From a virus, in IMG/VR virus record IMGVR_UViG_3300017963_000048, positions 1-62,290 of that record: 62,290 bases of DNA, one strand, 5' to 3'. The position numbers and the translations under genes are program-made. The notes below the pieces were generated by a model that ran no database searches, had not been told where the DNA came from, and saw only the letters and a program-made list of their open reading frames with translations. Shown here piece by piece: positions 1 through 62,290 of the stretch (position 1 is the stretch's first letter; the number at the start of each line of letters is the position of its first letter).

Positions 1-123
1 GCCAGCAAAACACCACTGACACACACACACACATGGCACTGGAGGCCAACTAAAATGACAAACACAACTGACACACTCACCAAAAAAATTGAACTGCTGA
101 ATGAATTAACTGAAGCTTATGAA
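1..123. repeat. Terminal direct repeat, left copy
   Basis: Bases 1-123 are identical to 62168-62290. The repeat covers the CA-rich leader, the GGAGG ribosome-binding site and the first codons of the gene at 55. Its ends fall in the middle of a gene and carry no obvious cut-site structure. This suggests a circular assembly or circularly permuted molecule rather than a physical terminal repeat, so the unique genome is 62,167 bp. Confidence 0.95.
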
Positions 124-486
124 AATATGCTTGAATATAACAGCACACCAGTTGACCACATTGAAGCTGCTTTGGATGAACTGCAAAATGAAATTGACCA
201 GCTGGCCAAAGCTGAAGCACGTGCAGCTGATCAGCACACAGTGCAAATTGAATTGACCAACATCACTGACAAAAACAAAACAGCGCTGCTGCAATTTGCT
301 GACATTATAAAGATCACTTGCTGCCAGTGTAACAGCAGCACCACTGCCAGTGAATTGCTTGACTTTTATTCATTGGTTGAATTGCATGAGCAACTTTTTG
401 ACGTGTTTGACAGCTTTGCTGAATGTGGCAATTGTGGTGCTGATGCTGAAAGCAGCATATTAATTCAACACACAGCACATGCTTGA
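55..486 (+). CDS. Hypothetical early protein with two CxxC pairs (143 aa)
   Basis: Function not recognised. The first 75 residues are charged and probably helical (coiled-coil-like, rich in Glu, Leu and Lys). The second half carries CCQC near residue 89 and CGNC near residue 124, a likely zinc-binding pair. The start is fixed by the ACTGGAGGCCAACTAAA leader just upstream, which recurs before several other genes here. A strong hairpin terminator follows at 527-554. No promoter is seen directly upstream, so it is probably read through from the gene at 61965 across the circle junction. Its 5' part is repeated at the window end. Confidence 0.8.
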   Translation: MTNTTDTLTKKIELLNELTEAYENMLEYNSTPVDHIEAALDELQNEIDQLAKAEARAADQHTVQIELTNITDKNKTALLQFADIIKITCCQCNSSTTASELLDFYSLVELHEQLFDVFDSFAECGNCGADAESSILIQHTAHA

Positions 487-526
487 CACTAATTTGATCA
501 ACGCATAGCACCAGCACCACCAAGTG

Positions 527-554
527 AGCGCTGCCAGTTGGCAGCGCTTTTTTT
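527..554 (+). terminator. Intrinsic terminator after first gene
   Basis: Near-perfect 22-nt inverted repeat (AGCGCTGCCAG / TTGGCAGCGCT) followed by seven T. The same stem sequence is reused at 1485, 61820 and, with variation, at 2026 and 60287. Confidence 0.9.
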
Positions 555-617
555 GTGCCTGCTGTGGGCAGCTTTATGGCTATAAAATTATGATGCAAAG
601 TTTATCTTGTCCAAACC

Positions 618-646
618 TTGTCAAATTGTAAAGCTGGCTTTATAAT
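618..646 (+). promoter_or_regulatory. Sigma70-type promoter with palindromic operator
   Basis: TTGTCA, 17-bp spacer, TATAAT. The spacer and -10 contain the imperfect palindrome TGTAAAGCTGGCTTTATA (627-644). The same promoter is found at 60352-60380, and a near copy at 1540 and 61876. A repressor bound here would block RNA polymerase directly. It drives the SWIM-domain gene at 697. Confidence 0.85.
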
Positions 647-696
647 GCTGTTGTAACACTTGACACACACACACACTGGCACTGGAGGCCAAGAAA

Positions 697-1101
697 ATGG
701 CAAGCATAGTCAACGCAAAGCAACTGCACAATAAAGCCAAAGCACATGAAGTCAAACCACTTTCAAGCTGGTCATATAGCGTGATCAGTGGCACCAGTGG
801 CACACGTTATGTGGTGCGCATGGTTGACAAGCAAAGTGCCAGCTGCACATGTGAGTGGGGGGGATATCGGAAGTCAGCTAATGGCAAGCGCTCAGCATGC
901 AGCCACGTGCAAGCAGTCATGCAATTCACAGCCAACCACGTGCAGCGCAGCACAGCAGCATGGTCAAGCACTGAAGCTGCTGAGCGCCAAAAACGTCACA
1001 TGGTCAAGCTTGGTGATGGTGTCACCATCACCACACGCAAAAAAAACACCACTGCTGATGACTTCAGCGTGGAGCAAACACTCAAAGACTTAGGATTTTA
1101 G
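697..1101 (+). CDS. SWIM zinc-finger protein (134 aa)
   Basis: Residues about 50-75 read CTC, about 17 residues, then CSHVQAV, matching the SWIM zinc-finger pattern CxCx(n)CxHxxA. SWIM fingers bind DNA or proteins and occur in bacterial ATPase partners, MuDR-type transposases and many phage proteins. No other domain is visible. The C-terminal tail is basic, then acidic. The start follows the repeated ACTGGAGGCCAA leader, and the promoter at 618 lies 50 bases upstream. The gene at 1114 follows after 12 bases, so they probably form a two-gene early unit ended at 1485. Confidence 0.8.
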   Translation: MASIVNAKQLHNKAKAHEVKPLSSWSYSVISGTSGTRYVVRMVDKQSASCTCEWGGYRKSANGKRSACSHVQAVMQFTANHVQRSTAAWSSTEAAERQKRHMVKLGDGVTITTRKKNTTADDFSVEQTLKDLGF

Positions 1102-1113
1102 GAGATCAAAAAC

Positions 1114-1473
1114 ATGCAAACCACATATATTGAAAAGTCAAAATTTAAAGCATGGCTGCAAGCGCAGCATGGCCACCAAACCATTGAACACAAAAATACA
1201 TTTTATAAAGTTTGTCACATCAATTTGATCAATGGTGCTAAGCTTGATCTGCGCTTTCAGTTGACCACCATCAAGGTTGGTGAAATGGTGCTTGGGCACC
1301 AGGCATATGGCTTTGCTGAAACATTTGAAGCTGCCACGCATTTGAGATTTGATCCAGAGCATGGCAATATTTGGGTGTTTCCTGGTGATGGTGACATTTT
1401 CAGAACTGATGCACAGCGCCAAGCCAGCGTGCAAGTGGCTGCTGAAGCCATTCAAGCATTGATTGCAGCGTAA
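1114..1473 (+). CDS. Hypothetical early protein (119 aa)
   Basis: No family recognised. It is a mixed alpha/beta, mildly basic protein with no membrane segment or cysteine cluster. The start is supported by TTAGGAGATCAAAAAC directly upstream. It lies 12 bases after the SWIM-finger gene and before a strong terminator, so it shares that promoter and is presumably expressed early. Confidence 0.75.
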   Translation: MQTTYIEKSKFKAWLQAQHGHQTIEHKNTFYKVCHINLINGAKLDLRFQLTTIKVGEMVLGHQAYGFAETFEAATHLRFDPEHGNIWVFPGDGDIFRTDAQRQASVQVAAEAIQALIAA

Positions 1474-1484
1474 AACAAAACCAA

Positions 1485-1512
1485 AGCGCTGCCAGCTGGC
1501 AGCGCTTTTTTT
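1485..1512 (+). terminator. Intrinsic terminator
   Basis: Perfect 22-nt inverted repeat AGCGCTGCCAG / CTGGCAGCGCT followed by seven T. It ends the 697-1473 unit. Confidence 0.92.
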
Positions 1513-1539
1513 ATCCCCGAATAATACGGGGGTATTGCC

Positions 1540-1568
1540 TTGACAACCTATAAAGCCAGCTTTATAAT
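1540..1568 (+). promoter_or_regulatory. Consensus sigma70 promoter with 18-bp operator palindrome
   Basis: Perfect TTGACA, 17-bp spacer, perfect TATAAT. The palindrome TATAAAGCCAGCTTTATA (1549-1566, 8-bp arms) fills the spacer and overlaps the -10. An inverted repeat CCCC-N9-GGGG lies about 8-24 bases upstream of the -35. It drives the gene at 1628 through a CA-repeat leader. Confidence 0.92.
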
Positions 1569-1627
1569 TACACTTGTAAGTCAAAACACACTCACACACA
1601 CACACATGGCACTGGAGGCCAACTAAA

Positions 1628-2002
1628 ATGACCACAAACTTGATCCCACAACTGACTGACACCAACATTAATGACAAACTTTCACGCTTGTGCAGCGCAC
1701 TGCTGCAAAACCACTTTCACACTGCTGCTGCTTTTGATGACTTGCGCTTGTTTGGCGCACCAACTGAGTGTGGCAGCATAATCAATCGAGCACACCAATC
1801 ACGCATGGCTGAAGCACTTGAAATGTTGGGCTTAGAAGCTTATGAAGCACACCAGCTGCTGGTGTCACGTGTAGATGCACGCTGGCTGCACTTTGTGGGC
1901 TGTGACATTGACAATGACATTGCTGAAATGGCTGAAGCTGATGACACCATGCGGTGGGATTGGAAAAATAATAATTGGTTATACTGGCCATTTGGCTGCT
2001 GA
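1628..2002 (+). CDS. Hypothetical early protein (124 aa)
   Basis: No family recognised. It is acidic and mostly helical, and ends in an aromatic, Asn-rich tail (WDWKNNNWLYWPFGC). The start follows the TGGCACTGGAGGCCAACTAAA leader, the same as before gene 55. It is a single-gene transcription unit between the promoter at 1540 and the terminator at 2026. Confidence 0.75.
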   Translation: MTTNLIPQLTDTNINDKLSRLCSALLQNHFHTAAAFDDLRLFGAPTECGSIINRAHQSRMAEALEMLGLEAYEAHQLLVSRVDARWLHFVGCDIDNDIAEMAEADDTMRWDWKNNNWLYWPFGC

Positions 2003-2025
2003 TCACCAGACACCACGCACCACTA

Positions 2026-2057
2026 AGCGCTGCATACACGTGCAGCGCTGTTTTTTT
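2026..2057 (+). terminator. Intrinsic terminator
   Basis: Stem AGCGCTGCA / TGCAGCGCT with a 6-nt loop, then G and eight T. It follows the gene at 1628. Confidence 0.88.
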
Positions 2058-2126
2058 TAGGACCGTTCACACTTTGACCTGGCTATGGCTGCCACTCGCA
2101 GGAAAATGGCTGTGTGTGGCTTTATC

Positions 2127-2156
2127 TTGACAGCTTTGTAAAATGCGCTTTATAAT
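2127..2156 (+). promoter_or_regulatory. Promoter for 2163 gene cluster
   Basis: TTGACA, 18-bp spacer, TATAAT. The spacer shares TGTAAAATGCGCTTTATA with the operator palindromes of the other early promoters. The expected start of transcription coincides with the ATG at 2163. Confidence 0.85.
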
Positions 2157-2162
2157 GCCAGT

Positions 2163-2492
2163 ATGCACGCTTCACTGCAAACCACAGCCAGCATCATGAA
2201 AGCACAACTCGAAGCTGAGCGCCTCACCGTGGTGCTGGTGCCAGCCAAGCATGGTGCTGGCATGTTGCGTGCAGTGCAAAACCAAAACCCGCAATGGTAT
2301 CAAGAGTTCTGTGCTCAGTATGAGAGTCAACGCAGCAAACCACGCAAGCGCAAGCATTTTGACACCAAGATCAAACGAGCACACACGCTGCGTGCCCTGG
2401 CTGAATTAAGCACTGGCCAAGTCAAAAGCAAGTATGCACAGCGCTTGCTGCCATATGTGGAAGATTATCATGTCGGAAAACTCGGATACTAG
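2163..2492 (+). CDS. Basic hypothetical protein, apparently leaderless mRNA (109 aa)
   Basis: No family recognised. It is basic, with a KPRKRKHFDTKIKR cluster near residue 60, which suggests nucleic-acid binding. The only promoter in reach places the transcription start at or within a base or two of this ATG, and no ribosome-binding site precedes it. It would therefore be translated from a leaderless message. The next in-frame Met (residue 12) also lacks a ribosome-binding site. Two small membrane-protein genes follow and probably share the transcript. Confidence 0.7.
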   Translation: MHASLQTTASIMKAQLEAERLTVVLVPAKHGAGMLRAVQNQNPQWYQEFCAQYESQRSKPRKRKHFDTKIKRAHTLRALAELSTGQVKSKYAQRLLPYVEDYHVGKLGY

Positions 2493-2610
2493 AAACCAAG
2501 CTTTTTGCAAGCGCGAGCGCAAACGCATGTGCGCTTTGTTTTATGTGCTCACAGCCGAACTGCTGTGCTTGCTCATTGCAGTGGGGTGGTGGTTGGTGAC
2601 TGAGTTATAA
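2470..2610 (+). CDS. Small single-pass membrane protein (46 aa)
   Basis: Overlaps the end of the previous gene by 23 bases in another frame. It is preceded by GTGGAAGATTATC as ribosome-binding site. The N-terminus is basic (about 20 residues with CKRERKR), followed by one hydrophobic segment (LFYVLTAELLCLLIAVGWWL). Such overlapping small membrane proteins are common in phages as holin-like or superinfection-exclusion proteins. The exact role is not visible. Confidence 0.6.
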   Translation: MSENSDTRNQAFCKRERKRMCALFYVLTAELLCLLIAVGWWLVTEL

Positions 2611-2639
2611 AGTTTTTCAGATTCAAAGGAGTAGAGATC

Positions 2640-2789
2640 ATGCAAAACCAAACGCAAAACCAAAAGCAAAACCAAACACGCAAACCACGCAAGCGCATCA
2701 GGCTGCTGGGCTGGCTGATCATTTTCAGCAGCAGCTGCTGTGGGTGCATGGGCATCATGGCTGCTGGCCAGTATTTTAGAGCATTTTGA
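2640..2789 (+). CDS. Small membrane protein with basic N-terminus (49 aa)
   Basis: Start supported by AAAGGAGTAGAGATC upstream. The N-terminus is an Asn/Gln/Lys repeat (QNQTQNQKQNQ) followed by an Arg/Lys stretch, then one hydrophobic segment with four cysteines. It resembles the 2470 product in layout (basic head, one membrane span). Function unknown; a membrane-acting early peptide is possible. Confidence 0.6.
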   Translation: MQNQTQNQKQNQTRKPRKRIRLLGWLIIFSSSCCGCMGIMAAGQYFRAF

Positions 2790-2845
2790 CATTTTTCACC
2801 GTCAAAGTATTTTTTGCTTTCGATAACTAACATTATCAGAAGCAT

Positions 2846-3274
2846 ATGAAACTACCCAAAGCAGCACCAGTGCTGCCCCTCACCCACGAATATATCACTT
2901 GCTTGCAGTGTGGCTTCAACTATCTTTGGCGCATTTGTGGCCAGATTGGTGATTGCATCAATTGCAACTGTGGCAGCTTCACACTGCGTGAAGGCGAGAT
3001 CAAAATCAATTTCAGGAGCACAAATATCATGGTAGCAAATCACACAGGCCAGCGTGTTGGGCTGGTCAAATACCTACAAGATGAAATGGCAGGTGCCACC
3101 ACCATGCACCCGCAAGACCTGCACCAGCTGTGCGAGCGCTTGGCACCCCGTTTTCAAAAGCAACCTTTTGAAGTGCGCAGAGCAGCACAGTTTGTCATGC
3201 ACAAAAACAAAACAGCTGCGCGGCCCAAACCGACCACCCACCAAGCCACGCAGCGTGCTACTAAGAGCACTTGA
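2846..3274 (+). CDS. Zinc-ribbon hypothetical protein (142 aa)
   Basis: The first 50 residues contain CLQCG and CINCNCG, a treble-clef or zinc-ribbon-like pair. The middle is helical, and the tail is basic and Thr/Pro-rich. No specific family recognised. The ribosome-binding site is weak (ATCAGAAGCAT), so the exact start is not certain. It is followed by a strong terminator. Confidence 0.7.
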   Translation: MKLPKAAPVLPLTHEYITCLQCGFNYLWRICGQIGDCINCNCGSFTLREGEIKINFRSTNIMVANHTGQRVGLVKYLQDEMAGATTMHPQDLHQLCERLAPRFQKQPFEVRRAAQFVMHKNKTAARPKPTTHQATQRATKST

Positions 3275-3296
3275 CGTTTTCAAGGCCATCACAGCC

Positions 3297-3338
3297 AACT
3301 GCCAGGAAAAACGCACACAGCGCTTCCTGGCAGTTTTG
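3297..3338 (+). terminator. Intrinsic terminator
   Basis: Twelve-bp perfect stem AACTGCCAGGAA / TTCCTGGCAGTT, then TTGCTT. It closes the 2163-3274 cluster. A 14-bp palindrome TTAATCCGGATTAA lies just after it at 3340-3353. Confidence 0.85.
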
Positions 3339-3490
3339 CTTAATCCGGATTAATCAACATGGCCACAGCTTATGCTTCACAGCTTCAGCCATTTGCCGGT
3401 GCTTATAATTCCCGTCCTGCAGCTGCTTATAATCTTTGCATAATAACTTTATCACTTGACACTGCGTGCATTTTACGGTAAACCTAAGTC

Positions 3491-3841
3491 ATGATGACCA
3501 TTTCTAATTTGTCACCACTGCTGCACAACTTGCAGCACAAAGCAGTGCACAGCGCACCCATAGAACAGCATCTTGATCTGTCAGATGGTTTGCGTGTTTC
3601 GCTGCGCTTCGAAGATGGTCAAAGCTGGCTCTACTTGTCACGTCCTGGCGTATGCCCCTCCCTAGTTGAAGCGCATACCATCTTTAAACACTACCCGGGC
3701 AGCAAACCAACACAAGTGACTTTTCGAGAACCACAGCAGCAGCCACTAGCAGATGGCCGTTTTTATCTGTTAACCAGCTGGTCATTAAACGACTGTGCTG
3801 AAGCTGAAGCTGAAGCCATTCCGCTGACTCTGGTGTTCTAG
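3491..3841 (+). CDS. Hypothetical protein (116 aa)
   Basis: No family recognised. It is beta-rich, with repeated Glu-Ala near the C-terminus. A TTGACA at 3456 with an imperfect -10 about 17 bases later could be its promoter. No clear ribosome-binding site precedes ATGATG, so the 5' leader would be very short. It is the last plus-strand gene before the convergent terminator at 3876-3908. Confidence 0.65.
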   Translation: MMTISNLSPLLHNLQHKAVHSAPIEQHLDLSDGLRVSLRFEDGQSWLYLSRPGVCPSLVEAHTIFKHYPGSKPTQVTFREPQQQPLADGRFYLLTSWSLNDCAEAEAEAIPLTLVF

Positions 3842-3875
3842 CAAAACTGCTTGCATTTTCCTTTGCGATCGTTTA

Positions 3876-3908
3876 ATAAAAAGTGCCAGTGCAATTGCAC
3901 TGGCACTT
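3876..3908 (-). terminator. Terminator of the late operon at the convergent junction
   Basis: A perfect 28-bp palindrome (AAGTGCCAGTGCAA and its complement, 3881-3908) with a T-run on the minus strand. It separates the plus-strand early genes from the roughly 30-kb leftward late operon and may work in both directions. Confidence 0.9.
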
Positions 3909-3949
3909 GCCAAATATAAAGTTAAAATCTAATTTGCGGGGCTCTCCTT

Positions 3950-4165
3950 TCAGATTTTCAAAGCTTCATTGCTTAATTCAGGACTTGGATATAAATTGAT
4001 CATGTCAAGTGCATTGTGCGCATTATATTGACGTTGCTCTAGCTGTGCAGCCAGATCAACCAATTGGGGCTGCACAGCGCTGCTGAGCGCTCCACAGTCG
4101 GTCAATACTGTCACACGTATGGCTTGTTTAATCTCTGGTGCGTGAGGTGATTTTTTTGTAATCAT
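3950..4165 (-). CDS. Small protein at end of lysis cassette (71 aa)
   Basis: The ATG at 4165 is chosen because the longer reading frame runs into the previous gene. The overlap with the holin-like gene (4128-4165) indicates translational coupling. The product is soluble and helical with no recognised family. As the last gene of the late operon, next to the holin and endolysin, a lysis-accessory role is an inference from position only. Confidence 0.55.
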   Translation of the reverse strand: MITKKSPHAPEIKQAIRVTVLTDCGALSSAVQPQLVDLAAQLEQRQYNAHNALDMINLYPSPELSNEALKI

Positions 4166-4451
4166 AATATCCTGACGCAGTAAGAGCAGAGCCAAGCAAA
4201 AAGACAAACGACATCAAAATGTCAACTGGCAGCGCACTGGCAGTGGCACGTGTGGCAAAATGTGCCCACAAGATCAAACCACCAAGCACACCACCAATGA
4301 CAAAACTGGCCAGGCGTGTTTTGGTGCCTTCGAGATTAAAAGCTTCTTTCAAAAAAGCAGTGCCAGCAGCAACCAAGCCAGTTTGCGTCAAAAATATGGC
4401 AATTAAGCTGGCCACAGTTGTGAAAGTTTGGGTCAATGGTGTTTGCTCCAT
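4128..4451 (-). CDS. Holin-like membrane protein (107 aa)
   Basis: Three predicted membrane spans (about residues 12-32, 46-66 and 75-95) and a short charged C-terminus, the layout of class I holins. It sits two genes downstream of the GH25 endolysin. The ribosome-binding site is AAAGGAGGAATACTG. Holins assemble in the inner membrane and release the endolysin. The assignment rests on size, topology and position, not on a recognised sequence motif. Confidence 0.65.
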   Translation of the reverse strand: MEQTPLTQTFTTVASLIAIFLTQTGLVAAGTAFLKEAFNLEGTKTRLASFVIGGVLGGLILWAHFATRATASALPVDILMSFVFLLGSALTASGYYDYKKITSRTRD

Positions 4452-4482
4452 CAGTATTCCTCCTTTCTATTCAAATTCCAAG

Positions 4483-4926
4483 TCATCGCGGTATGGGTAT
4501 CGCTGAGATGACTACATAAGTTAAAAGCAGGATCAATGCCCACCGTAAAATGGGCACCAATATGTTTTCCAAAAGCCACGGCCAGCTGACAAACTGCTTA
4601 AGCACTTCCTCAGTGCTGCGTGGCTTGCCATTCATTTCTAACGCTTGCAAATGCGTGGTCAAAGCTAATCTCAATTCGGTGATCTGATCTTGCTGGTCAT
4701 GTATTTCACTATCCATTGCACTCATTTTTTCTGCACCCTGACTTAAACGAATGTTTACATTGTCACGCCACTTGCTGAATGCTTCCCATTTGGTGCTTTC
4801 TGATGACACTAAAGATGCCAGCATATTGGTCAACGTGCTGACTTTGGTGTTAATCTCGCCCATCCAAAATGCCAACTGCGTGGGAGAAATTTCATCGTCA
4901 AACGGCCTGCCGGGATTGTCACTCAT
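4483..4926 (-). CDS. Coiled-coil protein with C-terminal membrane anchor (147 aa)
   Basis: Residues 20-105 are helical or coiled-coil, followed by one C-terminal membrane span (about 118-141). This is the layout of XhlA-like lysis proteins and some tail-associated lysis factors. Its start overlaps the endolysin stop almost exactly (TGA-C-ATG), so the two are co-translated. A role in lysis with the holin-like protein is likely but inferred. Confidence 0.6.
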   Translation of the reverse strand: MSDNPGRPFDDEISPTQLAFWMGEINTKVSTLTNMLASLVSSESTKWEAFSKWRDNVNIRLSQGAEKMSAMDSEIHDQQDQITELRLALTTHLQALEMNGKPRSTEEVLKQFVSWPWLLENILVPILRWALILLLTYVVISAIPIPR

Positions 4927-4927
4927 G

Positions 4928-6340
4928 TCACACTCTCAATACACGTTTTTTGGGCACCAGATGGCCATCAAATTGGCCACCAGCCACCATATAATAATCG
5001 CCATAACCAGTTTTGACCACCGGCGTGCTGGCACTATCAATGCAGCTGACCGCGGCACTGGCATACACTTCAAAACGCTCTCCCAATTTAAACACATGGA
5101 CTTTGTTTTCGGGAATCGGCTTGCCGGGGGGATTTTCACCCGGGCATTCAGTGCCATAATTGTCAATCTTGTACACACTACAGTTGGCCTCACTGTCATT
5201 GGCCACTAGCACCGTGAAAGTCTCATCTGCTGGTGGTGGCTCTATGGGTGGTGGTGTTTCACCATCATGACTGTGGTGCGCATCAGGATTGCCCAGGTGC
5301 TTAGCAAAATCAGCTTCTAAGTTTGACACTACACCAGACACGTTTTGCAGCTGTGTGGCTTGCACGTCAAGCTGTGTGGTGTTTGAACTGGTTTGGGCTT
5401 CAACATGCACCAGCTGCCCACTTAATTCATCCACTCTAGTGCTCAGCACCGTGATCTGCGCTTGCAGTTCTTCACAGCAGTCATCAGTGGGCGGGGGTGC
5501 TTCAGTCAGACCATAATGCTTTTCAAATGCGGTCCAATCACCTTTGAATAATCCGAGGTCAATACTTAGCGCACCAGTGCTGCCAAAGTAGCTGCCCAAG
5601 CCATTGCCATCTGCTGAGTATTGCCATTCTTCAAACTCTTGCAAGCCAAATGGCCAATCTAGGGGCACATATTGGCCATCTGACCACGGTGACTGCAAGC
5701 CCAAATGATAACGCGCAGCCATCAGGCCAATGTCATTTTGCATCCAATACTGGCTGCGTGCCACGTAGGGATTAAAGAAGCTTAAGCGTGTGTAAACTTG
5801 CAGCATGCGGTTGGTCAAGCCTCCAAAGTGATCACACCAGCGCTTGCAATAGCTGAGCAAACCCGCAGGTGTTAGATTACCGCTGCGCTCCACATCCAGC
5901 CACACTGACAACCGGCCAGCACCACTGATCATGTCAGCTGCTTGCTGTGCAGCTTGCTCTGGTGTGACACTGGTTTGTGCAGGATCCGCAAAATGGTAGA
6001 AACCAATTTCCATGTTCGCATCTTCCGCAGCTTTTAAGTTGTTTTCAAATTGGCTATCTGGCCACAAACCCTGATTGACTTTGATCCACACAGCTCTGAT
6101 GCCACGCTCTCTGGCTGTGTGATAATTCATAGGCCAATTCCATTTGCTGGTGTCTAAGTGCAGCACAGTTGGCCCAATCACAGGTGGCATGGGCACCACT
6201 GGAGCCACATTCACCAAACGCAAAACACCACGCACCGCAGTTTGCAGCAATGGTGTTTCGTTCGGAAAAGCCCCCATTCCGTTTTCATCACGCAAATTGA
6301 TTAAGCGTATATCGGTCAAGTCAGCTTGTTTTGGTTCCAT
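4928..6340 (-). CDS. GH25 lysozyme endolysin with coiled-coil C-terminus (470 aa)
   Basis: Glycoside hydrolase family 25 muramidase that cuts peptidoglycan. Visible signatures: LDTSKW (residues 62-67), the WIKVNQG segment, FYHFADP, catalytic WLDVE (147-151) and a late QEFEEWQYS/DLGLFKG end of the barrel. After residue about 300 comes a paired-Cys segment, a coiled coil (330-380), a His/Asp patch, a Pro-rich linker and a C-terminal beta domain of about 90 residues, possibly cell-wall binding. The ATG at 6340 is chosen because AAGGAGATATTTTAAT precedes it; an upstream extension would be unsupported. The gene lies directly before the holin-like genes. Confidence 0.88.
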   Translation of the reverse strand: MEPKQADLTDIRLINLRDENGMGAFPNETPLLQTAVRGVLRLVNVAPVVPMPPVIGPTVLHLDTSKWNWPMNYHTARERGIRAVWIKVNQGLWPDSQFENNLKAAEDANMEIGFYHFADPAQTSVTPEQAAQQAADMISGAGRLSVWLDVERSGNLTPAGLLSYCKRWCDHFGGLTNRMLQVYTRLSFFNPYVARSQYWMQNDIGLMAARYHLGLQSPWSDGQYVPLDWPFGLQEFEEWQYSADGNGLGSYFGSTGALSIDLGLFKGDWTAFEKHYGLTEAPPPTDDCCEELQAQITVLSTRVDELSGQLVHVEAQTSSNTTQLDVQATQLQNVSGVVSNLEADFAKHLGNPDAHHSHDGETPPPIEPPPADETFTVLVANDSEANCSVYKIDNYGTECPGENPPGKPIPENKVHVFKLGERFEVYASAAVSCIDSASTPVVKTGYGDYYMVAGGQFDGHLVPKKRVLRV

Positions 6341-6378
6341 ATTAAAATATCTCCTTGTTATCATTTTTTGTGCTCCCT

Positions 6379-6392
6379 GTTGCTGTAGCAAC
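6379..6392. repeat. parS-like palindrome site 1
   Basis: GTTGCTGTAGCAAC flanked by T and A (16-bp palindrome), between the endolysin and the next tail gene. Confidence 0.9.
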
Positions 6393-6453
6393 AGCACCAG
6401 CTGCTGCAAGATTTTTATGCGCACCAGGTGCGCTTAATTCAAAAAGTTTTGCG

Positions 6454-7242
6454 TCAACTTTTGAAGGTGTTATAACTCATTTCGCGGGTTTGAAAGACAA
6501 ATTGATTAGCATGAAAAGCACCATGCACTGAGCACCAAGCCATCCTCATTTCGCTTTCTTGGCCACCAGAATATTCACGGCCAATGCTGATGCCGGTGAA
6601 TGCACTGGTATAGAGTGAAGCGGGCACGCCAACCAGATTGCTGTCAGTGACTTCATTGACGGTGATATATAAACCAGCACCAGGGTCAAAGCGCCCACAG
6701 ACATAATAGAAATCACCTTCAGCAATGACCACGCTGCTGGTCACACTGACAATGTTGATGCCATCAGTGGTGACTTGAAAAATTGGCTGGTTTGCAGGAG
6801 TCATCGCAATGCGATAAGATCGGCTAGAAGCTTCACCCCATTTGCCAAAAGTGTGTGAAATTGCCCCACCAGTATTGACCAAACCGAAAAATCCAGTCAA
6901 TGTCAAACCACGTCTGGGAATTTCAATGTAGCTTTCAGTGCCAGTCACATTATATAGATTAGTTGCGCCCTGGTGATCACCGTCAAGATATTCAACATAA
7001 GGCCAATAATCGGGTTGATAAAAACCAACATCGTCATTTAATGACAATGGTGCATCGACTCCATTTTCATTAAATAGCTGACCAGCTTCATCAAAGTAAC
7101 CCGCCCACCAGCTGGCCAAGTGGGCCAGCTGTGTTTTCAGCAGTGGTGGCATGTGCGCCAAAGCCATTGAAGGATTATCTTTACTAAAGAAGTGGGTAGA
7201 CAATAATGCAGTCAGCTGGTCATTTTCTTTCTGTGCTGTCAT
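6454..7242 (-). CDS. Tail or fibre protein with LamG/ConA-like fold (262 aa)
   Basis: Residues 95-250 have the pattern of concanavalin-like (LamG) domains seen in phage fibres: YIEIPRRGLTLTGFFGLV, FQVTTDGI, DFYYVCGRFDPG and YTSAFTGISIG. Such domains bind sugars or complete fibre tips. The start overlaps the previous gene by four bases (ATGA). It is encoded between the tail-tip protein and the endolysin, where receptor-binding proteins usually lie. Confidence 0.65.
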   Translation of the reverse strand: MTAQKENDQLTALLSTHFFSKDNPSMALAHMPPLLKTQLAHLASWWAGYFDEAGQLFNENGVDAPLSLNDDVGFYQPDYWPYVEYLDGDHQGATNLYNVTGTESYIEIPRRGLTLTGFFGLVNTGGAISHTFGKWGEASSRSYRIAMTPANQPIFQVTTDGINIVSVTSSVVIAEGDFYYVCGRFDPGAGLYITVNEVTDSNLVGVPASLYTSAFTGISIGREYSGGQESEMRMAWCSVHGAFHANQFVFQTREMSYNTFKS

Positions 7243-8444
7243 TTGATGCCTTTCAAGCCCATGCGAGCAATCATCTGTGATAATCTTTGGATCTTAACAC
7301 CATTGACACTGTAATCGTAAGGCGCAGTATAGCTGGCCGTTTCAATAAACATCACGCGCCGATCATCAGTCAAAACTGTTGCATCTAACAGTGGTGTGGC
7401 CGGAAAAGCGTTGCGTGCTATCAGCCATTTTCCTGGCAATACGTTCCACGGCTCTACTACATGATCAGTGCCAAAGTCAAGCAGCCTAGATTCCTCACCA
7501 ATTCTTAAAGCATATTCGGCCTGTGTCGGAATTGGTTTATAACGTGCCACCCGATTGGCAAAAATGCCAAATGTCCAGCGCTCGAAGCTGGCACCACCCT
7601 GTGTTAACAGTTCACTGATGATCGTTTGACCAGTGCGCGACTTGTCATCAAGCCTGCGCACCAGAACTGGATTAGTGTCAAAGTCAGTGCTGTCCACAAT
7701 GCCATTTGGATCAGCTGCCAAAACTAACTCTAGCTTGCTGGTGGGTGTGCCACTGATGGTGGTGACTCCTGGTGTGTTGTCATTATAGTAAAATTTTTCT
7801 AAGTAATGACGCAGCCCCAAACACTCTAACTGAATGCTAACTTGACCAGCTGAGAACTGCACACTTTTTTGGTCGTCATTTGGCCAAGCATTTTCCAATA
7901 GATAAGTATCTCTGGCTTGCTCAGCTTCATTGTAAACTGGTGTGGCTGTGGTATCCACCAAAGCCTCGCCTGCATTCAACACCAGCATGTGAGTGCCATA
8001 TTTCGCAATCGAGTCAGTGTCTTGCACAATGATTGTAAAGCGCTGCGCACCTTTCAGAAAAGGAGTGTGCTCAACATAGATAGGCGTATAAGTGGCAATA
8101 ATGTCATTAGAAATGTCTAGCAGTGGCCCAATGGTGCTGGTCAATTCACTCTGCACAAACGTGATCTGGTTGACAATGCCAAGCCAAATCTCATTACCTA
8201 ATTCATCCGTTACCTGAATGATGTAACCAAGCCCTTTCTCATACCAGTCAGAAGCTGTGAAAACATCAGTGCTGAAACCCATGCTGGCAGCATCAAAACC
8301 ACCATCAGCCAAAATGCTGTGGGTGTATGAGGCCAGCTTTTCAGCTAAGCTGTTATCAATCTCTTTGGCAAAAGGGTCAAAGGTGGGATACCAGCTTGGC
8401 TGGTAGACTTTGACAATGATGCCTGTGTTCTTCAAAATGGCCAT
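7239..8444 (-). CDS. Tail-tip / baseplate hub-like protein (401 aa)
   Basis: Follows the two large tail genes after the tape measure, the usual place of the siphovirus hub (Tal/gp27-like) protein. It is beta-rich, with a repeated GIVNQITFVQSE-type strand pattern and a DDKSRTGQTIISELLTQGG helix typical of hub proteins. No catalytic residues seen. The stop of the previous gene abuts this ATG (TAGATG). The call is by position and overall pattern. Confidence 0.55.
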   Translation of the reverse strand: MAILKNTGIIVKVYQPSWYPTFDPFAKEIDNSLAEKLASYTHSILADGGFDAASMGFSTDVFTASDWYEKGLGYIIQVTDELGNEIWLGIVNQITFVQSELTSTIGPLLDISNDIIATYTPIYVEHTPFLKGAQRFTIIVQDTDSIAKYGTHMLVLNAGEALVDTTATPVYNEAEQARDTYLLENAWPNDDQKSVQFSAGQVSIQLECLGLRHYLEKFYYNDNTPGVTTISGTPTSKLELVLAADPNGIVDSTDFDTNPVLVRRLDDKSRTGQTIISELLTQGGASFERWTFGIFANRVARYKPIPTQAEYALRIGEESRLLDFGTDHVVEPWNVLPGKWLIARNAFPATPLLDATVLTDDRRVMFIETASYTAPYDYSVNGVKIQRLSQMIARMGLKGIK

Positions 8445-11174
8445 CTAAACACCTGGGGGAATACTAGATAAATATAACTCGTTTCCATCCATTACAGTTT
8501 CAAACAGCAAACGATGATCACTAAAATCTTCGCCACTTGCGCCGGTGCTCATATAAGGCCAATTGCCTATGAAAAGTACCGTCACCATGTGCCGGTCAGT
8601 AGCTGGCAGCCAGAAACGTCTTTGACAGAAATAATCCATCTGTTCAACCACTACATCGCTGTTGTTGATTATGCGTGCCAGCAAATTCCTGGTCAAAGTT
8701 TTCACGCTGCCTATTTCGATGGTGTCAGTGAAGTCAGCACCAGTGCCTTTGTGCCTTTGTGTCAAATAAGCATCCAGATAGACTTCATCAGCTGGCATGA
8801 AAATGATGTCCACCAGTTTGATGGTGCCCGGCGTGTTGCACGTGCAACTGACTGTGACCCATGTCGGTGGCTGTGCTTCAGTACCCACCAGCAAGCCAGC
8901 ATCCAGCACTGGCAGCTGCATGGTGCCCAAATTATAGGTGAGCACACCATAAGGCGTGCCTGACTGCAAAATGTTGTCAAAGCCTATTACTTTGTTTTGA
9001 CTGGCATAAGAGCCATAGATGTCAAAGCCACCCGCAGCCACATCAGTTTTGACACGCACAAACACATTAAATCTGCCATTGTATTGACTGGCCACACTAC
9101 TAGATATATTGATGGCAGCTAAGCTGGCCTGCTGCGTGGCGATCATCGTTTTTTGCACCACTCTGCCGGTGGGTGCATCAGCATCAGCGCCAAAAGCACC
9201 ACCTAGCAAACCCACCGACAAATCAGCACCACCCACAAAAACATCACTGAAGTTTGCCGTAGCTTGAAAATCTGGCGCCTCACCAATGTTTTTGACACCT
9301 AAGATCATTCGGTAAGTTTTTGACGAAAAATAAGCAGTCAATTTTTCATACTTTGATTCAAAGCGCAGCTGCGTTTCTACACCAATATCACCACCGAGAT
9401 CATCAATCAGAAACCAGTTTTTGTTTTGGGCTTGCACATGGTCAATGGCCATCTTAGGCACTGACGGCATGGCCGCGACTGTGAGTGTCCAGCGCACCCA
9501 ATAAGCATTCACACCATTGATGGTGGTTTTGGTCAGTGTGTTGGCTTGATTCAGATAGAACAGATTCCTGCCCAACTCTGTGAATCCATTAGTATTGTCA
9601 GTCATTGTGGGTGCGATGTTTGTCCAGGCACCAGTATAAGCCTCATAATTCATGCCCCAACCTGGTGGGGCTGCTGTGGCCAAGTTAAACAAAAGCACGT
9701 CAATGGGCACATCTGTGTGGCCGATGTATAGTATGTCACCAGCACCACTGGGAAAGGTGAAAAGATCAATGCCGGTATTTTCCACTTGGTTGGTGCTGAA
9801 AGCAGCTGCTGAAGCATCGTATCTGAAAATGTGCGTCAAGTTTGGCAAATTGCCATTGCGCAAAGCAATTGCAGCACAGTCACGCACATCGCTGGGCAAT
9901 CCAATGGCTTCATTACAAATGGCCAAAATTTCGACATTGGTCATCGTCAAATCCCACCCCACCAGCAAGTCAGTTAAATTGGTGCCTTCACCAACTTCAT
10001 GCTGCCAAGCAGCCACCACAGCACCAGCAAATGGCCCATCTGGTGTGAAGCAGAGCGCCTCATAATCAATTGGTTCGGGGTCACTATAGAACCAATTGGT
10101 CTGCCACAAACGCTGCCATCCCATCTTTAAGCCTGCCGTTTCATCATAGCTGGCATAATTACCCACCACGAAATTGGCAGTGCTGCCCACTGGTGTGTAG
10201 CCTGAATTTTGATACCCATACAAGGGCACCAGATAACCATTCACAAACAGCCTACAAGCAGTCCAGCCAGAATTGGTGCTCAGTGCCATGTGGAACCAGT
10301 CACCCTTGATAGATGACGGCAGCTCCCAAAAGCTGATCTTTTCACCAGTGTTGCCGATAGCTGGACCGTCCTGATAAGCCCACAATGACACTAAAATTTG
10401 ACCACGAGAATCTTCCTCGATGATATATTTCCAACCTTCATAAACAGTGCCACTGTCCCACATGCCACAGATAGGTGCAGTCACGCTGCCAACAGCAGGT
10501 GTGGCCCAATCAATCTTATACCAACCATCCCAAGCAAACTGATCTTCATACTTGTCAAGCGTGGCATGATAGGCACGCTCTGCACGTGCATCAGTTTGAT
10601 CAAACACAAGTGCGTCACGCCTTTCATCACGGTCAACAGCTTCATGATAAAACTCTAAGCACTCATCTAATCCAGGGGGCTGCTTGCGCCATCCTGAGCG
10701 CTCGATCTGCACCAGGTATTCTTCAGATACCAAACCAAGTGGTGAATCTTGTTTGATGGTGTCACCATCAGCAGGTGTTTCAAAGTTATGAATGAGCGCA
10801 TATCTGGTGACACTTTCACCCAACTTTTTTCGAGCCATAAACACTGGCCTGATCTTACTTGGTGCCAGCCAAAATGAACGTGCACGCAGCAGCACGCGGC
10901 GCATTTCTCTGATCTGTGCAGCCAGGGAATCATCGTCTTTGGCACTGGCATTGATCTCAAATTCTTCGAGCACTGTTGACCAGCGAAAATCTACTAAGTG
11001 CCGATCATCAGCCAGCGGGGAATCTTGCCACACTCCACCATCTTTCATGGTTTGAATGGCACGCGGCCACGCCTCGAGAGAAAAATTTCCTAAGATGTCA
11101 AACGTGTTCTCACGCGTGCCATCTGAAATATAAAATACTTGCAAGCCATCTATGATAGGCACATAATCAGTCAT
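8445..11174 (-). CDS. Large distal tail protein with LamG-like insert (909 aa)
   Basis: Encoded immediately downstream of the tape measure gene, where distal tail (Dit) proteins lie. The N-terminal 170 residues look Dit-like, with a ring-type beta domain followed by a LamG/ConA-like domain at about 180-380 (WFHMALSTNSG, LFVNGYLVPLYGY, FVVGNYASY). The remainder is beta-rich and could hold further carbohydrate-binding modules. The length suggests an evolved Dit that takes part in host recognition. The ribosome-binding site is weak; the spacing of three bases to the tape measure stop suggests coupling. Confidence 0.6.
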   Translation of the reverse strand: MTDYVPIIDGLQVFYISDGTRENTFDILGNFSLEAWPRAIQTMKDGGVWQDSPLADDRHLVDFRWSTVLEEFEINASAKDDDSLAAQIREMRRVLLRARSFWLAPSKIRPVFMARKKLGESVTRYALIHNFETPADGDTIKQDSPLGLVSEEYLVQIERSGWRKQPPGLDECLEFYHEAVDRDERRDALVFDQTDARAERAYHATLDKYEDQFAWDGWYKIDWATPAVGSVTAPICGMWDSGTVYEGWKYIIEEDSRGQILVSLWAYQDGPAIGNTGEKISFWELPSSIKGDWFHMALSTNSGWTACRLFVNGYLVPLYGYQNSGYTPVGSTANFVVGNYASYDETAGLKMGWQRLWQTNWFYSDPEPIDYEALCFTPDGPFAGAVVAAWQHEVGEGTNLTDLLVGWDLTMTNVEILAICNEAIGLPSDVRDCAAIALRNGNLPNLTHIFRYDASAAAFSTNQVENTGIDLFTFPSGAGDILYIGHTDVPIDVLLFNLATAAPPGWGMNYEAYTGAWTNIAPTMTDNTNGFTELGRNLFYLNQANTLTKTTINGVNAYWVRWTLTVAAMPSVPKMAIDHVQAQNKNWFLIDDLGGDIGVETQLRFESKYEKLTAYFSSKTYRMILGVKNIGEAPDFQATANFSDVFVGGADLSVGLLGGAFGADADAPTGRVVQKTMIATQQASLAAINISSSVASQYNGRFNVFVRVKTDVAAGGFDIYGSYASQNKVIGFDNILQSGTPYGVLTYNLGTMQLPVLDAGLLVGTEAQPPTWVTVSCTCNTPGTIKLVDIIFMPADEVYLDAYLTQRHKGTGADFTDTIEIGSVKTLTRNLLARIINNSDVVVEQMDYFCQRRFWLPATDRHMVTVLFIGNWPYMSTGASGEDFSDHRLLFETVMDGNELYLSSIPPGV

Positions 11175-11177
11175 TGG

Positions 11178-13877
11178 TTATCTCATCTCACTTCTAATGA
11201 CACGCCTGACCACACTTTCAACTTGCGCAGGGGTCATGCCAGCAAAGCTGTTTTGCATGCTAATGTTGGCAGTGCGGTTGCTGACATTGGTGGTGGTCAC
11301 TGGTGCCAAGCCATTTTGGGGCTGCAAACGATTCAAGCTTTGTGCTAATGCTGGCATGTTGCTCTTAGCAAGAATATTCATTTGGGCATTGATCTCTTTG
11401 ATACCTTCAGCCAAAGGCACTGGTGACTCTTTAGTATAGTCTGTTAGTTTGGGCATGTTTCTAATGCGGGTGGCAATAGTGCTCAACCAGCTTGCAAAAG
11501 TGCTCAATAAACCATTGATGGTTTTGATTCCTTCTTGTAGTCCAGCAAGAACACCATCACGCAGCCATTCAATTGCTGGTGACAAGTCTAGATCAATTTT
11601 CTCCCAAACATCATTCAGCCAGCCCCAAACTTCCTCAGCTGCTAAGCTCCAATTATTGAAATAAGCGATCAAGTTTTCGCTGACATAATCACCCAAAGCT
11701 GTGGCCACTTCAATCAACCCTTCCACCGCTGGTGTGACATAAGTATTTAACCAGTCAGTGAAGCCTTCCCACATGGGCACAATTTTTTCGTCATACCACT
11801 GTTTCGCAGTGTCAACTAAAGTTGTCCACGCTTCACTGATTTTTGCAAAGCTTTCACCCGTAGTTGTATCCCACTTGGTCACAATGCTATCCCAAAGCGT
11901 TGAAAGCTTTTCCACGATAGCAGCTTTCATGGCTGCCACCTTTTCAGTCATCATGGTGGTTATGCCATCCATGCCTGTGCTGAGCGCATCACCCAAGCCA
12001 CCTAACGGCCCACCACCAGCACCAGCACCACCACCACCACCAGCAGCACCAGCCGCGGCCGTGGGCGCATCACCCATCAATTCACGATACAGTTGCAACA
12101 TTTGGTTGACCGCATTTTCTTGACTGGTCAATGAATCTTCCGCAGCTTGCTGCTGCTCTTTGGCCAGTTGCAAAGCATCTTCAGCTGCTGCTGTTTCGGC
12201 AATCGCGGCTTGCTCAGCTGCACCTGATGCCGTTACCATTGCAAGTTTATCATTCAGCTCTTGCTTGGTGCCACCTTCCCGCAACAGTTTGTTATATTCG
12301 GAAACTTGCTTCAGAGTTTCATCTGTGGCTGCATTTTCACTTTGACGTGCAGCAGCTAAGCGCTGCTCTGCTGAAGTCACGGCATCTGTTGCTGTAGCAA
12401 CGGCAAGCTGACCTTCAGCCAGCTTGACCAGTTCAGGCCCAAATTCACCAGCTGATTTTCCTAAGCTTTCAAAAGCACTGGTCAAGTCACCACTGTCAAT
12501 GCCAGCAGCAATTTGTTTGCTAATGTTTGCAAATATGCCACCAGCAGCACCTTCACCAATGCCACCAGTTTGCTCGAGGAACCCCAAAGCTTGCTTAAGT
12601 GGTGATTGTAAATCTTTCAGCATGCCAAACTCAGCATCAGTCATGCCTTTCACATATTCATTCATCGCACCCATGCCCCACTTGTCAATATCGGGGGCCA
12701 CTTTAGGTGGTGATCCTGGTGCCATCCAGCCAGTCAGCATGCTGGTCAAAGCATTCATAGCCCACACCAGCACGCTGCTGATCGCGTCCATGATGCCACC
12801 CGCAAACTGCTCGATTAAGTTGAACCCCCATTCAAAAGCACTGTCAAGCGTGCCACTGAAAGCACCATCCACAGTGGTCACTAATGACTGCATGACATCA
12901 CCCACCAAGCCAATGGCAGCAGCCACTCCATCAGCCATGAAGCTGGCTGCGGTGCCAATCTTCACAAAAATGTTTTGGACCTCACCACCTTGCAAAGCAC
13001 TGTCAGCAAACTTTTGCAGCAAGTCAGCCCAAGCACCTTGCACTGTGGCCAGTGCAGGCTGAAGTGCAGTGCCTAGAGTATTTTTCAAATTGGCACTTTG
13101 GGCATCTACCCTGGCCATCTGCTCGGCAGCAGTCAGCTGGTCACTGCCGTAATCTTTCATCAGCTGCTGACTGGCTTCAACCGTAGCATTCAGCACTGCA
13201 ATCTGCTCTTGTTCGCTGCTCAGTTGGTCTACAGTGATACCTAATTCAGTGGCCAGCTTATCTTTAGCAGCAGCCATGTCAAGCACTAATCCAGTATTGT
13301 CAATCAGCAGAGGCGAGCTGCGTTTGATGCCTGTCACCAGTGACTGGAACATGAAGTCAAACTCTTGGCCAGTGTTACGTGCTGCAACTCTGGCACCACC
13401 AATCAAAGCAGGAAGCGCATTGCCAAACTCTTGGCCGAAGGTTTGGGTGGCACCAGTCAGAGCCACATTTGCCTTTTGCATCAATTCCCAATCATTCAGC
13501 ATGCCACCAGACGCAGCGCGCATCTTGTCAATACTGACACCATATTTGCCCGCGTTAGCTTCAAACCCCAAACCAATGCCGTAGAGTGGAGCAGTTTCTT
13601 TGGCAATGTTGTTAAGCGTTGAAATGACTTTGATGCCCCCGGCTACAATCGCAGCAAAACCAGCCACCACAGCCACTGTAGCCGCGGCAGCCACTGCAAA
13701 GCCACTGCTGAGTGATCCACTCGCGATTTTTCCAATGCCACTAAAAGAGCTTTGCGCTTTTTTTCCAATGCCCATCGTTTCAGCCATTTTTGCAGCCCAC
13801 TTAGCTTGGCCAGGTAGAAATCTTTGGTTCTGCCAAATCGCGGCCACACCAACTTCGTTAGGTTTTTGGCTTGTCAT
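11178..13877 (-). CDS. Tape measure protein (899 aa)
   Basis: Sets tail length and is ejected during infection. Evidence: the longest helical protein in the tail region, directly downstream of the two overlapping chaperone frames. A hydrophobic segment at about 55-85 is rich in Ala, Val and Gly. Long Gln/Ala-rich coiled coils and Trp-rich repeats (residues 640-760) alternate with a Gly/Ala linker (AGGGGGAGAGGG). The ATG at 13877 is preferred because CGAGGTTGAAA precedes it. A parS-like palindrome lies inside the gene at 12388. No lysozyme or peptidase domain was recognised. Confidence 0.88.
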   Translation of the reverse strand: MTSQKPNEVGVAAIWQNQRFLPGQAKWAAKMAETMGIGKKAQSSFSGIGKIASGSLSSGFAVAAAATVAVVAGFAAIVAGGIKVISTLNNIAKETAPLYGIGLGFEANAGKYGVSIDKMRAASGGMLNDWELMQKANVALTGATQTFGQEFGNALPALIGGARVAARNTGQEFDFMFQSLVTGIKRSSPLLIDNTGLVLDMAAAKDKLATELGITVDQLSSEQEQIAVLNATVEASQQLMKDYGSDQLTAAEQMARVDAQSANLKNTLGTALQPALATVQGAWADLLQKFADSALQGGEVQNIFVKIGTAASFMADGVAAAIGLVGDVMQSLVTTVDGAFSGTLDSAFEWGFNLIEQFAGGIMDAISSVLVWAMNALTSMLTGWMAPGSPPKVAPDIDKWGMGAMNEYVKGMTDAEFGMLKDLQSPLKQALGFLEQTGGIGEGAAGGIFANISKQIAAGIDSGDLTSAFESLGKSAGEFGPELVKLAEGQLAVATATDAVTSAEQRLAAARQSENAATDETLKQVSEYNKLLREGGTKQELNDKLAMVTASGAAEQAAIAETAAAEDALQLAKEQQQAAEDSLTSQENAVNQMLQLYRELMGDAPTAAAGAAGGGGGAGAGGGPLGGLGDALSTGMDGITTMMTEKVAAMKAAIVEKLSTLWDSIVTKWDTTTGESFAKISEAWTTLVDTAKQWYDEKIVPMWEGFTDWLNTYVTPAVEGLIEVATALGDYVSENLIAYFNNWSLAAEEVWGWLNDVWEKIDLDLSPAIEWLRDGVLAGLQEGIKTINGLLSTFASWLSTIATRIRNMPKLTDYTKESPVPLAEGIKEINAQMNILAKSNMPALAQSLNRLQPQNGLAPVTTTNVSNRTANISMQNSFAGMTPAQVESVVRRVIRSEMR
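12388..12401. repeat. parS-like palindrome site 2
   Basis: GTTGCTGTAGCAAC inside the tape measure gene. Confidence 0.9.
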
Positions 13878-14166
13878 TTTCAACCTCGATTATAAACATC
13901 TCAACTGCTTCCATCATCCGAATGGTGTCAGCATAAGCAATGACTATCGCAATATCATCAGCTGGATCACAGATACCAAAATCACTGGGCATAAAGCCAT
14001 GCTTCAGCGCGATATCAACCAGCGTGAAGCTTTCATTGTGCTGCCACTTGCCCGGCTTTTTCGTTTTGTTGACTGCTTCCAGATACACTTGTTTCAGGGG
14101 CACTGTCACTGCTGGCTTGCGCTGCTGCGTTTGTTTGTCTCTGCTCCATTTCTTGATATATTGCAC
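13858..14166 (-). CDS. Tail assembly chaperone, downstream frame (T-like, 102 aa)
   Basis: Overlaps the 3' end of the upstream chaperone gene by 134 bases in another frame and ends inside the tape measure start region. This is the G/GT arrangement of siphoviruses, where a fusion made by programmed frameshift binds the tape measure. Here the required shift is +1 (or -2), not the lambda -1. Its own GTG start at 14166 has only a weak ribosome-binding site, which favours expression by frameshifting. Candidate slip region: the GAAAAAGCC near the end of the upstream frame. Confidence 0.7.
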   Translation of the reverse strand: MQYIKKWSRDKQTQQRKPAVTVPLKQVYLEAVNKTKKPGKWQHNESFTLVDIALKHGFMPSDFGICDPADDIAIVIAYADTIRMMEAVEMFIIEVENDKPKT

Positions 14167-14986
14167 CGAGAAACATTTCGCCTGAAGCAGCGATCACCTC
14201 CCGGCTGACTGAGCCCTCACCTGAGATATACATCACTTCAGTTTGCAGGCGCACCAGTTCTGACGGTAACACGCACACCACAGTGGCAAGCCAGTAAAAC
14301 CACAGATCAAAGCGCTGCGTGCGTGTCAAGCTGCCCACACGCTTTGTGACCTGTTTTAAATTCAAGTCAGCCTCATCAGGATGATCTTCAAACCAAGTTT
14401 CAAAGCCAGGGATATCCTCAATGCCAATGTACAAACGTTCTAACAGCCATTCATGATCTGCCGGTAAGTCATCAGTGACACCACGCAGCAGCACTTTGGT
14501 GGTTTCTCGATTGATCTCACCATTCATTTCATCAGTGTCAGTTAAATGCTGCTCCCACTGCTCCACCACGCGCTGCACTTCAGCACGAATGGTCTTACTC
14601 GTGAAAGATTTGTCAGCTAATTGCTTTTTAAAAGTCACCACCATTTTGGAAGTCACCATTGATTCCTGCACACCACCACCAGCCAACGGCATTTTGATCA
14701 CGGGCGGGTCAATGGCTTTGCCTTGCCTGACGTGCTTGCTTCTAATGGCATTTGACACGCGCCCAATGTCTAGCATGGTGATGGCACGCAATGTCAAAGT
14801 GATACCGCTGACAGTTTTGAAGGGGTGCGCTTTGGGATCGTAATCTAATTTAAATAATGGAGCAACTTCTTCAGCAGCTTCAGCTTGGCCATTGCCATCT
14901 GGTGCTTCAACAGCTTCATCTGGTGCTTCAGCAACAGCTGTTTTTTTGTTGCGTGATCTTTTTCTTTTAGGTGTTTCAGTAGTCAT
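14033..14986 (-). CDS. Tail assembly chaperone, upstream frame (G-like, 317 aa)
   Basis: Lies between the tail tube gene and the tape measure gene, with the frameshift partner overlapping its end; this position defines the G-type chaperone. The N-terminal 40 residues are basic, then acidic (low complexity). The core from about 45 is alpha/beta, with a predicted region FKTVSGITLTLRAITMLD. The ATG at 14986 is chosen from the GGGAGCAGAAAATC ribosome-binding site. A structured 3'/5' UTR (15032-15124) separates it from the tail tube gene. Confidence 0.72.
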   Translation of the reverse strand: MTTETPKRKRSRNKKTAVAEAPDEAVEAPDGNGQAEAAEEVAPLFKLDYDPKAHPFKTVSGITLTLRAITMLDIGRVSNAIRSKHVRQGKAIDPPVIKMPLAGGGVQESMVTSKMVVTFKKQLADKSFTSKTIRAEVQRVVEQWEQHLTDTDEMNGEINRETTKVLLRGVTDDLPADHEWLLERLYIGIEDIPGFETWFEDHPDEADLNLKQVTKRVGSLTRTQRFDLWFYWLATVVCVLPSELVRLQTEVMYISGEGSVSREVIAASGEMFLGAIYQEMEQRQTNAAAQASSDSAPETSVSGSSQQNEKAGQVAAQ

Positions 14987-15031
14987 GATTTTCTGCTCCC
15001 TGTAGAGATAATCTTGTGATTGTAATTTTAT

Positions 15032-15075
15032 AAAAACGGGACGGCTGCACAGCACTTTCAAATGCTATGCAGCCG
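15032..15075 (-). terminator. Hairpin terminator between tube and chaperone genes
   Basis: Thirteen-bp stem with one mismatch (CGGCTGCA.AGCA and its complement, 15042-15075), then TCCCG and five T on the minus strand. Probably partial, so that tail tube protein is made in excess of the chaperones. Confidence 0.65.
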
Positions 15076-15076
15076 C

Positions 15077-15124
15077 GGGGCGTGTGGTGGAACTGCCAGG
15101 GAGCAGTCGCCCCGAAACTGCTCC
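15077..15124 (-). ncRNA. Pseudoknot-forming RNA element A
   Basis: Two interleaved stems: GGGGCG (15077-15082) with CGCCCC (15108-15113), and GGAGCAGT with ACTGCTCC (15117-15124). The crossing order gives an H-type pseudoknot. The motif shares AGGGAG..., ACTGC-CCACTC blocks with a second element at 39414-39465. Function unknown. Confidence 0.45.
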
Positions 15125-15133
15125 ACTCAGCTG

Positions 15134-16609
15134 CTAGGTATAATGCGGAATGATCGCATTCAGTTCATTATTTCCTGAAGTGAAAAAACCGCCTTTTGTC
15201 CAACTGCCAAGCAGCACATAGCTTGTAGGTCCAGCAGTCAAGCCAGCTGGTATCTGAAATTCTAGCCACTCGTCACCACCGTCAATGGTCTGGTACATCT
15301 TGTCTGCATCTGTCAAAATGACACCTTCGAAACTGTTTATGAAAGATGAGGCATAAACGGTATCGGTGGTGCTGCCACTGAAGAAGCGCTCTTGATAAGT
15401 TTCACCACCGTCATAGGTCATTTGCACTGAGGAGCCAGCACCATTGTCACCAAATAGCATGAAGATATATTGACTGAAAATGGCAGCATCATAAAGCACA
15501 CCAAAAGCGGGAAGTGTTGCAGTAATATCAATCCAGTTTTCACCATCACTGGTGATGGCTGCTGAGGCTGCATCTGTGACAATAATGCCATGATATTCGT
15601 TAGGAGAACCAGCAAAGCGCACAGCTTGAATGACATTGCCTGCCACCGCAGCGGGTGTGGCTTGCTGTGTCCACGTAACACCACCATTGCTGCTGAAGTA
15701 GACAATACCCTGATCAGTGCCAACCCAAATGTGGCGACTGTCACCGACAAACACGCAGCGCTGATTTTCCAAATATTCGCCATTGGTGCTGCCAATGTCA
15801 ATGATGGCCCATGTGGCACCATTGTCGTCACTAATGGCAACTTGCAATGGATTGCCAGCTTGCGTGTCAGCAAACGCTAACACTCGATCAACACCACTGC
15901 TGATCTCAAACATGGCCAGCGCTTGGATGTCAATATTGATGCCAAAAGGACTGGTCACAGCTGTCCAGGTAACACCGTAATCGGTACTACGCTTCACAAT
16001 GGCAGCAGCAGCAGCGATTAAAGTTTCAGCAGCAAACCAAGTATGATAACGCTCGCGGGGTGGAGCACCTGCACACGCACCGGATTCACGATTCATGCAC
16101 AATGCTTGAATGGGGCGCACATAGGCTGGATCACGCTCCACACCACGCAAGTGTAAGAAGTCATAACGCGGGGGTGGCCCACTTAAGCTGTATTCGTGCA
16201 TGATGTCACCATCTTCAGCATGCGCTGCAAAAGCAGTGAAAGGATCATCATCTTTTTGAATCTCCTCATAGGCCGCGGCGCGTGACCAGTTGCCAAATAC
16301 TTCTGGCGTGCTGCACTCAGCGATGACACCATAAAATCTGAAAGTGTCCCAATCTAACGTGTGCAAGAAACTGGCTTGCGTTTCCAGCAAGTGAGATAGG
16401 GTAAATTCCACATCACCTGGCGTGGTTTTGCGCCTGCCACGTGCTTGAAAACCTTTTCGACCTGGTGCCCAGCAGAATATAGTTTCACCACCTTGCCGGG
16501 GGTTTGGTAAGCTGTCAAGATCAATGCAATTACCTAAGAAATGCTTTTCCATTCCAGGCAGCCATTGCACATAAACACCAGCATCACCTTGTGTTAAAGT
16601 TTCAGTCAT
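15134..16609 (-). CDS. Major tail protein with C-terminal BNR/sortilin-like beta-propeller (491 aa)
   Basis: Placed directly before the tail chaperones, the standard location of the tail tube protein. The first 190 residues are the likely tube domain. From about 200 onward, Asp-box (BNR) motifs appear at regular intervals: STDYGVTW, SDDNGATW, SSNGGVTW, TYDGGETY and TIDGGDEW. This is the pattern of sialidase/Vps10-type propellers. The product would decorate the tail surface with a carbohydrate-binding propeller. The ATG at 16609 follows GGAGGCTTCAA. Confidence 0.65.
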   Translation of the reverse strand: MTETLTQGDAGVYVQWLPGMEKHFLGNCIDLDSLPNPRQGGETIFCWAPGRKGFQARGRRKTTPGDVEFTLSHLLETQASFLHTLDWDTFRFYGVIAECSTPEVFGNWSRAAAYEEIQKDDDPFTAFAAHAEDGDIMHEYSLSGPPPRYDFLHLRGVERDPAYVRPIQALCMNRESGACAGAPPRERYHTWFAAETLIAAAAAIVKRSTDYGVTWTAVTSPFGINIDIQALAMFEISSGVDRVLAFADTQAGNPLQVAISDDNGATWAIIDIGSTNGEYLENQRCVFVGDSRHIWVGTDQGIVYFSSNGGVTWTQQATPAAVAGNVIQAVRFAGSPNEYHGIIVTDAASAAITSDGENWIDITATLPAFGVLYDAAIFSQYIFMLFGDNGAGSSVQMTYDGGETYQERFFSGSTTDTVYASSFINSFEGVILTDADKMYQTIDGGDEWLEFQIPAGLTAGPTSYVLLGSWTKGGFFTSGNNELNAIIPHYT

Positions 16610-17018
16610 TTGAAGCCTCCTCAATATGAGATTTTAATTTGCCAATGATTAAACGGCCAAGATTGATCAATGTAGGATTAAGCGCGTTGGGGTTGTCAAA
16701 GTCAGCTGACTCCCAGATCCCATATTGGTGACAGACTTGCTCAATCTCGGACGCATTCAACGTGATTGATTGTAGATCAGCAAACGGAATGCCGTAAGCT
16801 GGTGACTCGTCAAGTTCGCTTTGCTTGATCAGCGCTTGTGCAGTAGGGATTGATCGATTCACAATGCAGCGCTGCACTTGACCATTTTGGTCAACATATT
16901 GCACTAATGACATATTGCCTTCTCGGCGCAAAACTTTGACTTTGAAACTGGCCTCAGCTTTGGTGGTGCGCTTCTTGGGGGGTGTTGCTTCAATTTCTTT
17001 TTCAGTTTGATCAGACAT
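16602..17018 (-). CDS. Small tail/connector-region protein (138 aa)
   Basis: Encoded between the HK97 gp10-like gene and the tail tube gene. The N-terminus is charged; the C-terminal half is mixed helical. By position it may be a tail terminator-type or tube-associated protein, but no family was recognised. The ATG at 17018 is supported by ATCAGGAGACAAAAATATA. It overlaps both neighbours by eight bases. Confidence 0.6.
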   Translation of the reverse strand: MSDQTEKEIEATPPKKRTTKAEASFKVKVLRREGNMSLVQYVDQNGQVQRCIVNRSIPTAQALIKQSELDESPAYGIPFADLQSITLNASEIEQVCHQYGIWESADFDNPNALNPTLINLGRLIIGKLKSHIEEASND

Positions 17019-17538
17019 TATATTTTTGTCTCCTGATAGCTTTTTTGAGGGCTGCATTATAGTATTCGGTCAACTTGGCCAGTCCTCGATTCAATAAGTT
17101 TTCACGCCAATTTCGGGCCTTTATGCCCGGGTGCTGCACTTTTTTGGTGCGCACCCAATTTCCGGTGCCCCGCTTAGCAGCATGACTGATCAAAACTCCT
17201 GGCCTGCTGCCAGCTTTGCCACCGGCCCGAAATGCCAAGTATGGTGCATTTTTTGGCATGATCGGATAAGACTTGGTGCCATCACTAATCCAGTGCCAAA
17301 TTTGCAGTGACTTGCGCGGCCCTGACATTTTCAGCTTGGCCACTGCCAATGCTTCAGCAGTGGGCTTGACCGTCACCTGAAAGCGTGGCCTGCGGACTGT
17401 AGTCCAGCCACGTGTGGTGCGATTAGCTGAGCGCGGCCAATAACTTTTCATCTTAGCACGTGTTTCACGCACAGCTTCAGCATTTGCCTTTTGCCAGTTG
17501 AATTTTTTAGGTAAGGTCACTTCTAATGTGGTTGGCAT
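17011..17538 (-). CDS. HK97 gp10-like head-tail joining protein (175 aa)
   Basis: Shows the gp10-like signature: GTKSYPIMPKNAPYLAFRA around residue 87 and a later RTKKVQHPGIKARNW. In HK97-type phages this family forms part of the neck or tail completion. It lies in the expected order between the connector and the tail tube genes. No strong ribosome-binding site is visible, so the start is less certain than the family. Confidence 0.75.
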   Translation of the reverse strand: MPTTLEVTLPKKFNWQKANAEAVRETRAKMKSYWPRSANRTTRGWTTVRRPRFQVTVKPTAEALAVAKLKMSGPRKSLQIWHWISDGTKSYPIMPKNAPYLAFRAGGKAGSRPGVLISHAAKRGTGNWVRTKKVQHPGIKARNWRENLLNRGLAKLTEYYNAALKKAIRRQKYNV

Positions 17539-17556
17539 AATATTGTGATGTTAAAT

Positions 17557-18579
17557 TTATATCGAAGCGCTGCGATATAAAACCATGTCACTGATGGCAT
17601 TCCACACAAACCAAGCACCATCAGACAAACCAAAGGGACACGCTTCACGCTCCGGTGTGTAGTTGGTGGGCGTGTTGCGATCACGTTCCCATAAAGCTTT
17701 GATGCCTCGACAACCACAAATAGGATTAGGCATCAAAGTGTGCGCCAAACGTATAATCAGATCAGCTGTGGCACTGTCAAGCACTTGCAAGCCAGCCTGA
17801 TAATTGACACTCAATTTGTCACCAGGAGGGCAGCTGCATATGGGAATGACATCAATGGTGCCTAAATAGCTGTTACGGATATAAACACAGGCGCGGCTGC
17901 TAGATTCAATACAGCTGCAATCATGGCCAAGCAATGTGGCTTGCGTGGTGGTGTCACAGCTTTCTAGTCTGACATCTAATTCGTCAGCAAAGTTGTTGAG
18001 ATCAGTATAATCTAATCCACTGATGCCATTATTCCAAAAAGCTGGCTTGACCAAACGGCAGCGGGGAATGCTGAAAACATAAGTATCGTTTACTCCACCT
18101 GCGTTAAACACCACGCTGCTGGCTTGTACCTCATAATCACTATTAGGATGAAAAATGTGCATGTCATTTTCAGCACCAGCTGCATAGGTGCCAGCTGGAA
18201 CACTGATGGTGATGGTGGCCGGATCAGCTGCATGATTGACTGGTGTTGCTGTAGCAACACCAGCCCAAGCTTGCTGACCAATGCACGTGACCATGCCCCA
18301 TTTCAAATTTAAGCGTGGCCGGTAGATAGATTCTTCAGCCACAAACCATTTGGGGCTGAGTGGATAATTTAATTGTCGTTCAATCTTTAGTTGGGCATCA
18401 TCCAGATAAGCGCTCAAAGCATTGCGCTGCGCTTGCGTCCAAATGTCAGGACAGGCAGCATCTTCACCAGCTTTGGCCACACCAAAAAACGCGCATTCAG
18501 GAATACCATTGATTAGCGCATAGAGCGAGATCGGAATACCAGCGTGAGGCGTGATGTCAAGTGCACTTGGTACAATCAT
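17557..18579 (-). CDS. Head-tail connector-like protein (340 aa)
   Basis: The N-terminal half has the helical start (DIWTQAQRNALSAYLDDAQ) seen in gp6-type adaptor proteins. It is interrupted by a beta-rich insertion (about 105-165, encoding the parS-like palindrome as VATATP). The Cys-rich C-terminal part contains CSCIESSSRACVY, CSCPPGD and CGCRG. The Cys pairs could bind zinc or form disulphides. Assigned from gene order (before gp10-like) and length; the large insert and cysteines are unusual for adaptors. Confidence 0.5.
   Translation of the reverse strand: MIVPSALDITPHAGIPISLYALINGIPECAFFGVAKAGEDAACPDIWTQAQRNALSAYLDDAQLKIERQLNYPLSPKWFVAEESIYRPRLNLKWGMVTCIGQQAWAGVATATPVNHAADPATITISVPAGTYAAGAENDMHIFHPNSDYEVQASSVVFNAGGVNDTYVFSIPRCRLVKPAFWNNGISGLDYTDLNNFADELDVRLESCDTTTQATLLGHDCSCIESSSRACVYIRNSYLGTIDVIPICSCPPGDKLSVNYQAGLQVLDSATADLIIRLAHTLMPNPICGCRGIKALWERDRNTPTNYTPEREACPFGLSDGAWFVWNAISDMVLYRSASI
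18245..18258. repeat. parS-like palindrome site 3
   Basis: GTTGCTGTAGCAAC within a longer perfect palindrome (CTGGT and ACCAG arms), inside the connector gene. Confidence 0.9.
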
Positions 18580-18678
18580 CGTTTTCCTTTTTCCTGCGTT
18601 TTCAAGCGTTGCTCTAAGTCAATATATGTGAAGTGGCTGCAAAATGCGGGAAACCTGCGGTTTTGTGCTTCACAGCCA

Positions 18679-19479
18679 TCACCAGCACTCTTGGCCTTTC
18701 AAACTATCAGCCAAACTTTGGCCCAAAACATCATTGAAATCTTGCGGTGGATATTCAACTTTTGGCCTGATGGTGTGCAATTCAAACCAACCATGCACGC
18801 GATCATCTTCAGTGGTGAATTGCTGCACATTGTCAAAGTCATGCACAAAATTTGGCTGCTCAATGAAATTATAGATTCCTTCCAGCGTGGCCTTTGGTGC
18901 TTGACACAGATATTTATAATCTACAAAGTGCATGCGATCACCTAAGTGCTGCTCTTGTGCTGCTCTAATCAAATTTAAGCAACTACCAACCAAGTTGCGA
19001 CCATCAGCCCAAAATGTCACGCGTGTTTGAACGTTGATGAAATGCTGAGGATATTGCAGTTGACCTGGCACCACTGAAAGAGCATCAGTTTTGCGATATA
19101 ATTTTTCCACTGAAGCCATCACACCGCGCAAGTCCCGCACAGTTACGATGATCTTTGCTTTCTGGCCAGTGATTGCCTCAATGGTGGGAATGAATGCCAG
19201 CCAGCCGCGTGACTTGTCAATGATGACTGACTCTTGCTGGTTGGCATAATAACCATAGAGCAGACTAAGCAGAGCATTTTTCAAGTGCTGATTGCTTTTC
19301 TCTATTGACATGGCTCGCATGCCAGCAAGCTGGTTCCAGCCATTTTTGATTGATGTCACCACGTCAATTAAACTGCTCGTGGCACTGGTAAAGATTTCCG
19401 GATTTTGGGCCAATATATTACAAAGCAATGTTGACCCAGAACGGGGCAAACCTGACATGAAGATCATTTGCTTTTCCAT
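18679..19479 (-). CDS. Sulfotransferase family protein (266 aa)
   Basis: P-loop sulfotransferase that would move sulfate from PAPS to a sugar or other acceptor. The 5'-phosphosulfate loop GLPRSGSTLL is at residues 10-19. The 3'-phosphate motif VRDLRGVMAS is at about 113-122. Length fits the family (250-300). The start follows CAGGGAGCAGCAAAA. It lies among fibre and head genes in the late operon, so it may modify the virion, the host surface or a glycan shared with the adhesin. No structural role is suggested by its sequence; it is an accessory gene of the phage. Confidence 0.85.
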   Translation of the reverse strand: MEKQMIFMSGLPRSGSTLLCNILAQNPEIFTSATSSLIDVVTSIKNGWNQLAGMRAMSIEKSNQHLKNALLSLLYGYYANQQESVIIDKSRGWLAFIPTIEAITGQKAKIIVTVRDLRGVMASVEKLYRKTDALSVVPGQLQYPQHFINVQTRVTFWADGRNLVGSCLNLIRAAQEQHLGDRMHFVDYKYLCQAPKATLEGIYNFIEQPNFVHDFDNVQQFTTEDDRVHGWFELHTIRPKVEYPPQDFNDVLGQSLADSLKGQECW

Positions 19480-19503
19480 TTTTGCTGCTCCCTGGTGATT
19501 AAT

Positions 19504-19692
19504 TTAATTTGCTTCAGCTTCAGCTTGCTGCTTAGCAAGCTGCTCTAAGTGTATTCTGCGCATTTGCACATTTAACTCATTGCGCAAACTACGTCTGGTT
19601 TCACCTTGCTCCATTGGCCGTAAAACTTCAGCACGAAATTTTCGCGCTTCTTCAATGGTGGTGATGTCAGACACTTTCATTTGCTTAGTCAT
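19504..19692 (-). CDS. Small charged helical protein (62 aa)
   Basis: Start supported by GCAGGAGCAGAAAA. Helical throughout, rich in Arg, Glu and Gln, with a QQAEAEAN tail. Co-transcribed between the adhesin and sulfotransferase genes. No family recognised; a small fibre chaperone or scaffold is possible. Confidence 0.6.
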   Translation of the reverse strand: MTKQMKVSDITTIEEARKFRAEVLRPMEQGETRRSLRNELNVQMRRIHLEQLAKQQAEAEAN

Positions 19693-19747
19693 TTTTCTGC
19701 TCCTGCTGATTAATTGGATATATGGTTTGCATGACAATTTTATCTCA

Positions 19748-21103
19748 TTAAGGAATCGCTTCCAACGGAATCTTATAACGACCCGCATTAAACTCAACTA
19801 TAAAATAATGCCCTGGAGTCGTTGCAGCCGCGACGGGAGTAAAATCATCGAAATGGATAAAACTTGTTGATCCAACGCCCAATCTTACCGATGAAGCAAC
19901 GGAATTTGAAACGCGATATCCTAACGCTGTTGAGTTTGTGGCAGAAACCGTAGCTCCGTAACCTATTGCCATTGCATAAGTGCCACCCGCTGCGACATTG
20001 GCAGACGGCCCGATGGCTATGCCGTAAGGATAACCGCTTATAGCATTTGCACCAACAGCAAGCGCTCCTGGAAAGTTTGCACGAGCATTGATACCAATCC
20101 CAACGCCAAAAGTGCCAGTGGCCTGTGCGTTTTGGCCTAACGCTAACCCATTTGAAATTCCAACAGATGTCGAAGGCCCGATAGCAATCCCGTTAAGACC
20201 GGCATCCGCAGCGCGACCAATAGCGAGAGCATCATTACCGTCTGCATTCGCAGTATATCCCAACGCAATTGCTCCATGCGAGGCATATGCTGAAACTCCA
20301 ATTGCAATTCCTTGACCACTGCCACCAACACCACCCAACGCCTCAGCCGATGCACCAATCGCAATCGCACCACCGTAAGCCGACGAATTCGCAAACGCAT
20401 TTTTCCCGATTGCAATTGACGGATATATTGGAAATACACCAGGGAGCGCGCTTATAGCGCCGTACCCGATAGCAATCCCGTCATTTGCATCCGCCTTATA
20501 TCCGATCGCAATTGCTCCACCAGTTGGAGAAAAAGAATACGAATATTGACCAATCGCAATTCCACCATAAGTGTATCCTGGCCCTGCCGATTCCGCATCA
20601 TAACCAATTGCAATCCTGTTAGGACCAGCAATCGCTTGACGACCAACAGCAACGCCGCGAGTATTAGACTCCGAAAATGCGCCAATCGCCACGGAGGGAA
20701 ATCCCGGCTTTGTTTCCGCATCATAACCAACTGCCACAGAGAAAGCATTAGCAGCGATTGAATTATGACCAATCGACACCCCACTGTCCCCACCTGCGGA
20801 GGCAGTATTGCCAATTTGAATCGCATTATTCGCTAAAGGTTGTGCCACATTATTAGGCCCATAAAGTGAATTATAGGGAGTATAAGCAAACACACCCGCA
20901 GCCGCGTTAGGTTGCCAACTCGCGCCCCCGTATCCGTCTGCCGTTGCGACTTGTCCCGCGGGAGCTGCTCCACTCCAAATGTGACCAACCTTTAGCTGTT
21001 CGACAGATTGGTGCTGGTCTGATCTAATGTCTTCAGGTGTGCCACGCTTTCTGTTTAAGCGTGCACTTGGCTTGCTCAGATCGTTTCTGTTTTTCATTTC
21101 CAT
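19748..21103 (-). CDS. YadA-head-like trimeric adhesin / tail fibre (451 aa)
   Basis: Residues about 95-400 are built from repeats of AIG-x-x-A-x-A or VAVG/IAIG, 14-16 residues apart. These form the left-handed parallel beta-roll of trimeric autotransporter heads (YadA, Hia), also used by phage fibres for receptor binding. There is no membrane anchor. The N-terminal 60 residues carry a motif (KVGHIWSGAAP) that may attach to the virion. Base and codon use is clearly unlike the neighbours: CCG, CGC and TCC are common, and the CAG-type codons typical of this genome are scarce. This points to recent transfer. The start follows GAGGAGTGAGTT. Confidence 0.85.
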   Translation of the reverse strand: MEMKNRNDLSKPSARLNRKRGTPEDIRSDQHQSVEQLKVGHIWSGAAPAGQVATADGYGGASWQPNAAAGVFAYTPYNSLYGPNNVAQPLANNAIQIGNTASAGGDSGVSIGHNSIAANAFSVAVGYDAETKPGFPSVAIGAFSESNTRGVAVGRQAIAGPNRIAIGYDAESAGPGYTYGGIAIGQYSYSFSPTGGAIAIGYKADANDGIAIGYGAISALPGVFPIYPSIAIGKNAFANSSAYGGAIAIGASAEALGGVGGSGQGIAIGVSAYASHGAIALGYTANADGNDALAIGRAADAGLNGIAIGPSTSVGISNGLALGQNAQATGTFGVGIGINARANFPGALAVGANAISGYPYGIAIGPSANVAAGGTYAMAIGYGATVSATNSTALGYRVSNSVASSVRLGVGSTSFIHFDDFTPVAAATTPGHYFIVEFNAGRYKIPLEAIP

Positions 21104-21148
21104 AACTCACTCCTCATATGCTTATAATCATAAACACATGGCAACATG

Positions 21149-22252
21149 CTAGGCAACTTTAATATAATAGTTCCAGTCATTGTCACCAGTCAGTGATGGC
21201 AATTCCAAATCAGCTGTCAAACTGGTGGTGCCTGTGTTAGCGACAGCAATCCAGCGCCCACCATAGTTTGCAATCTCATTGACTGCGGTACTTGGATCCG
21301 TTGCTATTTGGTGCCATGTGATGCCGTCAGTAGAGACAAACGCCTCCGGAAGGTCGTCAATAGCCAAAAACGCGTGACCGTTCCAATCAACTGATTTAAA
21401 GTCATCAATACTAAAGCCCGGAGTTATTGTAGTCCAGTTAATTGCATCATAAGAATAGGCACAAATACCACTATTGCCCACGGCCACAAATACGCCATTC
21501 CCATAAGTGACATCGTTCCATGCACCTAATCCAATCGAACGGCTTGTCCAGGTCACGCCATCCGGTGAGGTTGCAACGACTGAAACTCCCACAGCGACAT
21601 ATTTTCCAGCTCCATAAACCACAGACAAATAAGCACCCGCGGGGATAGTTTGCTCTGTCCAGTTTATACCATCAGGTGACGTGGCACAAATATCAGTGCC
21701 CACGGCCACAAATAAACCATTCCCAAAGCTTATGTAATCCCAAGCACCAGCGGGAATTGTCCGGCTCGTCCAGGTGGCACCATCTGGGGAAGTGTAGCAG
21801 CTGTCTGTGTAAACGAGCACAAACAAACCAGCTCCAAAAGCTAAGCAGTGCCTTGCTAATGCAGCCGCGGGAATGGCAGCAGCTTGTGCAGCCCAGGTTT
21901 CGCCATCACTTGACGTTTGTGCTACGACATCATTATTTGCAACTGTCACCATTAGGCCAGCATCACTGACCGCTAACCCTCGATAAGATTTATCTAAAAT
22001 CGTTTGATCAGCGAAAACATATGCCGGGGGCAATTGGGGATAGATTAGCGGGTTGGCCACAGAGCCATCTGCCAGTGCAAATTTTGACGTGTTTGGATTG
22101 AACGGCCAAAGCACAACACCACCAATGCGCAAATCAGCCAGGGCATAATCTTCCACTGATTGACTTGGCTGCGCTTCGAGTGCATCAGGATCAGCCAAGT
22201 GACGATTGTTCCACAGAGTGGAACCACCTAAAATTGTGTGTTGATTAGTCAT
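21149..22252 (-). CDS. Beta-propeller fibre protein (367 aa)
   Basis: Contains at least six repeats with TSPDG-x-(T/N)-W and GxGxFVAVG strands, typical of propellers that bind glycans. The N-terminal 100 residues include the ADGSVANPLIYPQLP segment, reminiscent of tail-collar-type domains. With the adjacent adhesin it forms a likely receptor-binding set. Like the adhesin gene, parts use more CCG/CGG codons than neighbouring genes. The start is supported by GAGGAGAGAATGAA. Confidence 0.7.
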   Translation of the reverse strand: MTNQHTILGGSTLWNNRHLADPDALEAQPSQSVEDYALADLRIGGVVLWPFNPNTSKFALADGSVANPLIYPQLPPAYVFADQTILDKSYRGLAVSDAGLMVTVANNDVVAQTSSDGETWAAQAAAIPAAALARHCLAFGAGLFVLVYTDSCYTSPDGATWTSRTIPAGAWDYISFGNGLFVAVGTDICATSPDGINWTEQTIPAGAYLSVVYGAGKYVAVGVSVVATSPDGVTWTSRSIGLGAWNDVTYGNGVFVAVGNSGICAYSYDAINWTTITPGFSIDDFKSVDWNGHAFLAIDDLPEAFVSTDGITWHQIATDPSTAVNEIANYGGRWIAVANTGTTSLTADLELPSLTGDNDWNYYIKVA

Positions 22253-22288
22253 TTCATTCTCTCCTCTTATAAACTTATGATCTAAACT

Positions 22289-23605
22289 TTATCTAATTTC
22301 TTTGAAATTGATGCTCGCACCCACATCAGCATCGCTGGTGCTAACTCTGACAGCAGCTAAAGTCAAAATGTCACTGACACCCGCAGCATTTAAATGAATT
22401 TCGCCTTTGCCAGCAATACCATGATCACTGCCAGCAGCGCGGTTGTTGCCCGTACCAGAATAACCTGTAATGAGCGCACGACCACCAGTCACCACAGTGG
22501 CTGCGATGTCAAATTCACAAATGCTGTTAGCATCCACGCTTGACCAGCTGGCACCAGTCAACGTGGTTGGATTTTTTAATATCTTCCAATGAATGCTGTT
22601 ATCAGTCACAATTTGCAAGCCAACTGGCACCACCAAGCCACGATTAGAAAAGGTATTGTAAGTTGCTTTTAAGCGCAAGCTGAGCACCGGCACCAGCGTG
22701 GTGCTGACTGTTTTCAGGCTGCCTGCACGTGTAGCAGAAAACGCAAAGCCGGGCAGGTCCTGCAAGTCTGGTGCCCCTTCAGATTTTACAGTCACACAAA
22801 TGGCCAGCACACGTGCCACTGCATTGGCAGTGCCTATGTTTTTGACCGACCAGAAAGGTGGCAAGGTGGCCAGCTGCCAATAAGGACCAATCCGCAAATT
22901 GTCATTATGAATTTCGTGCAATAAAACAGCAACACCGTTGCGGTCAAGATAAAAACGAATACGGCCAACAGCCAGTGACTGAAAATCAATCATAAAAATT
23001 TGACTTTTTGTCCAGTCGGTATCCAGTAACTGATTTTCATTCCAGAAAGCTTGGTCAACATTCACCAAGTCAACTGCTGCCCCACTGATGCTGCTGCGCA
23101 AAAATATGCTGGCTCCATCTTCATCAAGCCTAAAGCCCACGGCATTGGCTGCGTCACCATAGCCAATTTCAGCCACCACATTGGTGAAATCCACTCCATC
23201 TGGATTCAAGTTACCTGTAATCACAATTTGCTGACTGTTACCGGGGGTATAAGGTGTGTATTGACTGGCTTGCAAAGTGGCTGCTGCTGCGTTGACAGTG
23301 CCACCTGTTGACAAATAAACTGCACGCAAGTTGCTATTATGTGTTAAAGCACCCGTGCCAGACACCACTTCATCAAACAGCAAGGGCATTTTGTCGTATG
23401 TGAAAGTATTGTCAAGCCTAAAACCCTGCATGCTGACACGTGAGCGCCCAAAAGCATCTTGCGCAGCAGTGTCACCTGGCACCACCACCACTGGCTCTGA
23501 CGATGGAGCACCACCAACCGGCAGTGGGTGTGTGGCATCCACGTCAACAAAATCACCAATGCTTTCATCGAAATAAACCACGCGAATTGGATCACTGACT
23601 TTCAT
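22289..23605 (-). CDS. Phage virion fibre/decoration protein (438 aa)
   Basis: Carries the AFGRSRVSMQGFRLDNTF... and PLLFDEV motif block, followed by YTPYTPGNSQQIVITGN. These are recognisable in a widespread family of phage structural proteins encoded near capsid genes and often annotated as head fibre or minor structural protein. All-beta. The start follows AGGAGAGAAGC. Its neighbour at 23615 has a matching N-terminal SDPVRIV segment, so they may assemble together. Confidence 0.65.
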   Translation of the reverse strand: MKVSDPIRVVYFDESIGDFVDVDATHPLPVGGAPSSEPVVVVPGDTAAQDAFGRSRVSMQGFRLDNTFTYDKMPLLFDEVVSGTGALTHNSNLRAVYLSTGGTVNAAAATLQASQYTPYTPGNSQQIVITGNLNPDGVDFTNVVAEIGYGDAANAVGFRLDEDGASIFLRSSISGAAVDLVNVDQAFWNENQLLDTDWTKSQIFMIDFQSLAVGRIRFYLDRNGVAVLLHEIHNDNLRIGPYWQLATLPPFWSVKNIGTANAVARVLAICVTVKSEGAPDLQDLPGFAFSATRAGSLKTVSTTLVPVLSLRLKATYNTFSNRGLVVPVGLQIVTDNSIHWKILKNPTTLTGASWSSVDANSICEFDIAATVVTGGRALITGYSGTGNNRAAGSDHGIAGKGEIHLNAAGVSDILTLAAVRVSTSDADVGASINFKEIR

Positions 23606-23614
23606 GCTTCTCTC

Positions 23615-24502
23615 CTATGGTGCTGTTTGCGTGGTGACTTGGCCACCCACCGTGCACGTGGCACGTGTCAAAGCAGACAGATCATCTTGCACTAAAATTT
23701 CAACATAATCACCCGGGTAGATTCGCAGGGGTACACCATACCAATCTTCCCAAAGAATTTCCACACCAAAGCCATAATCACCACCACCACCACTGCGATC
23801 ATCATATGCCCCGCGCCCAATATGCTTTAAGTCACCATTGGTTTTGGCATTGAAAATGCTGTTGATCCCATCTGGCCTATGATGGTGAAGCACAATCCCA
23901 TTGGTCAAAGCAGCAATACCACCAAACTTGCCATCATCCATTGCAACATCATCCAGCAATATGATTTTCATAAAGGTAATATCAAGCACAACTGGTGTGC
24001 TTTGTGCCAATGGTGGTGGCATGACAAACTCTAAGTGACTACCTAAGCTGCCCCCCGCTTTGGCGAAATTGATGGTGGTGCGTTTGATCTCAGTGGGTGT
24101 GGCTGCTGCATAAGTTTTTGGGAGAGGCGAGTCAATCACCACATCATCGTAACCGACCTGTGCTGTCACGCTGATCACTTCCAATTGCTCAGCACCAAAG
24201 CCATCAAACACGAATAGAGTTTCACCAGCATTGATGCTGCCAGTGGGGTGTGTGCCATCCACCACAATTTGCAGCGTGGTGGCACCGGCCACTGCGTCAA
24301 CGTTCAAGCTGTAAGTTAACGCATCTAAATCTTGCGCCAAGAAATTATTGAACACGCGGGTATCTTGGCTGCTGATCGTGACATGCAGTGGATTATCGTC
24401 ACCCACTGGGTTTTGATTGCCATCAGAGTCAAACTGCAATAGCTCCACGCCACCATCGACAATGCGCACCGGGTCTGAGGGATATTTGCCGTCAATACTC
24501 AT
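23615..24502 (-). CDS. Virion structural protein (295 aa)
   Basis: Begins with a YPSDPVRIVDGG motif like that of the next gene (SDPIRVVYFDE). The middle (AGATTLQIVVDGTHP) has a beta-sandwich look, and a His/Gly-rich segment follows. All-beta, no catalytic residues. Probably a head- or fibre-associated protein. The ATG at 24502 is supported by TGGGAGGTTATATCTCGA and overlaps the membrane-protein gene by 11 bases. Confidence 0.6.
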   Translation of the reverse strand: MSIDGKYPSDPVRIVDGGVELLQFDSDGNQNPVGDDNPLHVTISSQDTRVFNNFLAQDLDALTYSLNVDAVAGATTLQIVVDGTHPTGSINAGETLFVFDGFGAEQLEVISVTAQVGYDDVVIDSPLPKTYAAATPTEIKRTTINFAKAGGSLGSHLEFVMPPPLAQSTPVVLDITFMKIILLDDVAMDDGKFGGIAALTNGIVLHHHRPDGINSIFNAKTNGDLKHIGRGAYDDRSGGGGDYGFGVEILWEDWYGVPLRIYPGDYVEILVQDDLSALTRATCTVGGQVTTQTAP

Positions 24503-24830
24503 TCGAGATATAACCTCCCACCGTTTGCAAAAACGCTTGGCCACCAGCAATGGCCAGCCACATCAGCAGCCAGTTGAAGCTGTCAAACTGCGTGACATAA
24601 TACCAAGCAGCCAGTGCTGCAAACCACACGCCCAAGCAATACGGACAGGTAATTAATTCGTAAAATAACTCTATAAACTTGTTAACCAAACTGTATCTAA
24701 ATTGTGTGGCACCAAGCCTGCCAATGCCTTTTCTCAAACTGGCACTGATCGAGTCACTCGCCATGATCAGTGCCAGCCGATAGACTGCGAAACTCAGCAG
24801 CAAAAACATGAAAGCTGCTGAAGCTGTCAA
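24492..24830 (-). CDS. DUF1360-like membrane protein (112 aa)
   Basis: Three membrane spans (about 5-25, 65-85 and 90-108) with the family hallmark CPYCLGVW at about 62-69. The role of DUF1360 proteins is unknown; they also occur in phages near capsid genes. The TTG at 24830 is used because GGAGCAATTGAC is correctly placed before it and it overlaps the previous stop. The first internal ATG (24809) has no ribosome-binding site. Confidence 0.75.
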   Translation of the reverse strand: MTASAAFMFLLLSFAVYRLALIMASDSISASLRKGIGRLGATQFRYSLVNKFIELFYELITCPYCLGVWFAALAAWYYVTQFDSFNWLLMWLAIAGGQAFLQTVGGYISNEY

Positions 24831-25432
24831 GTCAATTGCTCCTCAAGCCAACTGATTAATGTGCTCCGCTGCTGGCCTGCTTGCTCAGCAACTAACAGCG
24901 CGGCATAATCTTCTTTGGAAAAATGGTCTAGCAGTTTGATCTTGGTCACGCTTAGCTCTAAGGTGGCTTCAACTGCCAAATCAACGTCCTCAGCGGGGGG
25001 TGTTGCTACAGCAACAGCATTGGCTGTGCTGACGGCTTCAGCTGCACCAGTTTCAGTTTCGGGGCTGGGCGCTTCAATTTCGGGGGTTTCCTGCGCTTCA
25101 ACTGCTTCAGATAATTCAAACACCAGCAAGCCATGTTTGCGCAGCTGCAACAGTCCTGGTTGGTTTGAACGTGCAGTCTCTAAATCTTCATTCTTGACTT
25201 GCACCTGAGCGCGTGACAAACCTGCACGATATCTGGTGCCACTCACCGGCCCGAAATAAGTTTGCGTGCCCCAACTGCGCCCCACATATTTCAAAACTGT
25301 GTGACCATCTTCAACTTCGTCCACAGTAGGCACTGCTTGCTGGCCATCGTAGATTGTATTCATAACACTGCTCCTTGAATCATTTGATCTAACAGTGGGC
25401 GCACTGCGCACACCACCACCACAACACGGCAT
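24827..25432 (-). CDS. Capsid-adjacent protein with Cys/Gly N-terminus (201 aa)
   Basis: Starts MPCCGGG, a short N-terminal motif seen in many phage proteins encoded next to the capsid gene. Then comes a beta domain (TYFGPVSGTRYRAG), an acidic Ala/Glu/Pro linker that contains a parS-like palindrome (coded VAVATP), and a C-terminal helix similar to helix-extension domains (SWLEEQL). Two possible starts both have ribosome-binding sites: 25432 (GAGGAGTTTTATC) and 25366 (AAGGAGCAGTGTT). The longer is given. Function unknown. Confidence 0.6.
   Translation of the reverse strand: MPCCGGGVRSAPTVRSNDSRSSVMNTIYDGQQAVPTVDEVEDGHTVLKYVGRSWGTQTYFGPVSGTRYRAGLSRAQVQVKNEDLETARSNQPGLLQLRKHGLLVFELSEAVEAQETPEIEAPSPETETGAAEAVSTANAVAVATPPAEDVDLAVEATLELSVTKIKLLDHFSKEDYAALLVAEQAGQQRSTLISWLEEQLT
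25002..25015. repeat. parS-like palindrome site 4
   Basis: GTTGCTACAGCAAC with flanking T/A, inside the linker of the capsid-adjacent gene. Confidence 0.9.
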
Positions 25433-25445
25433 GATAAAACTCCTC

Positions 25446-25476
25446 AAGCGTGGTGCTATTGATTAGCACCACGCTT
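25446..25476 (-). promoter_or_regulatory. Stem-loop after the capsid gene
   Basis: Perfect 13-bp stem (AAGCGTGGTGCTA / TAGCACCACGCTT) with a 5-nt loop just after the capsid stop codon, and no T-run on the minus strand. Likely an mRNA-stabilising or processing hairpin rather than a terminator. Confidence 0.6.
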
Positions 25477-25497
25477 GCCATTAATTTGATCTATTTT

Positions 25498-26877
25498 TTA
25501 TTGGATTTCTTCTTCTTCACATTCAGCAGCAGTGAAAGCACCATCTAGCGGATGGAAACCACTAGAAGGATCAGGGCTGATCACACCACCTGGCGTGTCA
25601 CACACCACGTTTTGGAAGCGCGCTTGTGCCCATGGAGCACGACAGAACAAACGGGGGTGCATCCAAGCTTTCAGAGTGCGACATTCGTTTTCAGTGTCAA
25701 TGCGACCAAGTAAACGGCCACCATCTAAACTGAAGTAACCATTTTCGGGTGCTTGGCTGATGGCATTCATGGCACTGATATGCTGGCCTTGCCATAAGCG
25801 CACACTGCCGACTGCACGTGTCAGCACATAGAAGTCAAAATTGTCAACAGCATTGATTAATGACCAGTCATAAGCAAGCACCGGAATTTCAAAGCCATCC
25901 AGCATAATCTTGCCATAGCCAAACGAGCCACCTAGCAAGCCAGTGCGGAAAGTGCGTGCTTCGAGGGATTGCAGAGCGACTTCATTGTATTGACTGCCGT
26001 CACAAACTGACCAGCAAGTGAAGTGATCTAACAAACAGGGGATCATGCCGTAAGGCATCAAAATGATCATGTCGCCCACATTCATGGGCTGCACTTTCAA
26101 GCGGTTTGACCAGCTGATCCGCTGCTTAATTCGGCGCACAGTCGCCAAGAGCACGTCCACCAAATTGGCCGTGGCTGAAACCGCGGCACCATTCCAAGTG
26201 ATGCCTGCACCACCAGTCATGGGGTTGCTATTCCAATCAATCACAATCGAGTCTTGCATGGCTGAAGCATAACCAGTGGAAACCCATTGCTGCAAGCCAT
26301 CAAACTGACCGGCCACAGCATCAGAGCCCACGACTACCAAGTTATTGACATCCGTCAAAATCTGGTCAACTGCAAAACGCAAATCCCACTCACGTTCATC
26401 TGTGATCTGCGTGCCATCCAAGCGCCAAATTGGATCACTGGCACAATACTTTTTGGGCTTCATTAAGTCGCGGGTTGGTCCCATGCGACCAATGCGCCCA
26501 AAATCTTCTGTCTCAATTTTGCTGGTGCCATATTCAACACCATAGGGATCAGCACAAGGATCACCAAGATAGCCGGGGGTATCCGCGGCTTCACTCTGCG
26601 CTGGACGCACATAGTCAATGTATTCACTGACCAGCTTGCACTCGTCAGAAACATCAAAGCCAACCCAATCAAGGAAAGGCAATTGACCATTGAAGTGCAA
26701 TGACATTAAATCACCATCACCACACACATCAAAGAAATTGCAGCAGCCAAATGGTGTGGCTGCTGTGCTGACAGTCATGGCACGCTGCACAGCTAAGTTG
26801 GAAACCCCAAGCCCACCGGGGTTTGCCATTTGCGCAAAAGTCTGCGCCATCGTAGCAAAAAGTTCTTCTTGATTCAT
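25498..26877 (-). CDS. Major capsid protein (459 aa)
   Basis: Assigned as the capsid from gene order (portal, MuF, protease/scaffold, then this), size, absence of enzyme motifs and a very strong ribosome-binding site (CGGAGGTATGAAAA) flanked by hairpins on both sides. The sequence is mixed, with a long N-terminal helix and a Cys-rich character (about 14 Cys), unusual for HK97-fold capsids and possibly stabilising disulphides. A conserved-looking core segment, PMNVGDMIILMPYGMIP, is at about 265-281. Confidence 0.75.
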   Translation of the reverse strand: MNQEELFATMAQTFAQMANPGGLGVSNLAVQRAMTVSTAATPFGCCNFFDVCGDGDLMSLHFNGQLPFLDWVGFDVSDECKLVSEYIDYVRPAQSEAADTPGYLGDPCADPYGVEYGTSKIETEDFGRIGRMGPTRDLMKPKKYCASDPIWRLDGTQITDEREWDLRFAVDQILTDVNNLVVVGSDAVAGQFDGLQQWVSTGYASAMQDSIVIDWNSNPMTGGAGITWNGAAVSATANLVDVLLATVRRIKQRISWSNRLKVQPMNVGDMIILMPYGMIPCLLDHFTCWSVCDGSQYNEVALQSLEARTFRTGLLGGSFGYGKIMLDGFEIPVLAYDWSLINAVDNFDFYVLTRAVGSVRLWQGQHISAMNAISQAPENGYFSLDGGRLLGRIDTENECRTLKAWMHPRLFCRAPWAQARFQNVVCDTPGGVISPDPSSGFHPLDGAFTAAECEEEEIQ

Positions 26878-26904
26878 TTTTCATACCTCCGAAAAGTATT
26901 TAAT

Positions 26905-26928
26905 TTAATCCGATGGGATCGGAATTAA
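26905..26928 (-). promoter_or_regulatory. Hairpin between protease/scaffold and capsid genes
   Basis: Stem of about 10 bp (TTAATCCGAT / ATCGGAATTAA, one bulge) covering the stop codon of the upstream gene. Could limit read-through or act as an mRNA processing site ahead of the capsid gene. Confidence 0.5.
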
Positions 26929-28322
26929 TAGGCGGGTAAGCGCTCTAACGCTTTGGCTGCTTTGTCCTCTTCGGGATCTTCATTGGTTTGGTTTTCAGCT
27001 GCACGCTGGACAGCAGGCCGGAAAGTCAGTGTCAAAGCACTGGCCACCGGCGAGTCAACTTGGTTGGCAGCTGCAACTGCACGCTGGACATCAGCTTGCT
27101 GCTGGTTGATCGCACCAACTTCAGCCAGCTGTGTGGCAATGGTGGCCAGCTGCGCCTGCATCTCATTCAGCACTTCACTGACGATGGCCAAGTCAGCTGT
27201 GTTTTGGGCAGAGCGCTGCTGCAAATCACCTATGGGTGCCAAGCGCTCTGCAACACCATTCATGAAAGCTGCATTCTCAGATAGCGCTTCCATAAATTCT
27301 TCAGTGACTTCCACTTGCGTGACAGCTTCAACACTTTCAGCAGCTTCAGCCTCAGCTGTAACTTCTTCAGTGGTTTCGTCCTCGGCAGCTTCAGTTTCCA
27401 CTTCAGCTGTGCGTGTTACGGCAGTGGGGTCATCATCTAACGCACGATTGATGGCATTTGGATTGTCATCCAACCATGCTTGTGCTTTGCTTTCATCACC
27501 ACCAAATAATTTGACAAAAGCAGCTTTCTGTTTTGCATTCATACGGGTAACCTCCTCGAATTGCAAACTTGTTTTGGCTGTGAATAAAGCTGATGCCTCA
27601 TCTTCAGGGCATGTGGCAATTTCAAACATTATGCCCGCACGTCTGATGGGCATCAGCACACCACCAATTTCTTCAAACTCCGGTGCCTGGGTAGGCACAT
27701 AACCGACAGATTCACCCCAATAATCGGGGTCAGCTTCACGTGCAGCAATTTCAGCCCGGGCAATTTCACTGTCATCGTATAAGCCTGACGTGATCAGCGT
27801 GTGACCAGCTCTGGCCACGAAGTCAGCTTGACCAGTGCGCAAACCAGCACCCAAATGATAGAAGTTGCGAATGGGGTAATTGCCGGTACGCTCTATATGC
27901 TCTACAAAGCTGTCAAACAAGTCACCACTGTCAATTTGGTGATCACGATTGATGGTAGCCGTGCAGCTGACTGAAAACCAGCGCACTTGCTCTTTGCCAT
28001 TCACCTGGCTGCGCTGAATGGTGGTGCGAGCAACTTCAGGAAATTCAAATTCAACTTCCATCGGTTCACCTAATTCAACTTGGCCAGCATCAATCATGAC
28101 CGGATATTTTTTGAGTAACCCACCACCCATAGTGACTGCATAAACTTCACCAGCATCATAGAAAACATCTATCAGCCATTCGCCCCACACATCCATAGCC
28201 CATAACGCGCTCTCAACTTGGGTGGAAATTTGGCCACTGCTAATGGCACGCTGCACAGCTTCAGCTTCGAGCACTTCAGTGCCCTGTTGGAAAACGCTTA
28301 ACAGTTTTTCTAGTAAATTCAT
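26925..28322 (-). CDS. Prohead protease-scaffold fusion (465 aa)
   Basis: The N-terminal ~260 residues resemble XkdF-type prohead proteases: GAGLRTGQADFVARAGHTL, TSGLYDD and WGESVGYVP motifs, with a candidate His at HTLIT. The second half is acidic and coiled-coil, rich in Glu, Ala and Thr (270-430), as expected for internal scaffold. A fused protease-scaffold before the capsid gene is common. The ATG at 28322 follows TTGGAGGATTCAAA. A T-rich terminator sits just upstream (28345-28376). Confidence 0.72.
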   Translation of the reverse strand: MNLLEKLLSVFQQGTEVLEAEAVQRAISSGQISTQVESALWAMDVWGEWLIDVFYDAGEVYAVTMGGGLLKKYPVMIDAGQVELGEPMEVEFEFPEVARTTIQRSQVNGKEQVRWFSVSCTATINRDHQIDSGDLFDSFVEHIERTGNYPIRNFYHLGAGLRTGQADFVARAGHTLITSGLYDDSEIARAEIAAREADPDYWGESVGYVPTQAPEFEEIGGVLMPIRRAGIMFEIATCPEDEASALFTAKTSLQFEEVTRMNAKQKAAFVKLFGGDESKAQAWLDDNPNAINRALDDDPTAVTRTAEVETEAAEDETTEEVTAEAEAAESVEAVTQVEVTEEFMEALSENAAFMNGVAERLAPIGDLQQRSAQNTADLAIVSEVLNEMQAQLATIATQLAEVGAINQQQADVQRAVAAANQVDSPVASALTLTFRPAVQRAAENQTNEDPEEDKAAKALERLPAY

Positions 28323-28344
28323 TTTGAATCCTCCAATTTTTTTT

Positions 28345-28376
28345 AAAAAAAAAGGCCACGAAAATGGATTCGTGCC
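28345..28376 (-). terminator. Intrinsic terminator before protease gene
   Basis: Stem GGCACGAA / TTCGTGGCC (one bulge) followed by nine T on the minus strand. It would lower read-through from the portal region or separate it from a capsid-region transcript. Confidence 0.75.
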
Positions 28377-28440
28377 TCTCTGGGCTATGATCTTTTTATG
28401 CAATTGTGATGTTAACTTTATATCTGCCACTTCCATCTTA

Positions 28441-28689
28441 TCATGTTTTGTTTCTAATTTCAATAAGGCAATCAACTTGGTCATATTCGCAGAGCGCTTG
28501 CACCAGCTCTGTGACTGGTATTTCCACAAACTCACTCCCACGCTTGGCAGCTTGCCAACGGTTCTTGTCCAGCAGCTGCAAACACACAGTGCCTGACTCG
28601 TCTTTCACCAGCTTGGCAATGGTGATGCCATCTAGCTTTATAATGTGATTGCATGGATTCACGTTGATCTGCTCCCTGGTGATTTTCAT
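28441..28689 (-). CDS. Hypothetical small protein (82 aa)
   Basis: Overlaps the stop of the MuF-like gene by one base (TGATG). A weak AGGAG precedes it at 12 bases. Mixed alpha/beta; no family recognised. Lies at the end of the packaging/portal unit, before a terminator. Confidence 0.6.
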   Translation of the reverse strand: MKITREQINVNPCNHIIKLDGITIAKLVKDESGTVCLQLLDKNRWQAAKRGSEFVEIPVTELVQALCEYDQVDCLIEIRNKT

Positions 28690-29612
28690 CAGCTGAAGAT
28701 TTCTCCTGTTTCACTGTTGCGATAGCTGACTGAGCACCGGCAATTGGTCAAGCATTCACTGTCACCCTTGCCAGGGACAGTTTCAATGCCTAAATCTGGG
28801 TCAAAGTATAGGCCACGCTCGCCCACTGGCACCCAACCAAGCGCACCACGCCTTAAGCACGTGTCACAGTTTTCAGCCAGTTCGTCAACGTCCCAAAAGC
28901 CTTCATCCACACCCCACTCTTTGGCCAGTTTTGCATAAGCACGTTCATTCATGTAATTAGCTGAATTAACATACATCTGCATTCTGGCTCTAATAGCAGC
29001 TTCAGACATGCCAGGCACCGCATTTTCAAAGCCATCCAAAAAAGCATATTGATCTTGCAGTGCACGCCCAATCACGCCCCAATCACTTTGTGTCATGCGC
29101 TCGCGGCCACCAATGGCAGACAAGTATTGTCTAACATATTCATCTTTGATGGTTTGGCGAAATGAGTTTTTCCAGTCAGTGATGCTGAGCACACCATCTG
29201 CCACATATTGTGCCAAAATTTCAGTGCTGGCATTGGTGGCATCTATAGATTCCCAAGCCATTTGCAAAGCCACGGCACGTGACAAAAACCTACCATCTTG
29301 ATCGCGATAACGTTTGGCAGCTTCATCCCAATACCACGTGGTATCTGTCTGTCTGAAAATGGACAAAACATCTAACTCTTTGGGTGGCCAGCTGCGCACA
29401 CCACGCAAAATCTCCTGCCATGCTTCAGCTGCTTGGTTAAATTGCGCAGCAGCACGCCTGACGCTCTCAGCATCTAAGGCAATATCATAGGCACTGCGCT
29501 GAAAATAAGGTGAATAATCATTTTTTAACTTGGTCAAAAATTCATCTTGCTCTGGGCCTTGCCAACCACTGACATCTATCAACTTGGCTGCTGGCTGCTT
29601 AGGTTTGGTCAT
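28689..29612 (-). CDS. MuF/SPP1 gp7-like minor head protein (307 aa)
   Basis: Follows the portal gene and ends with a Cys pattern (CDTC near 250, CLTNCRCSVSY near 290) that is the hallmark of the MuF C-terminal zinc domain. MuF proteins bind the portal inside the head and may be ejected with DNA. The N-terminal 230 residues are helical. The ATG at 29612 is supported by GTGGGAGGCTGACG and overlaps the portal stop by 14 bases. Confidence 0.78.
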   Translation of the reverse strand: MTKPKQPAAKLIDVSGWQGPEQDEFLTKLKNDYSPYFQRSAYDIALDAESVRRAAAQFNQAAEAWQEILRGVRSWPPKELDVLSIFRQTDTTWYWDEAAKRYRDQDGRFLSRAVALQMAWESIDATNASTEILAQYVADGVLSITDWKNSFRQTIKDEYVRQYLSAIGGRERMTQSDWGVIGRALQDQYAFLDGFENAVPGMSEAAIRARMQMYVNSANYMNERAYAKLAKEWGVDEGFWDVDELAENCDTCLRRGALGWVPVGERGLYFDPDLGIETVPGKGDSECLTNCRCSVSYRNSETGEIFS

Positions 29613-31281
29613 CGTCAGCCTCCCACGCAGGCGGGTCAAGCAGCTGTGCAAATTCTGGTGTCTGCCGGTTGGCTGTGGCCACCGCTCGATTGACATCTGC
29701 TTCCGTGATGTCAAAATCTTCACCTTCATAAAGCGCCTCAGTTTCAGCTTGACGTTGCACCACATAAGACGGCACCGCGTGGCTGCGTCTTTGTAGTAAG
29801 TTTTCCCCACTTTCCCAGAGCACCTGCACCCTGCGCTGTGGATAATGATAACGCACCACTTGTTCGTGCGGGAAAAGCTCAGCAGCACGATGAATGCGTG
29901 GGCTGCTGAGCAATTCATCACGCTTGCGCCTAAGTGCCATTTGTGACTTTGTTGCTACAGCAACAGCTGCATGTGCACGCTCCACAGCCCCACCTTCATC
30001 ATCGTCAATGATGGAAGGTTCCTCTTCCTCGGTCCAAGCCGGGTCAATAATGTTTTTAGATGCCAGCAAAATGCGAAACTCCTCACGTGAGATACCACCC
30101 TGGCCATCATTGCCAATGGCCGCTTCGCGCACAGTTCTGAAAGCTGTGGCCCAAGCTTGCGTCACTGCCGCGGCACTTATTTCACTATCATCGTCTCGGT
30201 CATCAAATTCAAACACCACGCTGCTGGGCGCAATGTCGGGGCGCATGATCGCATCTGTGAATGCCAGCGTGACATTTTTGGCACCCTTGCCACTAGCTTT
30301 GACGTGCTGAATGTCTGACTCGCCTGATCTACCCAGACCACCATATTTGACCGGGTAAAATTCGCTCGCATCATAGCCGAAAGCCAAAGCATATCCGTAC
30401 ATTAACAAACTGGTGAATACTTCACGATCAAAGTCACGTGGCAACTGACTGAGGGCCAATAGCTTGCCATCAATGTCTCGGTCACCACTGGCCAGCACAG
30501 CCACCGAGTCATAATATTGCCAGTTCTCACCCTCTAAATCTTGTTTACGCCCTAGCATAGCAGTTTTAAATTGCATTTCGGTGATGCCCTTCAGTAGCAT
30601 GATGCCGCGGGGTGCTTGGGCACCTAATTCTTCTTTGTCATGCAAGTGCACTGCGATCATGATCTGTGCCAAGTCAATGCAGCGTGACACTGCACAATAG
30701 CCTAAACCATTGTATTTCTCATCAGTGCTGACCTGACTGGCTGTTCTCAGATAATCGGTCGCCTTCCATTTTTGCAACTTGCCTTTTTGCGGTTTATATT
30801 TAATAGGATATTCGACATCACCAGTCAAAGCACAACGCGAAGAGTCAAGATGAAATAAACCACGCAGCGCGCCCATTTCACCAGCGCGCCCCAATTCAGC
30901 AGCCCCACCGAAATCTGTATTGTAGTAATTCTGCGCAAACGCCCCAAACCCCATGCGCCAACCAATCAAATCTGGAAACAGCACCCAATTGTGCAGCGCA
31001 TTGCTGAAGCGTATCGCTTGATTCCTGCCACCAGTCACCGACCACCCTCGATTGGCATCTATACTGGTGGCACCCAATAACACACCCCCCAAATGTGGTT
31101 CTAGCTTGGGGAAGTCTAGCAGCCAGCTGTCACGCTTGCGCGAGTCAGCTGCATAATCTGGCACGTCCATGCCTTTGATGTTTTTCTTGTACCATTGCAA
31201 AGTGCTGGTGAAAAATTCGTCAGCTTGCACGTCAACAGAAAAGCGTGGCTGCTTGGTATCTTGATAGTTTTGGTCACTCAT
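29599..31281 (-). CDS. Portal protein (560 aa)
   Basis: Located between the large terminase and MuF genes, with the length and mixed layout of siphovirus portals. Segments LRGLFHLDSSRCALTGDVEYPI, YALAFGYDASEFYPV and the helical GISREEFRILLASKNIID match the portal wing, crown and clip areas. It forms the dodecameric DNA gate at one capsid vertex. The acidic C-terminal tail (about 390-560) contains the parS-like palindrome as codons for VATK. The ATG at 31281 is preceded by GATGAGGTGCAAA. Confidence 0.82.
   Translation of the reverse strand: MSDQNYQDTKQPRFSVDVQADEFFTSTLQWYKKNIKGMDVPDYAADSRKRDSWLLDFPKLEPHLGGVLLGATSIDANRGWSVTGGRNQAIRFSNALHNWVLFPDLIGWRMGFGAFAQNYYNTDFGGAAELGRAGEMGALRGLFHLDSSRCALTGDVEYPIKYKPQKGKLQKWKATDYLRTASQVSTDEKYNGLGYCAVSRCIDLAQIMIAVHLHDKEELGAQAPRGIMLLKGITEMQFKTAMLGRKQDLEGENWQYYDSVAVLASGDRDIDGKLLALSQLPRDFDREVFTSLLMYGYALAFGYDASEFYPVKYGGLGRSGESDIQHVKASGKGAKNVTLAFTDAIMRPDIAPSSVVFEFDDRDDDSEISAAAVTQAWATAFRTVREAAIGNDGQGGISREEFRILLASKNIIDPAWTEEEEPSIIDDDEGGAVERAHAAVAVATKSQMALRRKRDELLSSPRIHRAAELFPHEQVVRYHYPQRRVQVLWESGENLLQRRSHAVPSYVVQRQAETEALYEGEDFDITEADVNRAVATANRQTPEFAQLLDPPAWEADDDQT
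29951..29964. repeat. parS-like palindrome site 5
   Basis: GTTGCTACAGCAAC with flanking T/A, inside the portal gene. Confidence 0.9.
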
Positions 31282-31513
31282 TTTGCACCTCATCAAAAAT
31301 CACTTCTTCGGGGTTGGGTGGTGGTGATCCAGCCTGCGTTTCTAAGTGCGTCTCAAATATAATGGCTGGTGGTGCATACTCTTTTTTCTCTGGCATAATT
31401 TTTCTCCTCAATCTAAACTGCTGTCCACTTGATTCAATGGCCAGCAAAATGAGCGCTGCACGCAAACAGCGCTTGACAGGACTTTGACCATAATCGACTG
31501 GTGTGCCATTCAT
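31274..31513 (-). CDS. Small protein between terminase and portal (79 aa, or 40 aa from inner start)
   Basis: Ends eight bases into the portal gene. Two starts are possible: 31513 (AAAGGATATAGTCTA) and 31396 (GAGGAGAAAAATT, stronger). The inner product is a 40-residue acidic, Pro-rich peptide (MPEKKEYAPPAI). No family recognised. The double start may couple translation. Confidence 0.5.
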   Translation of the reverse strand: MNGTPVDYGQSPVKRCLRAALILLAIESSGQQFRLRRKIMPEKKEYAPPAIIFETHLETQAGSPPPNPEEVIFDEVQNE

Positions 31514-31565
31514 TAGACTATATCCTTTTTATCATAATTTTATAGCTCATTCAATTATATCTTGC

Positions 31566-33116
31566 CTACATGGCCCAACCACCAGCACCTAAAAGATGAT
31601 ACCAGCCCCAATAGGCTGCATCTGCCAAGTCAAATGGCTTGGTTTTTGGGAAGCGCTCTAAAGCAGATTCTAGTGCATGCGTGGTGCCAATCACGTGGAT
31701 GACTTCACCGCGCTCGTAAGCGTGCAGCATCTGCTGACTCCTGTGCACTTTGCTACCGTGACCAGCACCAGCTTTGGCCTGAGCAAAACCAACACCATGA
31801 TTTTCTGGTATCTCACCAGCTTCAATCATAGTGACTAGCAGCTTCTCAAAAATAGATTCCCACGTGTCACCACCCTGGTCAGTTTCCACGCCTACAGTGC
31901 TGAAGCCATATTCCACAGCCTTCAAAATGGCTCTGCGTAAAACATCATCTGGGGTTGTAATGGATTCCCAACTGAAAAGCCGATAGAGTGTGCCAGTTGC
32001 GTCAACACCATCAGCTTGAATGCCCATGCTGTCACTGTCATCAGTGCTGGTGACAGCGGGGTCACACCACACCGAACCATAGACTAGATCAGGCAATTCT
32101 TTGAACGTGCAGCGCTGCCATTCAATGTGGTTCCAAATGCCACCTGGGGGTGCTTTCACTTCATGCTGTGACTCTTGTTTGAAGCTGGTCAAGCCATCAC
32201 GATTTATGATGTTTTGACAATCTTCAATGCTCTGCCCTTCCCACGTGGCACTGCCACCCATGATGACATATTTTCGCCGGTTTGTTTGTGGATCCGTCTG
32301 GATTTCAGTCACCAAATTATCAACAGCTTTGTGTGGCCCATTCACAGTTCGATCAAGCAAAAATTCAGCGCGCCCATCCACCAGCTGTGAAGCAATTGAA
32401 TTAGGATGAATGAGGTTTTGCACAAACATCACCGCAGCATTATTGCTGGCTGCTGGCAGCAGCGTGCGTGTGAGAGTTTCAATTTTTTTGGTGACAGTTT
32501 TCACACTGTCATGCTTGCCGTCAATGTCATCAATGATTAACCAGTCAGGACGGGCATCACCCACCTTTGACGAGCGCGCAGCTTTGTCAAGTCCCACAGC
32601 TTCAACCACAAAGCCACTGGCAGTGCGCAGAAAGTTACGTGTCCAACCACGTGACTGGCCAAACTTACCGACCTCGCGCCTGCTCATACTTGGATAGTAA
32701 TATTCCATCAATGGTGTTTCTAGCATGTCCGCAATATTAATGATGCGCTTGTCAGCTTGGTCTTGTGTCTCTTGAATATACCAACCGTACCGGCGTGCAG
32801 CCAAACATCCAATCATGACAGTGGCAGCTTCACAGATGGTGGTTTTACCACCACCACGCGGCCAAATGGCCACATAAGGAAAGGGGCGCACATCGGGTTG
32901 AATTGACCAAACATGCTTGACCAATGACTCGTGACGCGCCGCGAATGGTTTGCGTTTGATGTTTGGCAAGACTTTTTCCAGCCAATCGTCATAACCCGCA
33001 AAGCGCGTGTCTTTGTCATTCAAGTCAGGCACTTCTAGTGCGTCAACTACCAACTGACGAAGTGATTGAAATGAAGTCTCCTTGGATGGCTTGTAAAGCT
33101 GATCTATCTCGAACAT
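31566..33116 (-). CDS. terL: Terminase large subunit (516 aa)
   Basis: Packaging motor and nuclease. Walker A WPRGGGKT at residues 85-92, Walker B WLIIDD at 192-197, followed by the coupling region. The nuclease domain has acidic residues in VWCDPAVTSTDDSD, VETDQGG and the C-terminal FDLADAAYWG, matching the RNase H-like fold. Length is in the normal range. It overlaps the small terminase gene by 74 bases. Together they start the late operon. Confidence 0.95.
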   Translation of the reverse strand: MFEIDQLYKPSKETSFQSLRQLVVDALEVPDLNDKDTRFAGYDDWLEKVLPNIKRKPFAARHESLVKHVWSIQPDVRPFPYVAIWPRGGGKTTICEAATVMIGCLAARRYGWYIQETQDQADKRIINIADMLETPLMEYYYPSMSRREVGKFGQSRGWTRNFLRTASGFVVEAVGLDKAARSSKVGDARPDWLIIDDIDGKHDSVKTVTKKIETLTRTLLPAASNNAAVMFVQNLIHPNSIASQLVDGRAEFLLDRTVNGPHKAVDNLVTEIQTDPQTNRRKYVIMGGSATWEGQSIEDCQNIINRDGLTSFKQESQHEVKAPPGGIWNHIEWQRCTFKELPDLVYGSVWCDPAVTSTDDSDSMGIQADGVDATGTLYRLFSWESITTPDDVLRRAILKAVEYGFSTVGVETDQGGDTWESIFEKLLVTMIEAGEIPENHGVGFAQAKAGAGHGSKVHRSQQMLHAYERGEVIHVIGTTHALESALERFPKTKPFDLADAAYWGWYHLLGAGGWAM

Positions 33117-33825
33117 TGGCTTGAATACTCGACATGAGGGCTGACAGCATCAGCGTGACTGCACTGACTTGAATCAACACTCCTTGATCAATTTCAAGTT
33201 GCCTTTCAACTTGAATTAAATTTCTCTTATGCTTTTGGAATTTTTCAATCTCAATCCACTGCTGATAATCTTTGCTTCCTAAGCGTACCAAGTCAAAAAT
33301 TTCAGCCACCAGCTCTGTGGTTTTGTCACGTGCAGCTGCCACACGTTTAACGCGCTCAGTAGCATCATCCAAACGATTGGCACGTTCAATAGCTTTTTGC
33401 AATCGATCAATGTGATCCAAGCGTGTTTGCATTTGCAAAAATATTTCTTCACTACTTGACCCATTCAAATTGCGATAGAGTTCACTTAAGCGTGCTTCAG
33501 TGATCGCAATTTCATTTTGCAGCTGCATGACATCACCACGCTGCAAAGCAGACTCATAATCTTGGGCATAGCGTTTGGGGAGATAGGCCGAGTGTATGCC
33601 AGTTTTTGTGGCTGGTGCTGCAATGCCTTTCAAAGCAGTGCCCCCATGTGCTCTGCACTTTTGCTTGTCACCACTTTGTTTGGTGGCCAGCCCCATGCAC
33701 TGCCGTTTGTTGCGTCCACTCCAAGCTGTGCACCTACGCTTCCCAAAAAAACGGTGATTTTTGGGGAAATCTTTTTCGGGCACAAAATCTTTGGGCTTGG
33801 TGGTTTTACCTGTTTTTTTTGCCAT
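33043..33825 (-). CDS. terS: Terminase small subunit-like protein with HGG motif (260 aa)
   Basis: N-terminal residues 30-75 carry CTAWSGRNKRQCMG and KCRAHGGTALKG, then a SAYLPKRY segment. This is the Cys/HGG pattern found in phage proteins encoded just before the large terminase. The remainder (100-250) is coiled-coil. The overlap with the large terminase supports the small-subunit (DNA recognition) role, though HGG proteins have not all been shown to be terminases. The start follows CAGAGGTAAAC. Confidence 0.7.
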   Translation of the reverse strand: MAKKTGKTTKPKDFVPEKDFPKNHRFFGKRRCTAWSGRNKRQCMGLATKQSGDKQKCRAHGGTALKGIAAPATKTGIHSAYLPKRYAQDYESALQRGDVMQLQNEIAITEARLSELYRNLNGSSSEEIFLQMQTRLDHIDRLQKAIERANRLDDATERVKRVAAARDKTTELVAEIFDLVRLGSKDYQQWIEIEKFQKHKRNLIQVERQLEIDQGVLIQVSAVTLMLSALMSSIQANVRDRSALQAIQGDFISITSSVGS

Positions 33826-33870
33826 GTTTACCTCTGAGGGTTATCTAAAGCGCCCACGCTGCGTGCTGGT

Positions 33871-33884
33871 GTTGCTACAGCAAC
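33871..33884. repeat. parS-like palindrome site 6
   Basis: GTTGCTACAGCAAC with flanking T/A, at the tip of a long imperfect inverted repeat (AAAG.GCCCA.GCTGC arms, about 33846-33918) between the small terminase and transporter genes. Confidence 0.9.
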
Positions 33885-33958
33885 AGCTGAGCAACGCAGG
33901 GCAGCATGGGCACTTTGGGCAAGTCAATTCATGGGCTTTTCGCAGCCCATAGGATTTT

Positions 33959-34606
33959 TCAAGCTTCTAAGATACTTTCATCTTTCACCAAGTAGATGGC
34001 TGGCAAGCTGATCACGGTGACAATGGCTTTGAAGATGATCTGGCCACTGGTCAATTGAAGTGCAGCCCATACTGGCATGCTGTCACCACCAAAAAATGGT
34101 GGTAAGAGCACAAAGGCCAGCAGCGCAAATGTGAGCGAGTCAATGGGCAAAGATACTGCATTTGACATCAATACCCTTGACCATTGAGGCATGCGCGGCA
34201 ATTTCATTTTGACCACGTGAAAAATCTCAGTGTCTATGCTTTCACTTAAAATTTCAGCTGTGATGCTGCCAATGGTGATGGCTGGCACAATGGCAAAGAT
34301 GGCACCCCACGATTCAGCCAAACCATAAAAGGCTGGTGCTGGCAGCTGGCCAATGGCCCACAGATAGGCTGCTTGCACCACATTCAGGACACCAGCAGTT
34401 AAAATGGCTGCGCGTGCCCAATCACGTCCCAAGCGCTTATGGATGACATCGCGCAGCGTGAAAGTGAAGGCAAAAATGAACGTGCCTCCGGGAATCACAA
34501 TGCCCCACAACTCCACCAGCTTGGTGGCACCAATGTCAGCAATGGCTTGGCAAATGACATAAGCACCAATTAAATACACAATCGTTCTAATCGTTTTTCG
34601 ATTCAT
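33959..34606 (-). CDS. yhhQ: YhhQ/VUT-family queuosine precursor transporter (215 aa)
   Basis: Six hydrophobic segments and the family-typical GGTFIFAFTFTLRDVIHKRLG stretch near residue 40, SITAEILSESIDT near 117 and LPIDSLTF near 155. YhhQ imports preQ0/preQ1 across the inner membrane. In a phage with QueC and DpdA, it would feed extra 7-deazaguanine precursor to DNA modification. The start follows TTAAAGGAGTTTT. It is the last gene of the 39-34 kb operon. Confidence 0.88.
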   Translation of the reverse strand: MNRKTIRTIVYLIGAYVICQAIADIGATKLVELWGIVIPGGTFIFAFTFTLRDVIHKRLGRDWARAAILTAGVLNVVQAAYLWAIGQLPAPAFYGLAESWGAIFAIVPAITIGSITAEILSESIDTEIFHVVKMKLPRMPQWSRVLMSNAVSLPIDSLTFALLAFVLLPPFFGGDSMPVWAALQLTSGQIIFKAIVTVISLPAIYLVKDESILEA

Positions 34607-34615
34607 AAAACTCCT

Positions 34616-34987
34616 TTAAAATATAATCTCAATCTGGCCGTGGTTGGCAGACTTGCCCGTTAAACTAAAAACTCCTATGCGTGCCTCATCAATCACACTA
34701 CACACATAGTTGAAAATCGTCAAAGCTAATTCTTCAAGCGTAGTGGGTTCATCTGTAATCATGTGCAAAGCTTGGTCAAACTCTGCCCAATCTGGCACCA
34801 ATGACCAATCAGCATCTTTTGACTCTTTGGCAGCCGGGTGCATGCACACAAATGACACCAACAGCAGCGCAGAAATGGCCGGATCATGCTGGTTTGGATC
34901 AGTCAGCTTGCAAGTGGCTTGCAGCTCTGTTTGGTATTCAATCATGGGTGCAGTGTTGTGGGGAATTTCTAACTTAATATATTTCAT
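34616..34987 (-). CDS. Possible T-fold protein (FolB/QueD-like?) (123 aa)
   Basis: The second half (VPDWAEFDQAL...TTLEELALTIFNYV...ARIGVFSLTGKSANHG) has the helix-strand pattern of T-fold enzymes such as dihydroneopterin aldolase and 6-carboxytetrahydropterin synthase. The zinc-binding HxH of QueD is not visible. It overlaps the glycosyltransferase gene by ATGA and sits in the deazaguanine cluster, where a pterin-type enzyme would make sense. Treat as a hypothesis; a structure prediction would decide. Confidence 0.4.
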   Translation of the reverse strand: MKYIKLEIPHNTAPMIEYQTELQATCKLTDPNQHDPAISALLLVSFVCMHPAAKESKDADWSLVPDWAEFDQALHMITDEPTTLEELALTIFNYVCSVIDEARIGVFSLTGKSANHGQIEIIF

Positions 34988-36030
34988 CTATGTCTGCTCC
35001 TGCGTACACTTTTGAAAGTGAGCATCTGGTTAAAAACCAAGTCCACACCAGCCAGCTCTGTGGCCAGCGCATGGGCATTGGGTGCGTGCAGTTGCACAAA
35101 GTCATGCCATTCATCATCTGTGAATGTCAAACCACTTAAAATGGCATCTAGCATTTGATTGTAATCTGCAAAGCGGTATCGTTTAGGCAAGCCAAACACA
35201 TCATAGATTGGCTGATCAGCCAGCAGTGGTGTCAAGCCAAAAAAAAGCGCATTGACAACACTATATGGAAACACTTCTTGGCGTGCATCAGCCCACAAAT
35301 AACCCCCACCACTGCACAGCTGCTTTAAGCGTGACAGAGGCATGAAGCCAGTGAAGGTGATATTTGGATAAAGGCCATTCAGCGCTTGACTCCCTGTTGC
35401 CAAACATTCAATGTTTTCTCTTGCAGCCAGCTTTGCAAACTCAATAAAACGATCTTTGCCTTTGTCATAATCCCACCGGGCAGCATAGATCACGCGCTTA
35501 GCTGCACGCCAATTGACTGGCTTCACGCTGAAGTCAATGGGGTAGGGTTTTACCACTGGCCTGGCATAATCGGGCAGCAAGCTGGCTGCATGTTGACTGC
35601 CCACTATAATCTTGTCATAGCAATGGCATAGATACTCGTCAAAATTAGCAGCATGGGGAATCTGCTCAGCAACGTCACCCACCATGTGTGTGCTGCCATG
35701 ATATAAGGCCACCAGCTGTTTGTTGCTCAGGTCTAATCCAGCTGTGAAAATCTTATACATCAGCAAGGGCAGGAAGGGTGCCCAATAATCTGTGCATAAA
35801 ATCACGTCTGCCCATTCTAGCATTTGACAACTTGGCACTGAAGCAGACCAGTTTTGCACTTGCGTGCGGAAGTTTTCAGGCTTGTAGAATGTTTGATCAT
35901 AACCAAAGCGCTGCACATAAACATTTTTCGCAGCTGCCAGCACTTCCATGACTGGCTGCATGACCAATTCTTCACTGTGGCCAATTTTGCCTAACATTAA
36001 AATATTGACATCATTTTGCTTGGTTGGCAT
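34984..36030 (-). CDS. GT-B glycosyltransferase-like protein (348 aa)
   Basis: Pattern of a family GT4-type enzyme: N-terminal strand (NILMLGKIGHSEE), LVALYHGSTHM, DKIIVGSQHAASL. The C-terminal nucleotide-binding half has RVIYAARWDYDKGKDRFIEFAKL, NITFTGFMP and WADARQEVFPYSVVNAL, including an expected E-x7-E-like end. The ATG at 36030 has a perfect CGGAGGTGATTGAAT ribosome-binding site inside the end of gat-queC. Translationally coupled to gat-queC and DpdA, it may add a sugar to the modified base, or glycosylate another target. Confidence 0.72.
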   Translation of the reverse strand: MPTKQNDVNILMLGKIGHSEELVMQPVMEVLAAAKNVYVQRFGYDQTFYKPENFRTQVQNWSASVPSCQMLEWADVILCTDYWAPFLPLLMYKIFTAGLDLSNKQLVALYHGSTHMVGDVAEQIPHAANFDEYLCHCYDKIIVGSQHAASLLPDYARPVVKPYPIDFSVKPVNWRAAKRVIYAARWDYDKGKDRFIEFAKLAARENIECLATGSQALNGLYPNITFTGFMPLSRLKQLCSGGGYLWADARQEVFPYSVVNALFFGLTPLLADQPIYDVFGLPKRYRFADYNQMLDAILSGLTFTDDEWHDFVQLHAPNAHALATELAGVDLVFNQMLTFKSVRRSRHR

Positions 36031-37375
36031 ATTCAATCACCTCCGAAAACTCATTCATCGCAAATGCAGTTTGACGCATAAAACAAGGCCCACATTCACC
36101 ACAGTGCAGTGGCCCATCTTCATAGCATGACCACGTTTTGTGCATAGGCGCATTCAGTTGCACACCCAATCGCACGATTTCATGCTTCATCAAATTGCCC
36201 ACAGGCATCTCAACATCTATTCTGGTGTTGACGTTCACACTGTAGGGCACCAAGTCAGCAAACAGCTTGGTGAAAATCATTTCATTGTCGGGGTACGCGC
36301 CGGCCTCTTCCAAATTATTGCCCAGCGCAATGACATCATAATGATTAGATTCCGCATAAGCCAAAGCCATTGCATAGAAAATCAGATTCCTGGCCGGTAC
36401 CCATTCATGCGCAAATTCAGCACCAGCAGCACCATGCTTCACAATGCTGGCTGCTGGATTGATCAAGCTGGTTTCCATGCCAGCAAAGACGGCCCGGGTA
36501 TCCACAAAGTCACAAGAGCAGCCCATTTCAAGTGCACAAGCCACCACTGCCTCACGCTCTCTGGCACTGGCTTTGCAGTCATAACCAAAGTGGAGCAAGC
36601 ACACATCATGCCCCGCGTGCACATATTGCTTGGCCGTCACCACTGAATCCAAGCCACCACTGCAAATGACCACCACACGTTTGACACCCGTTTTCTCTGG
36701 CAGCAGTGGAGTTTGCACGATTGACAAATCTGGCTGCACGTCAATGTAGGTATAAGCTGGCAGCTTTTGAATGTTGTCAGCTTCAGATTCCCGCAAGTAT
36801 TCTGGCAAGCTGGCGAATAATAAGAAACCAGCACCACGCAGCATATAGAGTGGTTTATAGTTGCAGGCCAAACTTAAAATACTAAGTTCTGGTGTTGACT
36901 TCATGATGGCCAATGCAAAGCTGCCCACAATTTCATTAGTGAGTGACAGATAAGGGTCATGCTGCAAAAACCAATAAGGCAACACCGCACTGTCAATATC
37001 TGATGTAGGATCTCTGTCAAGCTGCGCCCATAATTGCTTGTCATTGGCAATGATGCCATTATGACTGACGGCCACATGCCCCACAGCACTTTTTGCTGTA
37101 AAGGGCTGCACGTCATTCAGTGTTTTGGTTTTCACAAATTCGGTGGTGGGCTCAGCCCGCGTGTTGGCTATGATGATGTCAGGCACGCCAAGGTAATCAG
37201 CTGCCAAGCCACATGCAGCCAGGTCACTGCCAATGTGCTTGATCTCTTGGCCATCGCTGGTGATCAGTCCCACGCTGTCACGTCCGCGATCATTGGCACG
37301 CTGCAAAGTGCGCAAAAATCTTGCATAAACTTCAATATCTTTGTGATTAGTCTGTAAAGCCACTATACTGCACAT
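36011..37375 (-). CDS. queC: Gat-QueC: class II amidotransferase fused to QueC (454 aa)
   Basis: N-terminal class II glutamine amidotransferase: the nucleophile Cys2 follows the initiator Met (MCSIVAL), then RGRDSVG, IIANTRAEPT and SHNGII. From about 230 comes QueC: PP-loop CSGGLDSVVTAK, LHFGYDCKAS and the zinc site HCGECGPC near 425. QueC makes preQ0 from 7-carboxy-7-deazaguanine. Gat-QueC fusions are known from archaea, where they replace ArcS, and from phages whose DNA carries 2'-deoxyarchaeosine (as in Enterobacteria phage 9g). The start follows TCAGGAGTTGTTAGC. All key motifs are intact. Confidence 0.92.
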   Translation of the reverse strand: MCSIVALQTNHKDIEVYARFLRTLQRANDRGRDSVGLITSDGQEIKHIGSDLAACGLAADYLGVPDIIIANTRAEPTTEFVKTKTLNDVQPFTAKSAVGHVAVSHNGIIANDKQLWAQLDRDPTSDIDSAVLPYWFLQHDPYLSLTNEIVGSFALAIMKSTPELSILSLACNYKPLYMLRGAGFLLFASLPEYLRESEADNIQKLPAYTYIDVQPDLSIVQTPLLPEKTGVKRVVVICSGGLDSVVTAKQYVHAGHDVCLLHFGYDCKASAREREAVVACALEMGCSCDFVDTRAVFAGMETSLINPAASIVKHGAAGAEFAHEWVPARNLIFYAMALAYAESNHYDVIALGNNLEEAGAYPDNEMIFTKLFADLVPYSVNVNTRIDVEMPVGNLMKHEIVRLGVQLNAPMHKTWSCYEDGPLHCGECGPCFMRQTAFAMNEFSEVIEYANQAK

Positions 37376-38298
37376 GCTAACAACTCCTGATAACGTTTCT
37401 CCACATTCAAAAAACCTTCTACAGCTGAAGCCACATAAGGAAATGAAGCGACAACCATGTACATTTTAGGACCAACCCCACGCGGACCAATCATTTCACC
37501 ATAATTTTTTTGCATCCATTTGATCATCAGCCAATAGGCCATGCTTGAAAGATAGGCATAATAATAATGTGCATCTTTGGTTTTACTGTGCTCAAAAAAT
37601 TCAGTAAGGTCAACGCCGAGGGGTTCGAGCAAGTGCCACAGCTGCAAAAACTTGTTTCTGTCAAAGTCACGATTCCTGCGCTGCATGGTGAATTGATTCA
37701 TGGTGCCAAACTTATAATCAAAAACCTGAATGCGCCCGAATACCGGCGCACTCATCCACGTGCTGCTGTCAAAACTATACCAAGGGAAGCGCTTCAAAAT
37801 CTCCCAAGTAGTCACGCCGAATGCGTGATATTTGCAGCCCGTTTCTTCAGCAATTCTGAAAGCATCCACAAAGCGTGACTGCGCACCTTTCGACATCAAA
37901 CTGGTGCCTGCAATGCCACCAATCGCAATGTAGTCAGTTTGGGCAGCATATTTTTTTAACCATTTTATATCTTCACCAGCATGGTAGACTGGCAGCGTAT
38001 GCACCCCCATATCTTTTAAAATCAGCCAATTGTCAAATGACTTGGCTGCACTTGTAACCACATCTAAATTCGATATCGCAGTGAAATAACCATCCCACTT
38101 GGTCAACCAAATTGCATAATCTTTGGGCGAAATGTGAAACCCCTGATTCCCGGCTGTGAAAGCACCACTGTCAGCAAACAAGTCAAAGTCAACATGATCA
38201 CGGAATGGGTCAAAAATTTCACTGAGATTTTTGTTCTTAGCATAATGATATGAAATTAGGATGCTAACTTTAGGCTTAACTGGTGGTGTGCTAGTCAT
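37363..38298 (-). CDS. dpdA: DpdA-like DNA tRNA-guanine transglycosylase homologue (311 aa)
   Basis: TGT-fold enzyme that swaps guanine in DNA for a 7-deazaguanine. Phage DpdA hallmarks are visible: LISYHYAK near 15, DLFADSGAF at 39-47 (catalytic Asp), a second Asp in ISNLDVV, VYHAGED, YIAIGGIAG and YHAFGVTTWEILKRFPWYSFDSSTW. The zinc site of tRNA TGTs is absent, as in phage DpdA. Overlaps gat-queC by 13 bases. With Gat-QueC and YhhQ it forms a compact DNA-modification module. Confidence 0.88.
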   Translation of the reverse strand: MTSTPPVKPKVSILISYHYAKNKNLSEIFDPFRDHVDFDLFADSGAFTAGNQGFHISPKDYAIWLTKWDGYFTAISNLDVVTSAAKSFDNWLILKDMGVHTLPVYHAGEDIKWLKKYAAQTDYIAIGGIAGTSLMSKGAQSRFVDAFRIAEETGCKYHAFGVTTWEILKRFPWYSFDSSTWMSAPVFGRIQVFDYKFGTMNQFTMQRRNRDFDRNKFLQLWHLLEPLGVDLTEFFEHSKTKDAHYYYAYLSSMAYWLMIKWMQKNYGEMIGPRGVGPKMYMVVASFPYVASAVEGFLNVEKRYQELLACAV

Positions 38299-38300
38299 GC

Positions 38301-39149
38301 TTAGCTCAGATCAAGGTCAATGCTGTCAGCTGAGATGTCAGCATTTTCTAGGCTGTGCGCACCTGGTGCGCCAATTTGCTTGGCAGCTGCCAGCAGCACT
38401 GCATGAAACTTGTGCCCTTCTTCCTGGCCTTCAACTTGCTCCATCAGATCAGCCAATAATTCTTCTGCCTCTTGGGGCACACTCATGCGCAAAATTGGCC
38501 AGCGGTCACTATCCACTACTTGGCCAATTTTACGACTGGTTTCTTCTAATTCCGGAAACTCAAAATTTTTCAAAGTTTGCAAGCGCTGCAAATCTTCCAC
38601 ATTTAAGCTGATGATCGCACCACCAGCATCAGCTGTTTTGCCAACTATCTCGGTATATTTGTCAAAATCCCACATGCGTGCCATGTCAGAAAAGGCAAAG
38701 TCACCACCCCCCATTGTCAAGTTATTGCTGTCAATTGCATAGGCCATTGCAGCTGCGCGGCTGACAGCATCAGTGCCAAAGAGAATAGACATCACCCACA
38801 GCCCGTTGCTTTTCAAGCTGGCCACACCGCGTGGGGTGTCTTTGCGCTCAGCTTTGCGCCACTCCTTTTGCAATAAGTGCAAAGCTTCAATGCGCCCATT
38901 TCCAGCTTTGATGGCACCTAATTCACCTTTGACATTAGTCAAATTGCCGTCAAATTTTGGCAACTCTTGAAAACCATGTTCTATAATAGATGCTTGCACT
39001 TGCTTTATATTGTGCAGTTTGGGATTATCTTCCCAAAGCAGCTTGACAGCATCATTGACTTTGACCAGCCCAATCCAGGGCATGTCATTTTCAATGATGT
39101 CATCTTTTTGAATGTTAGTGAATGAAAGATCAGCGACCAAGCTTGACAT
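38301..39149 (-). CDS. ParB/sulfiredoxin-fold domain protein (282 aa)
   Basis: The N-terminal ~110 residues show the ParB-N pattern: LWEDNPKLHNIKQVQASIIEHGFQ followed by AIKAGNGRIEALHLL, i.e. the nucleotide-binding GxGR box. No KorB-type HTH is seen; the rest is helical, ending in a short acidic tail. Such stand-alone ParB-N proteins often accompany DNA-modification genes. The ATG at 39149 follows GTGGAGGCACAAAAA; the long upstream extension is non-coding. A separate full-size ParB is encoded at 51813. Confidence 0.75.
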   Translation of the reverse strand: MSSLVADLSFTNIQKDDIIENDMPWIGLVKVNDAVKLLWEDNPKLHNIKQVQASIIEHGFQELPKFDGNLTNVKGELGAIKAGNGRIEALHLLQKEWRKAERKDTPRGVASLKSNGLWVMSILFGTDAVSRAAAMAYAIDSNNLTMGGGDFAFSDMARMWDFDKYTEIVGKTADAGGAIISLNVEDLQRLQTLKNFEFPELEETSRKIGQVVDSDRWPILRMSVPQEAEELLADLMEQVEGQEEGHKFHAVLLAAAKQIGAPGAHSLENADISADSIDLDLS

Positions 39150-39228
39150 TTTTTGTGCCTCCACACTGTTAGGTATTCTTGATCTTACTATAAAACCAGC
39201 ACAACATGCAAGCGCTGACCAATAAAAT

Positions 39229-39242
39229 GTTGCTATAGCAAC
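39229..39242. repeat. parS-like palindrome site 7 (TA centre)
   Basis: GTTGCTATAGCAAC with flanking T/A; the only copy with a TA centre, hence a perfect self-complementary 16-mer. Confidence 0.9.
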
Positions 39243-39254
39243 ACCAGTGAAGCA

Positions 39255-39277
39255 CAAAAATGCGGTTTTCCCGCATT
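39255..39277 (-). terminator. Intrinsic terminator in the 39.15-39.56 kb gap
   Basis: Perfect 8-bp stem (AAATGCGG / CCGCATTT) with four-nt loop and T-run on the minus strand. A related sequence (GTGAAGCACAAAA..GCGG..CCCGCATTT) occurs at 18630-18670 downstream of the sulfotransferase gene. Confidence 0.75.
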
Positions 39278-39377
39278 TACAGCAGCACACTCTAATGCTG
39301 CATAGAGTGGCCACCACTGCGCTGCACTGGCTGCTTAAAATGTTGAAGCCAAGCACTTGGCTTGGCTTCAATGAATG

Positions 39378-39470
39378 AAAGGGTGAATGGGGGGCACCCT
39401 TTTATTTTAGGTTGGGCAGCTGGTTACAAATCCTGGAGGGAGTCTGCTTCCGCACTGCCCCACTCGACAC
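39378..39470 (-). ncRNA. Candidate structured small RNA (pseudoknot element B)
   Basis: The 412-base gap between genes 39149 and 39562 holds a promoter (39477-39505) firing into this element. Stems GGGCAG (39414-39419) with CTGCCC (39455-39460), and GAGT with ACTC (39462-39465), interleave as in element A at 15077. A hairpin AAAGGGTG / CACCCTTT (39378-39402) and a second (GAAGCCAAG, 39345-39369) follow. No convincing reading frame. Confidence 0.5.
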
Positions 39471-39476
39471 TTCAAT

Positions 39477-39505
39477 ATCTTACCGCACGTTCACACCAGT
39501 GTCAA
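39477..39505 (-). promoter_or_regulatory. Promoter upstream of element B / DNA-modification operon
   Basis: Minus strand TTGACA (39500-39505), 17-bp spacer, TAAGAT (39477-39482). It could drive the structured RNA and, on read-through, the ParB-DpdA-QueC operon. Confidence 0.7.
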
Positions 39506-39561
39506 GCTAATTTTATACTACACCTCCAAAGTTCCATCTGGTGATAATTGTGCTTTCATTG

Positions 39562-40155
39562 TCAAGCTTTCACCTCTCTGAAGTTTTCACCATCGTACAA
39601 ACCAATTTTTGCACCAGCTTCAGTGGCACGTTTCCACAGCATGCTGCTGGCAATTGGTTTGTAACTGAAATTATCTTTGGGATTGATCACGCCTTTTCTG
39701 ACAGCTTGCTCAGCTTGCCATTTGCGTGGGAATACTGCAATCATGCCATTATAAGCCGCGGCACTGCCATTGCCATTGGCCACAATCCACACCTGCATGT
39801 GCTCAGCAAGCACACCGGGTGCAGTCAATTGCTCTACTGCAACGGCTGATGCACTTTCAGCTGCAAACGCTTCAGCCATTGCAACTGGATCAACTTCAGC
39901 CAAACGTGACAGCACACGCCGATTTTTTGGCCTGATGTCATGCTCTTGCAATTCACCAATTTCTTCAGCTAAGCTGGCAGCTTTGACCACCAACCTGTGC
40001 AGCGCTGCCAAAGCAGCGCTGCTGGTCATCCGACGGCTGGCAATAATGCTTTGATCAGTTTCAGCAATATTGCGGAGATATACTGTCATAGTGCCTATAT
40101 ATATATTCCAGGTCAACACTTTATTTTTGCGGTTTTGCTTTTTGTCAGTGGTCAT
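39562..40155 (-). CDS. Hypothetical protein (197 aa)
   Basis: No family recognised. The middle is helical and Ala/Glu-rich; the C-terminal part (VWIVANGNGSAAAYNGMIAVFPRKWQAE) suggests a small alpha/beta domain. The ATG at 40155 nearly abuts the previous stop (TAAcATG). A second possible start at 40089 would remove a basic N-terminus. Last gene of the accessory operon that begins at 42.37 kb. Confidence 0.6.
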   Translation of the reverse strand: MTTDKKQNRKNKVLTWNIYIGTMTVYLRNIAETDQSIIASRRMTSSAALAALHRLVVKAASLAEEIGELQEHDIRPKNRRVLSRLAEVDPVAMAEAFAAESASAVAVEQLTAPGVLAEHMQVWIVANGNGSAAAYNGMIAVFPRKWQAEQAVRKGVINPKDNFSYKPIASSMLWKRATEAGAKIGLYDGENFREVKA

Positions 40156-40156
40156 G

Positions 40157-41557
40157 TTACACACCCACCATGTTGACTGCTGGCTCTAGTTGGGCAGCAC
40201 GTGGCTTGCGCCTGCTGACTGGCATGGTCAACTGGTCACTGTCAATCTCACCTGACAAATGCTTGCGCGCACGTTTGCGCTGTGCGTTGCTTGGCAGCAA
40301 TTCAGCAGTGGCTGCTTTACCGCTGCGTGTGTATTGACCCAACTCCATCAAAGCTGACTTGCTGAGCACTTCAACTGCTTCTAAGTTGCGGGTGATTTTT
40401 GCCACTGCTTCTTTGTCACGTGTTTGACTGCGAATGTCCACGAGTGAAGCTTGCATACTCTGCACCATCAAATCTATATCTGGCATCTGGCCACCAGCAC
40501 CCCGCACTTGCTCAGCAAGTTTGATCATGTTTTCAAGCTGCAAAACGCTGCGAGGATGAAAGTATTGATTTTTCTGGGTAGTTTTCAGCATGCTGCTGGT
40601 GGCTTCATTGAAAATACTGTGCAGCCTGGTCACGTAATTGACCATAAACTCGTCAACGATAGCACTTTGCTTTTCACGGGCTTCATTGAAAACTCGCTCG
40701 TGCATTTTACGCTTGGCGAAAACTTCAGCTTCAGCCACTTCACGTGCAGCCCAAATTTGATCTTGCTTTTCACGCTCTGCTAAGTTTTGCATGCGCTTTG
40801 CATGCGCTGCACGTTCATACTCTGTGTCTAACTCCAAGCGTGCTGCTGCTTGCTCAGCTTGACTGGCAGCAATGGCTGCTTTCTCACCTTCAATCAATGA
40901 TGGTAGAGGCACATAAGTCAATTCCCAAGTCACACTGAAACTGTCTCTGACTTCTTCACGTGGTGGCAGGGCATCAATTTTGGCTTGGGCATAATTGGCT
41001 GCAAATTCAGCCTCAGTCATATCTGGCTGCACTTTCATGGTGCGAAACGCTTGTGTGCCAGCAGCCAGTGACTCGTCATACAAGTCATTTTGAAACTGCT
41101 CCCAACCAGCTTCGCTGCACATGTCATCTGCCCACGTGTAAACTTGGCTCTGAATGCTGTCAAGTTCTTCAATTGCATCAGCAAAACTTTGTGCTGTCAA
41201 AAAATCCCCATAATGTGTGTGGATACTGCCATATTTTTTGGGCACATTGCGCACACGTGTTTCTGCTGACTGATAACGCTTAGACCAAGCGCTTGGCATG
41301 TTTAAGCGATAGCCAAGCTTGATCTGCTTGGCAGCTTCACGCTCTAGTGCTTTGTCAGTGCTGGTGATGCCTAAATCAGCCAGAGTCAATTTTTGAGTGG
41401 CTCGCCAGCGTGACACGTGCACCGTGAGCAATACGCCTTCATCCATAAACTTCAACCATTGGGGATCTAACGTTTGAATGTCATCAGCTGCCACACCAAG
41501 CTGCGTGGCCAGTGCTAAGCGTTGCTCTCTAGTTACTTCTTGAATTTTCTCAATCAT
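40157..41557 (-). CDS. DUF3150-like protein (466 aa)
   Basis: Residues 45-180 fit the DUF3150 pattern: VHVSRWRATQKLTLADLG, then LGYRLNMPSAWSKRYQSAETRVRNVPKKYG and HTHYGDFLTAQSF. The rest is long coiled coil (250-330) and a basic Arg/Lys-rich tail. DUF3150 proteins are commonly encoded next to AAA ATPases in phages and plasmids; their biochemical function is not known. Overlaps the gene before it by four bases (ATGA). The start is supported by GAGATAAAATC. Confidence 0.65.
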   Translation of the reverse strand: MIEKIQEVTREQRLALATQLGVAADDIQTLDPQWLKFMDEGVLLTVHVSRWRATQKLTLADLGITSTDKALEREAAKQIKLGYRLNMPSAWSKRYQSAETRVRNVPKKYGSIHTHYGDFLTAQSFADAIEELDSIQSQVYTWADDMCSEAGWEQFQNDLYDESLAAGTQAFRTMKVQPDMTEAEFAANYAQAKIDALPPREEVRDSFSVTWELTYVPLPSLIEGEKAAIAASQAEQAAARLELDTEYERAAHAKRMQNLAEREKQDQIWAAREVAEAEVFAKRKMHERVFNEAREKQSAIVDEFMVNYVTRLHSIFNEATSSMLKTTQKNQYFHPRSVLQLENMIKLAEQVRGAGGQMPDIDLMVQSMQASLVDIRSQTRDKEAVAKITRNLEAVEVLSKSALMELGQYTRSGKAATAELLPSNAQRKRARKHLSGEIDSDQLTMPVSRRKPRAAQLEPAVNMVGV

Positions 41558-41880
41558 GATTTTATCTCCGACAAACCAGCTGTGGCAGCTTCACGCAAAA
41601 AGCGTGCTGCATTGTCACGTGACCAGACTGACTCCTCTTGCATTTTAATGATCTCAATTTGGTATGCGTTTGCACGCTCAGCTCTAATCATGAAATCAAG
41701 TATAACCGGGTCAGTGGCTTCATGATCACCAGCACATGGTGTGGTGACAATTTCACCAATGCAAAGCTGATAGCCTGCATCTAGCAGCTGCAAAATCAGC
41801 GCTTCAATGGCAGCCTGATCAGCTTCACCAACGATGAATGGTATGGCATTTTCGTTTTGATCAATTGCGTAAAATTTCAT
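41554..41880 (-). CDS. Hypothetical protein (108 aa)
   Basis: No family recognised. Soluble, acidic alpha/beta protein. Start set by TGGAGGCCAAACAAA, the same leader type as in the early genes. Shares the transcript with the DUF3150-like gene. Confidence 0.65.
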   Translation of the reverse strand: MKFYAIDQNENAIPFIVGEADQAAIEALILQLLDAGYQLCIGEIVTTPCAGDHEATDPVILDFMIRAERANAYQIEIIKMQEESVWSRDNAARFLREAATAGLSEIKS

Positions 41881-41927
41881 TTTGTTTGGCCTCCAGACCT
41901 TCAAAAAGTGTGTCAAGTGTGTGAGTG

Positions 41928-42269
41928 TTATTTAGTGGCAGCTTCAGCCACAGCGAGTGCTTCAGCTTCAGTGAGTGGTGCCCAATAACCAATGGGATCA
42001 ACGTCAGGAAAGCGCACAGTCAAACGTGCTTGAATGGCTGCAAAGCGTGTGCTGCTTTTCAAGTTGGCCATGATCAAATCATGCAGTGGCTGCTGTGGTG
42101 GCAATTCACCAGCCCACATGTCAGCTGACAGTGCATCAGGATCATCACGATACACCAATGGCATGCAGTGCAAAAACTGCTCCCACTTTTGGCAAAAGCG
42201 CTCGGCGTGCTGGTGTGCATCACTAAGCTGTTTTTCAGTTGGTTGGTTGGTGCTTTCAATGATTAGCAT
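41928..42269 (-). CDS. Hypothetical protein (113 aa)
   Basis: No family recognised; helical, mildly acidic. First gene of the unit driven by the promoter at 42344-42373, with the ACTGGAGGTCAAAAAA leader typical of this genome. Confidence 0.65.
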   Translation of the reverse strand: MLIIESTNQPTEKQLSDAHQHAERFCQKWEQFLHCMPLVYRDDPDALSADMWAGELPPQQPLHDLIMANLKSSTRFAAIQARLTVRFPDVDPIGYWAPLTEAEALAVAEAATK

Positions 42270-42343
42270 TTTTTTGACCTCCAGTCAAATGTGTGCGCAG
42301 CAGTGTGTCAGTGCTGCGTGTGTGAGTGCTTGAACGCGATGCC

Positions 42344-42373
42344 ATTATAATGCAAACTTTATAACACTGTCAA
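42344..42373 (-). promoter_or_regulatory. Promoter for the 42.3-39.6 kb operon
   Basis: Minus strand TTGACA, 18-bp spacer, TATAAT, with an operator-like TATAAAGTTTGCATTATA in spacer and -10, similar to the palindromes of the early promoters. Confidence 0.85.
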
Positions 42374-42409
42374 GCCAGCTAATGTGCCAATTTAAACGCT
42401 TGGCAAGAC

Positions 42410-42450
42410 AAAAAAAAGCTGCACTGACTACGGAACAAAGTCAGTGCAGC
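42410..42450 (-). terminator. Terminator of the Ycf35/radical SAM operon
   Basis: Twelve-bp perfect stem (GCTGCACTGACT and complement) followed by seven T on the minus strand. Confidence 0.9.
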
Positions 42451-42486
42451 AACACGCTGTGGGATACGAGTCACAGCAGCAGTGTT

Positions 42487-43101
42487 TTATGTGATCAGCT
42501 TCAGCAGTTCATCTGCTCCTTCAGGGCCAACACCAGTGATGCGAATGACACCATCACCACTGAAACCTACCTCCCACTCTGGCACGCTTTCAAATTCATG
42601 CAATTGATGTTTGCGCGTGACCATGATGATCTCTTTATTATGACTTCCAATGTAACCAGCAGCAGCACGCTGCGTGACATCGTACCGGCCAGCAATGACC
42701 ACATCCACATGCTGCATGATATAGGCCACATGCTGGTTGGTATTAATCATGGATTCAAGTTGCAAGCTGTTGAAGCCAGTCAGCACAATGATTGACAGGT
42801 CAGGATGATAATTGCGCAAAGCTTCAACCAGTTCGGCCACAGCTTCAGCTTGCTGCAATGGTTCGCCACCACTGATGGTGATGCCATCCAAGCCAGCACT
42901 GCGCTGTGCTGGTGACTGCAAATTCAGCATGGCCAGTAGTTCGCCAGTGCTCAGCACATCACCACCAGCTTGGCTGTGTGTTGGTTTATTGAAGCAAAAC
43001 GCACAGCCAAGCGTGCAGCCTTGATACCAAACTACCATGCGCTTCCCGGGTCCATTGGCCACGCTGCGTGGCATGATGTCATGAATATTGTGGGTCACCA
43101 T
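42487..43101 (-). CDS. Radical SAM / single 4Fe-4S cluster protein, NrdG-like (204 aa)
   Basis: CTLGCAFC gives the CX3CX2C cluster site at C29, C33 and C36. ISGGEPL (SAM-binding GGE) is near residue 77. VVIAGRYDVTQR and GSHNKEIIMVTRKH match the small activating-enzyme branch (NrdG, and the stand-alone proteins encoded beside DUF1257). It could activate a glycyl-radical enzyme, but no such partner is encoded here. It overlaps the DUF1257-DUF2997 gene, so the two probably act together. The start follows TTGGAGCAAACCAC. Confidence 0.8.
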   Translation of the reverse strand: MVTHNIHDIMPRSVANGPGKRMVVWYQGCTLGCAFCFNKPTHSQAGGDVLSTGELLAMLNLQSPAQRSAGLDGITISGGEPLQQAEAVAELVEALRNYHPDLSIIVLTGFNSLQLESMINTNQHVAYIMQHVDVVIAGRYDVTQRAAAGYIGSHNKEIIMVTRKHQLHEFESVPEWEVGFSGDGVIRITGVGPEGADELLKLIT

Positions 43102-43727
43102 GTGGTTTGCTCCAAGTCAGCACCAAACTGGTCAACTTGAAAATATTCCGGCTTGGCTTGAAAATCAATTTGACCATCTAACAGCTGGTCAAATGCACTG
43201 GTGATGCTCTGACACTCAGCACCAGTGACACCAGTCACGTGCTCGATGACTTCACCATCTGCATCCACGATAATTTCAACACGTGCCAAGGCTTTGACAT
43301 CAGCACGCTGCATGTCAATCTGATAACCGGCACCCACCATGTCAGCACCAACTTGGTCAAATTGCTGCTGCGCATAAACCATTGCAGCTGCTTGGCCCAC
43401 ATAGCGCTGCGTCACTTCAACCATCAGCTGTTTAGCAGTTTTGTTGGTAGCATAGCAGTCAGCTTGCAATTCATAATACACGCCTTTGTCATCATGCTTG
43501 GCCACAAAACCAAAATTGCGCAATTCAGCTTTGGCTGCTTTGTTGCGCTTTTCAATTTGGTATGCTGCCAAAATGTTGACTGGTGTTTTTTGCCAGGGAG
43601 TGACTGCGGTCAAGCTGTTCTCATCAGTCAAGCTGGCTTCAATGAAATAACCAAGCTCCAAAAGTGCTTGCACCAGCAAATCTTTACTGCGCAATTTTGC
43701 GCCTTTGATCTTTGTAATGTGTGACAT
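43095..43727 (-). CDS. Ycf35 (DUF1257)-DUF2997 fusion protein (210 aa)
   Basis: Residues 1-120 follow DUF1257/Ycf35: MSHITKIKGAKLRSKDLLVQ, LGY, then GFVAKHDDKGVYYELQAD, and a QRYVGQ helix. Residues about 150-186 match DUF2997 (VEIIVDADGEVIEHVTGVTG, AECQSITSAFDQLL, G). The two domains are normally separate neighbouring genes in cyanobacteria, actinobacteria and plastids (Ycf35); fusion here supports physical interaction. Function unknown in all organisms. The start follows GGGAGAGCATAAA. Confidence 0.8.
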   Translation of the reverse strand: MSHITKIKGAKLRSKDLLVQALLELGYFIEASLTDENSLTAVTPWQKTPVNILAAYQIEKRNKAAKAELRNFGFVAKHDDKGVYYELQADCYATNKTAKQLMVEVTQRYVGQAAAMVYAQQQFDQVGADMVGAGYQIDMQRADVKALARVEIIVDADGEVIEHVTGVTGAECQSITSAFDQLLDGQIDFQAKPEYFQVDQFGADLEQTTW

Positions 43728-43728
43728 T

Positions 43729-44121
43729 TTATGCTCTCCCGTTTGCTTGCCAGCTGTATTGGTTGGCTTTGATCACTGTCAAGTGCAAACCAAACGCACG
43801 CACAGTGCCAGCAAACTGACCAGCTGCATTGATGTGTAAATTGCGCACAGTCCTGATGGCTGTGCGTGTGCCATTGCTGCCACTGTTGAACTGATACCCA
43901 ATATCATCACCATTGATGACAATGAATTGATCACCAATGCGATCAGCTTCAGCTTCAACGATTCTATACTTGGCAGCTTCAGCGCTTTTGCTCAGCATGC
44001 CATTGCCCGTGAGCAAGTCAACTGTATAATCCAACTGGCTTTGGGCAGCTTCAGCAGTCAGTTTGGCATTGCCACCAATCAGCTGACCACTTTGCTTTTC
44101 AATCACTTTGAAAACTTTCAT
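43729..44121 (-). CDS. Hypothetical protein (130 aa)
   Basis: No family recognised. Mixed alpha/beta, with GGNAKLTAEAAQSQLDYTV and a positively charged C-terminus. Driven by its own promoter at 44161-44190 with the ACTGGAGGTCAAAAA leader. It is the first gene of the unit that continues into the DUF1257-DUF2997 and radical SAM genes. Confidence 0.65.
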   Translation of the reverse strand: MKVFKVIEKQSGQLIGGNAKLTAEAAQSQLDYTVDLLTGNGMLSKSAEAAKYRIVEAEADRIGDQFIVINGDDIGYQFNSGSNGTRTAIRTVRNLHINAAGQFAGTVRAFGLHLTVIKANQYSWQANGRA

Positions 44122-44160
44122 TTTTTGACCTCCAGTCAAATGTGTGTGAGTGTTGGTAAC

Positions 44161-44190
44161 ATTATAAAGCTAACTTTATAGAATGGTCAA
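44161..44190 (-). promoter_or_regulatory. Internal promoter of the Ycf35 operon
   Basis: Minus strand TTGACC, 18-bp spacer, TATAAT, with the near-palindrome TATAAAGTTAGCTTTATA (44163-44180), the same operator type as the early plus-strand promoters. Confidence 0.87.
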
Positions 44191-44726
44191 GATACAAAAA
44201 ACAAATGGCTGATATTTTCGCCCATCTTCAGTGTGTCAGTGGTTTGAATGCAGGTCAGTGGAAATCTGCTGCGCAGCCAGTCATGCCCAACTGCATTCAA
44301 AGGCAAACTGTGCAGCGCTTGACCAGCTGCATTGTACATTTCCAGCAGATAACCATTTTCGTCACCACGCAAACCATCTATGCTATCCAGCCAACTGACC
44401 AAATTTTGCAGCTGATGGTTTGCAATTTCAGCACCATCACCATTAAGCACCACAGCCAGTGGCAGTGCATCACAGCCATTGACGTGCAGCTTAAGCAGCA
44501 GCATCTGCACAGCCTCAGCTGGCACACTTGGCTGCTGATCAGCTGCACGTGTGTCATGCTTGCAAACCAGTTGCACCACCACTGACCAAAACAAAGTGCG
44601 CCAAACTTGCTGTGGCTTTAATGTGGCACCTTTGTCAATCAACCACGCTGGCCCACTCCAACGGTGCTGCTGGCCATCTGTACAGGATATCCATAATGTT
44701 TTTTTATACTCCCATTTATTGCTCAT
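44187..44726 (-). CDS. Hypothetical protein (179 aa)
   Basis: No family recognised. Trp-rich N-terminus (WEYKKTLWISCTDGQQHRW), helical middle, beta C-terminus. Overlaps the preceding zinc-ribbon gene by 11 bases and lies between the AAA ATPase and the Ycf35 genes, so it is probably part of the same complex. Confidence 0.6.
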   Translation of the reverse strand: MSNKWEYKKTLWISCTDGQQHRWSGPAWLIDKGATLKPQQVWRTLFWSVVVQLVCKHDTRAADQQPSVPAEAVQMLLLKLHVNGCDALPLAVVLNGDGAEIANHQLQNLVSWLDSIDGLRGDENGYLLEMYNAAGQALHSLPLNAVGHDWLRSRFPLTCIQTTDTLKMGENISHLFFVS

Positions 44727-44919
44727 TTTTTTGCTCCTCGATTAGGTAAGTTTGAAAATGCAAGCGCACACGCTCGATATAAAAGCAGTTTGCGCATTTA
44801 ATAGTGACTGCCAAGCAGTCAAATATTCTGTCAAAGCCTAGCAGATCCGGCTGGCCTAGTTCAATGGTGAAACTTTCACCACACATGCTGCACGTCACTT
44901 GCAAATTGCCTGCAATCAT
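44716..44919 (-). CDS. Small zinc-ribbon protein (67 aa)
   Basis: CSMC and CANC pairs, about 31 residues apart, make a single zinc ribbon. The start is set by GAGGAGAAAAATT. It is encoded 75 bases after the AAA ATPase, with the parS-like palindrome at 44956 between them. Likely an adaptor or nucleic-acid-binding component. Confidence 0.65.
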   Translation of the reverse strand: MIAGNLQVTCSMCGESFTIELGQPDLLGFDRIFDCLAVTIKCANCFYIERVRLHFQTYLIEEQKNEQ

Positions 44920-44955
44920 AATTTTTCTCCTCACTTGGTGGTGTTGCTCAGCTGC

Positions 44956-44969
44956 GTTGCTGTAGCAAC
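44956..44969. repeat. parS-like palindrome site 8
   Basis: GTTGCTGTAGCAAC between the AAA ATPase and zinc-ribbon genes. Confidence 0.9.
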
Positions 44970-44993
44970 ACCACCAAAATTGACATCATAATT

Positions 44994-46823
44994 TTATAGC
45001 TTGCGCCCACCAGTTCTGCGTTCCACTTCCAGTGCTTCAGTTATGCGTGCATCCACTTCAGCCCGATTTTCAGCAATTTCAGCACGATACTGTGGTGGCA
45101 AGTAGTCAATATCGTTGACAGCTGCAATGGCCAAATCTTCAAAAAGTTGGTTTTCACGCTGATCTGGCACTACAATTTTAGTGCTGGCCTCTGTCATGAA
45201 TTGAATGAAGTCAGCAGCTGTGCAAGTTTCCAGCGTTTGACCGGCTTTATACATGATGCTCTTGGCTTTGTTAGCGCTGCGCTCTATATAAGCACCAGTC
45301 CACTTGTCGGTGTTATCCAAGTATGCTGCTGTAATGTCATTCGTCACAAAAGTGCGCTGCGCAGCTTTGCTGGCCATCACAGCTGCAATGCTGGCACGTT
45401 CTTCAGCAGCTGGCACTGTGAAAGCTTGCACCACGTCAAAACGTCCTGGCCTTTTCAAAGCACCATCAATATAATCTGGCCGGTTGGTGGCTGCCAGGAA
45501 AATGATGTCACCACGATGACTGGTGTCACCAATAAATTCAAGCCAGCCAGCAAACATGCCTTTTTCTGTTTCATGACTGTCAGCACCACCACGCCCCATT
45601 TGCTGGTCAATTTCATCCAAAAACACCACGCATGGTGCAAAAGCACGCAGCGCTCTGAATAGCTTTTCCTGATTTCGTCCAGTGCTGCCCACATATTTGT
45701 CACGCAGCTTGCGCAAGTTGACTTTGACTGCATTGATCTTGGCTTCAAAGGCAATCGCTTCAGCCATGATTGACTTGCCAGTTCCAGGTGCTCCCGCAAA
45801 CAGCACCCCCATTGGTACGATGCTTTTCATTTCACTGTCACCACTCAGCATTGGTGCAATGACATCAGTTTCAAAGTAATCTTTGATCCACTGCAAGCCA
45901 CCAATGTGATCAAAGCCAAAGCGTGGATACCAGACTTCCAAAACTTCACCATATTCTGACTTAATGATCTCTTGTTTGCGTGCAGCCACGTGTGCAGCAT
46001 CCAACCAGCCCACCTCATCAGCACGCATGAAAATATCTTCAATGTGCAAGCACTGCAAGCCACTGGTGAGCGCTGCAATTTGGTGGTCACTCATTTCAGT
46101 TGAAAATCCAAAGCTGCCAGTATCTTTGTACCAGTCAATGAAGTGCAAGCGCTCATTATAGTCAGGCATGCACATTTCAATCAGTTCAATGCGTGATGAA
46201 GCACTCTGCAAGTTGCTGTGAATATCAGCCAAGTTTTGTGTAATCAAGCACACCACATTGGCACTGGCTGCAATAGTTTTGTCGCGCCCCCAAGTCAGCG
46301 CTGTGGCCAAATTGATGCGATCACCAGCGTTGCCACTGTTGCCAGCTGGAAATAATAAGTCAGCATTTTTCACAATGACAGCTGCTTTTTTGGGTGTTGA
46401 AGCCTCACCAGCTGCAATGGCTTTGGCCAAGTCAGCATCAATGTCAGCTGTGCAGCGCAGCAAACGTGTGATCAACATCAAAGCCACGCCAGGATTATGC
46501 TGCATTGGTCCTTGCTGGCCCATGATCACACCAGCTGCTTGGGCTTGCGGTCTGTTTTGCGTGGCCTCCAAACCAAGCGCCTGCAAAAATGCACGCTTAT
46601 TAGGTTCTTCTGGCTGGCCACTGTCAAACGGAAAGCTGAAGCCTTCAGCAATGTCGTACACGACTGTAATTTCGGCGTGCAGCAAGTTGATTAAAGCAGT
46701 TTCCAGTGGCAAGCCTGGCACTGCAAAATCCTGCGTATTGCCATGCAGCAAAAAAGCATGCGCAATTGAAGCACCATACTTTTCACTTAAGTCACTTGCC
46801 CAATTTGGTTGATAAGTAGTCAT
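44994..46823 (-). CDS. Ycf46-like tandem AAA ATPase (609 aa)
   Basis: The C-terminal AAA module is complete: FDHIGGLQWIKDYF entry, Walker A GAPGTGKS near 345, Walker B VVFLDEID near 397, and second region of homology ATNRPDYIDGALKRPGRFD near 450 with an arginine finger. The N-terminal ~320 residues look like a degenerate AAA domain (KAAVIVKNADLLFP, VVCLITQNLADIHSN, IELIEMCMPDYNER) without a usable P-loop, as in plastid/cyanobacterial Ycf46. Expected to remodel a protein target. The start follows AACTGGAGGCAAAAAA. It is the first gene of the operon with the Ycf35 fusion. Confidence 0.85.
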   Translation of the reverse strand: MTTYQPNWASDLSEKYGASIAHAFLLHGNTQDFAVPGLPLETALINLLHAEITVVYDIAEGFSFPFDSGQPEEPNKRAFLQALGLEATQNRPQAQAAGVIMGQQGPMQHNPGVALMLITRLLRCTADIDADLAKAIAAGEASTPKKAAVIVKNADLLFPAGNSGNAGDRINLATALTWGRDKTIAASANVVCLITQNLADIHSNLQSASSRIELIEMCMPDYNERLHFIDWYKDTGSFGFSTEMSDHQIAALTSGLQCLHIEDIFMRADEVGWLDAAHVAARKQEIIKSEYGEVLEVWYPRFGFDHIGGLQWIKDYFETDVIAPMLSGDSEMKSIVPMGVLFAGAPGTGKSIMAEAIAFEAKINAVKVNLRKLRDKYVGSTGRNQEKLFRALRAFAPCVVFLDEIDQQMGRGGADSHETEKGMFAGWLEFIGDTSHRGDIIFLAATNRPDYIDGALKRPGRFDVVQAFTVPAAEERASIAAVMASKAAQRTFVTNDITAAYLDNTDKWTGAYIERSANKAKSIMYKAGQTLETCTAADFIQFMTEASTKIVVPDQRENQLFEDLAIAAVNDIDYLPPQYRAEIAENRAEVDARITEALEVERRTGGRKL

Positions 46824-46897
46824 TTTTTTGCCTCCAGTTTGCAAAAAGTGTGTCACGTGCAGTGTGTCAGCTGCACTGTGTAAAATTGTGTAAAATC

Positions 46898-46927
46898 ATT
46901 ATAAAGTCAAAAGCTGCAATGTGTCAA
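46898..46927 (-). promoter_or_regulatory. Promoter of the AAA ATPase operon
   Basis: Minus strand TTGACA, 18-bp spacer, TATAAT, about 75 bases before the ATG at 46823. It reads away from the candidate origin. Confidence 0.82.
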
Positions 46928-47086
46928 GCTGGTTTTATAGCTTTATGATGTCAAGTTTTTAGGATGTGGATACTAACTAGCTTGCTTAAAGCATAATTTA
47001 ACAGTTAAGTAGTTATGCAACTTAATTGAAACTACTTACTTAACTTAACGTGCAGTCAGTGCACAGCTGCACGCTTCAAACCAGTG

Positions 47087-47166
47087 CAAGCAGTGCACAG
47101 TTGGCTGCTGTCACGTTGCAAGCAGTGCACAGTTGGCTGCTGTCACGTTGCAAGCAGTGCACAGTT
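47087..47166. repeat. 32-bp tandem direct repeats (iteron-like)
   Basis: Units start at 47087 and 47119 (both complete, identical) and 47151 (first 16 bases). Each contains the self-complementary GTGCAC. A further CAGTGCACAG lies at 47057. Confidence 0.9.
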
Positions 47167-47180
47167 AAAAGCAAATGCCC

Positions 47181-47194
47181 GTTGCTGTAGCAAC
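47181..47194. repeat. parS-like palindrome site 9
   Basis: GTTGCTGTAGCAAC extended by ATGCCC / GGGCAT arms into a 26-bp perfect palindrome next to the tandem repeats. Confidence 0.9.
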
Positions 47195-47265
47195 GGGCAT
47201 GCACGCCTATTCGATAACGATCAAGTACCCAATCGGGTGGAGGATCGGCGCGTTTGAATTGTACC

Positions 47266-47427
47266 TCAAATCTTGCTAAAAGCAGCCAGCACAATGGCAA
47301 TGACCACAGCCATGCCTAGCAAGAAAAAACCAGTGCCATTGCTCAGCGGGTGAAATAACAAAATGCAGCCACACACCAAGCAAGTGGCCAAAGCCAGCAC
47401 CAAAACACCTTTGACAAAATTAAACAT
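47266..47427 (-). CDS. Small two-span membrane protein (53 aa)
   Basis: Two hydrophobic segments (about 5-26 and 33-50) with a short Pro/Ser loop. The ribosome-binding site is GAGGAGTAAAGATC. No family recognised. Membrane-located; the role is not visible. Confidence 0.6.
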   Translation of the reverse strand: MFNFVKGVLVLALATCLVCGCILLFHPLSNGTGFFLLGMAVVIAIVLAAFSKI

Positions 47428-47432
47428 GATCT

Positions 47433-47660
47433 TTACTCCTCAATCAATTCAATTGGTTGGTAAGTTTTCCAGTATTGGCCAGTCATTGACCACGGGAAGG
47501 GCTGACTGACATCAAACACCACTTGACCAATGATGACCCGTATCTCACCGTCGGGCACTTCAGCTGGAAAAAATGTGGCCAGCAGAAAGCAGCTGCCCTG
47601 CTCGTCAAACACTGGTGGCCACACATAACGCAGCAAGTCAAGCGTAGTCATAATATCCAT
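47433..47660 (-). CDS. Hypothetical protein (75 aa)
   Basis: Overlaps the end of the RDF-like gene by 23 bases and has no ribosome-binding site of its own, so it is likely translationally coupled; Met at 47651 is an alternative start. Beta-rich and acidic. Function unknown. Confidence 0.55.
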   Translation of the reverse strand: MDIMTTLDLLRYVWPPVFDEQGSCFLLATFFPAEVPDGEIRVIIGQVVFDVSQPFPWSMTGQYWKTYQPIELIEE

Positions 47661-48540
47661 CTGTCAAGTCATGCAGCAAGCTGGCTGCATGATCAGATTC
47701 AACTTCAACACTGAGCAGCCAATCTAACACGCGCGTGGGCTTGCCATCAATTTCTTTGGTGATCTCCTCTTGTCTACGCTTCAGCACCAGTGGCATTTTA
47801 ATCATGGGCGTGCATGACAGTTTTGCCATGCGCATGATGCCTAGTAACTGGTTTTCAACTCCACGCGCATCATTATTGCTGGTGCTGACTAAGCGCAAAT
47901 GTGCAATCTCGCCCAAGTATGGCAAAAAGCAGCGCAAGTGCATGCTGAGTGCTGGCACCAGTGGTGCGTCATTGTACACAAACACAGCATCATAGGGCTT
48001 GATTAATCGGCGCTCTCCTGGTTGGTATTCAACACCATCCAAGTCAATATGCGGTTGTACTACACGGCCATCTGTGACCAGCACTTGCAGCGTGCTAGGA
48101 TGACGCAGCCATTCCCAATGCTTGCGTGTGCTGTCACTGTGCCCCACGTGAAATGAAAGTTCTACATTATATCTGGCACCAAATTGTGACAAGTCATCAA
48201 AGGGCATGCGGAAGGGCACTTCACTGACAACATATTCACCCGCACGCAGCTGATGTATATCCAATTGCTTGGCTGCGTAAAATGCAGCAAACTTGCCAGC
48301 TAAGCTGCCGGCATCTTTGTGGTGCTGGTAAAACTTCACGCGCAAGTTACTATTTAAGTCTTTGCCACGTCCCCCAAAGCCAGTGCCTTTTTGATCACCT
48401 TTGCGAATAGTTCCAATCATTCGGTAAGTGTCTCGCTCTTGATCAGTCAACCAGTCCCAACTCTCATCAGCTGCGTGCTGGTTGGTGGTGGGTAGATCAT
48501 CATTATTTAATAAAGCTTGTTTTATCATTTCTTCATTCAT
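47638..48540 (-). CDS. RDF / Gp3-like fold protein (300 aa)
   Basis: The overall pattern resembles the recombination directionality factor-like family (phage Gp3-like; also named hydrolase or metal-binding protein). It has an early IGTIRKGD...GRGKDLN segment, VVSEVPFRMPF, and a late AHLRLVSTSNNDARGVENQLL with a conserved-looking RPVLDWLLSVE-type end. In many phages this family is encoded near replication genes and acts in a role other than excision. No integrase is encoded here. The start is supported by AGGATTTTGAC. Confidence 0.45.
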   Translation of the reverse strand: MNEEMIKQALLNNDDLPTTNQHAADESWDWLTDQERDTYRMIGTIRKGDQKGTGFGGRGKDLNSNLRVKFYQHHKDAGSLAGKFAAFYAAKQLDIHQLRAGEYVVSEVPFRMPFDDLSQFGARYNVELSFHVGHSDSTRKHWEWLRHPSTLQVLVTDGRVVQPHIDLDGVEYQPGERRLIKPYDAVFVYNDAPLVPALSMHLRCFLPYLGEIAHLRLVSTSNNDARGVENQLLGIMRMAKLSCTPMIKMPLVLKRRQEEITKEIDGKPTRVLDWLLSVEVESDHAASLLHDLTDGYYDYA

Positions 48541-48541
48541 G

Positions 48542-48988
48542 TCAAAATCCTAATTCCTTGAGTGCTTCAGCTTCATTGAATGGTTTGTCTTTTAATTCAG
48601 CCAAGCGTGCTGAGTGCCACGGCTCAATCTCATGCCAGCGGATTGCTCTGTCAATGTGGAACCATTCTTCATGTGCTCTTTGTTTATGATATTCACGCGT
48701 TATGCGTGAAATGAAGTAAGGCCGGTCAGCATGCTCTTTGCAATATACCAGCCACAGGTCATGATCACCAGCAGCGCGTTTGGCTTGCAAAAAGTCACCA
48801 CAGTGCGCGCAGCAATAGTGATCGGTTAAGCGCACCATCACTGCACGTGTAAACACTGTGGGCTTGATTTCTTCATTAGCAGCTGACTGGCCACGCTTGG
48901 TGTGCTCAACTACTCTGCCAGTGGTGAATCTAGTCAAGCGCAAATTCTGTTTGCTTTGCTTTGGTTTTTGGTTTGGTTTGGTTTCCAT
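48542..48988 (-). CDS. Zinc-finger hypothetical protein (148 aa)
   Basis: CCAHCGDF near residue 65 and a later CKEHAD make a CxxC/CxxH-type zinc site; the N-terminus is basic. The ATG at 48988 is chosen because GGAGGCAATAAAAACGGAA precedes it; a longer TTG-start version overlaps the methylase-like gene further. Possibly nucleic-acid binding. Confidence 0.6.
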   Translation of the reverse strand: METKPNQKPKQSKQNLRLTRFTTGRVVEHTKRGQSAANEEIKPTVFTRAVMVRLTDHYCCAHCGDFLQAKRAAGDHDLWLVYCKEHADRPYFISRITREYHKQRAHEEWFHIDRAIRWHEIEPWHSARLAELKDKPFNEAEALKELGF

Positions 48989-49934
48989 TTCCGTTTTTAT
49001 TGCCTCCAGTTGTTTTTTGGTTTTGAAATTTCGTGTCAAGTGATTTTTGCATAACTCCTTTCATTAACAGCATGCGCTTGGTGGTGTCACGGCGCTTGCG
49101 TTCTTGCTCAGTCAGCTGCTTGGCCAGGGCTTCAGCTTGCAGCCATTGACTGTGCGTGATAGGTTTGCGATTCAAACCATATAGCATGCAGTTGACTTTG
49201 GCCATGTTGACGCAATCTAAGTCAATATCTTGACCATAAAATTGAACCAAGCCAAAGTCAATCTGCCAGCGTGGTATCTGCTCAGCAGCTGCCAGCAGCA
49301 GCCTGCCACTGCCAACGGCTGGATCACATATGGAAATTGGTTTTAGATAAGCATGCTGCATGGCCAAAGCTTTTTGCATGCTGCGTGTGGGGTCCAAACT
49401 ACTCAGAAGCACCACGCTTTCAAGTAAAATGCGCTCAGCTGCTGGCATTTTGGCACGTGCATCATCAAACGCTTGCAGCAGCATGGCATGCACGTCATTT
49501 TCACCCATGATGGTGCTGGCCATCATTTTGCACACTGGCCGAGGTGTGAAGTATTGACCAGCGTGTGGATTGGGGTAACCATAATTCATGTACACCTCAC
49601 CCAAATAGTCAATATATTCACCAGCTTTGGCAGCTTCGTCAGCTGCTGTCACCATATAATCAAAAGCACCAATGAAGCGCTGCCAGTGCTCAGCACGTGT
49701 GTACCGTCCACGCAAACGTGCAAACAGCTGCTGCACGTCTTCAGGGTCTTGCTCTGGTGGCAGTGGCACACCATGCTGCTGCATGTGCAGTGCGTGGGCT
49801 GGCAACATGCGCAAATAAGCCTCACATAATGCGATGAAGTCATTGCACAAGTCATAACAGTTAACCCCGCTATTTTCAGTTTTGCTGATAATTTTGACAA
49901 TTTCAGCAGCCACATGTGACTCTGAAAAATTCAT
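48930..49934 (-). CDS. Truncated N6-adenine methylase-like protein (334 aa)
   Basis: The N-terminal helical part leads to GQYFTPRPVCKMMAS and the SAM motif ICDPAVGSGRLLL near 213, then YGQDIDLDCVNMAKVNCMLYGL, all typical of HsdM/N6-methylases. The catalytic (N/D)PP(Y/F) motif expected next is missing; instead the protein ends in a Lys/Asn/Gln-rich tail. It is therefore probably not a methyltransferase, but may bind SAM or DNA. The start follows ACTGGAGGTCAATCA. Confidence 0.75.
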   Translation of the reverse strand: MNFSESHVAAEIVKIISKTENSGVNCYDLCNDFIALCEAYLRMLPAHALHMQQHGVPLPPEQDPEDVQQLFARLRGRYTRAEHWQRFIGAFDYMVTAADEAAKAGEYIDYLGEVYMNYGYPNPHAGQYFTPRPVCKMMASTIMGENDVHAMLLQAFDDARAKMPAAERILLESVVLLSSLDPTRSMQKALAMQHAYLKPISICDPAVGSGRLLLAAAEQIPRWQIDFGLVQFYGQDIDLDCVNMAKVNCMLYGLNRKPITHSQWLQAEALAKQLTEQERKRRDTTKRMLLMKGVMQKSLDTKFQNQKTTGGNKNGNGNQTKPKTKAKQTEFALD

Positions 49935-49975
49935 TGATTGACCTCCAGTGATCAAAATGTGTGTGTGTCAAGCGT

Positions 49976-49989
49976 GTTGCTGTAGCAAC
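49976..49989. repeat. parS-like palindrome site 10
   Basis: GTTGCTGTAGCAAC with flanking T/A, in the divergent promoter region. Confidence 0.9.
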
Positions 49990-50001
49990 AGCAACACTGC
50001 A

Positions 50002-50031
50002 ATTATAACATGGCTTTACAAGTTTATGCAA
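50002..50031 (-). promoter_or_regulatory. Leftward promoter of the divergent region
   Basis: Minus strand TTGCAT, 18-bp spacer, TATAAT, leading to the methylase-like gene. It overlaps the operator-like repeat shared with the rightward promoter. Confidence 0.75.
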
Positions 50032-50049
50032 AACGCTTTACAAGTTTAT
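50012..50049. promoter_or_regulatory. Two direct repeats, possible repressor operators
   Basis: GCTTTACAAGTTTAT occurs twice, 22 bases (two helical turns) apart, between the two divergent promoters. The HTH gene at 50120 is the obvious candidate regulator, giving an early genetic switch. Confidence 0.6.
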
Positions 50050-50065
50050 AAGCACCTGCTACAAT
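50037..50065 (+). promoter_or_regulatory. Rightward promoter of the divergent region
   Basis: TTTACA, 17-bp spacer, TACAAT, about 55 bases before the HTH gene. It drives the 50-57 kb replication and partition genes. Confidence 0.75.
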
Positions 50066-50119
50066 GGCACTAGCACCTGGCACCAGCCAGCTGCACAAAA
50101 AATATGCGGAGGCGTTTTT

Positions 50120-50467
50120 ATGATAAAGAAATATTTTTGTTTCAATGGTAAGCAGCTCTTCGAAATGAGCAAGCGCAGTGGTAGGCGCAGCAGCTTAAAT
50201 GCAGTCAGTGCAGCTGCGGGTGTCAGTTATCCAACTTGCTTGGCATACACCAATGATGACATTAGCAAACCCCAAAATGAAGTGCTAGAGCGTTTATATG
50301 TGCTCATCACTGACGGCATGGGGTTCACGGAAGATGAACTGATGGGCATGCAGCTGGTAGATGTTTTTCAAATTGTGCACAAAACTGATGGCCAAGCTAA
50401 AGTCATCAGCAGCACTGACTTTGACAGCTTGCGCGAAAAGTTGATCAGGGAGGCAATCGAGGCGTGA
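50120..50467 (+). CDS. XRE-type HTH regulator (115 aa)
   Basis: Residues 12-60 fit an XRE/Cro-like helix-turn-helix (LFEMSKRSG, LNAVSAAAGVSYPTCLAY, EVLERLYVL). The C-terminal half is helical, probably for dimers. Its promoter region has paired repeats that could be its operators. The start is supported by GCGGAGGCGTTTTT. Confidence 0.72.
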   Translation: MIKKYFCFNGKQLFEMSKRSGRRSSLNAVSAAAGVSYPTCLAYTNDDISKPQNEVLERLYVLITDGMGFTEDELMGMQLVDVFQIVHKTDGQAKVISSTDFDSLREKLIREAIEA

Positions 50468-50820
50468 AAACTAAGCAAGTTAATTTCAAGATTCACACTA
50501 TGACACGAGCCCAACTTTTTGAAATTTTTGGTGAGGAATTGCCGGTGCAAATGGATGGCGAACATTTCACTTACTTTGAAGTGCCTGCCGAGTTTTCTTT
50601 AAACTATAGCGCGCTCATTAAAATCATGTGTAGCTGTGAGCGCATCCTGGCTGCAAAATTGCCACGTGAGCGCGTCATGCTGATTCCGACTACTTTTGAT
50701 CGACAGCACTTTCAACTGGTGGTGGATGTGCTTATGCAAGCCACCACAGCCACCTTAGCAGTGCAGCTGCATGATGAAGAAATGCAGCTTGACATGTTCG
50801 AGGAGGGCACAGCAGCATGA
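50464..50820 (+). CDS. Hypothetical protein (118 aa)
   Basis: GTG start overlapping the previous stop by four bases, with GGGAGG upstream; an ATG at 50500 is an alternative. Mixed alpha/beta and acidic. Overlaps the next gene by ATGA. Lies in the presumed replication control operon; no family recognised. Confidence 0.6.
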   Translation: MKTKQVNFKIHTMTRAQLFEIFGEELPVQMDGEHFTYFEVPAEFSLNYSALIKIMCSCERILAAKLPRERVMLIPTTFDRQHFQLVVDVLMQATTATLAVQLHDEEMQLDMFEEGTAA

Positions 50821-51737
50821 CTGAAAACACTCGACACTTTGTAGAATCCATCTACTTAAGTAAACAAGTGCCCGTGCCCGCTTTTGTGCTGTTTAATGAA
50901 CAGATTACACCAGCACTGTTGAAGCACTATGCTAGGCTGCGAATTTTGGCATATAGTCATGCTTTTAATCACACTGACTTGCTGGCCGTCAGCTTTGTGG
51001 CCGAGTTTTTAGATATTGACATCAGCACGCTGTCACGTGCCCTGGCCATGCTGCAAAGTGCCAGCGTGCTGACGGCCACTCGACCAAGCAAAGGCAACTT
51101 GGTCATTCACTTTGTAGATGTGCCTGCGGGTGACGTTTATTTGTTACCAGATCATACTTTGACCAATGCACCAGATGTGGCTGCTGAAGCTTTGGCTGAG
51201 GCACAGGTGCACTTCAAAGGCAAAATGAGCACTGAGCAGATGCACGCGTATGCGGAATTAATCAAGCGTGGTGTGTATGCTGCACCCGCATTTGAACTGG
51301 TCAAAAGCTTTGCAGTGCTGACAGTGCTGGAATATTGCGAAATCTATGATTGGGCTTTGCAAGTCAGCTTGGCCAAAGGTGCTGGCTGGCTGCGCAAGGC
51401 GATTAGTGAGCAATGGGAAATGCCTACTGATTATGTGGCACCAGCTGATCGCTGCCAAGAGTGTGGTGGGCCGGTCAGCTTGGCCATTCACCACAAACGC
51501 TGCCAGCTTAACTGGAAACCACTTGGCTTGCGCCACTACCAAGCGCAGCACGACTGCCCCACATGTGCAGCTGACTTGCGCACCATGCAGCATGCCACTG
51601 CATGTTGGCGTGGTTTATACGGTTGGACCTTCGAAACTTTGACAGTGCAAACTTCAAATTTCAAAGCGCAGCCAAATTTGGGCTGGCATAAGAATCAAAT
51701 TAACATTGTGAATGGTTGGCGGGAGGTGGCAGATTGA
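50817..51737 (+). CDS. Winged-helix replication-type protein with C-terminal zinc fingers (306 aa)
   Basis: Residues 20-100 (LLKHYARLRIL, FLDIDISTLSRALAMLQSASVL) have the winged-helix layout of replication initiators or DnaD/O-type loader proteins. The C-terminal part carries CQEC, HHKRC, CPTC and a later CW motif, probably two zinc sites. It is encoded upstream of the DnaC-like loader and ParB genes and not far from the candidate origin. Role as initiator is inferred. Overlaps its neighbour by ATGA. Confidence 0.6.
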   Translation: MTENTRHFVESIYLSKQVPVPAFVLFNEQITPALLKHYARLRILAYSHAFNHTDLLAVSFVAEFLDIDISTLSRALAMLQSASVLTATRPSKGNLVIHFVDVPAGDVYLLPDHTLTNAPDVAAEALAEAQVHFKGKMSTEQMHAYAELIKRGVYAAPAFELVKSFAVLTVLEYCEIYDWALQVSLAKGAGWLRKAISEQWEMPTDYVAPADRCQECGGPVSLAIHHKRCQLNWKPLGLRHYQAQHDCPTCAADLRTMQHATACWRGLYGWTFETLTVQTSNFKAQPNLGWHKNQINIVNGWREVAD

Positions 51738-51812
51738 TCAACAGATAAACTTTTGATGATAATTTTATAATGACCAACTAACTTGACACACACAAACTGA
51801 GAGGAAAACAAA

Positions 51813-53846
51813 GTGAAAACAAAAGATATTCAAATTTCAAAACAGAGCTTGACCAGCATCAAAGAGTCCCGCTATCAGCAGCACCAGCGTGACACCAGCA
51901 CTGAGGAATACAAAACACACTTGGCTGCTGTAGCACTCAGCATTGCCACTGATGGTTTGAAGCAAGTGCCCCAAGCCAGATACAATGCAGCTGGCAGCGG
52001 TGGCCATTATGAATTGGCTTTCGGTAACACACGCTTTGCTGCTTTTAAGTTGCTCGACAGCTTGACAGAGCGCAAGCGCAAAGTGAAAGAAATTGAAGGT
52101 ATCCCTATCAGTGATGAACTCTGGTATGCCACCCGCAAGCGTGAGGCTGAATTTGAAGCCATGCCACTGGTGGTGGCTGAAATGTCAGAGCAAGAATTTT
52201 TTGAAGCTGGCATGATCGAGAATTTGCAGCGCAAAGCACTTGACACACTTGAGGAAGCGCAAGCCTACCAATTTTATATGCAACACTTTGACGCAAACAG
52301 CAATGCTGCTGGTTTGAAGTTTGGCAAAAATCCAAGCACCATCCGTGGCATGGTGCGCTTGCTCAATTTGCCACAGCCAGTGCGTGAAGCGCTGCGTGAT
52401 GGTTATCTGGCACAAGAGACAGCACGAAAGCTGCTGCGCTTGCAAGATATTGTGCCCGGGATGAATACCATCACCAAAACAGTGCTAGAAAAAGCCCGCG
52501 ATGGTGTGATCACACAACCTGAAGTAGATCGGCTCATAATTGGTGGCCTGCAAAATTGTAAACACGTGCAGCTGCTGTGGGGTGACTACACCACCGGCAC
52601 CACTGGCAACCCCAAAGCTGGCAAAGGATTGTGGGAATTGAATTGGCAGCAAAAAGTGGTGCGCAGATGGACGGCCAACAAAGTCATGAAGCTGCTGACT
52701 GAGATCGGCGCAGCGCAGGAAATTTTGCGTGAGATCATCAAAGCTGCACAAGATGAAAGTGCCAATAACAAATGGGCACAAGATATCTTGATTGACATTA
52801 TTGAGGAAGTGCGTGACCACAATGCCACTGATAACGAACTAGAGGAGAGTTTTGGCATTGGCCAAGTCAGCAGCAGAACCATTAGAGCCATGATTAGACC
52901 GATGCCCTGTGACCAGTGTCCGCTGCACGTCAAATTTGACAATTTGCATTTTTGTGGTGCTTCAGTGTGTCACAGCGCAAAAATTGACGAGTTCAAAGCA
53001 TATGAATTGCAGCGGGTAGCTGAGAAACTTGGCTTGCCAGTGTATGACAGCAAAAAAGTGGCCAAGCCACGTGCATTTGAAGTGGCCACAAAACATGTGG
53101 GGCCTAAGTGGATGGGCAAAACAGAAGAAACAGAATATGTGCAATGGTTTGAAGATAAAGCTAAGCACTTATATATCATGGCCACCAGCAAAGCTGCTGA
53201 TCCTTATGACTTCACTAACTCGCACTTTGTGCAGCTGATCAGCATCAGAGATGAATTGCAGCCCGAATACTTAATAGCACAAGCAGAAGCTGCTGGTGAA
53301 ATTGTGCAAGATGTTGAAGTGGTTGGTGGCCAAGTGACTGTGATCACTGAGCAAACCAAAGAAGCTGAAGCGCTTGAAGATGAACATGCACAGCGCATGC
53401 GTGCAGAGCGTGAAGCTAATGAAATGAGGCAACACACGCACGAGCAAGCCACAGCATTGGTGTTCACTGAAGTGGCACCCTGGCTGGCTGCGCAGTTTCC
53501 TGAAGGCACCAGTCACTTTTGGATTAGCTTGCTGGAATACCAAACTGACGACTGGAACGTGCGGGAGATCATGACACCGGATGAAGATCCCGGCGAAATG
53601 ACACCAGCTGAATTAGAGCAATGGCAGCGTGACACAGCGCAAACTTATGTGCTCATGCACATGCTAATCGGTGACATGCAGCAAAAATATGACAATTATG
53701 TTAGCAACATGGCTGAAGTTTACGAGCGCTTAGATGAACTGATTAACCAATATCTGGGTGACACTGGTGTGGTCATACCAGATTGGGCTGAAGTTTGGGA
53801 AGCCAATGAAAACAGTGAAGCTGAAGAGGCTGAAGCCAGTGAATAG
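51813..53846 (+). CDS. parB: Large ParB/Spo0J-family partition protein (677 aa)
   Basis: N-terminal ParB fold, with YHYELAFGNTRFAAFKLL-type box near 72-90 (FGNTRFAA resembles the GxRR/GERR nucleotide box). The canonical IENLQRKALDTLEEAQAY is at about 133-150. Then a KorB-type HTH lies at 165-205 (KFGKNPSTIRGMVRLLNLP, LRDGYLAQETARKLLRL). From about 370 a Cys-rich part (CDQCPLHV, FCGASVCH) is followed by an acidic, coiled C-terminus; this is far longer than chromosomal ParB (about 300). No ParA is encoded. The GTG start follows GAGAGGAAAACAAA. Proposed to bind the dispersed palindromes. Confidence 0.85.
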   Translation: MKTKDIQISKQSLTSIKESRYQQHQRDTSTEEYKTHLAAVALSIATDGLKQVPQARYNAAGSGGHYELAFGNTRFAAFKLLDSLTERKRKVKEIEGIPISDELWYATRKREAEFEAMPLVVAEMSEQEFFEAGMIENLQRKALDTLEEAQAYQFYMQHFDANSNAAGLKFGKNPSTIRGMVRLLNLPQPVREALRDGYLAQETARKLLRLQDIVPGMNTITKTVLEKARDGVITQPEVDRLIIGGLQNCKHVQLLWGDYTTGTTGNPKAGKGLWELNWQQKVVRRWTANKVMKLLTEIGAAQEILREIIKAAQDESANNKWAQDILIDIIEEVRDHNATDNELEESFGIGQVSSRTIRAMIRPMPCDQCPLHVKFDNLHFCGASVCHSAKIDEFKAYELQRVAEKLGLPVYDSKKVAKPRAFEVATKHVGPKWMGKTEETEYVQWFEDKAKHLYIMATSKAADPYDFTNSHFVQLISIRDELQPEYLIAQAEAAGEIVQDVEVVGGQVTVITEQTKEAEALEDEHAQRMRAEREANEMRQHTHEQATALVFTEVAPWLAAQFPEGTSHFWISLLEYQTDDWNVREIMTPDEDPGEMTPAELEQWQRDTAQTYVLMHMLIGDMQQKYDNYVSNMAEVYERLDELINQYLGDTGVVIPDWAEVWEANENSEAEEAEASE

Positions 53847-54063
53847 AGCAGAGCGCATGGTGTGGAAACTGGACAAACTTGGTTATGTGATTCACTGGCC
53901 ACTGCCAGGAGAACACACAGCACACATTTTTCCCAAAGATCGCAGCATTGAAGCTGCCAAACCAGCCTACGAAATCACGCATGCTGGTGAAGCTGAGCGT
54001 GCCCAGCTGGTTGAAAACTTGATTGAAAGATTGACAGCTGAAGCGTTAGAAAAGATCACATAG
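53839..54063 (+). CDS. Hypothetical small protein after ParB (74 aa)
   Basis: GTG start overlapping the ParB stop by eight bases (GTGAATAG); the ATG at 53857 is an alternative. Basic N-terminus, helical C-terminus. No family recognised. Co-translation suggests a ParB accessory role. Confidence 0.55.
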   Translation: MNRAERMVWKLDKLGYVIHWPLPGEHTAHIFPKDRSIEAAKPAYEITHAGEAERAQLVENLIERLTAEALEKIT

Positions 54064-54078
54064 ATTCAAGCCAGTGGT

Positions 54079-54092
54079 GTTGCTACAGCAAC
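54079..54092. repeat. parS-like palindrome site 11
   Basis: GTTGCTACAGCAAC in the centre of a 30-bp perfect palindrome (CCAGTGGT arms), between the ParB operon and the lipoprotein gene; it has no T-run, so it is not a terminator. Confidence 0.92.
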
Positions 54093-54115
54093 ACCACTGG
54101 CCAAGCTGGTGAATT

Positions 54116-55084
54116 ATGAAAAATAGACTTTATGCACTTGCGATCACAATCTTATATCTGGCAGCTGGCTGTGTGCCACTGCCAGAAGCACCACCAGCCA
54201 ATGCAGCTGATGCCGTGGCACGTGTCACGCAGCAAGCTTGGGAACTGAGTGGCACCAGCACTGCGGTCAGTGTCATGCAGCGTGCAGCCACAGGCACTGC
54301 GATCATTGGCACTGCACGTGCTGAAAACCACCACGCCACACAAACCCAAGAAATGATTGACTTCGCTAACGATCAAGCCACCGGCACCGCGGCCAGTGCC
54401 ACACAGCAAGCCCAAGCTGCTTTGAACGTTTTCAACACGCAGCAGGCTGAAGCTGAAGCCACAGCCACACAGCAAGCTAATGAGCAAGCCACAGCCGTGC
54501 AAGCAGTGCAAAGCACGCTGATCAGTGGCCAAGCCACAGCCACAGCTGAAGCTGAAGCACGTGCTGAAGTCAAAAGCAATGTGATAGGCGCACTAGTGGT
54601 GGTGCTCTGCACTGGTTTGGCAATTTTGGGCATTTGGTTTGCGTGGCGATTAAGCCAAGCTAAACTGCGCAAAGCTAACTTGATCTTAGATGCACGTGGC
54701 AATCCCACACACCAGCTGATCAATACCAAAGACGGTTTGACGGTGATCGACTTGCAGCGCAGCGCAGCACCACACTTCACTGTGCAGCGTGATGGCCAAA
54801 TTCTAGTGCCTCCGGGACTCGATGCCCAAGCACAAGCCGAATATCTATACCAGTTGACCATGATAGAGTTGGTCAAAGCAGCCAGTCAACGTGGTGCGGT
54901 TGACTTGCAAACCATGCAAGATATTATGAATAAAGCACGCCAAAACAGCACTGCTGAAGCACCAGCTGAAGCTGTGCACGCTTTACCCGCCAATATCGTC
55001 CCAGTGCCACCAGATGACCAGCGTGTGAGCACTTGGGTGCAAGAAACGATTAATGACCAAGTGATTGAAGGAATGAGCAAATGA
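54116..55084 (+). CDS. Lipoprotein with inner-membrane span and cytoplasmic domain (322 aa)
   Basis: Signal peptide with lipobox LAAGC (Cys19). Next come a long Ala/Thr/Gln linker with ATATQQA repeats (coiled coil, residues 30-155), then one membrane span (about 157-180) and a soluble domain including VIDLQRSAAPHFTVQRDGQ. The lipid anchor plus a second span makes a loop outside the cell. Linkers of this kind are typical of Chloroflexota. Coupled to the FtsK-like gene by ATGA, so it may anchor that ATPase. Confidence 0.7.
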   Translation: MKNRLYALAITILYLAAGCVPLPEAPPANAADAVARVTQQAWELSGTSTAVSVMQRAATGTAIIGTARAENHHATQTQEMIDFANDQATGTAASATQQAQAALNVFNTQQAEAEATATQQANEQATAVQAVQSTLISGQATATAEAEARAEVKSNVIGALVVVLCTGLAILGIWFAWRLSQAKLRKANLILDARGNPTHQLINTKDGLTVIDLQRSAAPHFTVQRDGQILVPPGLDAQAQAEYLYQLTMIELVKAASQRGAVDLQTMQDIMNKARQNSTAEAPAEAVHALPANIVPVPPDDQRVSTWVQETINDQVIEGMSK

Positions 55085-56514
55085 ATACTCAGACGAACTA
55101 TCCCCCAAGCACACCACATGTGCTGCCATTGCAAAAACGTGCAATGGTGCAAGCACACCGCGCAGCCTACAGCTTCAGTGCTGCGCTTAGCAGCATGGGC
55201 TTTGTGCCTGAATATGAGGCACAATATGTCACCAGCATCAATGGAGTAACACTGCTTTTTTTGGTAGTTGATCAAAGACGCGAGAGCAAGCAGCACAGTG
55301 CAGCTGCGCTGCAACTACTCAAAACCCGGGTGCCCTGGCCGGTCACGAAAATCAAGAGCACTGGAAAAGTTGTTTATGCCGTCACACTGCATGGTCAAGC
55401 CACGCTGCCAGATATGCTGCCATTGGTTGACATTCAGCACGATCACGTTTTGTTTGGTGCAAATCCTTGGGGCAAGCAAGTCAGTGAAAGCTGGCAGCGC
55501 TTTGGCCATGCTCTAGTGGTAGGCATGTCACAATATGGCAAAACCAACTTTCTGCGCTTAGTAGTTTTCCAAGCACTGAAACAAGGCCACTTGTGCTGGT
55601 TGGGTGATCAGTCACAAACAGCATTCCCCATGCTGGTCAATGCGCCCCATGTGGCTGCTGTGGCCAAGCGTGACCAATATGAAAACATGGTCATTGAAGT
55701 GCATAACGAAATGCAAAAGCGGGAAGCGCTTTTTGCAGCAGATCAATGGTTCCCTGAAAACTTGCAGCAATATAATCAGCATGCAGAGCAGCACTTGCCA
55801 CGTGTGCTGCTGGTGCTTGACGAGTTCAATGGTGCGGTCAAACATTGGGGCAGCACCAGCACGTTTTTCAAGCTGGTGGATGCGCTTATTTGTGAAGGTT
55901 TGAAATTTGGCATCCACGTGGTGCTGGCCAGTCAAGAGTGGCAAAAATCAACACTGGGCAATCCACGTGAGCAGATGCATACCATTATTGGCTTTCGCAT
56001 GGCCAATGCTAATGTGGAGCACAGCTTAGGCATTGCGGGTGCTGCTAAAATCCCACCAGATGGCAGAGGCATTGCCATCAGTGCGCAGCATGGCATTTTC
56101 AAAGCTTATTTCATGCGCAAAGAAACTTTGGTTAAGTTGGCTGGTCAACTTTTCAGTGATCACATTTTGCAAGTGCTGCAAGCTGCTATTAATCAAGAGG
56201 GGCAGGGGAGTGGAAAGGTCACACAAGCTTTCCTCAAGCTGCATGGTTTTGGCACTGCTGAAGCACGCAACACCATCAATGAATGGGCTGCACGTGGTTG
56301 GCTTGAAAAGCGCAGCGATTTAAATAATGCACATTATATGACCCCTTTGCTGAAGGGTTTGGTGGCTGAAAACCTGAAAACACCACAAACCGTGGAAACC
56401 CAGAAAACCAACTCTGACGATGATGAAATTATGATCACAAACTTATTAGAGCCGATTGACTTTGAAGAAAACCAATCTGAAAACCTGAAAACCTTACCAA
56501 ACATTGAGGAGTAA
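55081..56514 (+). CDS. FtsK/HerA-like DNA translocase ATPase (477 aa)
   Basis: Walker A GMSQYGKTN near 150, sensor-type DQSQTAF, Walker B LLVLDEFN near 245, and a later LASQEWQKSTLG (hexameric FtsK/HerA/VirD4-like family). The N-terminal 100 residues are a separate beta domain; no membrane segments. The C-terminal 100 residues include FLKLHGFGTAEARNTINEW, winged-helix-like, as in the FtsK gamma domain. It could pump DNA for partition, conjugation or packaging-related tasks. The adjacent genes code for membrane proteins. Confidence 0.8.
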   Translation: MNTQTNYPPSTPHVLPLQKRAMVQAHRAAYSFSAALSSMGFVPEYEAQYVTSINGVTLLFLVVDQRRESKQHSAAALQLLKTRVPWPVTKIKSTGKVVYAVTLHGQATLPDMLPLVDIQHDHVLFGANPWGKQVSESWQRFGHALVVGMSQYGKTNFLRLVVFQALKQGHLCWLGDQSQTAFPMLVNAPHVAAVAKRDQYENMVIEVHNEMQKREALFAADQWFPENLQQYNQHAEQHLPRVLLVLDEFNGAVKHWGSTSTFFKLVDALICEGLKFGIHVVLASQEWQKSTLGNPREQMHTIIGFRMANANVEHSLGIAGAAKIPPDGRGIAISAQHGIFKAYFMRKETLVKLAGQLFSDHILQVLQAAINQEGQGSGKVTQAFLKLHGFGTAEARNTINEWAARGWLEKRSDLNNAHYMTPLLKGLVAENLKTPQTVETQKTNSDDDEIMITNLLEPIDFEENQSENLKTLPNIEE

Positions 56515-56518
56515 AGTT

Positions 56519-57226
56519 ATGACTGAAAAACAAGCAGCTGAAGCACGCACCATCACCACAGAGACGATCATCACCATAATTGCCACTTGGCTGCCCTGGC
56601 TGGCACCAGTCTACACCATTTATCTAGTAGTCAGTCACTTATTGCACCAGCAAGTGCCCTGGCCCATTGCAGCTGTGGTGGGAGTGGTCATTGAAGCTTT
56701 GGGCATCATTGTGGTTTTCACAGTGATTGAGATATACACTTACAATACCAACAAACTGAAAAGTGACCAGCACGCGGTCATGTGGCCAGCCCTGGTGGTC
56801 AGTGTGATCTACTTTGGCATTGTGATTGCCGTCACGGTCATGCGTCCAGTGCCAGCTGAGCAAAAAATACTCGACGGCACGCTGGCTGGTTTGTCAGCTG
56901 TCAGTGCGGTTTTAATTGGTTTGCGGGTGCTATTCGAGCGCACCAAACTTGAAAATGCCGAAGCTGGTTTGAAGCGTAGAGCAGCACGCGCAGGCATCAG
57001 TGCTACAGCTTTGACTTTGGCGCAATTGGAAAAAGAAACGGGGGTCAGTGCTGAGCGCTTGCAAGCCCTCAGTGAGGAAAACACCAGCCAAAAACCTGCA
57101 CCCAAAGCACGCAGCGTGCCCACCAATGGCCAAAACCACACAGCTGGCCAAACACATGGCCAGACTGTGAAAGTGCGTACAATGCCACGCGTGATGCCTT
57201 CAGGCCGGAAAGCAGGTGTTAAATGA
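56519..57226 (+). CDS. Multi-pass membrane protein (235 aa)
   Basis: Four membrane spans (about 18-40, 48-75, 90-110 and 120-140), then a cytoplasmic helical tail with an HTH-like AQLEKETGVSAERLQALSEE segment and a basic Ser/Thr/Gln end. The start is set by GAGGAGTAAAGTT. May be the membrane partner of the FtsK-like ATPase. Confidence 0.65.
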   Translation: MTEKQAAEARTITTETIITIIATWLPWLAPVYTIYLVVSHLLHQQVPWPIAAVVGVVIEALGIIVVFTVIEIYTYNTNKLKSDQHAVMWPALVVSVIYFGIVIAVTVMRPVPAEQKILDGTLAGLSAVSAVLIGLRVLFERTKLENAEAGLKRRAARAGISATALTLAQLEKETGVSAERLQALSEENTSQKPAPKARSVPTNGQNHTAGQTHGQTVKVRTMPRVMPSGRKAGVK

Positions 57227-57265
57227 ATGCACAAAAAATATATATATATTCCTTCATAATGTAGC

Positions 57266-57295
57266 TTTACATCCCTATTAACAGAATGATACAAT
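57266..57295 (+). promoter_or_regulatory. Promoter for the 57.3-59.4 kb operon
   Basis: TTTACA, 18-bp spacer, TACAAT. The predicted start of transcription lies only a few bases before the ATG at 57306. Confidence 0.7.
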
Positions 57296-57305
57296 CACAA
57301 AAATT

Positions 57306-57791
57306 ATGCCAAACCACATGACTGATTTTCATTATAGTGATTTCTACTGGCCTATCACCTGGCGTGACCGATCGGTTTTCATACGCGGTGAAGCTGAGCA
57401 AGCCTATACAAATAACCAGCTTGCTGAAGTGCGCGGCCCATGCTGCATGTGCCAAGAAGAATTAGGCATTCAGGCAGAAATAGTGCTCATTCCTAAAAGT
57501 TTTCATATGGTCACACCGTGGGGGGATCCTGGTTTATTTGGTTGGGGTTGCGATACTTGCTTGATTCCTAGCATTGGCATTTTAGCAGTCATGTGTGAAA
57601 ACTGCACTGACTTGCCTACTTCAGAAATCACCATGTACATTTTTGGTCCCCTCGAGTCTGGTTGGCGTGTGCTAGTAGAGCAGGCGCAAAACTTCACGCG
57701 GCCCATTTTTCACTCGCCAGATTTTCACCGAGGTATTTTAGATATTCGCAGCAGTCAAAAAAATTGCTGCGAGACAGGAAGGAATTCATGA
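57306..57791 (+). CDS. Zinc-binding hypothetical protein, nearly leaderless (161 aa)
   Basis: Three CxxC pairs (CCMC, CDTC, CENC) near 46, 82 and 97. The promoter leaves almost no 5' leader and no ribosome-binding site, so this is probably a leaderless message like that of the 2163 gene. A later Met (residue 5) is an alternative. Overlaps the next gene by ATGA. Confidence 0.6.
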   Translation: MPNHMTDFHYSDFYWPITWRDRSVFIRGEAEQAYTNNQLAEVRGPCCMCQEELGIQAEIVLIPKSFHMVTPWGDPGLFGWGCDTCLIPSIGILAVMCENCTDLPTSEITMYIFGPLESGWRVLVEQAQNFTRPIFHSPDFHRGILDIRSSQKNCCETGRNS

Positions 57792-58072
57792 ATATCCCAT
57801 ATCCACCACCAGCCACATTGCCACCATACCCTGGCCCTGTTGCTACAGCAACACCACTGGCCACAGCCACAGCCACCAGCACACCAGTCACGCTGCCCAC
57901 CAGCACGTTTTTGCTGCCAGTTGGCCCACCATCACAAGTGGGCTTGCTAGAGTTCACAGCCAGCAGTGGTGGCTTTGACGTGGCTTTGATCTTTGCAGCT
58001 GGTGTGGTGCTTGGCTTGCTGCTTGGTGCACTGTTTTGGTATCTGCTGAAGCGCAAGTTAAAGAGGTCATGA
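57788..58072 (+). CDS. Pro/Thr-rich single-pass membrane protein (94 aa)
   Basis: The N-terminal 50 residues are a Pro/Thr linker (VATATPLATATATSTP), part of which is written by the parS-like palindrome. One membrane span (about 67-88) and a basic tail follow. There is no signal cleavage site, so the linker is predicted to lie outside. The style is typical of Chloroflexota proteins. The ribosome-binding site is AGGAAGGAATTC. Confidence 0.7.
   Translation: MNIPYPPPATLPPYPGPVATATPLATATATSTPVTLPTSTFLLPVGPPSQVGLLEFTASSGGFDVALIFAAGVVLGLLLGALFWYLLKRKLKRS
57839..57852. repeat. parS-like palindrome site 12
   Basis: GTTGCTACAGCAAC inside the linker of the membrane-protein gene. Confidence 0.9.
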
Positions 58073-58073
58073 A

Positions 58074-58913
58074 ATGAGAAACTCGACACACAAACCACGC
58101 AAAAAAAGTTTGGTGACAGCTAAAAGCATAGCACAAGCGCTGACCAAGCTGCCAGCTTCAGCACCAGCTTCAGCTGCCAAGCAATACCAGTGCAGCATTT
58201 GCCAAGATGTGGGGTATCTGCGCTATGACTTGCCCACTGATCATGCTGACTTTGGCAAATTGCAGCCCTGCCAATGTAAAGCGAAAGCCATTGCTGACTT
58301 CAAAAACAGGAATCTGTTTTCAATTTGTCAGCTGGATGATCTTTATGGCTTGCGCTTTGAAAACTTCAATCCAAATGGCTTGAATGGCTTGACCACTTCA
58401 CAGCGCAAATCTGTCAATGAAGCTTTTCGCAAATGCAATGAATATGCCAAAGAACCTGATGCACCAATGGGGTGGCTGCTGCTGGTGGGCACCTTTGGCT
58501 GTGGCAAAACACATTTGGCTGCTGCTATTGCCAATTTTATGGCTGAGCGCAAACACGTGCAAACGCTGTTTGTGACTGTGCCTGCATTGCTGGATCAGCT
58601 GCGCAACACATATGACACCAAAGAGCAAACCTTCACTGACTTAATGGAACAGATTCAAGCTGTGCAGTTGCTGGTGCTCGATGACTTTGGTGCTGAGCAG
58701 CCCACCGATTGGGCCAAAGAAAAGTTATTTCAAATTTTGAATCGCAGATATATCAGTGCAGCACCCACAGTGATCACCAGCAACTTAGCACAGCAAAAAA
58801 TGGAAAATCTGTATCCGCGTATCTATTCAAGAGTGCGTGACTCTGCACTCAGCACCATTGTCATCATTGAAGCTGATGACCAGCGCACCAAGAAACCAAA
58901 AAGGAAATTATGA
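58074..58913 (+). CDS. DnaC/IstB-like helicase loader ATPase (279 aa)
   Basis: N-terminal zinc finger (CSICQDVGYL..., CQCK) as in DnaC/DnaI-type loaders. Then Walker A VGTFGCGKTHLA near 137, Walker B LLVLDDFGAE near 199, sensor TVITSNLAQ, and a closing VYSRVRDS-type arginine finger. It loads a replicative helicase on DNA; the phage encodes no helicase, so the host one is presumably used. The start follows AAGAGGTCATGAA. Confidence 0.85.
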   Translation: MRNSTHKPRKKSLVTAKSIAQALTKLPASAPASAAKQYQCSICQDVGYLRYDLPTDHADFGKLQPCQCKAKAIADFKNRNLFSICQLDDLYGLRFENFNPNGLNGLTTSQRKSVNEAFRKCNEYAKEPDAPMGWLLLVGTFGCGKTHLAAAIANFMAERKHVQTLFVTVPALLDQLRNTYDTKEQTFTDLMEQIQAVQLLVLDDFGAEQPTDWAKEKLFQILNRRYISAAPTVITSNLAQQKMENLYPRIYSRVRDSALSTIVIIEADDQRTKKPKRKL

Positions 58914-59365
58914 AAAATAAAAAAGTTAAAGTCATTTTCCCGGCTTTGTCACATCAGCACCATAATTTCAAAAAGCAGCGCACAGTGGCCAAACAGAATG
59001 CAGTCACCAGCAAACCACCACCAGTGGCCACCACGCTGTTGCAATGCGCAGTGCTGCATGCGGTCAACTTCTACACTGGCAGCACTGCCAAATGGCAGGC
59101 ATTGGCTGCATGTGGTGCCACTAACTTGCAGATCAGGGAAACTTTTGAAATTAACATGCCAAGCATGGGTGGCGGTAACATCAAATTTGACGGCCAGCAC
59201 GCGTGGGTGCGTGCCACACGCAAACCACCACGTGTGTGGGTGAGCACCACCAGTGTGCTGCCAGACATTGACAAAACCCCGACAATCGCGGGGCTTGACC
59301 TGATCAAAATGGTTCGTGAATTATATGAAATTGGGGCACCACCAAGCTTGGATATCCCATTTTGA
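58910..59365 (+). CDS. Hypothetical basic protein (151 aa)
   Basis: No family recognised. The N-terminal 40 residues are basic; the rest is alpha/beta with a FEINMPSMGGGNIKFDG segment. Overlaps the DnaC-like gene by ATGA. Could help in replication by position. Confidence 0.6.
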   Translation: MKNKKVKVIFPALSHQHHNFKKQRTVAKQNAVTSKPPPVATTLLQCAVLHAVNFYTGSTAKWQALAACGATNLQIRETFEINMPSMGGGNIKFDGQHAWVRATRKPPRVWVSTTSVLPDIDKTPTIAGLDLIKMVRELYEIGAPPSLDIPF

Positions 59366-59415
59366 CTATCCGCACCATAAAATTATGATGACAAGTTTAT
59401 CGAAGGAAGTGCAAG

Positions 59416-59700
59416 ATGAGTTTTGTTAATTGGGTCATTGACAGCTTGGCGAGTGAAGATGTGATTGATCTGTATTTCGTGCTTAGTGACTTAAAAGATA
59501 TTTTCTTGACACCATTGCAATGGGCGCAGCAATGGTGGGGTGACGCGGCCACCAGTCAAGTCAATTGGGAGCACCTTGACCAATATGAATCCATCGAAGC
59601 TGCCTATAATCCTTACCAAGCAGCCCAAGATTTTTATGACCGTACGGGCATTAATCCTTATACTGGTGACGAAACCAGCATAGCCAAAACCGTTTTTTAG
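59416..59700 (+). CDS. Hypothetical acidic protein (94 aa)
   Basis: Soluble and Trp/Tyr-rich with no recognised family. The start is supported by GAAGGAAGTGCAAG. It lies between the replication operon and a lipoprotein gene. Confidence 0.6.
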   Translation: MSFVNWVIDSLASEDVIDLYFVLSDLKDIFLTPLQWAQQWWGDAATSQVNWEHLDQYESIEAAYNPYQAAQDFYDRTGINPYTGDETSIAKTVF

Positions 59701-59710
59701 GAGAATCATC

Positions 59711-59872
59711 ATGCGAAACAAAACTAACAGATTCAAGCAAGCTTTCATTATCTTGTGCGTGCTGCTTAGCATGCTTCTGGCCAGCTGTGAGTGGGGCAAG
59801 TGCAAAAACTGCAACGCAGCTGGCACGCCCATGCCCACACTGGCACCAGCTGAGCAGCCACCAGGATGGTGA
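59711..59872 (+). CDS. Small lipoprotein (53 aa)
   Basis: Signal peptide with lipobox LASC (Cys26), then a short Cys-rich head (CKNC) and a Pro/Thr tail TPMPTLAPAEQPP, again in Chloroflexota style. It would sit on the outer side of the cytoplasmic membrane. Superinfection exclusion is a common role of phage lipoproteins but is not shown here. Confidence 0.65.
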   Translation: MRNKTNRFKQAFIILCVLLSMLLASCEWGKCKNCNAAGTPMPTLAPAEQPPGW

Positions 59873-59875
59873 TCA

Positions 59876-60199
59876 ATGGCACGCGCACGCTCGACACAAC
59901 GCAGACCAGCCATGCCCCAACTGTGGAACATTCAGCGTGCAGTTACTTTTGCTCGTTGGTGGGGCTTTTTGCTTGGTGTGGTGCTGTCACAATTGGTGAC
60001 ACGCTATACTGAAAGCACCATTGATTGGGAGTATATCCCGCTGACCTGGATTGCTTTGTTTGTGGTCACAGTCAGCAATGCAGTGCATTATTTGGTGATT
60101 GCAGAAACTTATACACGTTATAAAATGACCAGAAATTCAATGATGCAACGCATGGCCGACCAGTCAAAGGACAAGAAAGCATGGTGGCGAAAAGGCTGA
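59876..60199 (+). CDS. Small membrane protein (107 aa)
   Basis: Basic N-terminus, two membrane spans (about 26-43 and 54-72), charged helical C-terminus. The start is set by AGGATGGTGATCA, overlapping the lipoprotein end. Followed by a terminator. Confidence 0.62.
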   Translation: MARARSTQRRPAMPQLWNIQRAVTFARWWGFLLGVVLSQLVTRYTESTIDWEYIPLTWIALFVVTVSNAVHYLVIAETYTRYKMTRNSMMQRMADQSKDKKAWWRKG

Positions 60200-60286
60200 C
60201 CAGCTGGCTGCACTTGCGCTGAGCCCACAAAGCTGCTAAGATATTAGGTAGATAGCATTCTGCATGATGCTTATCTCCTTACTTCC

Positions 60287-60320
60287 AAAGCGCTGCTGAC
60301 ATGGCAGCGCTTTGTTTTTA
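60287..60320 (+). terminator. Intrinsic terminator
   Basis: AAAGCGCTGC / GCAGCGCTTT stem, then GTTTTT. It closes the 57-60 kb operon. Confidence 0.88.
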
Positions 60321-60351
60321 AAATTCCCCCGATTCATATGGGGGTAAGCAC

Positions 60352-60380
60352 TTGTCAAATTGTAAAGCTGGCTTTATAAT
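60352..60380 (+). promoter_or_regulatory. Sigma70-type promoter with palindromic operator
   Basis: TTGTCA, 17-bp spacer, TATAAT, with TGTAAAGCTGGCTTTATA at 60361-60378, identical to the operator at 627. The inverted repeat CCCCC-N9-GGGGG lies about 8-26 bases upstream of the -35. Confidence 0.88.
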
Positions 60381-60432
60381 GTCATTTGTAAGTTGAAGCA
60401 CACACACACATAGGCACTGGAGGCCAAAAAAA

Positions 60433-60966
60433 ATGACTGAGATTATCATCACCACACAGCAGTTTGAAAGCTTCATTGAAGCACAGCGCAAGCAGCAAGC
60501 TGGCAGCTGCCATGCTGAGCACTTGCAAGGGTCCAAAGTTGTCATCAGATATATAGAACTTTTCAATGGTGTCAAAGTGCAAGTCAATGCCAACTATTTG
60601 CACAAAGCCAGTGACTATTGCCAAGAGCACGCTGGCCAATGGTATTTTTCTCAATACAGCAGTGAAGCCACACACGTGTGCATAAAGTTGCAGTCCAGCA
60701 CCTACAATTGCTTTGGCACTGGTGCACGCAGTAACGACACACATGAAGCTGCACGCCAAGCCATTGTCAATTTGTGCACACATGGCATGACTAGCACTGA
60801 AGTCATTGAAGCCATGCCACCACTGCAAAACATGTTTGGTGAATGGTCACTTGAATTTAAGTATAAAATTGCCAATCTGCACAATGCTGAAACTGAAGCC
60901 AAGCCAGTCAAAAATTTGAATGACTTTGACAGCGCTGCTGATTACATTGCATATTTGAAAAGCTGA
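60433..60966 (+). CDS. Hypothetical early protein (177 aa)
   Basis: No family recognised. Mixed alpha/beta, with several Cys and His (CQEHAG, CIKL, CFGTG). Start fixed by the GGCACTGGAGGCCAAAAAAA leader. Same regulon as the genes at 697 and 1628. Confidence 0.7.
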   Translation: MTEIIITTQQFESFIEAQRKQQAGSCHAEHLQGSKVVIRYIELFNGVKVQVNANYLHKASDYCQEHAGQWYFSQYSSEATHVCIKLQSSTYNCFGTGARSNDTHEAARQAIVNLCTHGMTSTEVIEAMPPLQNMFGEWSLEFKYKIANLHNAETEAKPVKNLNDFDSAADYIAYLKS

Positions 60967-60994
60967 AGCACTCACAAAAAAAGGAGAAATTATC

Positions 60995-61795
60995 ATGCAA
61001 AATTTTGAAAATCCATACACACTTGATGAAGGTTTTGACGTTGAAGTAGGTGACTTGGTGGCTGAAGTTAACAGCATTAGCTTTGATGTAAAGTCAATCA
61101 GCCGAGTCAAAGCGCTTTGGCGCAATGGCATTGCTGTGCTGGCCAATGGCAAAAAAGTCCGACCATCGAAAACTGGCTTGGCTGGTGAATTTGGTGGCCG
61201 CGGGTGCAATGGCAGTTTCACAAAAGTTGATTGGCAGAAAGAGGACTTGGCACGCGCTAACATGCGCAATTGGCATGAAAAGCGTGAATCCATTGCAGCT
61301 GAAAATGCTGCCAGACGCAAAGCTGCTTTGCAGCGTTATGCTGCACGCGTGGCACATGTGTGGGAACAGTGTGGTAACAGCTTCAATGCAGCCCAAGTGA
61401 TTGTGATTGAAAGCAGTGACACCAAGTTGATTGAGGTGCGCACATTGCCATTTTTGACTTATGCTGAAATTGAAGCATGCAGCACGCTTGACCAAGATGG
61501 TGTCACCAGCACACGCACCACAGTGCGGTTATATGTCAATGTACAAACCATCACACACTTTGACATTGATGACTCTGAGCGCATCATCCAAGTTGATCAC
61601 CATGCTTTAGGCTTCAGTCAATCTATGCTTGAATATGTCACTGAAACTGGTGAAACTTTCAGTGCCCACACTGGCAATAACCTGATCAATGTCAAGCGCA
61701 CTGACACACTTGGCATTGCTCAGCTGTTAGCTGGTGCCAGCTTGACAGTTGACTTTGCTGAAATTGTGTATGCTGCGGTTAGCGCAGCATATTGA
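60995..61795 (+). CDS. Hypothetical early protein (266 aa)
   Basis: No family recognised. The N-terminal beta domain (VGDLVAEVNSISFDVKSI) resembles a small KOW/SH3-like fold, with a Gly-rich stretch and an Arg-rich helix in the middle. The start follows AAAAGGAGAAATTATC. Ended by the palindrome site and a terminator. Confidence 0.65.
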   Translation: MQNFENPYTLDEGFDVEVGDLVAEVNSISFDVKSISRVKALWRNGIAVLANGKKVRPSKTGLAGEFGGRGCNGSFTKVDWQKEDLARANMRNWHEKRESIAAENAARRKAALQRYAARVAHVWEQCGNSFNAAQVIVIESSDTKLIEVRTLPFLTYAEIEACSTLDQDGVTSTRTTVRLYVNVQTITHFDIDDSERIIQVDHHALGFSQSMLEYVTETGETFSAHTGNNLINVKRTDTLGIAQLLAGASLTVDFAEIVYAAVSAAY

Positions 61796-61800
61796 AAAAC

Positions 61801-61814
61801 GTTGCTACAGCAAC
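61801..61814. repeat. parS-like palindrome site 13
   Basis: GTTGCTACAGCAAC just upstream of a terminator. Confidence 0.9.
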
Positions 61815-61819
61815 ACCAA

Positions 61820-61847
61820 AGCGCTGCCAGCTGGCAGCGCTTTTTTT
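61820..61847 (+). terminator. Intrinsic terminator
   Basis: Perfect 22-nt inverted repeat (AGCGCTGCCAG / CTGGCAGCGCT) and seven T, as at 1485. Confidence 0.92.
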
Positions 61848-61875
61848 ATCGCCCGAATAATACGGGGGTATTGCC

Positions 61876-61904
61876 TTGACAACCTATAAAGCCAGCTTTA
61901 TAAT
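61876..61904 (+). promoter_or_regulatory. Consensus promoter with operator palindrome
   Basis: TTGACA, 17-bp spacer, TATAAT, with TATAAAGCCAGCTTTATA over spacer and -10. It drives 61965 and, across the circle junction, probably gene 55. Confidence 0.92.
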
Positions 61905-61964
61905 TACACTTGTAAGTCAAAACACACTCACACACACGCAGCACCAGCTGCCAAGGAGAAAATC

Positions 61965-62159
61965 ATGAATACAAATGAAAATAATTTCAACGCTCAGCGC
62001 ACAGTGGTTGACCAAGCTTTCAGCTTTGCCAGAAAAAAAGCTGAAGCTGGTGAATGGTCATGGGAATTTGCTTTCAATTGGGTGAAAGCTGTCAATGAAA
62101 ATAATGATCAAGTTGTTGACCAAGCTTTCACAGTTGAAAACGTAGGATGGGACGCGTAA
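61965..62159 (+). CDS. Small early protein with repeated VVDQAF motif (64 aa)
   Basis: Contains VVDQAFSFARK and VVDQAFTVEN about 37 residues apart, suggesting an internal repeat. Acidic and aromatic. The start is supported by CCAAGGAGAAAATC. No family recognised. Confidence 0.65.
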   Translation: MNTNENNFNAQRTVVDQAFSFARKKAEAGEWSWEFAFNWVKAVNENNDQVVDQAFTVENVGWDA

Positions 62160-62167
62160 CAGCACCA

Positions 62168-62290
62168 GCCAGCAAAACACCACTGACACACACACACACA
62201 TGGCACTGGAGGCCAACTAAAATGACAAACACAACTGACACACTCACCAAAAAAATTGAACTGCTGAATGAATTAACTGAAGCTTATGAA
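62168..62290. repeat. Terminal direct repeat, right copy
   Basis: Exact copy of bases 1-123; marks circular closure of the assembly. Confidence 0.95.
62222..62290 (+). CDS. Partial second copy of gene 55 (5' end)
   Basis: First 23 codons of the gene at 55, repeated because the window overlaps itself. Not a separate gene. Confidence 0.9.
   Translation, partial: MTNTTDTLTKKIELLNELTEAYE

Follow-up and report, generated by a model that had tools for sequence, protein, structure and literature searches.

A phage member of a widespread AAA, DUF1257, DUF2997 and radical SAM gene module, with a fused DUF1257-DUF2997 subunit and an AAA ATPase from a different clade

Organization and regulation of the locus

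The source sequence is the IMG/VR virus record IMGVR_UViG_3300017963_000048, a stretch of 62,290 bases (termed here, at its full length, the window), which may be a genome fragment. Its minus strand encodes, in order from 46823 to 42487, an AAA ATPase, proteins of 67, 179 and 130 residues, a DUF1257-DUF2997 fusion and a radical SAM protein--that is, the six open reading frames of the original prediction, all of which are present at their places and on that strand. The conserved module reaches on to 40157, however, so that the gene at 40157-41557 lies outside the range 42487-46823 that was considered originally. The features of the locus are as follows.

46922-46939: imperfect operator palindrome overlapping the AAA-unit promoter (palindrome scan)
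46898..46927, minus strand: sigma-70 promoter of the AAA unit, TTGACA-18-TATAAT, 12/12 (motif scan)
44994..46823, minus strand: AAA ATPase, 609 aa (PF00004, E = 1.9e-31)
44716..44919, minus strand: zinc-ribbon-like 67-aa protein bearing two pairs of CX2C (sequence; Pfam gives a weak match, E = 0.005)
44187..44726, minus strand: 179-aa protein, no family match
44163-44180: perfect operator palindrome at the promoter of the 130-aa gene (palindrome scan)
44161..44190, minus strand: promoter, 11/12, ahead of the 130-aa gene (motif scan)
43729..44121, minus strand: 130-aa protein, no convincing family match
43095..43727, minus strand: DUF1257 (residues 1-126) fused to DUF2997 (residues 149-199) (held-out profiles)
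42487..43101, minus strand: radical SAM protein, CX3CX2C at 29/33/36 (PF13353, Fer4_12, E = 3.8e-25)
42405..42470, minus strand: intrinsic terminator after the radical SAM gene, 12-bp stem then U8 (RNA fold -22.9 kcal/mol, z = -5.0)
42346-42363: operator palindrome at the DUF3150-unit promoter (palindrome scan)
42344..42373, minus strand: promoter of the DUF3150 unit, 12/12, ahead of the 113-aa gene (42269) (motif scan)
41928..42269, minus strand: 113-aa protein, family unknown
41554..41880, minus strand: 108-aa protein, family unknown
40157..41557, minus strand: 466-aa DUF3150-family protein, the fifth conserved component (held-out profile, E = 3.9e-34)

The promoters of the locus are all strong and of the sigma-70 type, close to consensus. 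The palindrome, TATAAAGN4CTTTATA, is enriched, with 14 occurrences where 1.2 would be expected, and a copy overlaps each of the three promoters; RNA folding places a second strong hairpin after the AAA gene. Given three promoters, a shared palindrome and hairpins, the locus consists of three tandem, co-regulated transcription units rather than of the one operon that had been proposed. The other regulatory features predicted--promoters of its own bearing the phage operator, and a strong terminator after the radical SAM gene--are found here as described, and the unit is under phage regulation. The 67-residue protein, which had been called a zinc ribbon, does contain the two CX2C pairs, but its zinc-ribbon scores are only weak. 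Pfam alone yields no DUF3150 match for the 466-residue protein; several of its relatives match PF11348 (DUF3150), down to E = 9.6e-25, and its family spans 27 loci including the window, in every one of which an AAA gene is present.

The DUF1257-DUF2997 fusion

Ycf35 (DUF1257) and DUF2997 are conserved in cyanobacteria, and Ycf35 occurs in red-algal plastids as well. Within the fusion protein, Pfam detects DUF2997 directly (E = 8.7e-11; 42 bits against a cut-off of 24.1), and the Pfam DUF1257 model, PF06868, does not reach it. Held-out profiles, from which the window was excluded, match both parts over the residues listed above, with E-values of 7e-9 for DUF1257 and 1e-9 for DUF2997; and in a scan of all open reading frames in the window each of these two profiles matches the fusion gene only. 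(A 64-residue DUF2997-like query served only for finding leads.) Fusions of the same two domains recur at three further loci (L077, L103 and L238), including Paenibacillaceae and another phage. The fusion implies contact between DUF1257 and DUF2997, as was argued originally. Single-sequence searches of IMG/VR yielded no close relatives of the fusion, AAA or radical SAM proteins, nor did the fusion have close relatives among the named phages of a phage collection.

One cysteine of DUF2997 is nearly invariant, being present in 140 of 142 sequences (and in 63 of 63 in a first set), and corresponds to Cys172 of the window protein. The structural model, whose overall pLDDT of 68.5 is of low confidence, predicts a beta-beta-alpha arrangement for DUF2997 with Cys172 near the start of the helix; the DUF2997 core reaches a pLDDT of 85-87 and the rest of the fusion is modeled poorly. 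A fold search with this model returned nothing significant and matched no known fold.

The AAA ATPase

The motifs of the AAA protein occur in the conventional order: Walker A (GAPGTGKS), a pore-loop KYVG and Walker B (FLDEID). Against a Ycf46-type profile, built from the AAA proteins of the gene clusters described below, it scores 117 bits, which is the level of FtsH (111-135) and is well below CDC48 (254-271) and Phormidium Ycf46 (482-548); against a profile of Paenibacillaceae plasmid AAA proteins it scores 303. In the AAA tree it belongs to a separate viral and plasmid clade (termed W-type; support 98/95), outside the Ycf46 clade (100/99). The FtsH-level score and the tree placement together rule out a Ycf46 identity, and the Ycf46 likeness of the original prediction amounts to no more than being an AAA protein. 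Hence, of the profile placements anticipated there, that of the fusion with DUF1257 and DUF2997 stands, whereas that of the ATPase with Ycf46 does not.

In five viral systems that combine DUF1257, DUF2997 and radical SAM genes (L126, L134, L137, L139 and L143), the AAA is sister to the window clade (95/88). The viral W-type AAAs of L015-L021 have DUF3150 close by with little between, and DUF1257, DUF2997 and the radical SAM gene are absent within the flanks read. IetA models match the window protein weakly and over the shared AAA core only; membership in the IetAS defence family, which pairs IetA with the protease IetS, was rejected, there being no IetA-specific match beyond that core and no protease encoded by the nearby genes that were scanned.

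The radical SAM protein

The CX3CX2C radical SAM protein of the original prediction is borne out by its Fer4_12 match, and a GGE motif is present as well. Its model (pLDDT 92) has as best solved match the pyruvate formate-lyase activating enzyme (3cb8), with which, as with NrdG, it shares the activase-type radical SAM fold and the CX3CX2C motif; judged by its motifs and modeled fold, the protein is thus of the activase type. At its C-terminus is a beta-beta-alpha tail. In a profile comparison this tail resembles DUF2997 (85% probability; 0 of 200 shuffles reached the score); what is compared is a short beta-hairpin, and the likeness may have arisen by convergence.

In the radical SAM tree the window protein groups with a bacterial clade of DUF2997 systems (97/87), outside an NrdG-like clade (100/99). 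Because the radical SAM proteins of the viral systems fall in other clades, the tree suggests a separate acquisition of the gene by this phage. The protein could be supposed to be simply NrdG, serving as activase for an anaerobic ribonucleotide reductase of the phage and unconnected with its neighbours, inasmuch as the named models that match it best are NrdG models (phrog_626, 1.8e-30; TIGR02491, 98.4 bits). This is very improbable: the TIGR02491 score falls under the cut-off of 126.1 bits; the clade is a different one, namely that of DUF2997 systems; the tail is missing from short NrdG-like forms; and the window, which may be part of a larger genome, contains no NrdD, the glycyl-radical partner. 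An NrdG identity was rejected on these grounds, as was prokaryotic viperin (30 bits against a cut-off of 180).

Occurrence of the module in bacteria and other viruses

A genome scan with the radical SAM alignment located 80 bacterial loci from many phyla, at which DUF2997 (57/80), DUF1257 (49/80) and a Ycf46-type AAA (51/80) are frequent neighbours; all four families occur together at 44 of the 80. In IMG/VR, DUF1257 and DUF2997 are present at 24 of the 80 radical SAM loci and at 44 of the 80 Ycf46-type AAA loci. (Both the bacterial and the viral loci were chosen for their likeness to the query, and the counts do not amount to an unbiased census.) The neighbourhood survey thus strongly favours the expectation that these genes belong together, while the idea that the grouping is peculiar to this phage gives way to dozens of viral and bacterial loci that carry it. 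The module comprises an AAA, DUF1257, DUF2997 and an activase-type radical SAM protein, plus DUF3150 in one subtype; the gene set itself is widespread in bacteria and phages, and the version in this phage differs by a swapped AAA clade and a fused DUF1257-DUF2997 subunit.

The order AAA, DUF1257, DUF2997, radical SAM, DUF3150 is found, as in the window, at L065, L080, L128, L131, L132, L155 and L157, and L048 has the same five-gene set, with open reading frames taken from stop to stop whose starts leave the order of DUF2997 and radical SAM ambiguous. The AAA of these eight loci belongs to another clade than that of the window. This common arrangement is the strongest argument that the window genes form one module. 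Many phages have DUF1257 and DUF2997 without a nearby radical SAM gene. That L015-L021, and phages such as RHph_I4 (below), are without some components indicates that the parts can work in subsets. An Hsp70-like gene lies near the module in 38 of 65 DUF2997-bearing loci; two examples were run against Pfam, which gave that identity for both.

Several systems allow closer comparison. Paenibacillus polymyxa plasmid pPPM1a (L011) has, like the window, the four families adjacent (annotated AAA-DUF1257-DUF2997-4Fe-4S), and its radical SAM protein ('4Fe-4S single cluster') is 39% identical to that of the window; unlike the window, it has a Ycf46-type AAA, separate DUF1257 and DUF2997 genes and, over the stretch that was read, no DUF3150. 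Rhizobium phages RHph_I4 and L338C, Agrobacterium phage JP1 and Aeromonas phage HJ05 (L003, L004, L006 and L007) have the AAA, DUF1257 and DUF2997 in one run, but with a Ycf46-type AAA, an extra protein of ~210 residues and no such radical SAM gene in the record. Viral loci L128 and L131, in which all five families are arranged as in the window, encode a Ycf46-derived AAA whose Walker B block precedes Walker A, whereas the window AAA is conventional and of the other clade. In cyanobacterial cluster g, duf2997-ycf35 adjoins the ferredoxin gene fed7 (PMC4284462), so that DUF2997 lies, as here, beside Ycf35 and an Fe-S protein, with a ferredoxin in place of the radical SAM enzyme. A literature search within a limited collection retrieved no paper describing the module, which may still be described elsewhere, none joining Ycf46, AAA and radical SAM, and none on DUF3150.

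A possible protein-modifying machine

Our leading, though tentative, interpretation, to which we give somewhat less than an even chance, is that the locus is the phage member of a module functioning as an AAA-powered, radical-SAM-dependent machine that modifies or activates proteins; the original suggestion that an ATPase combined with Fe-S chemistry points to a modification system is thus retained in its protein-modifying form. From family identity and gene context we infer that the proteins form a complex, that a polypeptide undergoes radical chemistry and that ATP drives remodeling. DUF1257 and DUF2997 would form an obligate heterodimer (a single chain in this phage). This would offer either a target polypeptide or itself as substrate to the radical SAM enzyme, which would generate a 5'-deoxyadenosyl radical and then activate or modify the polypeptide; the substrate of pyruvate formate-lyase activating enzyme is a peptide loop. 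Cys172 of DUF2997, at the predicted helix start, would probably act as a redox or acceptor residue or be the residue that is modified. The AAA ring would spend ATP in opening or releasing the target, with DUF3150 as its putative co-factor because of its constant AAA neighbourhood. Plausible, but held with greater reserve, is the broader reading that such machines constitute an undescribed class, common to bacteria, cyanobacteria or plastids, and phages, with a re-engineered ATPase: either one from another AAA clade, as in the window, or one in which Walker B has been moved ahead of Walker A, as in the eight viral and bacterial loci.

Other interpretations of the same genes must be weighed against a protein-modifying machine. 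The AAA-DUF3150 pair may serve one phage function, into which a DUF1257-DUF2997-radical SAM cassette was inserted separately, as the pairing without a cassette in L015-L021 and the cassette's own promoter and terminator would allow; we consider this unlikely, though not greatly so, inasmuch as the cassette lies between AAA and DUF3150 also in L128, L131, L132, L155, L157, L065, L080 and L048 with another AAA, the five viral DUF1257, DUF2997 and radical SAM systems use an AAA sister to the window clade, and the operator is common to all three units. The gene arrangement common to other loci likewise weakens the notion of an AAA paired exclusively with DUF3150. MoxR-type AAAs insert cofactors into some enzymes, and the module might similarly mature a metal or Fe-S cofactor, its AAA chaperone inserting the cofactor with help from the radical SAM protein. 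The constant Fe-S context (radical SAM in bacteria, fed7 in cyanobacteria), the Hsp70 neighbours and a study that links red-algal plastid ycf35 and ycf46 losses, which track habitat, to iron (PMC5940233) agree with this; the lack of a conserved metalloenzyme target beside the module and the resemblance of the radical SAM protein to protein activases make it rather doubtful.

DUF2997 or DUF1257 could instead be the product of the radical SAM enzyme, a modified effector (RiPP-like or for immunity) whose release the AAA and chaperones control. A small partner with a near-invariant cysteine, often near a radical SAM gene, would suit this role, and chaperone-gated systems with a radical SAM enzyme and peptide effector are a described theme (PMC7159879); yet both proteins persist in many phages without a radical SAM gene nearby and are conserved rather than variable, which renders the proposal improbable. 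We regard as slighter still the chance that the module is a tool for anti-defence or host takeover: its regulation together with other phage genes and the weak, generic matches to the defence AAA IetA speak for it, but those matches are confined to the shared core, and the module consists of ordinary genes on bacterial chromosomes.

Since Ycf35 and DUF2997 are linked repeatedly, in phages and in bacteria, to an AAA ATPase and to one specific clade of radical SAM proteins, their function becomes testable in small systems, and the phage module thereby offers a route to the roles of conserved proteins linked to photosynthetic organisms, one of them in red-algal plastids. The natural fusion would allow structural and biochemical work on a single chain, and the near-invariant DUF2997 cysteine is the obvious first mutant. 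As to other neighbours of the module, a DpdA-like gene (7-deazaguanine modification) occurs in only one of 13 module records checked; in Phormidium (L093) the radical SAM gene adjoins an Hsp70-like gene, and L036 encodes GrpE and WD40 proteins besides Hsp70.

Permuted AAA proteins

Within the Ycf46-type AAA proteins of eight of the loci compared with the window, the sequence blocks are internally permuted, so that Walker B (profile positions 349-387) comes first, followed by Walker A (289-347) and then by sensor 1 (390-436). A DUF3150 gene is present in every one of these loci (8/8). A literature search turned up no paper describing a permuted AAA protein of this kind, with Walker B ahead of Walker A.

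Genes for permuted Ycf46-type AAA proteins (locus:positions)
L048:7910-9403
L080:1976-3772
L125:8527-10182
L128:4612-6234
L131:5562-7127
L132:4966-6576
L155:5817-7367
L157:4806-6278

DUF2997-like elements

The C-terminal tail of the window's radical SAM protein (residues 165-204; 42487-42609, minus strand) is beta-beta-alpha and, by profile comparison, resembles DUF2997--a likeness that possibly reflects a shared docking element, or is possibly convergent. In two cyanobacterial loci (L012 and L093) a relative of this radical SAM gene adjoins an Hsp70-family gene, with neither DUF1257 nor DUF2997 found nearby. A small ORF upstream of a W-type viral AAA gene in another locus (L123:9505-9723) resembles DUF2997 by eye, having a beta-hairpin and then a helix; it lacks the DUF2997 cysteine and is not picked up by the DUF2997 profile.

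Other features of the window

A perfect 32-bp tandem repeat (2.6 copies, 47085-47166) lies just upstream of the AAA unit, adjoining a hairpin terminator. Two gene starts (42273-42289 and 44124-44140) share an identical 17-bp sequence, TTTGACTGGAGGTCAAA. The Shine-Dalgarno there falls within an inverted repeat, and translation could be regulated in this way. Positions 33959-38298, which encode a Vut_1/YhhQ-type transporter, a GATase-QueC fusion and a DpdA-like tRNA-guanine transglycosylase, likely constitute a 7-deazaguanine DNA-modification cassette.
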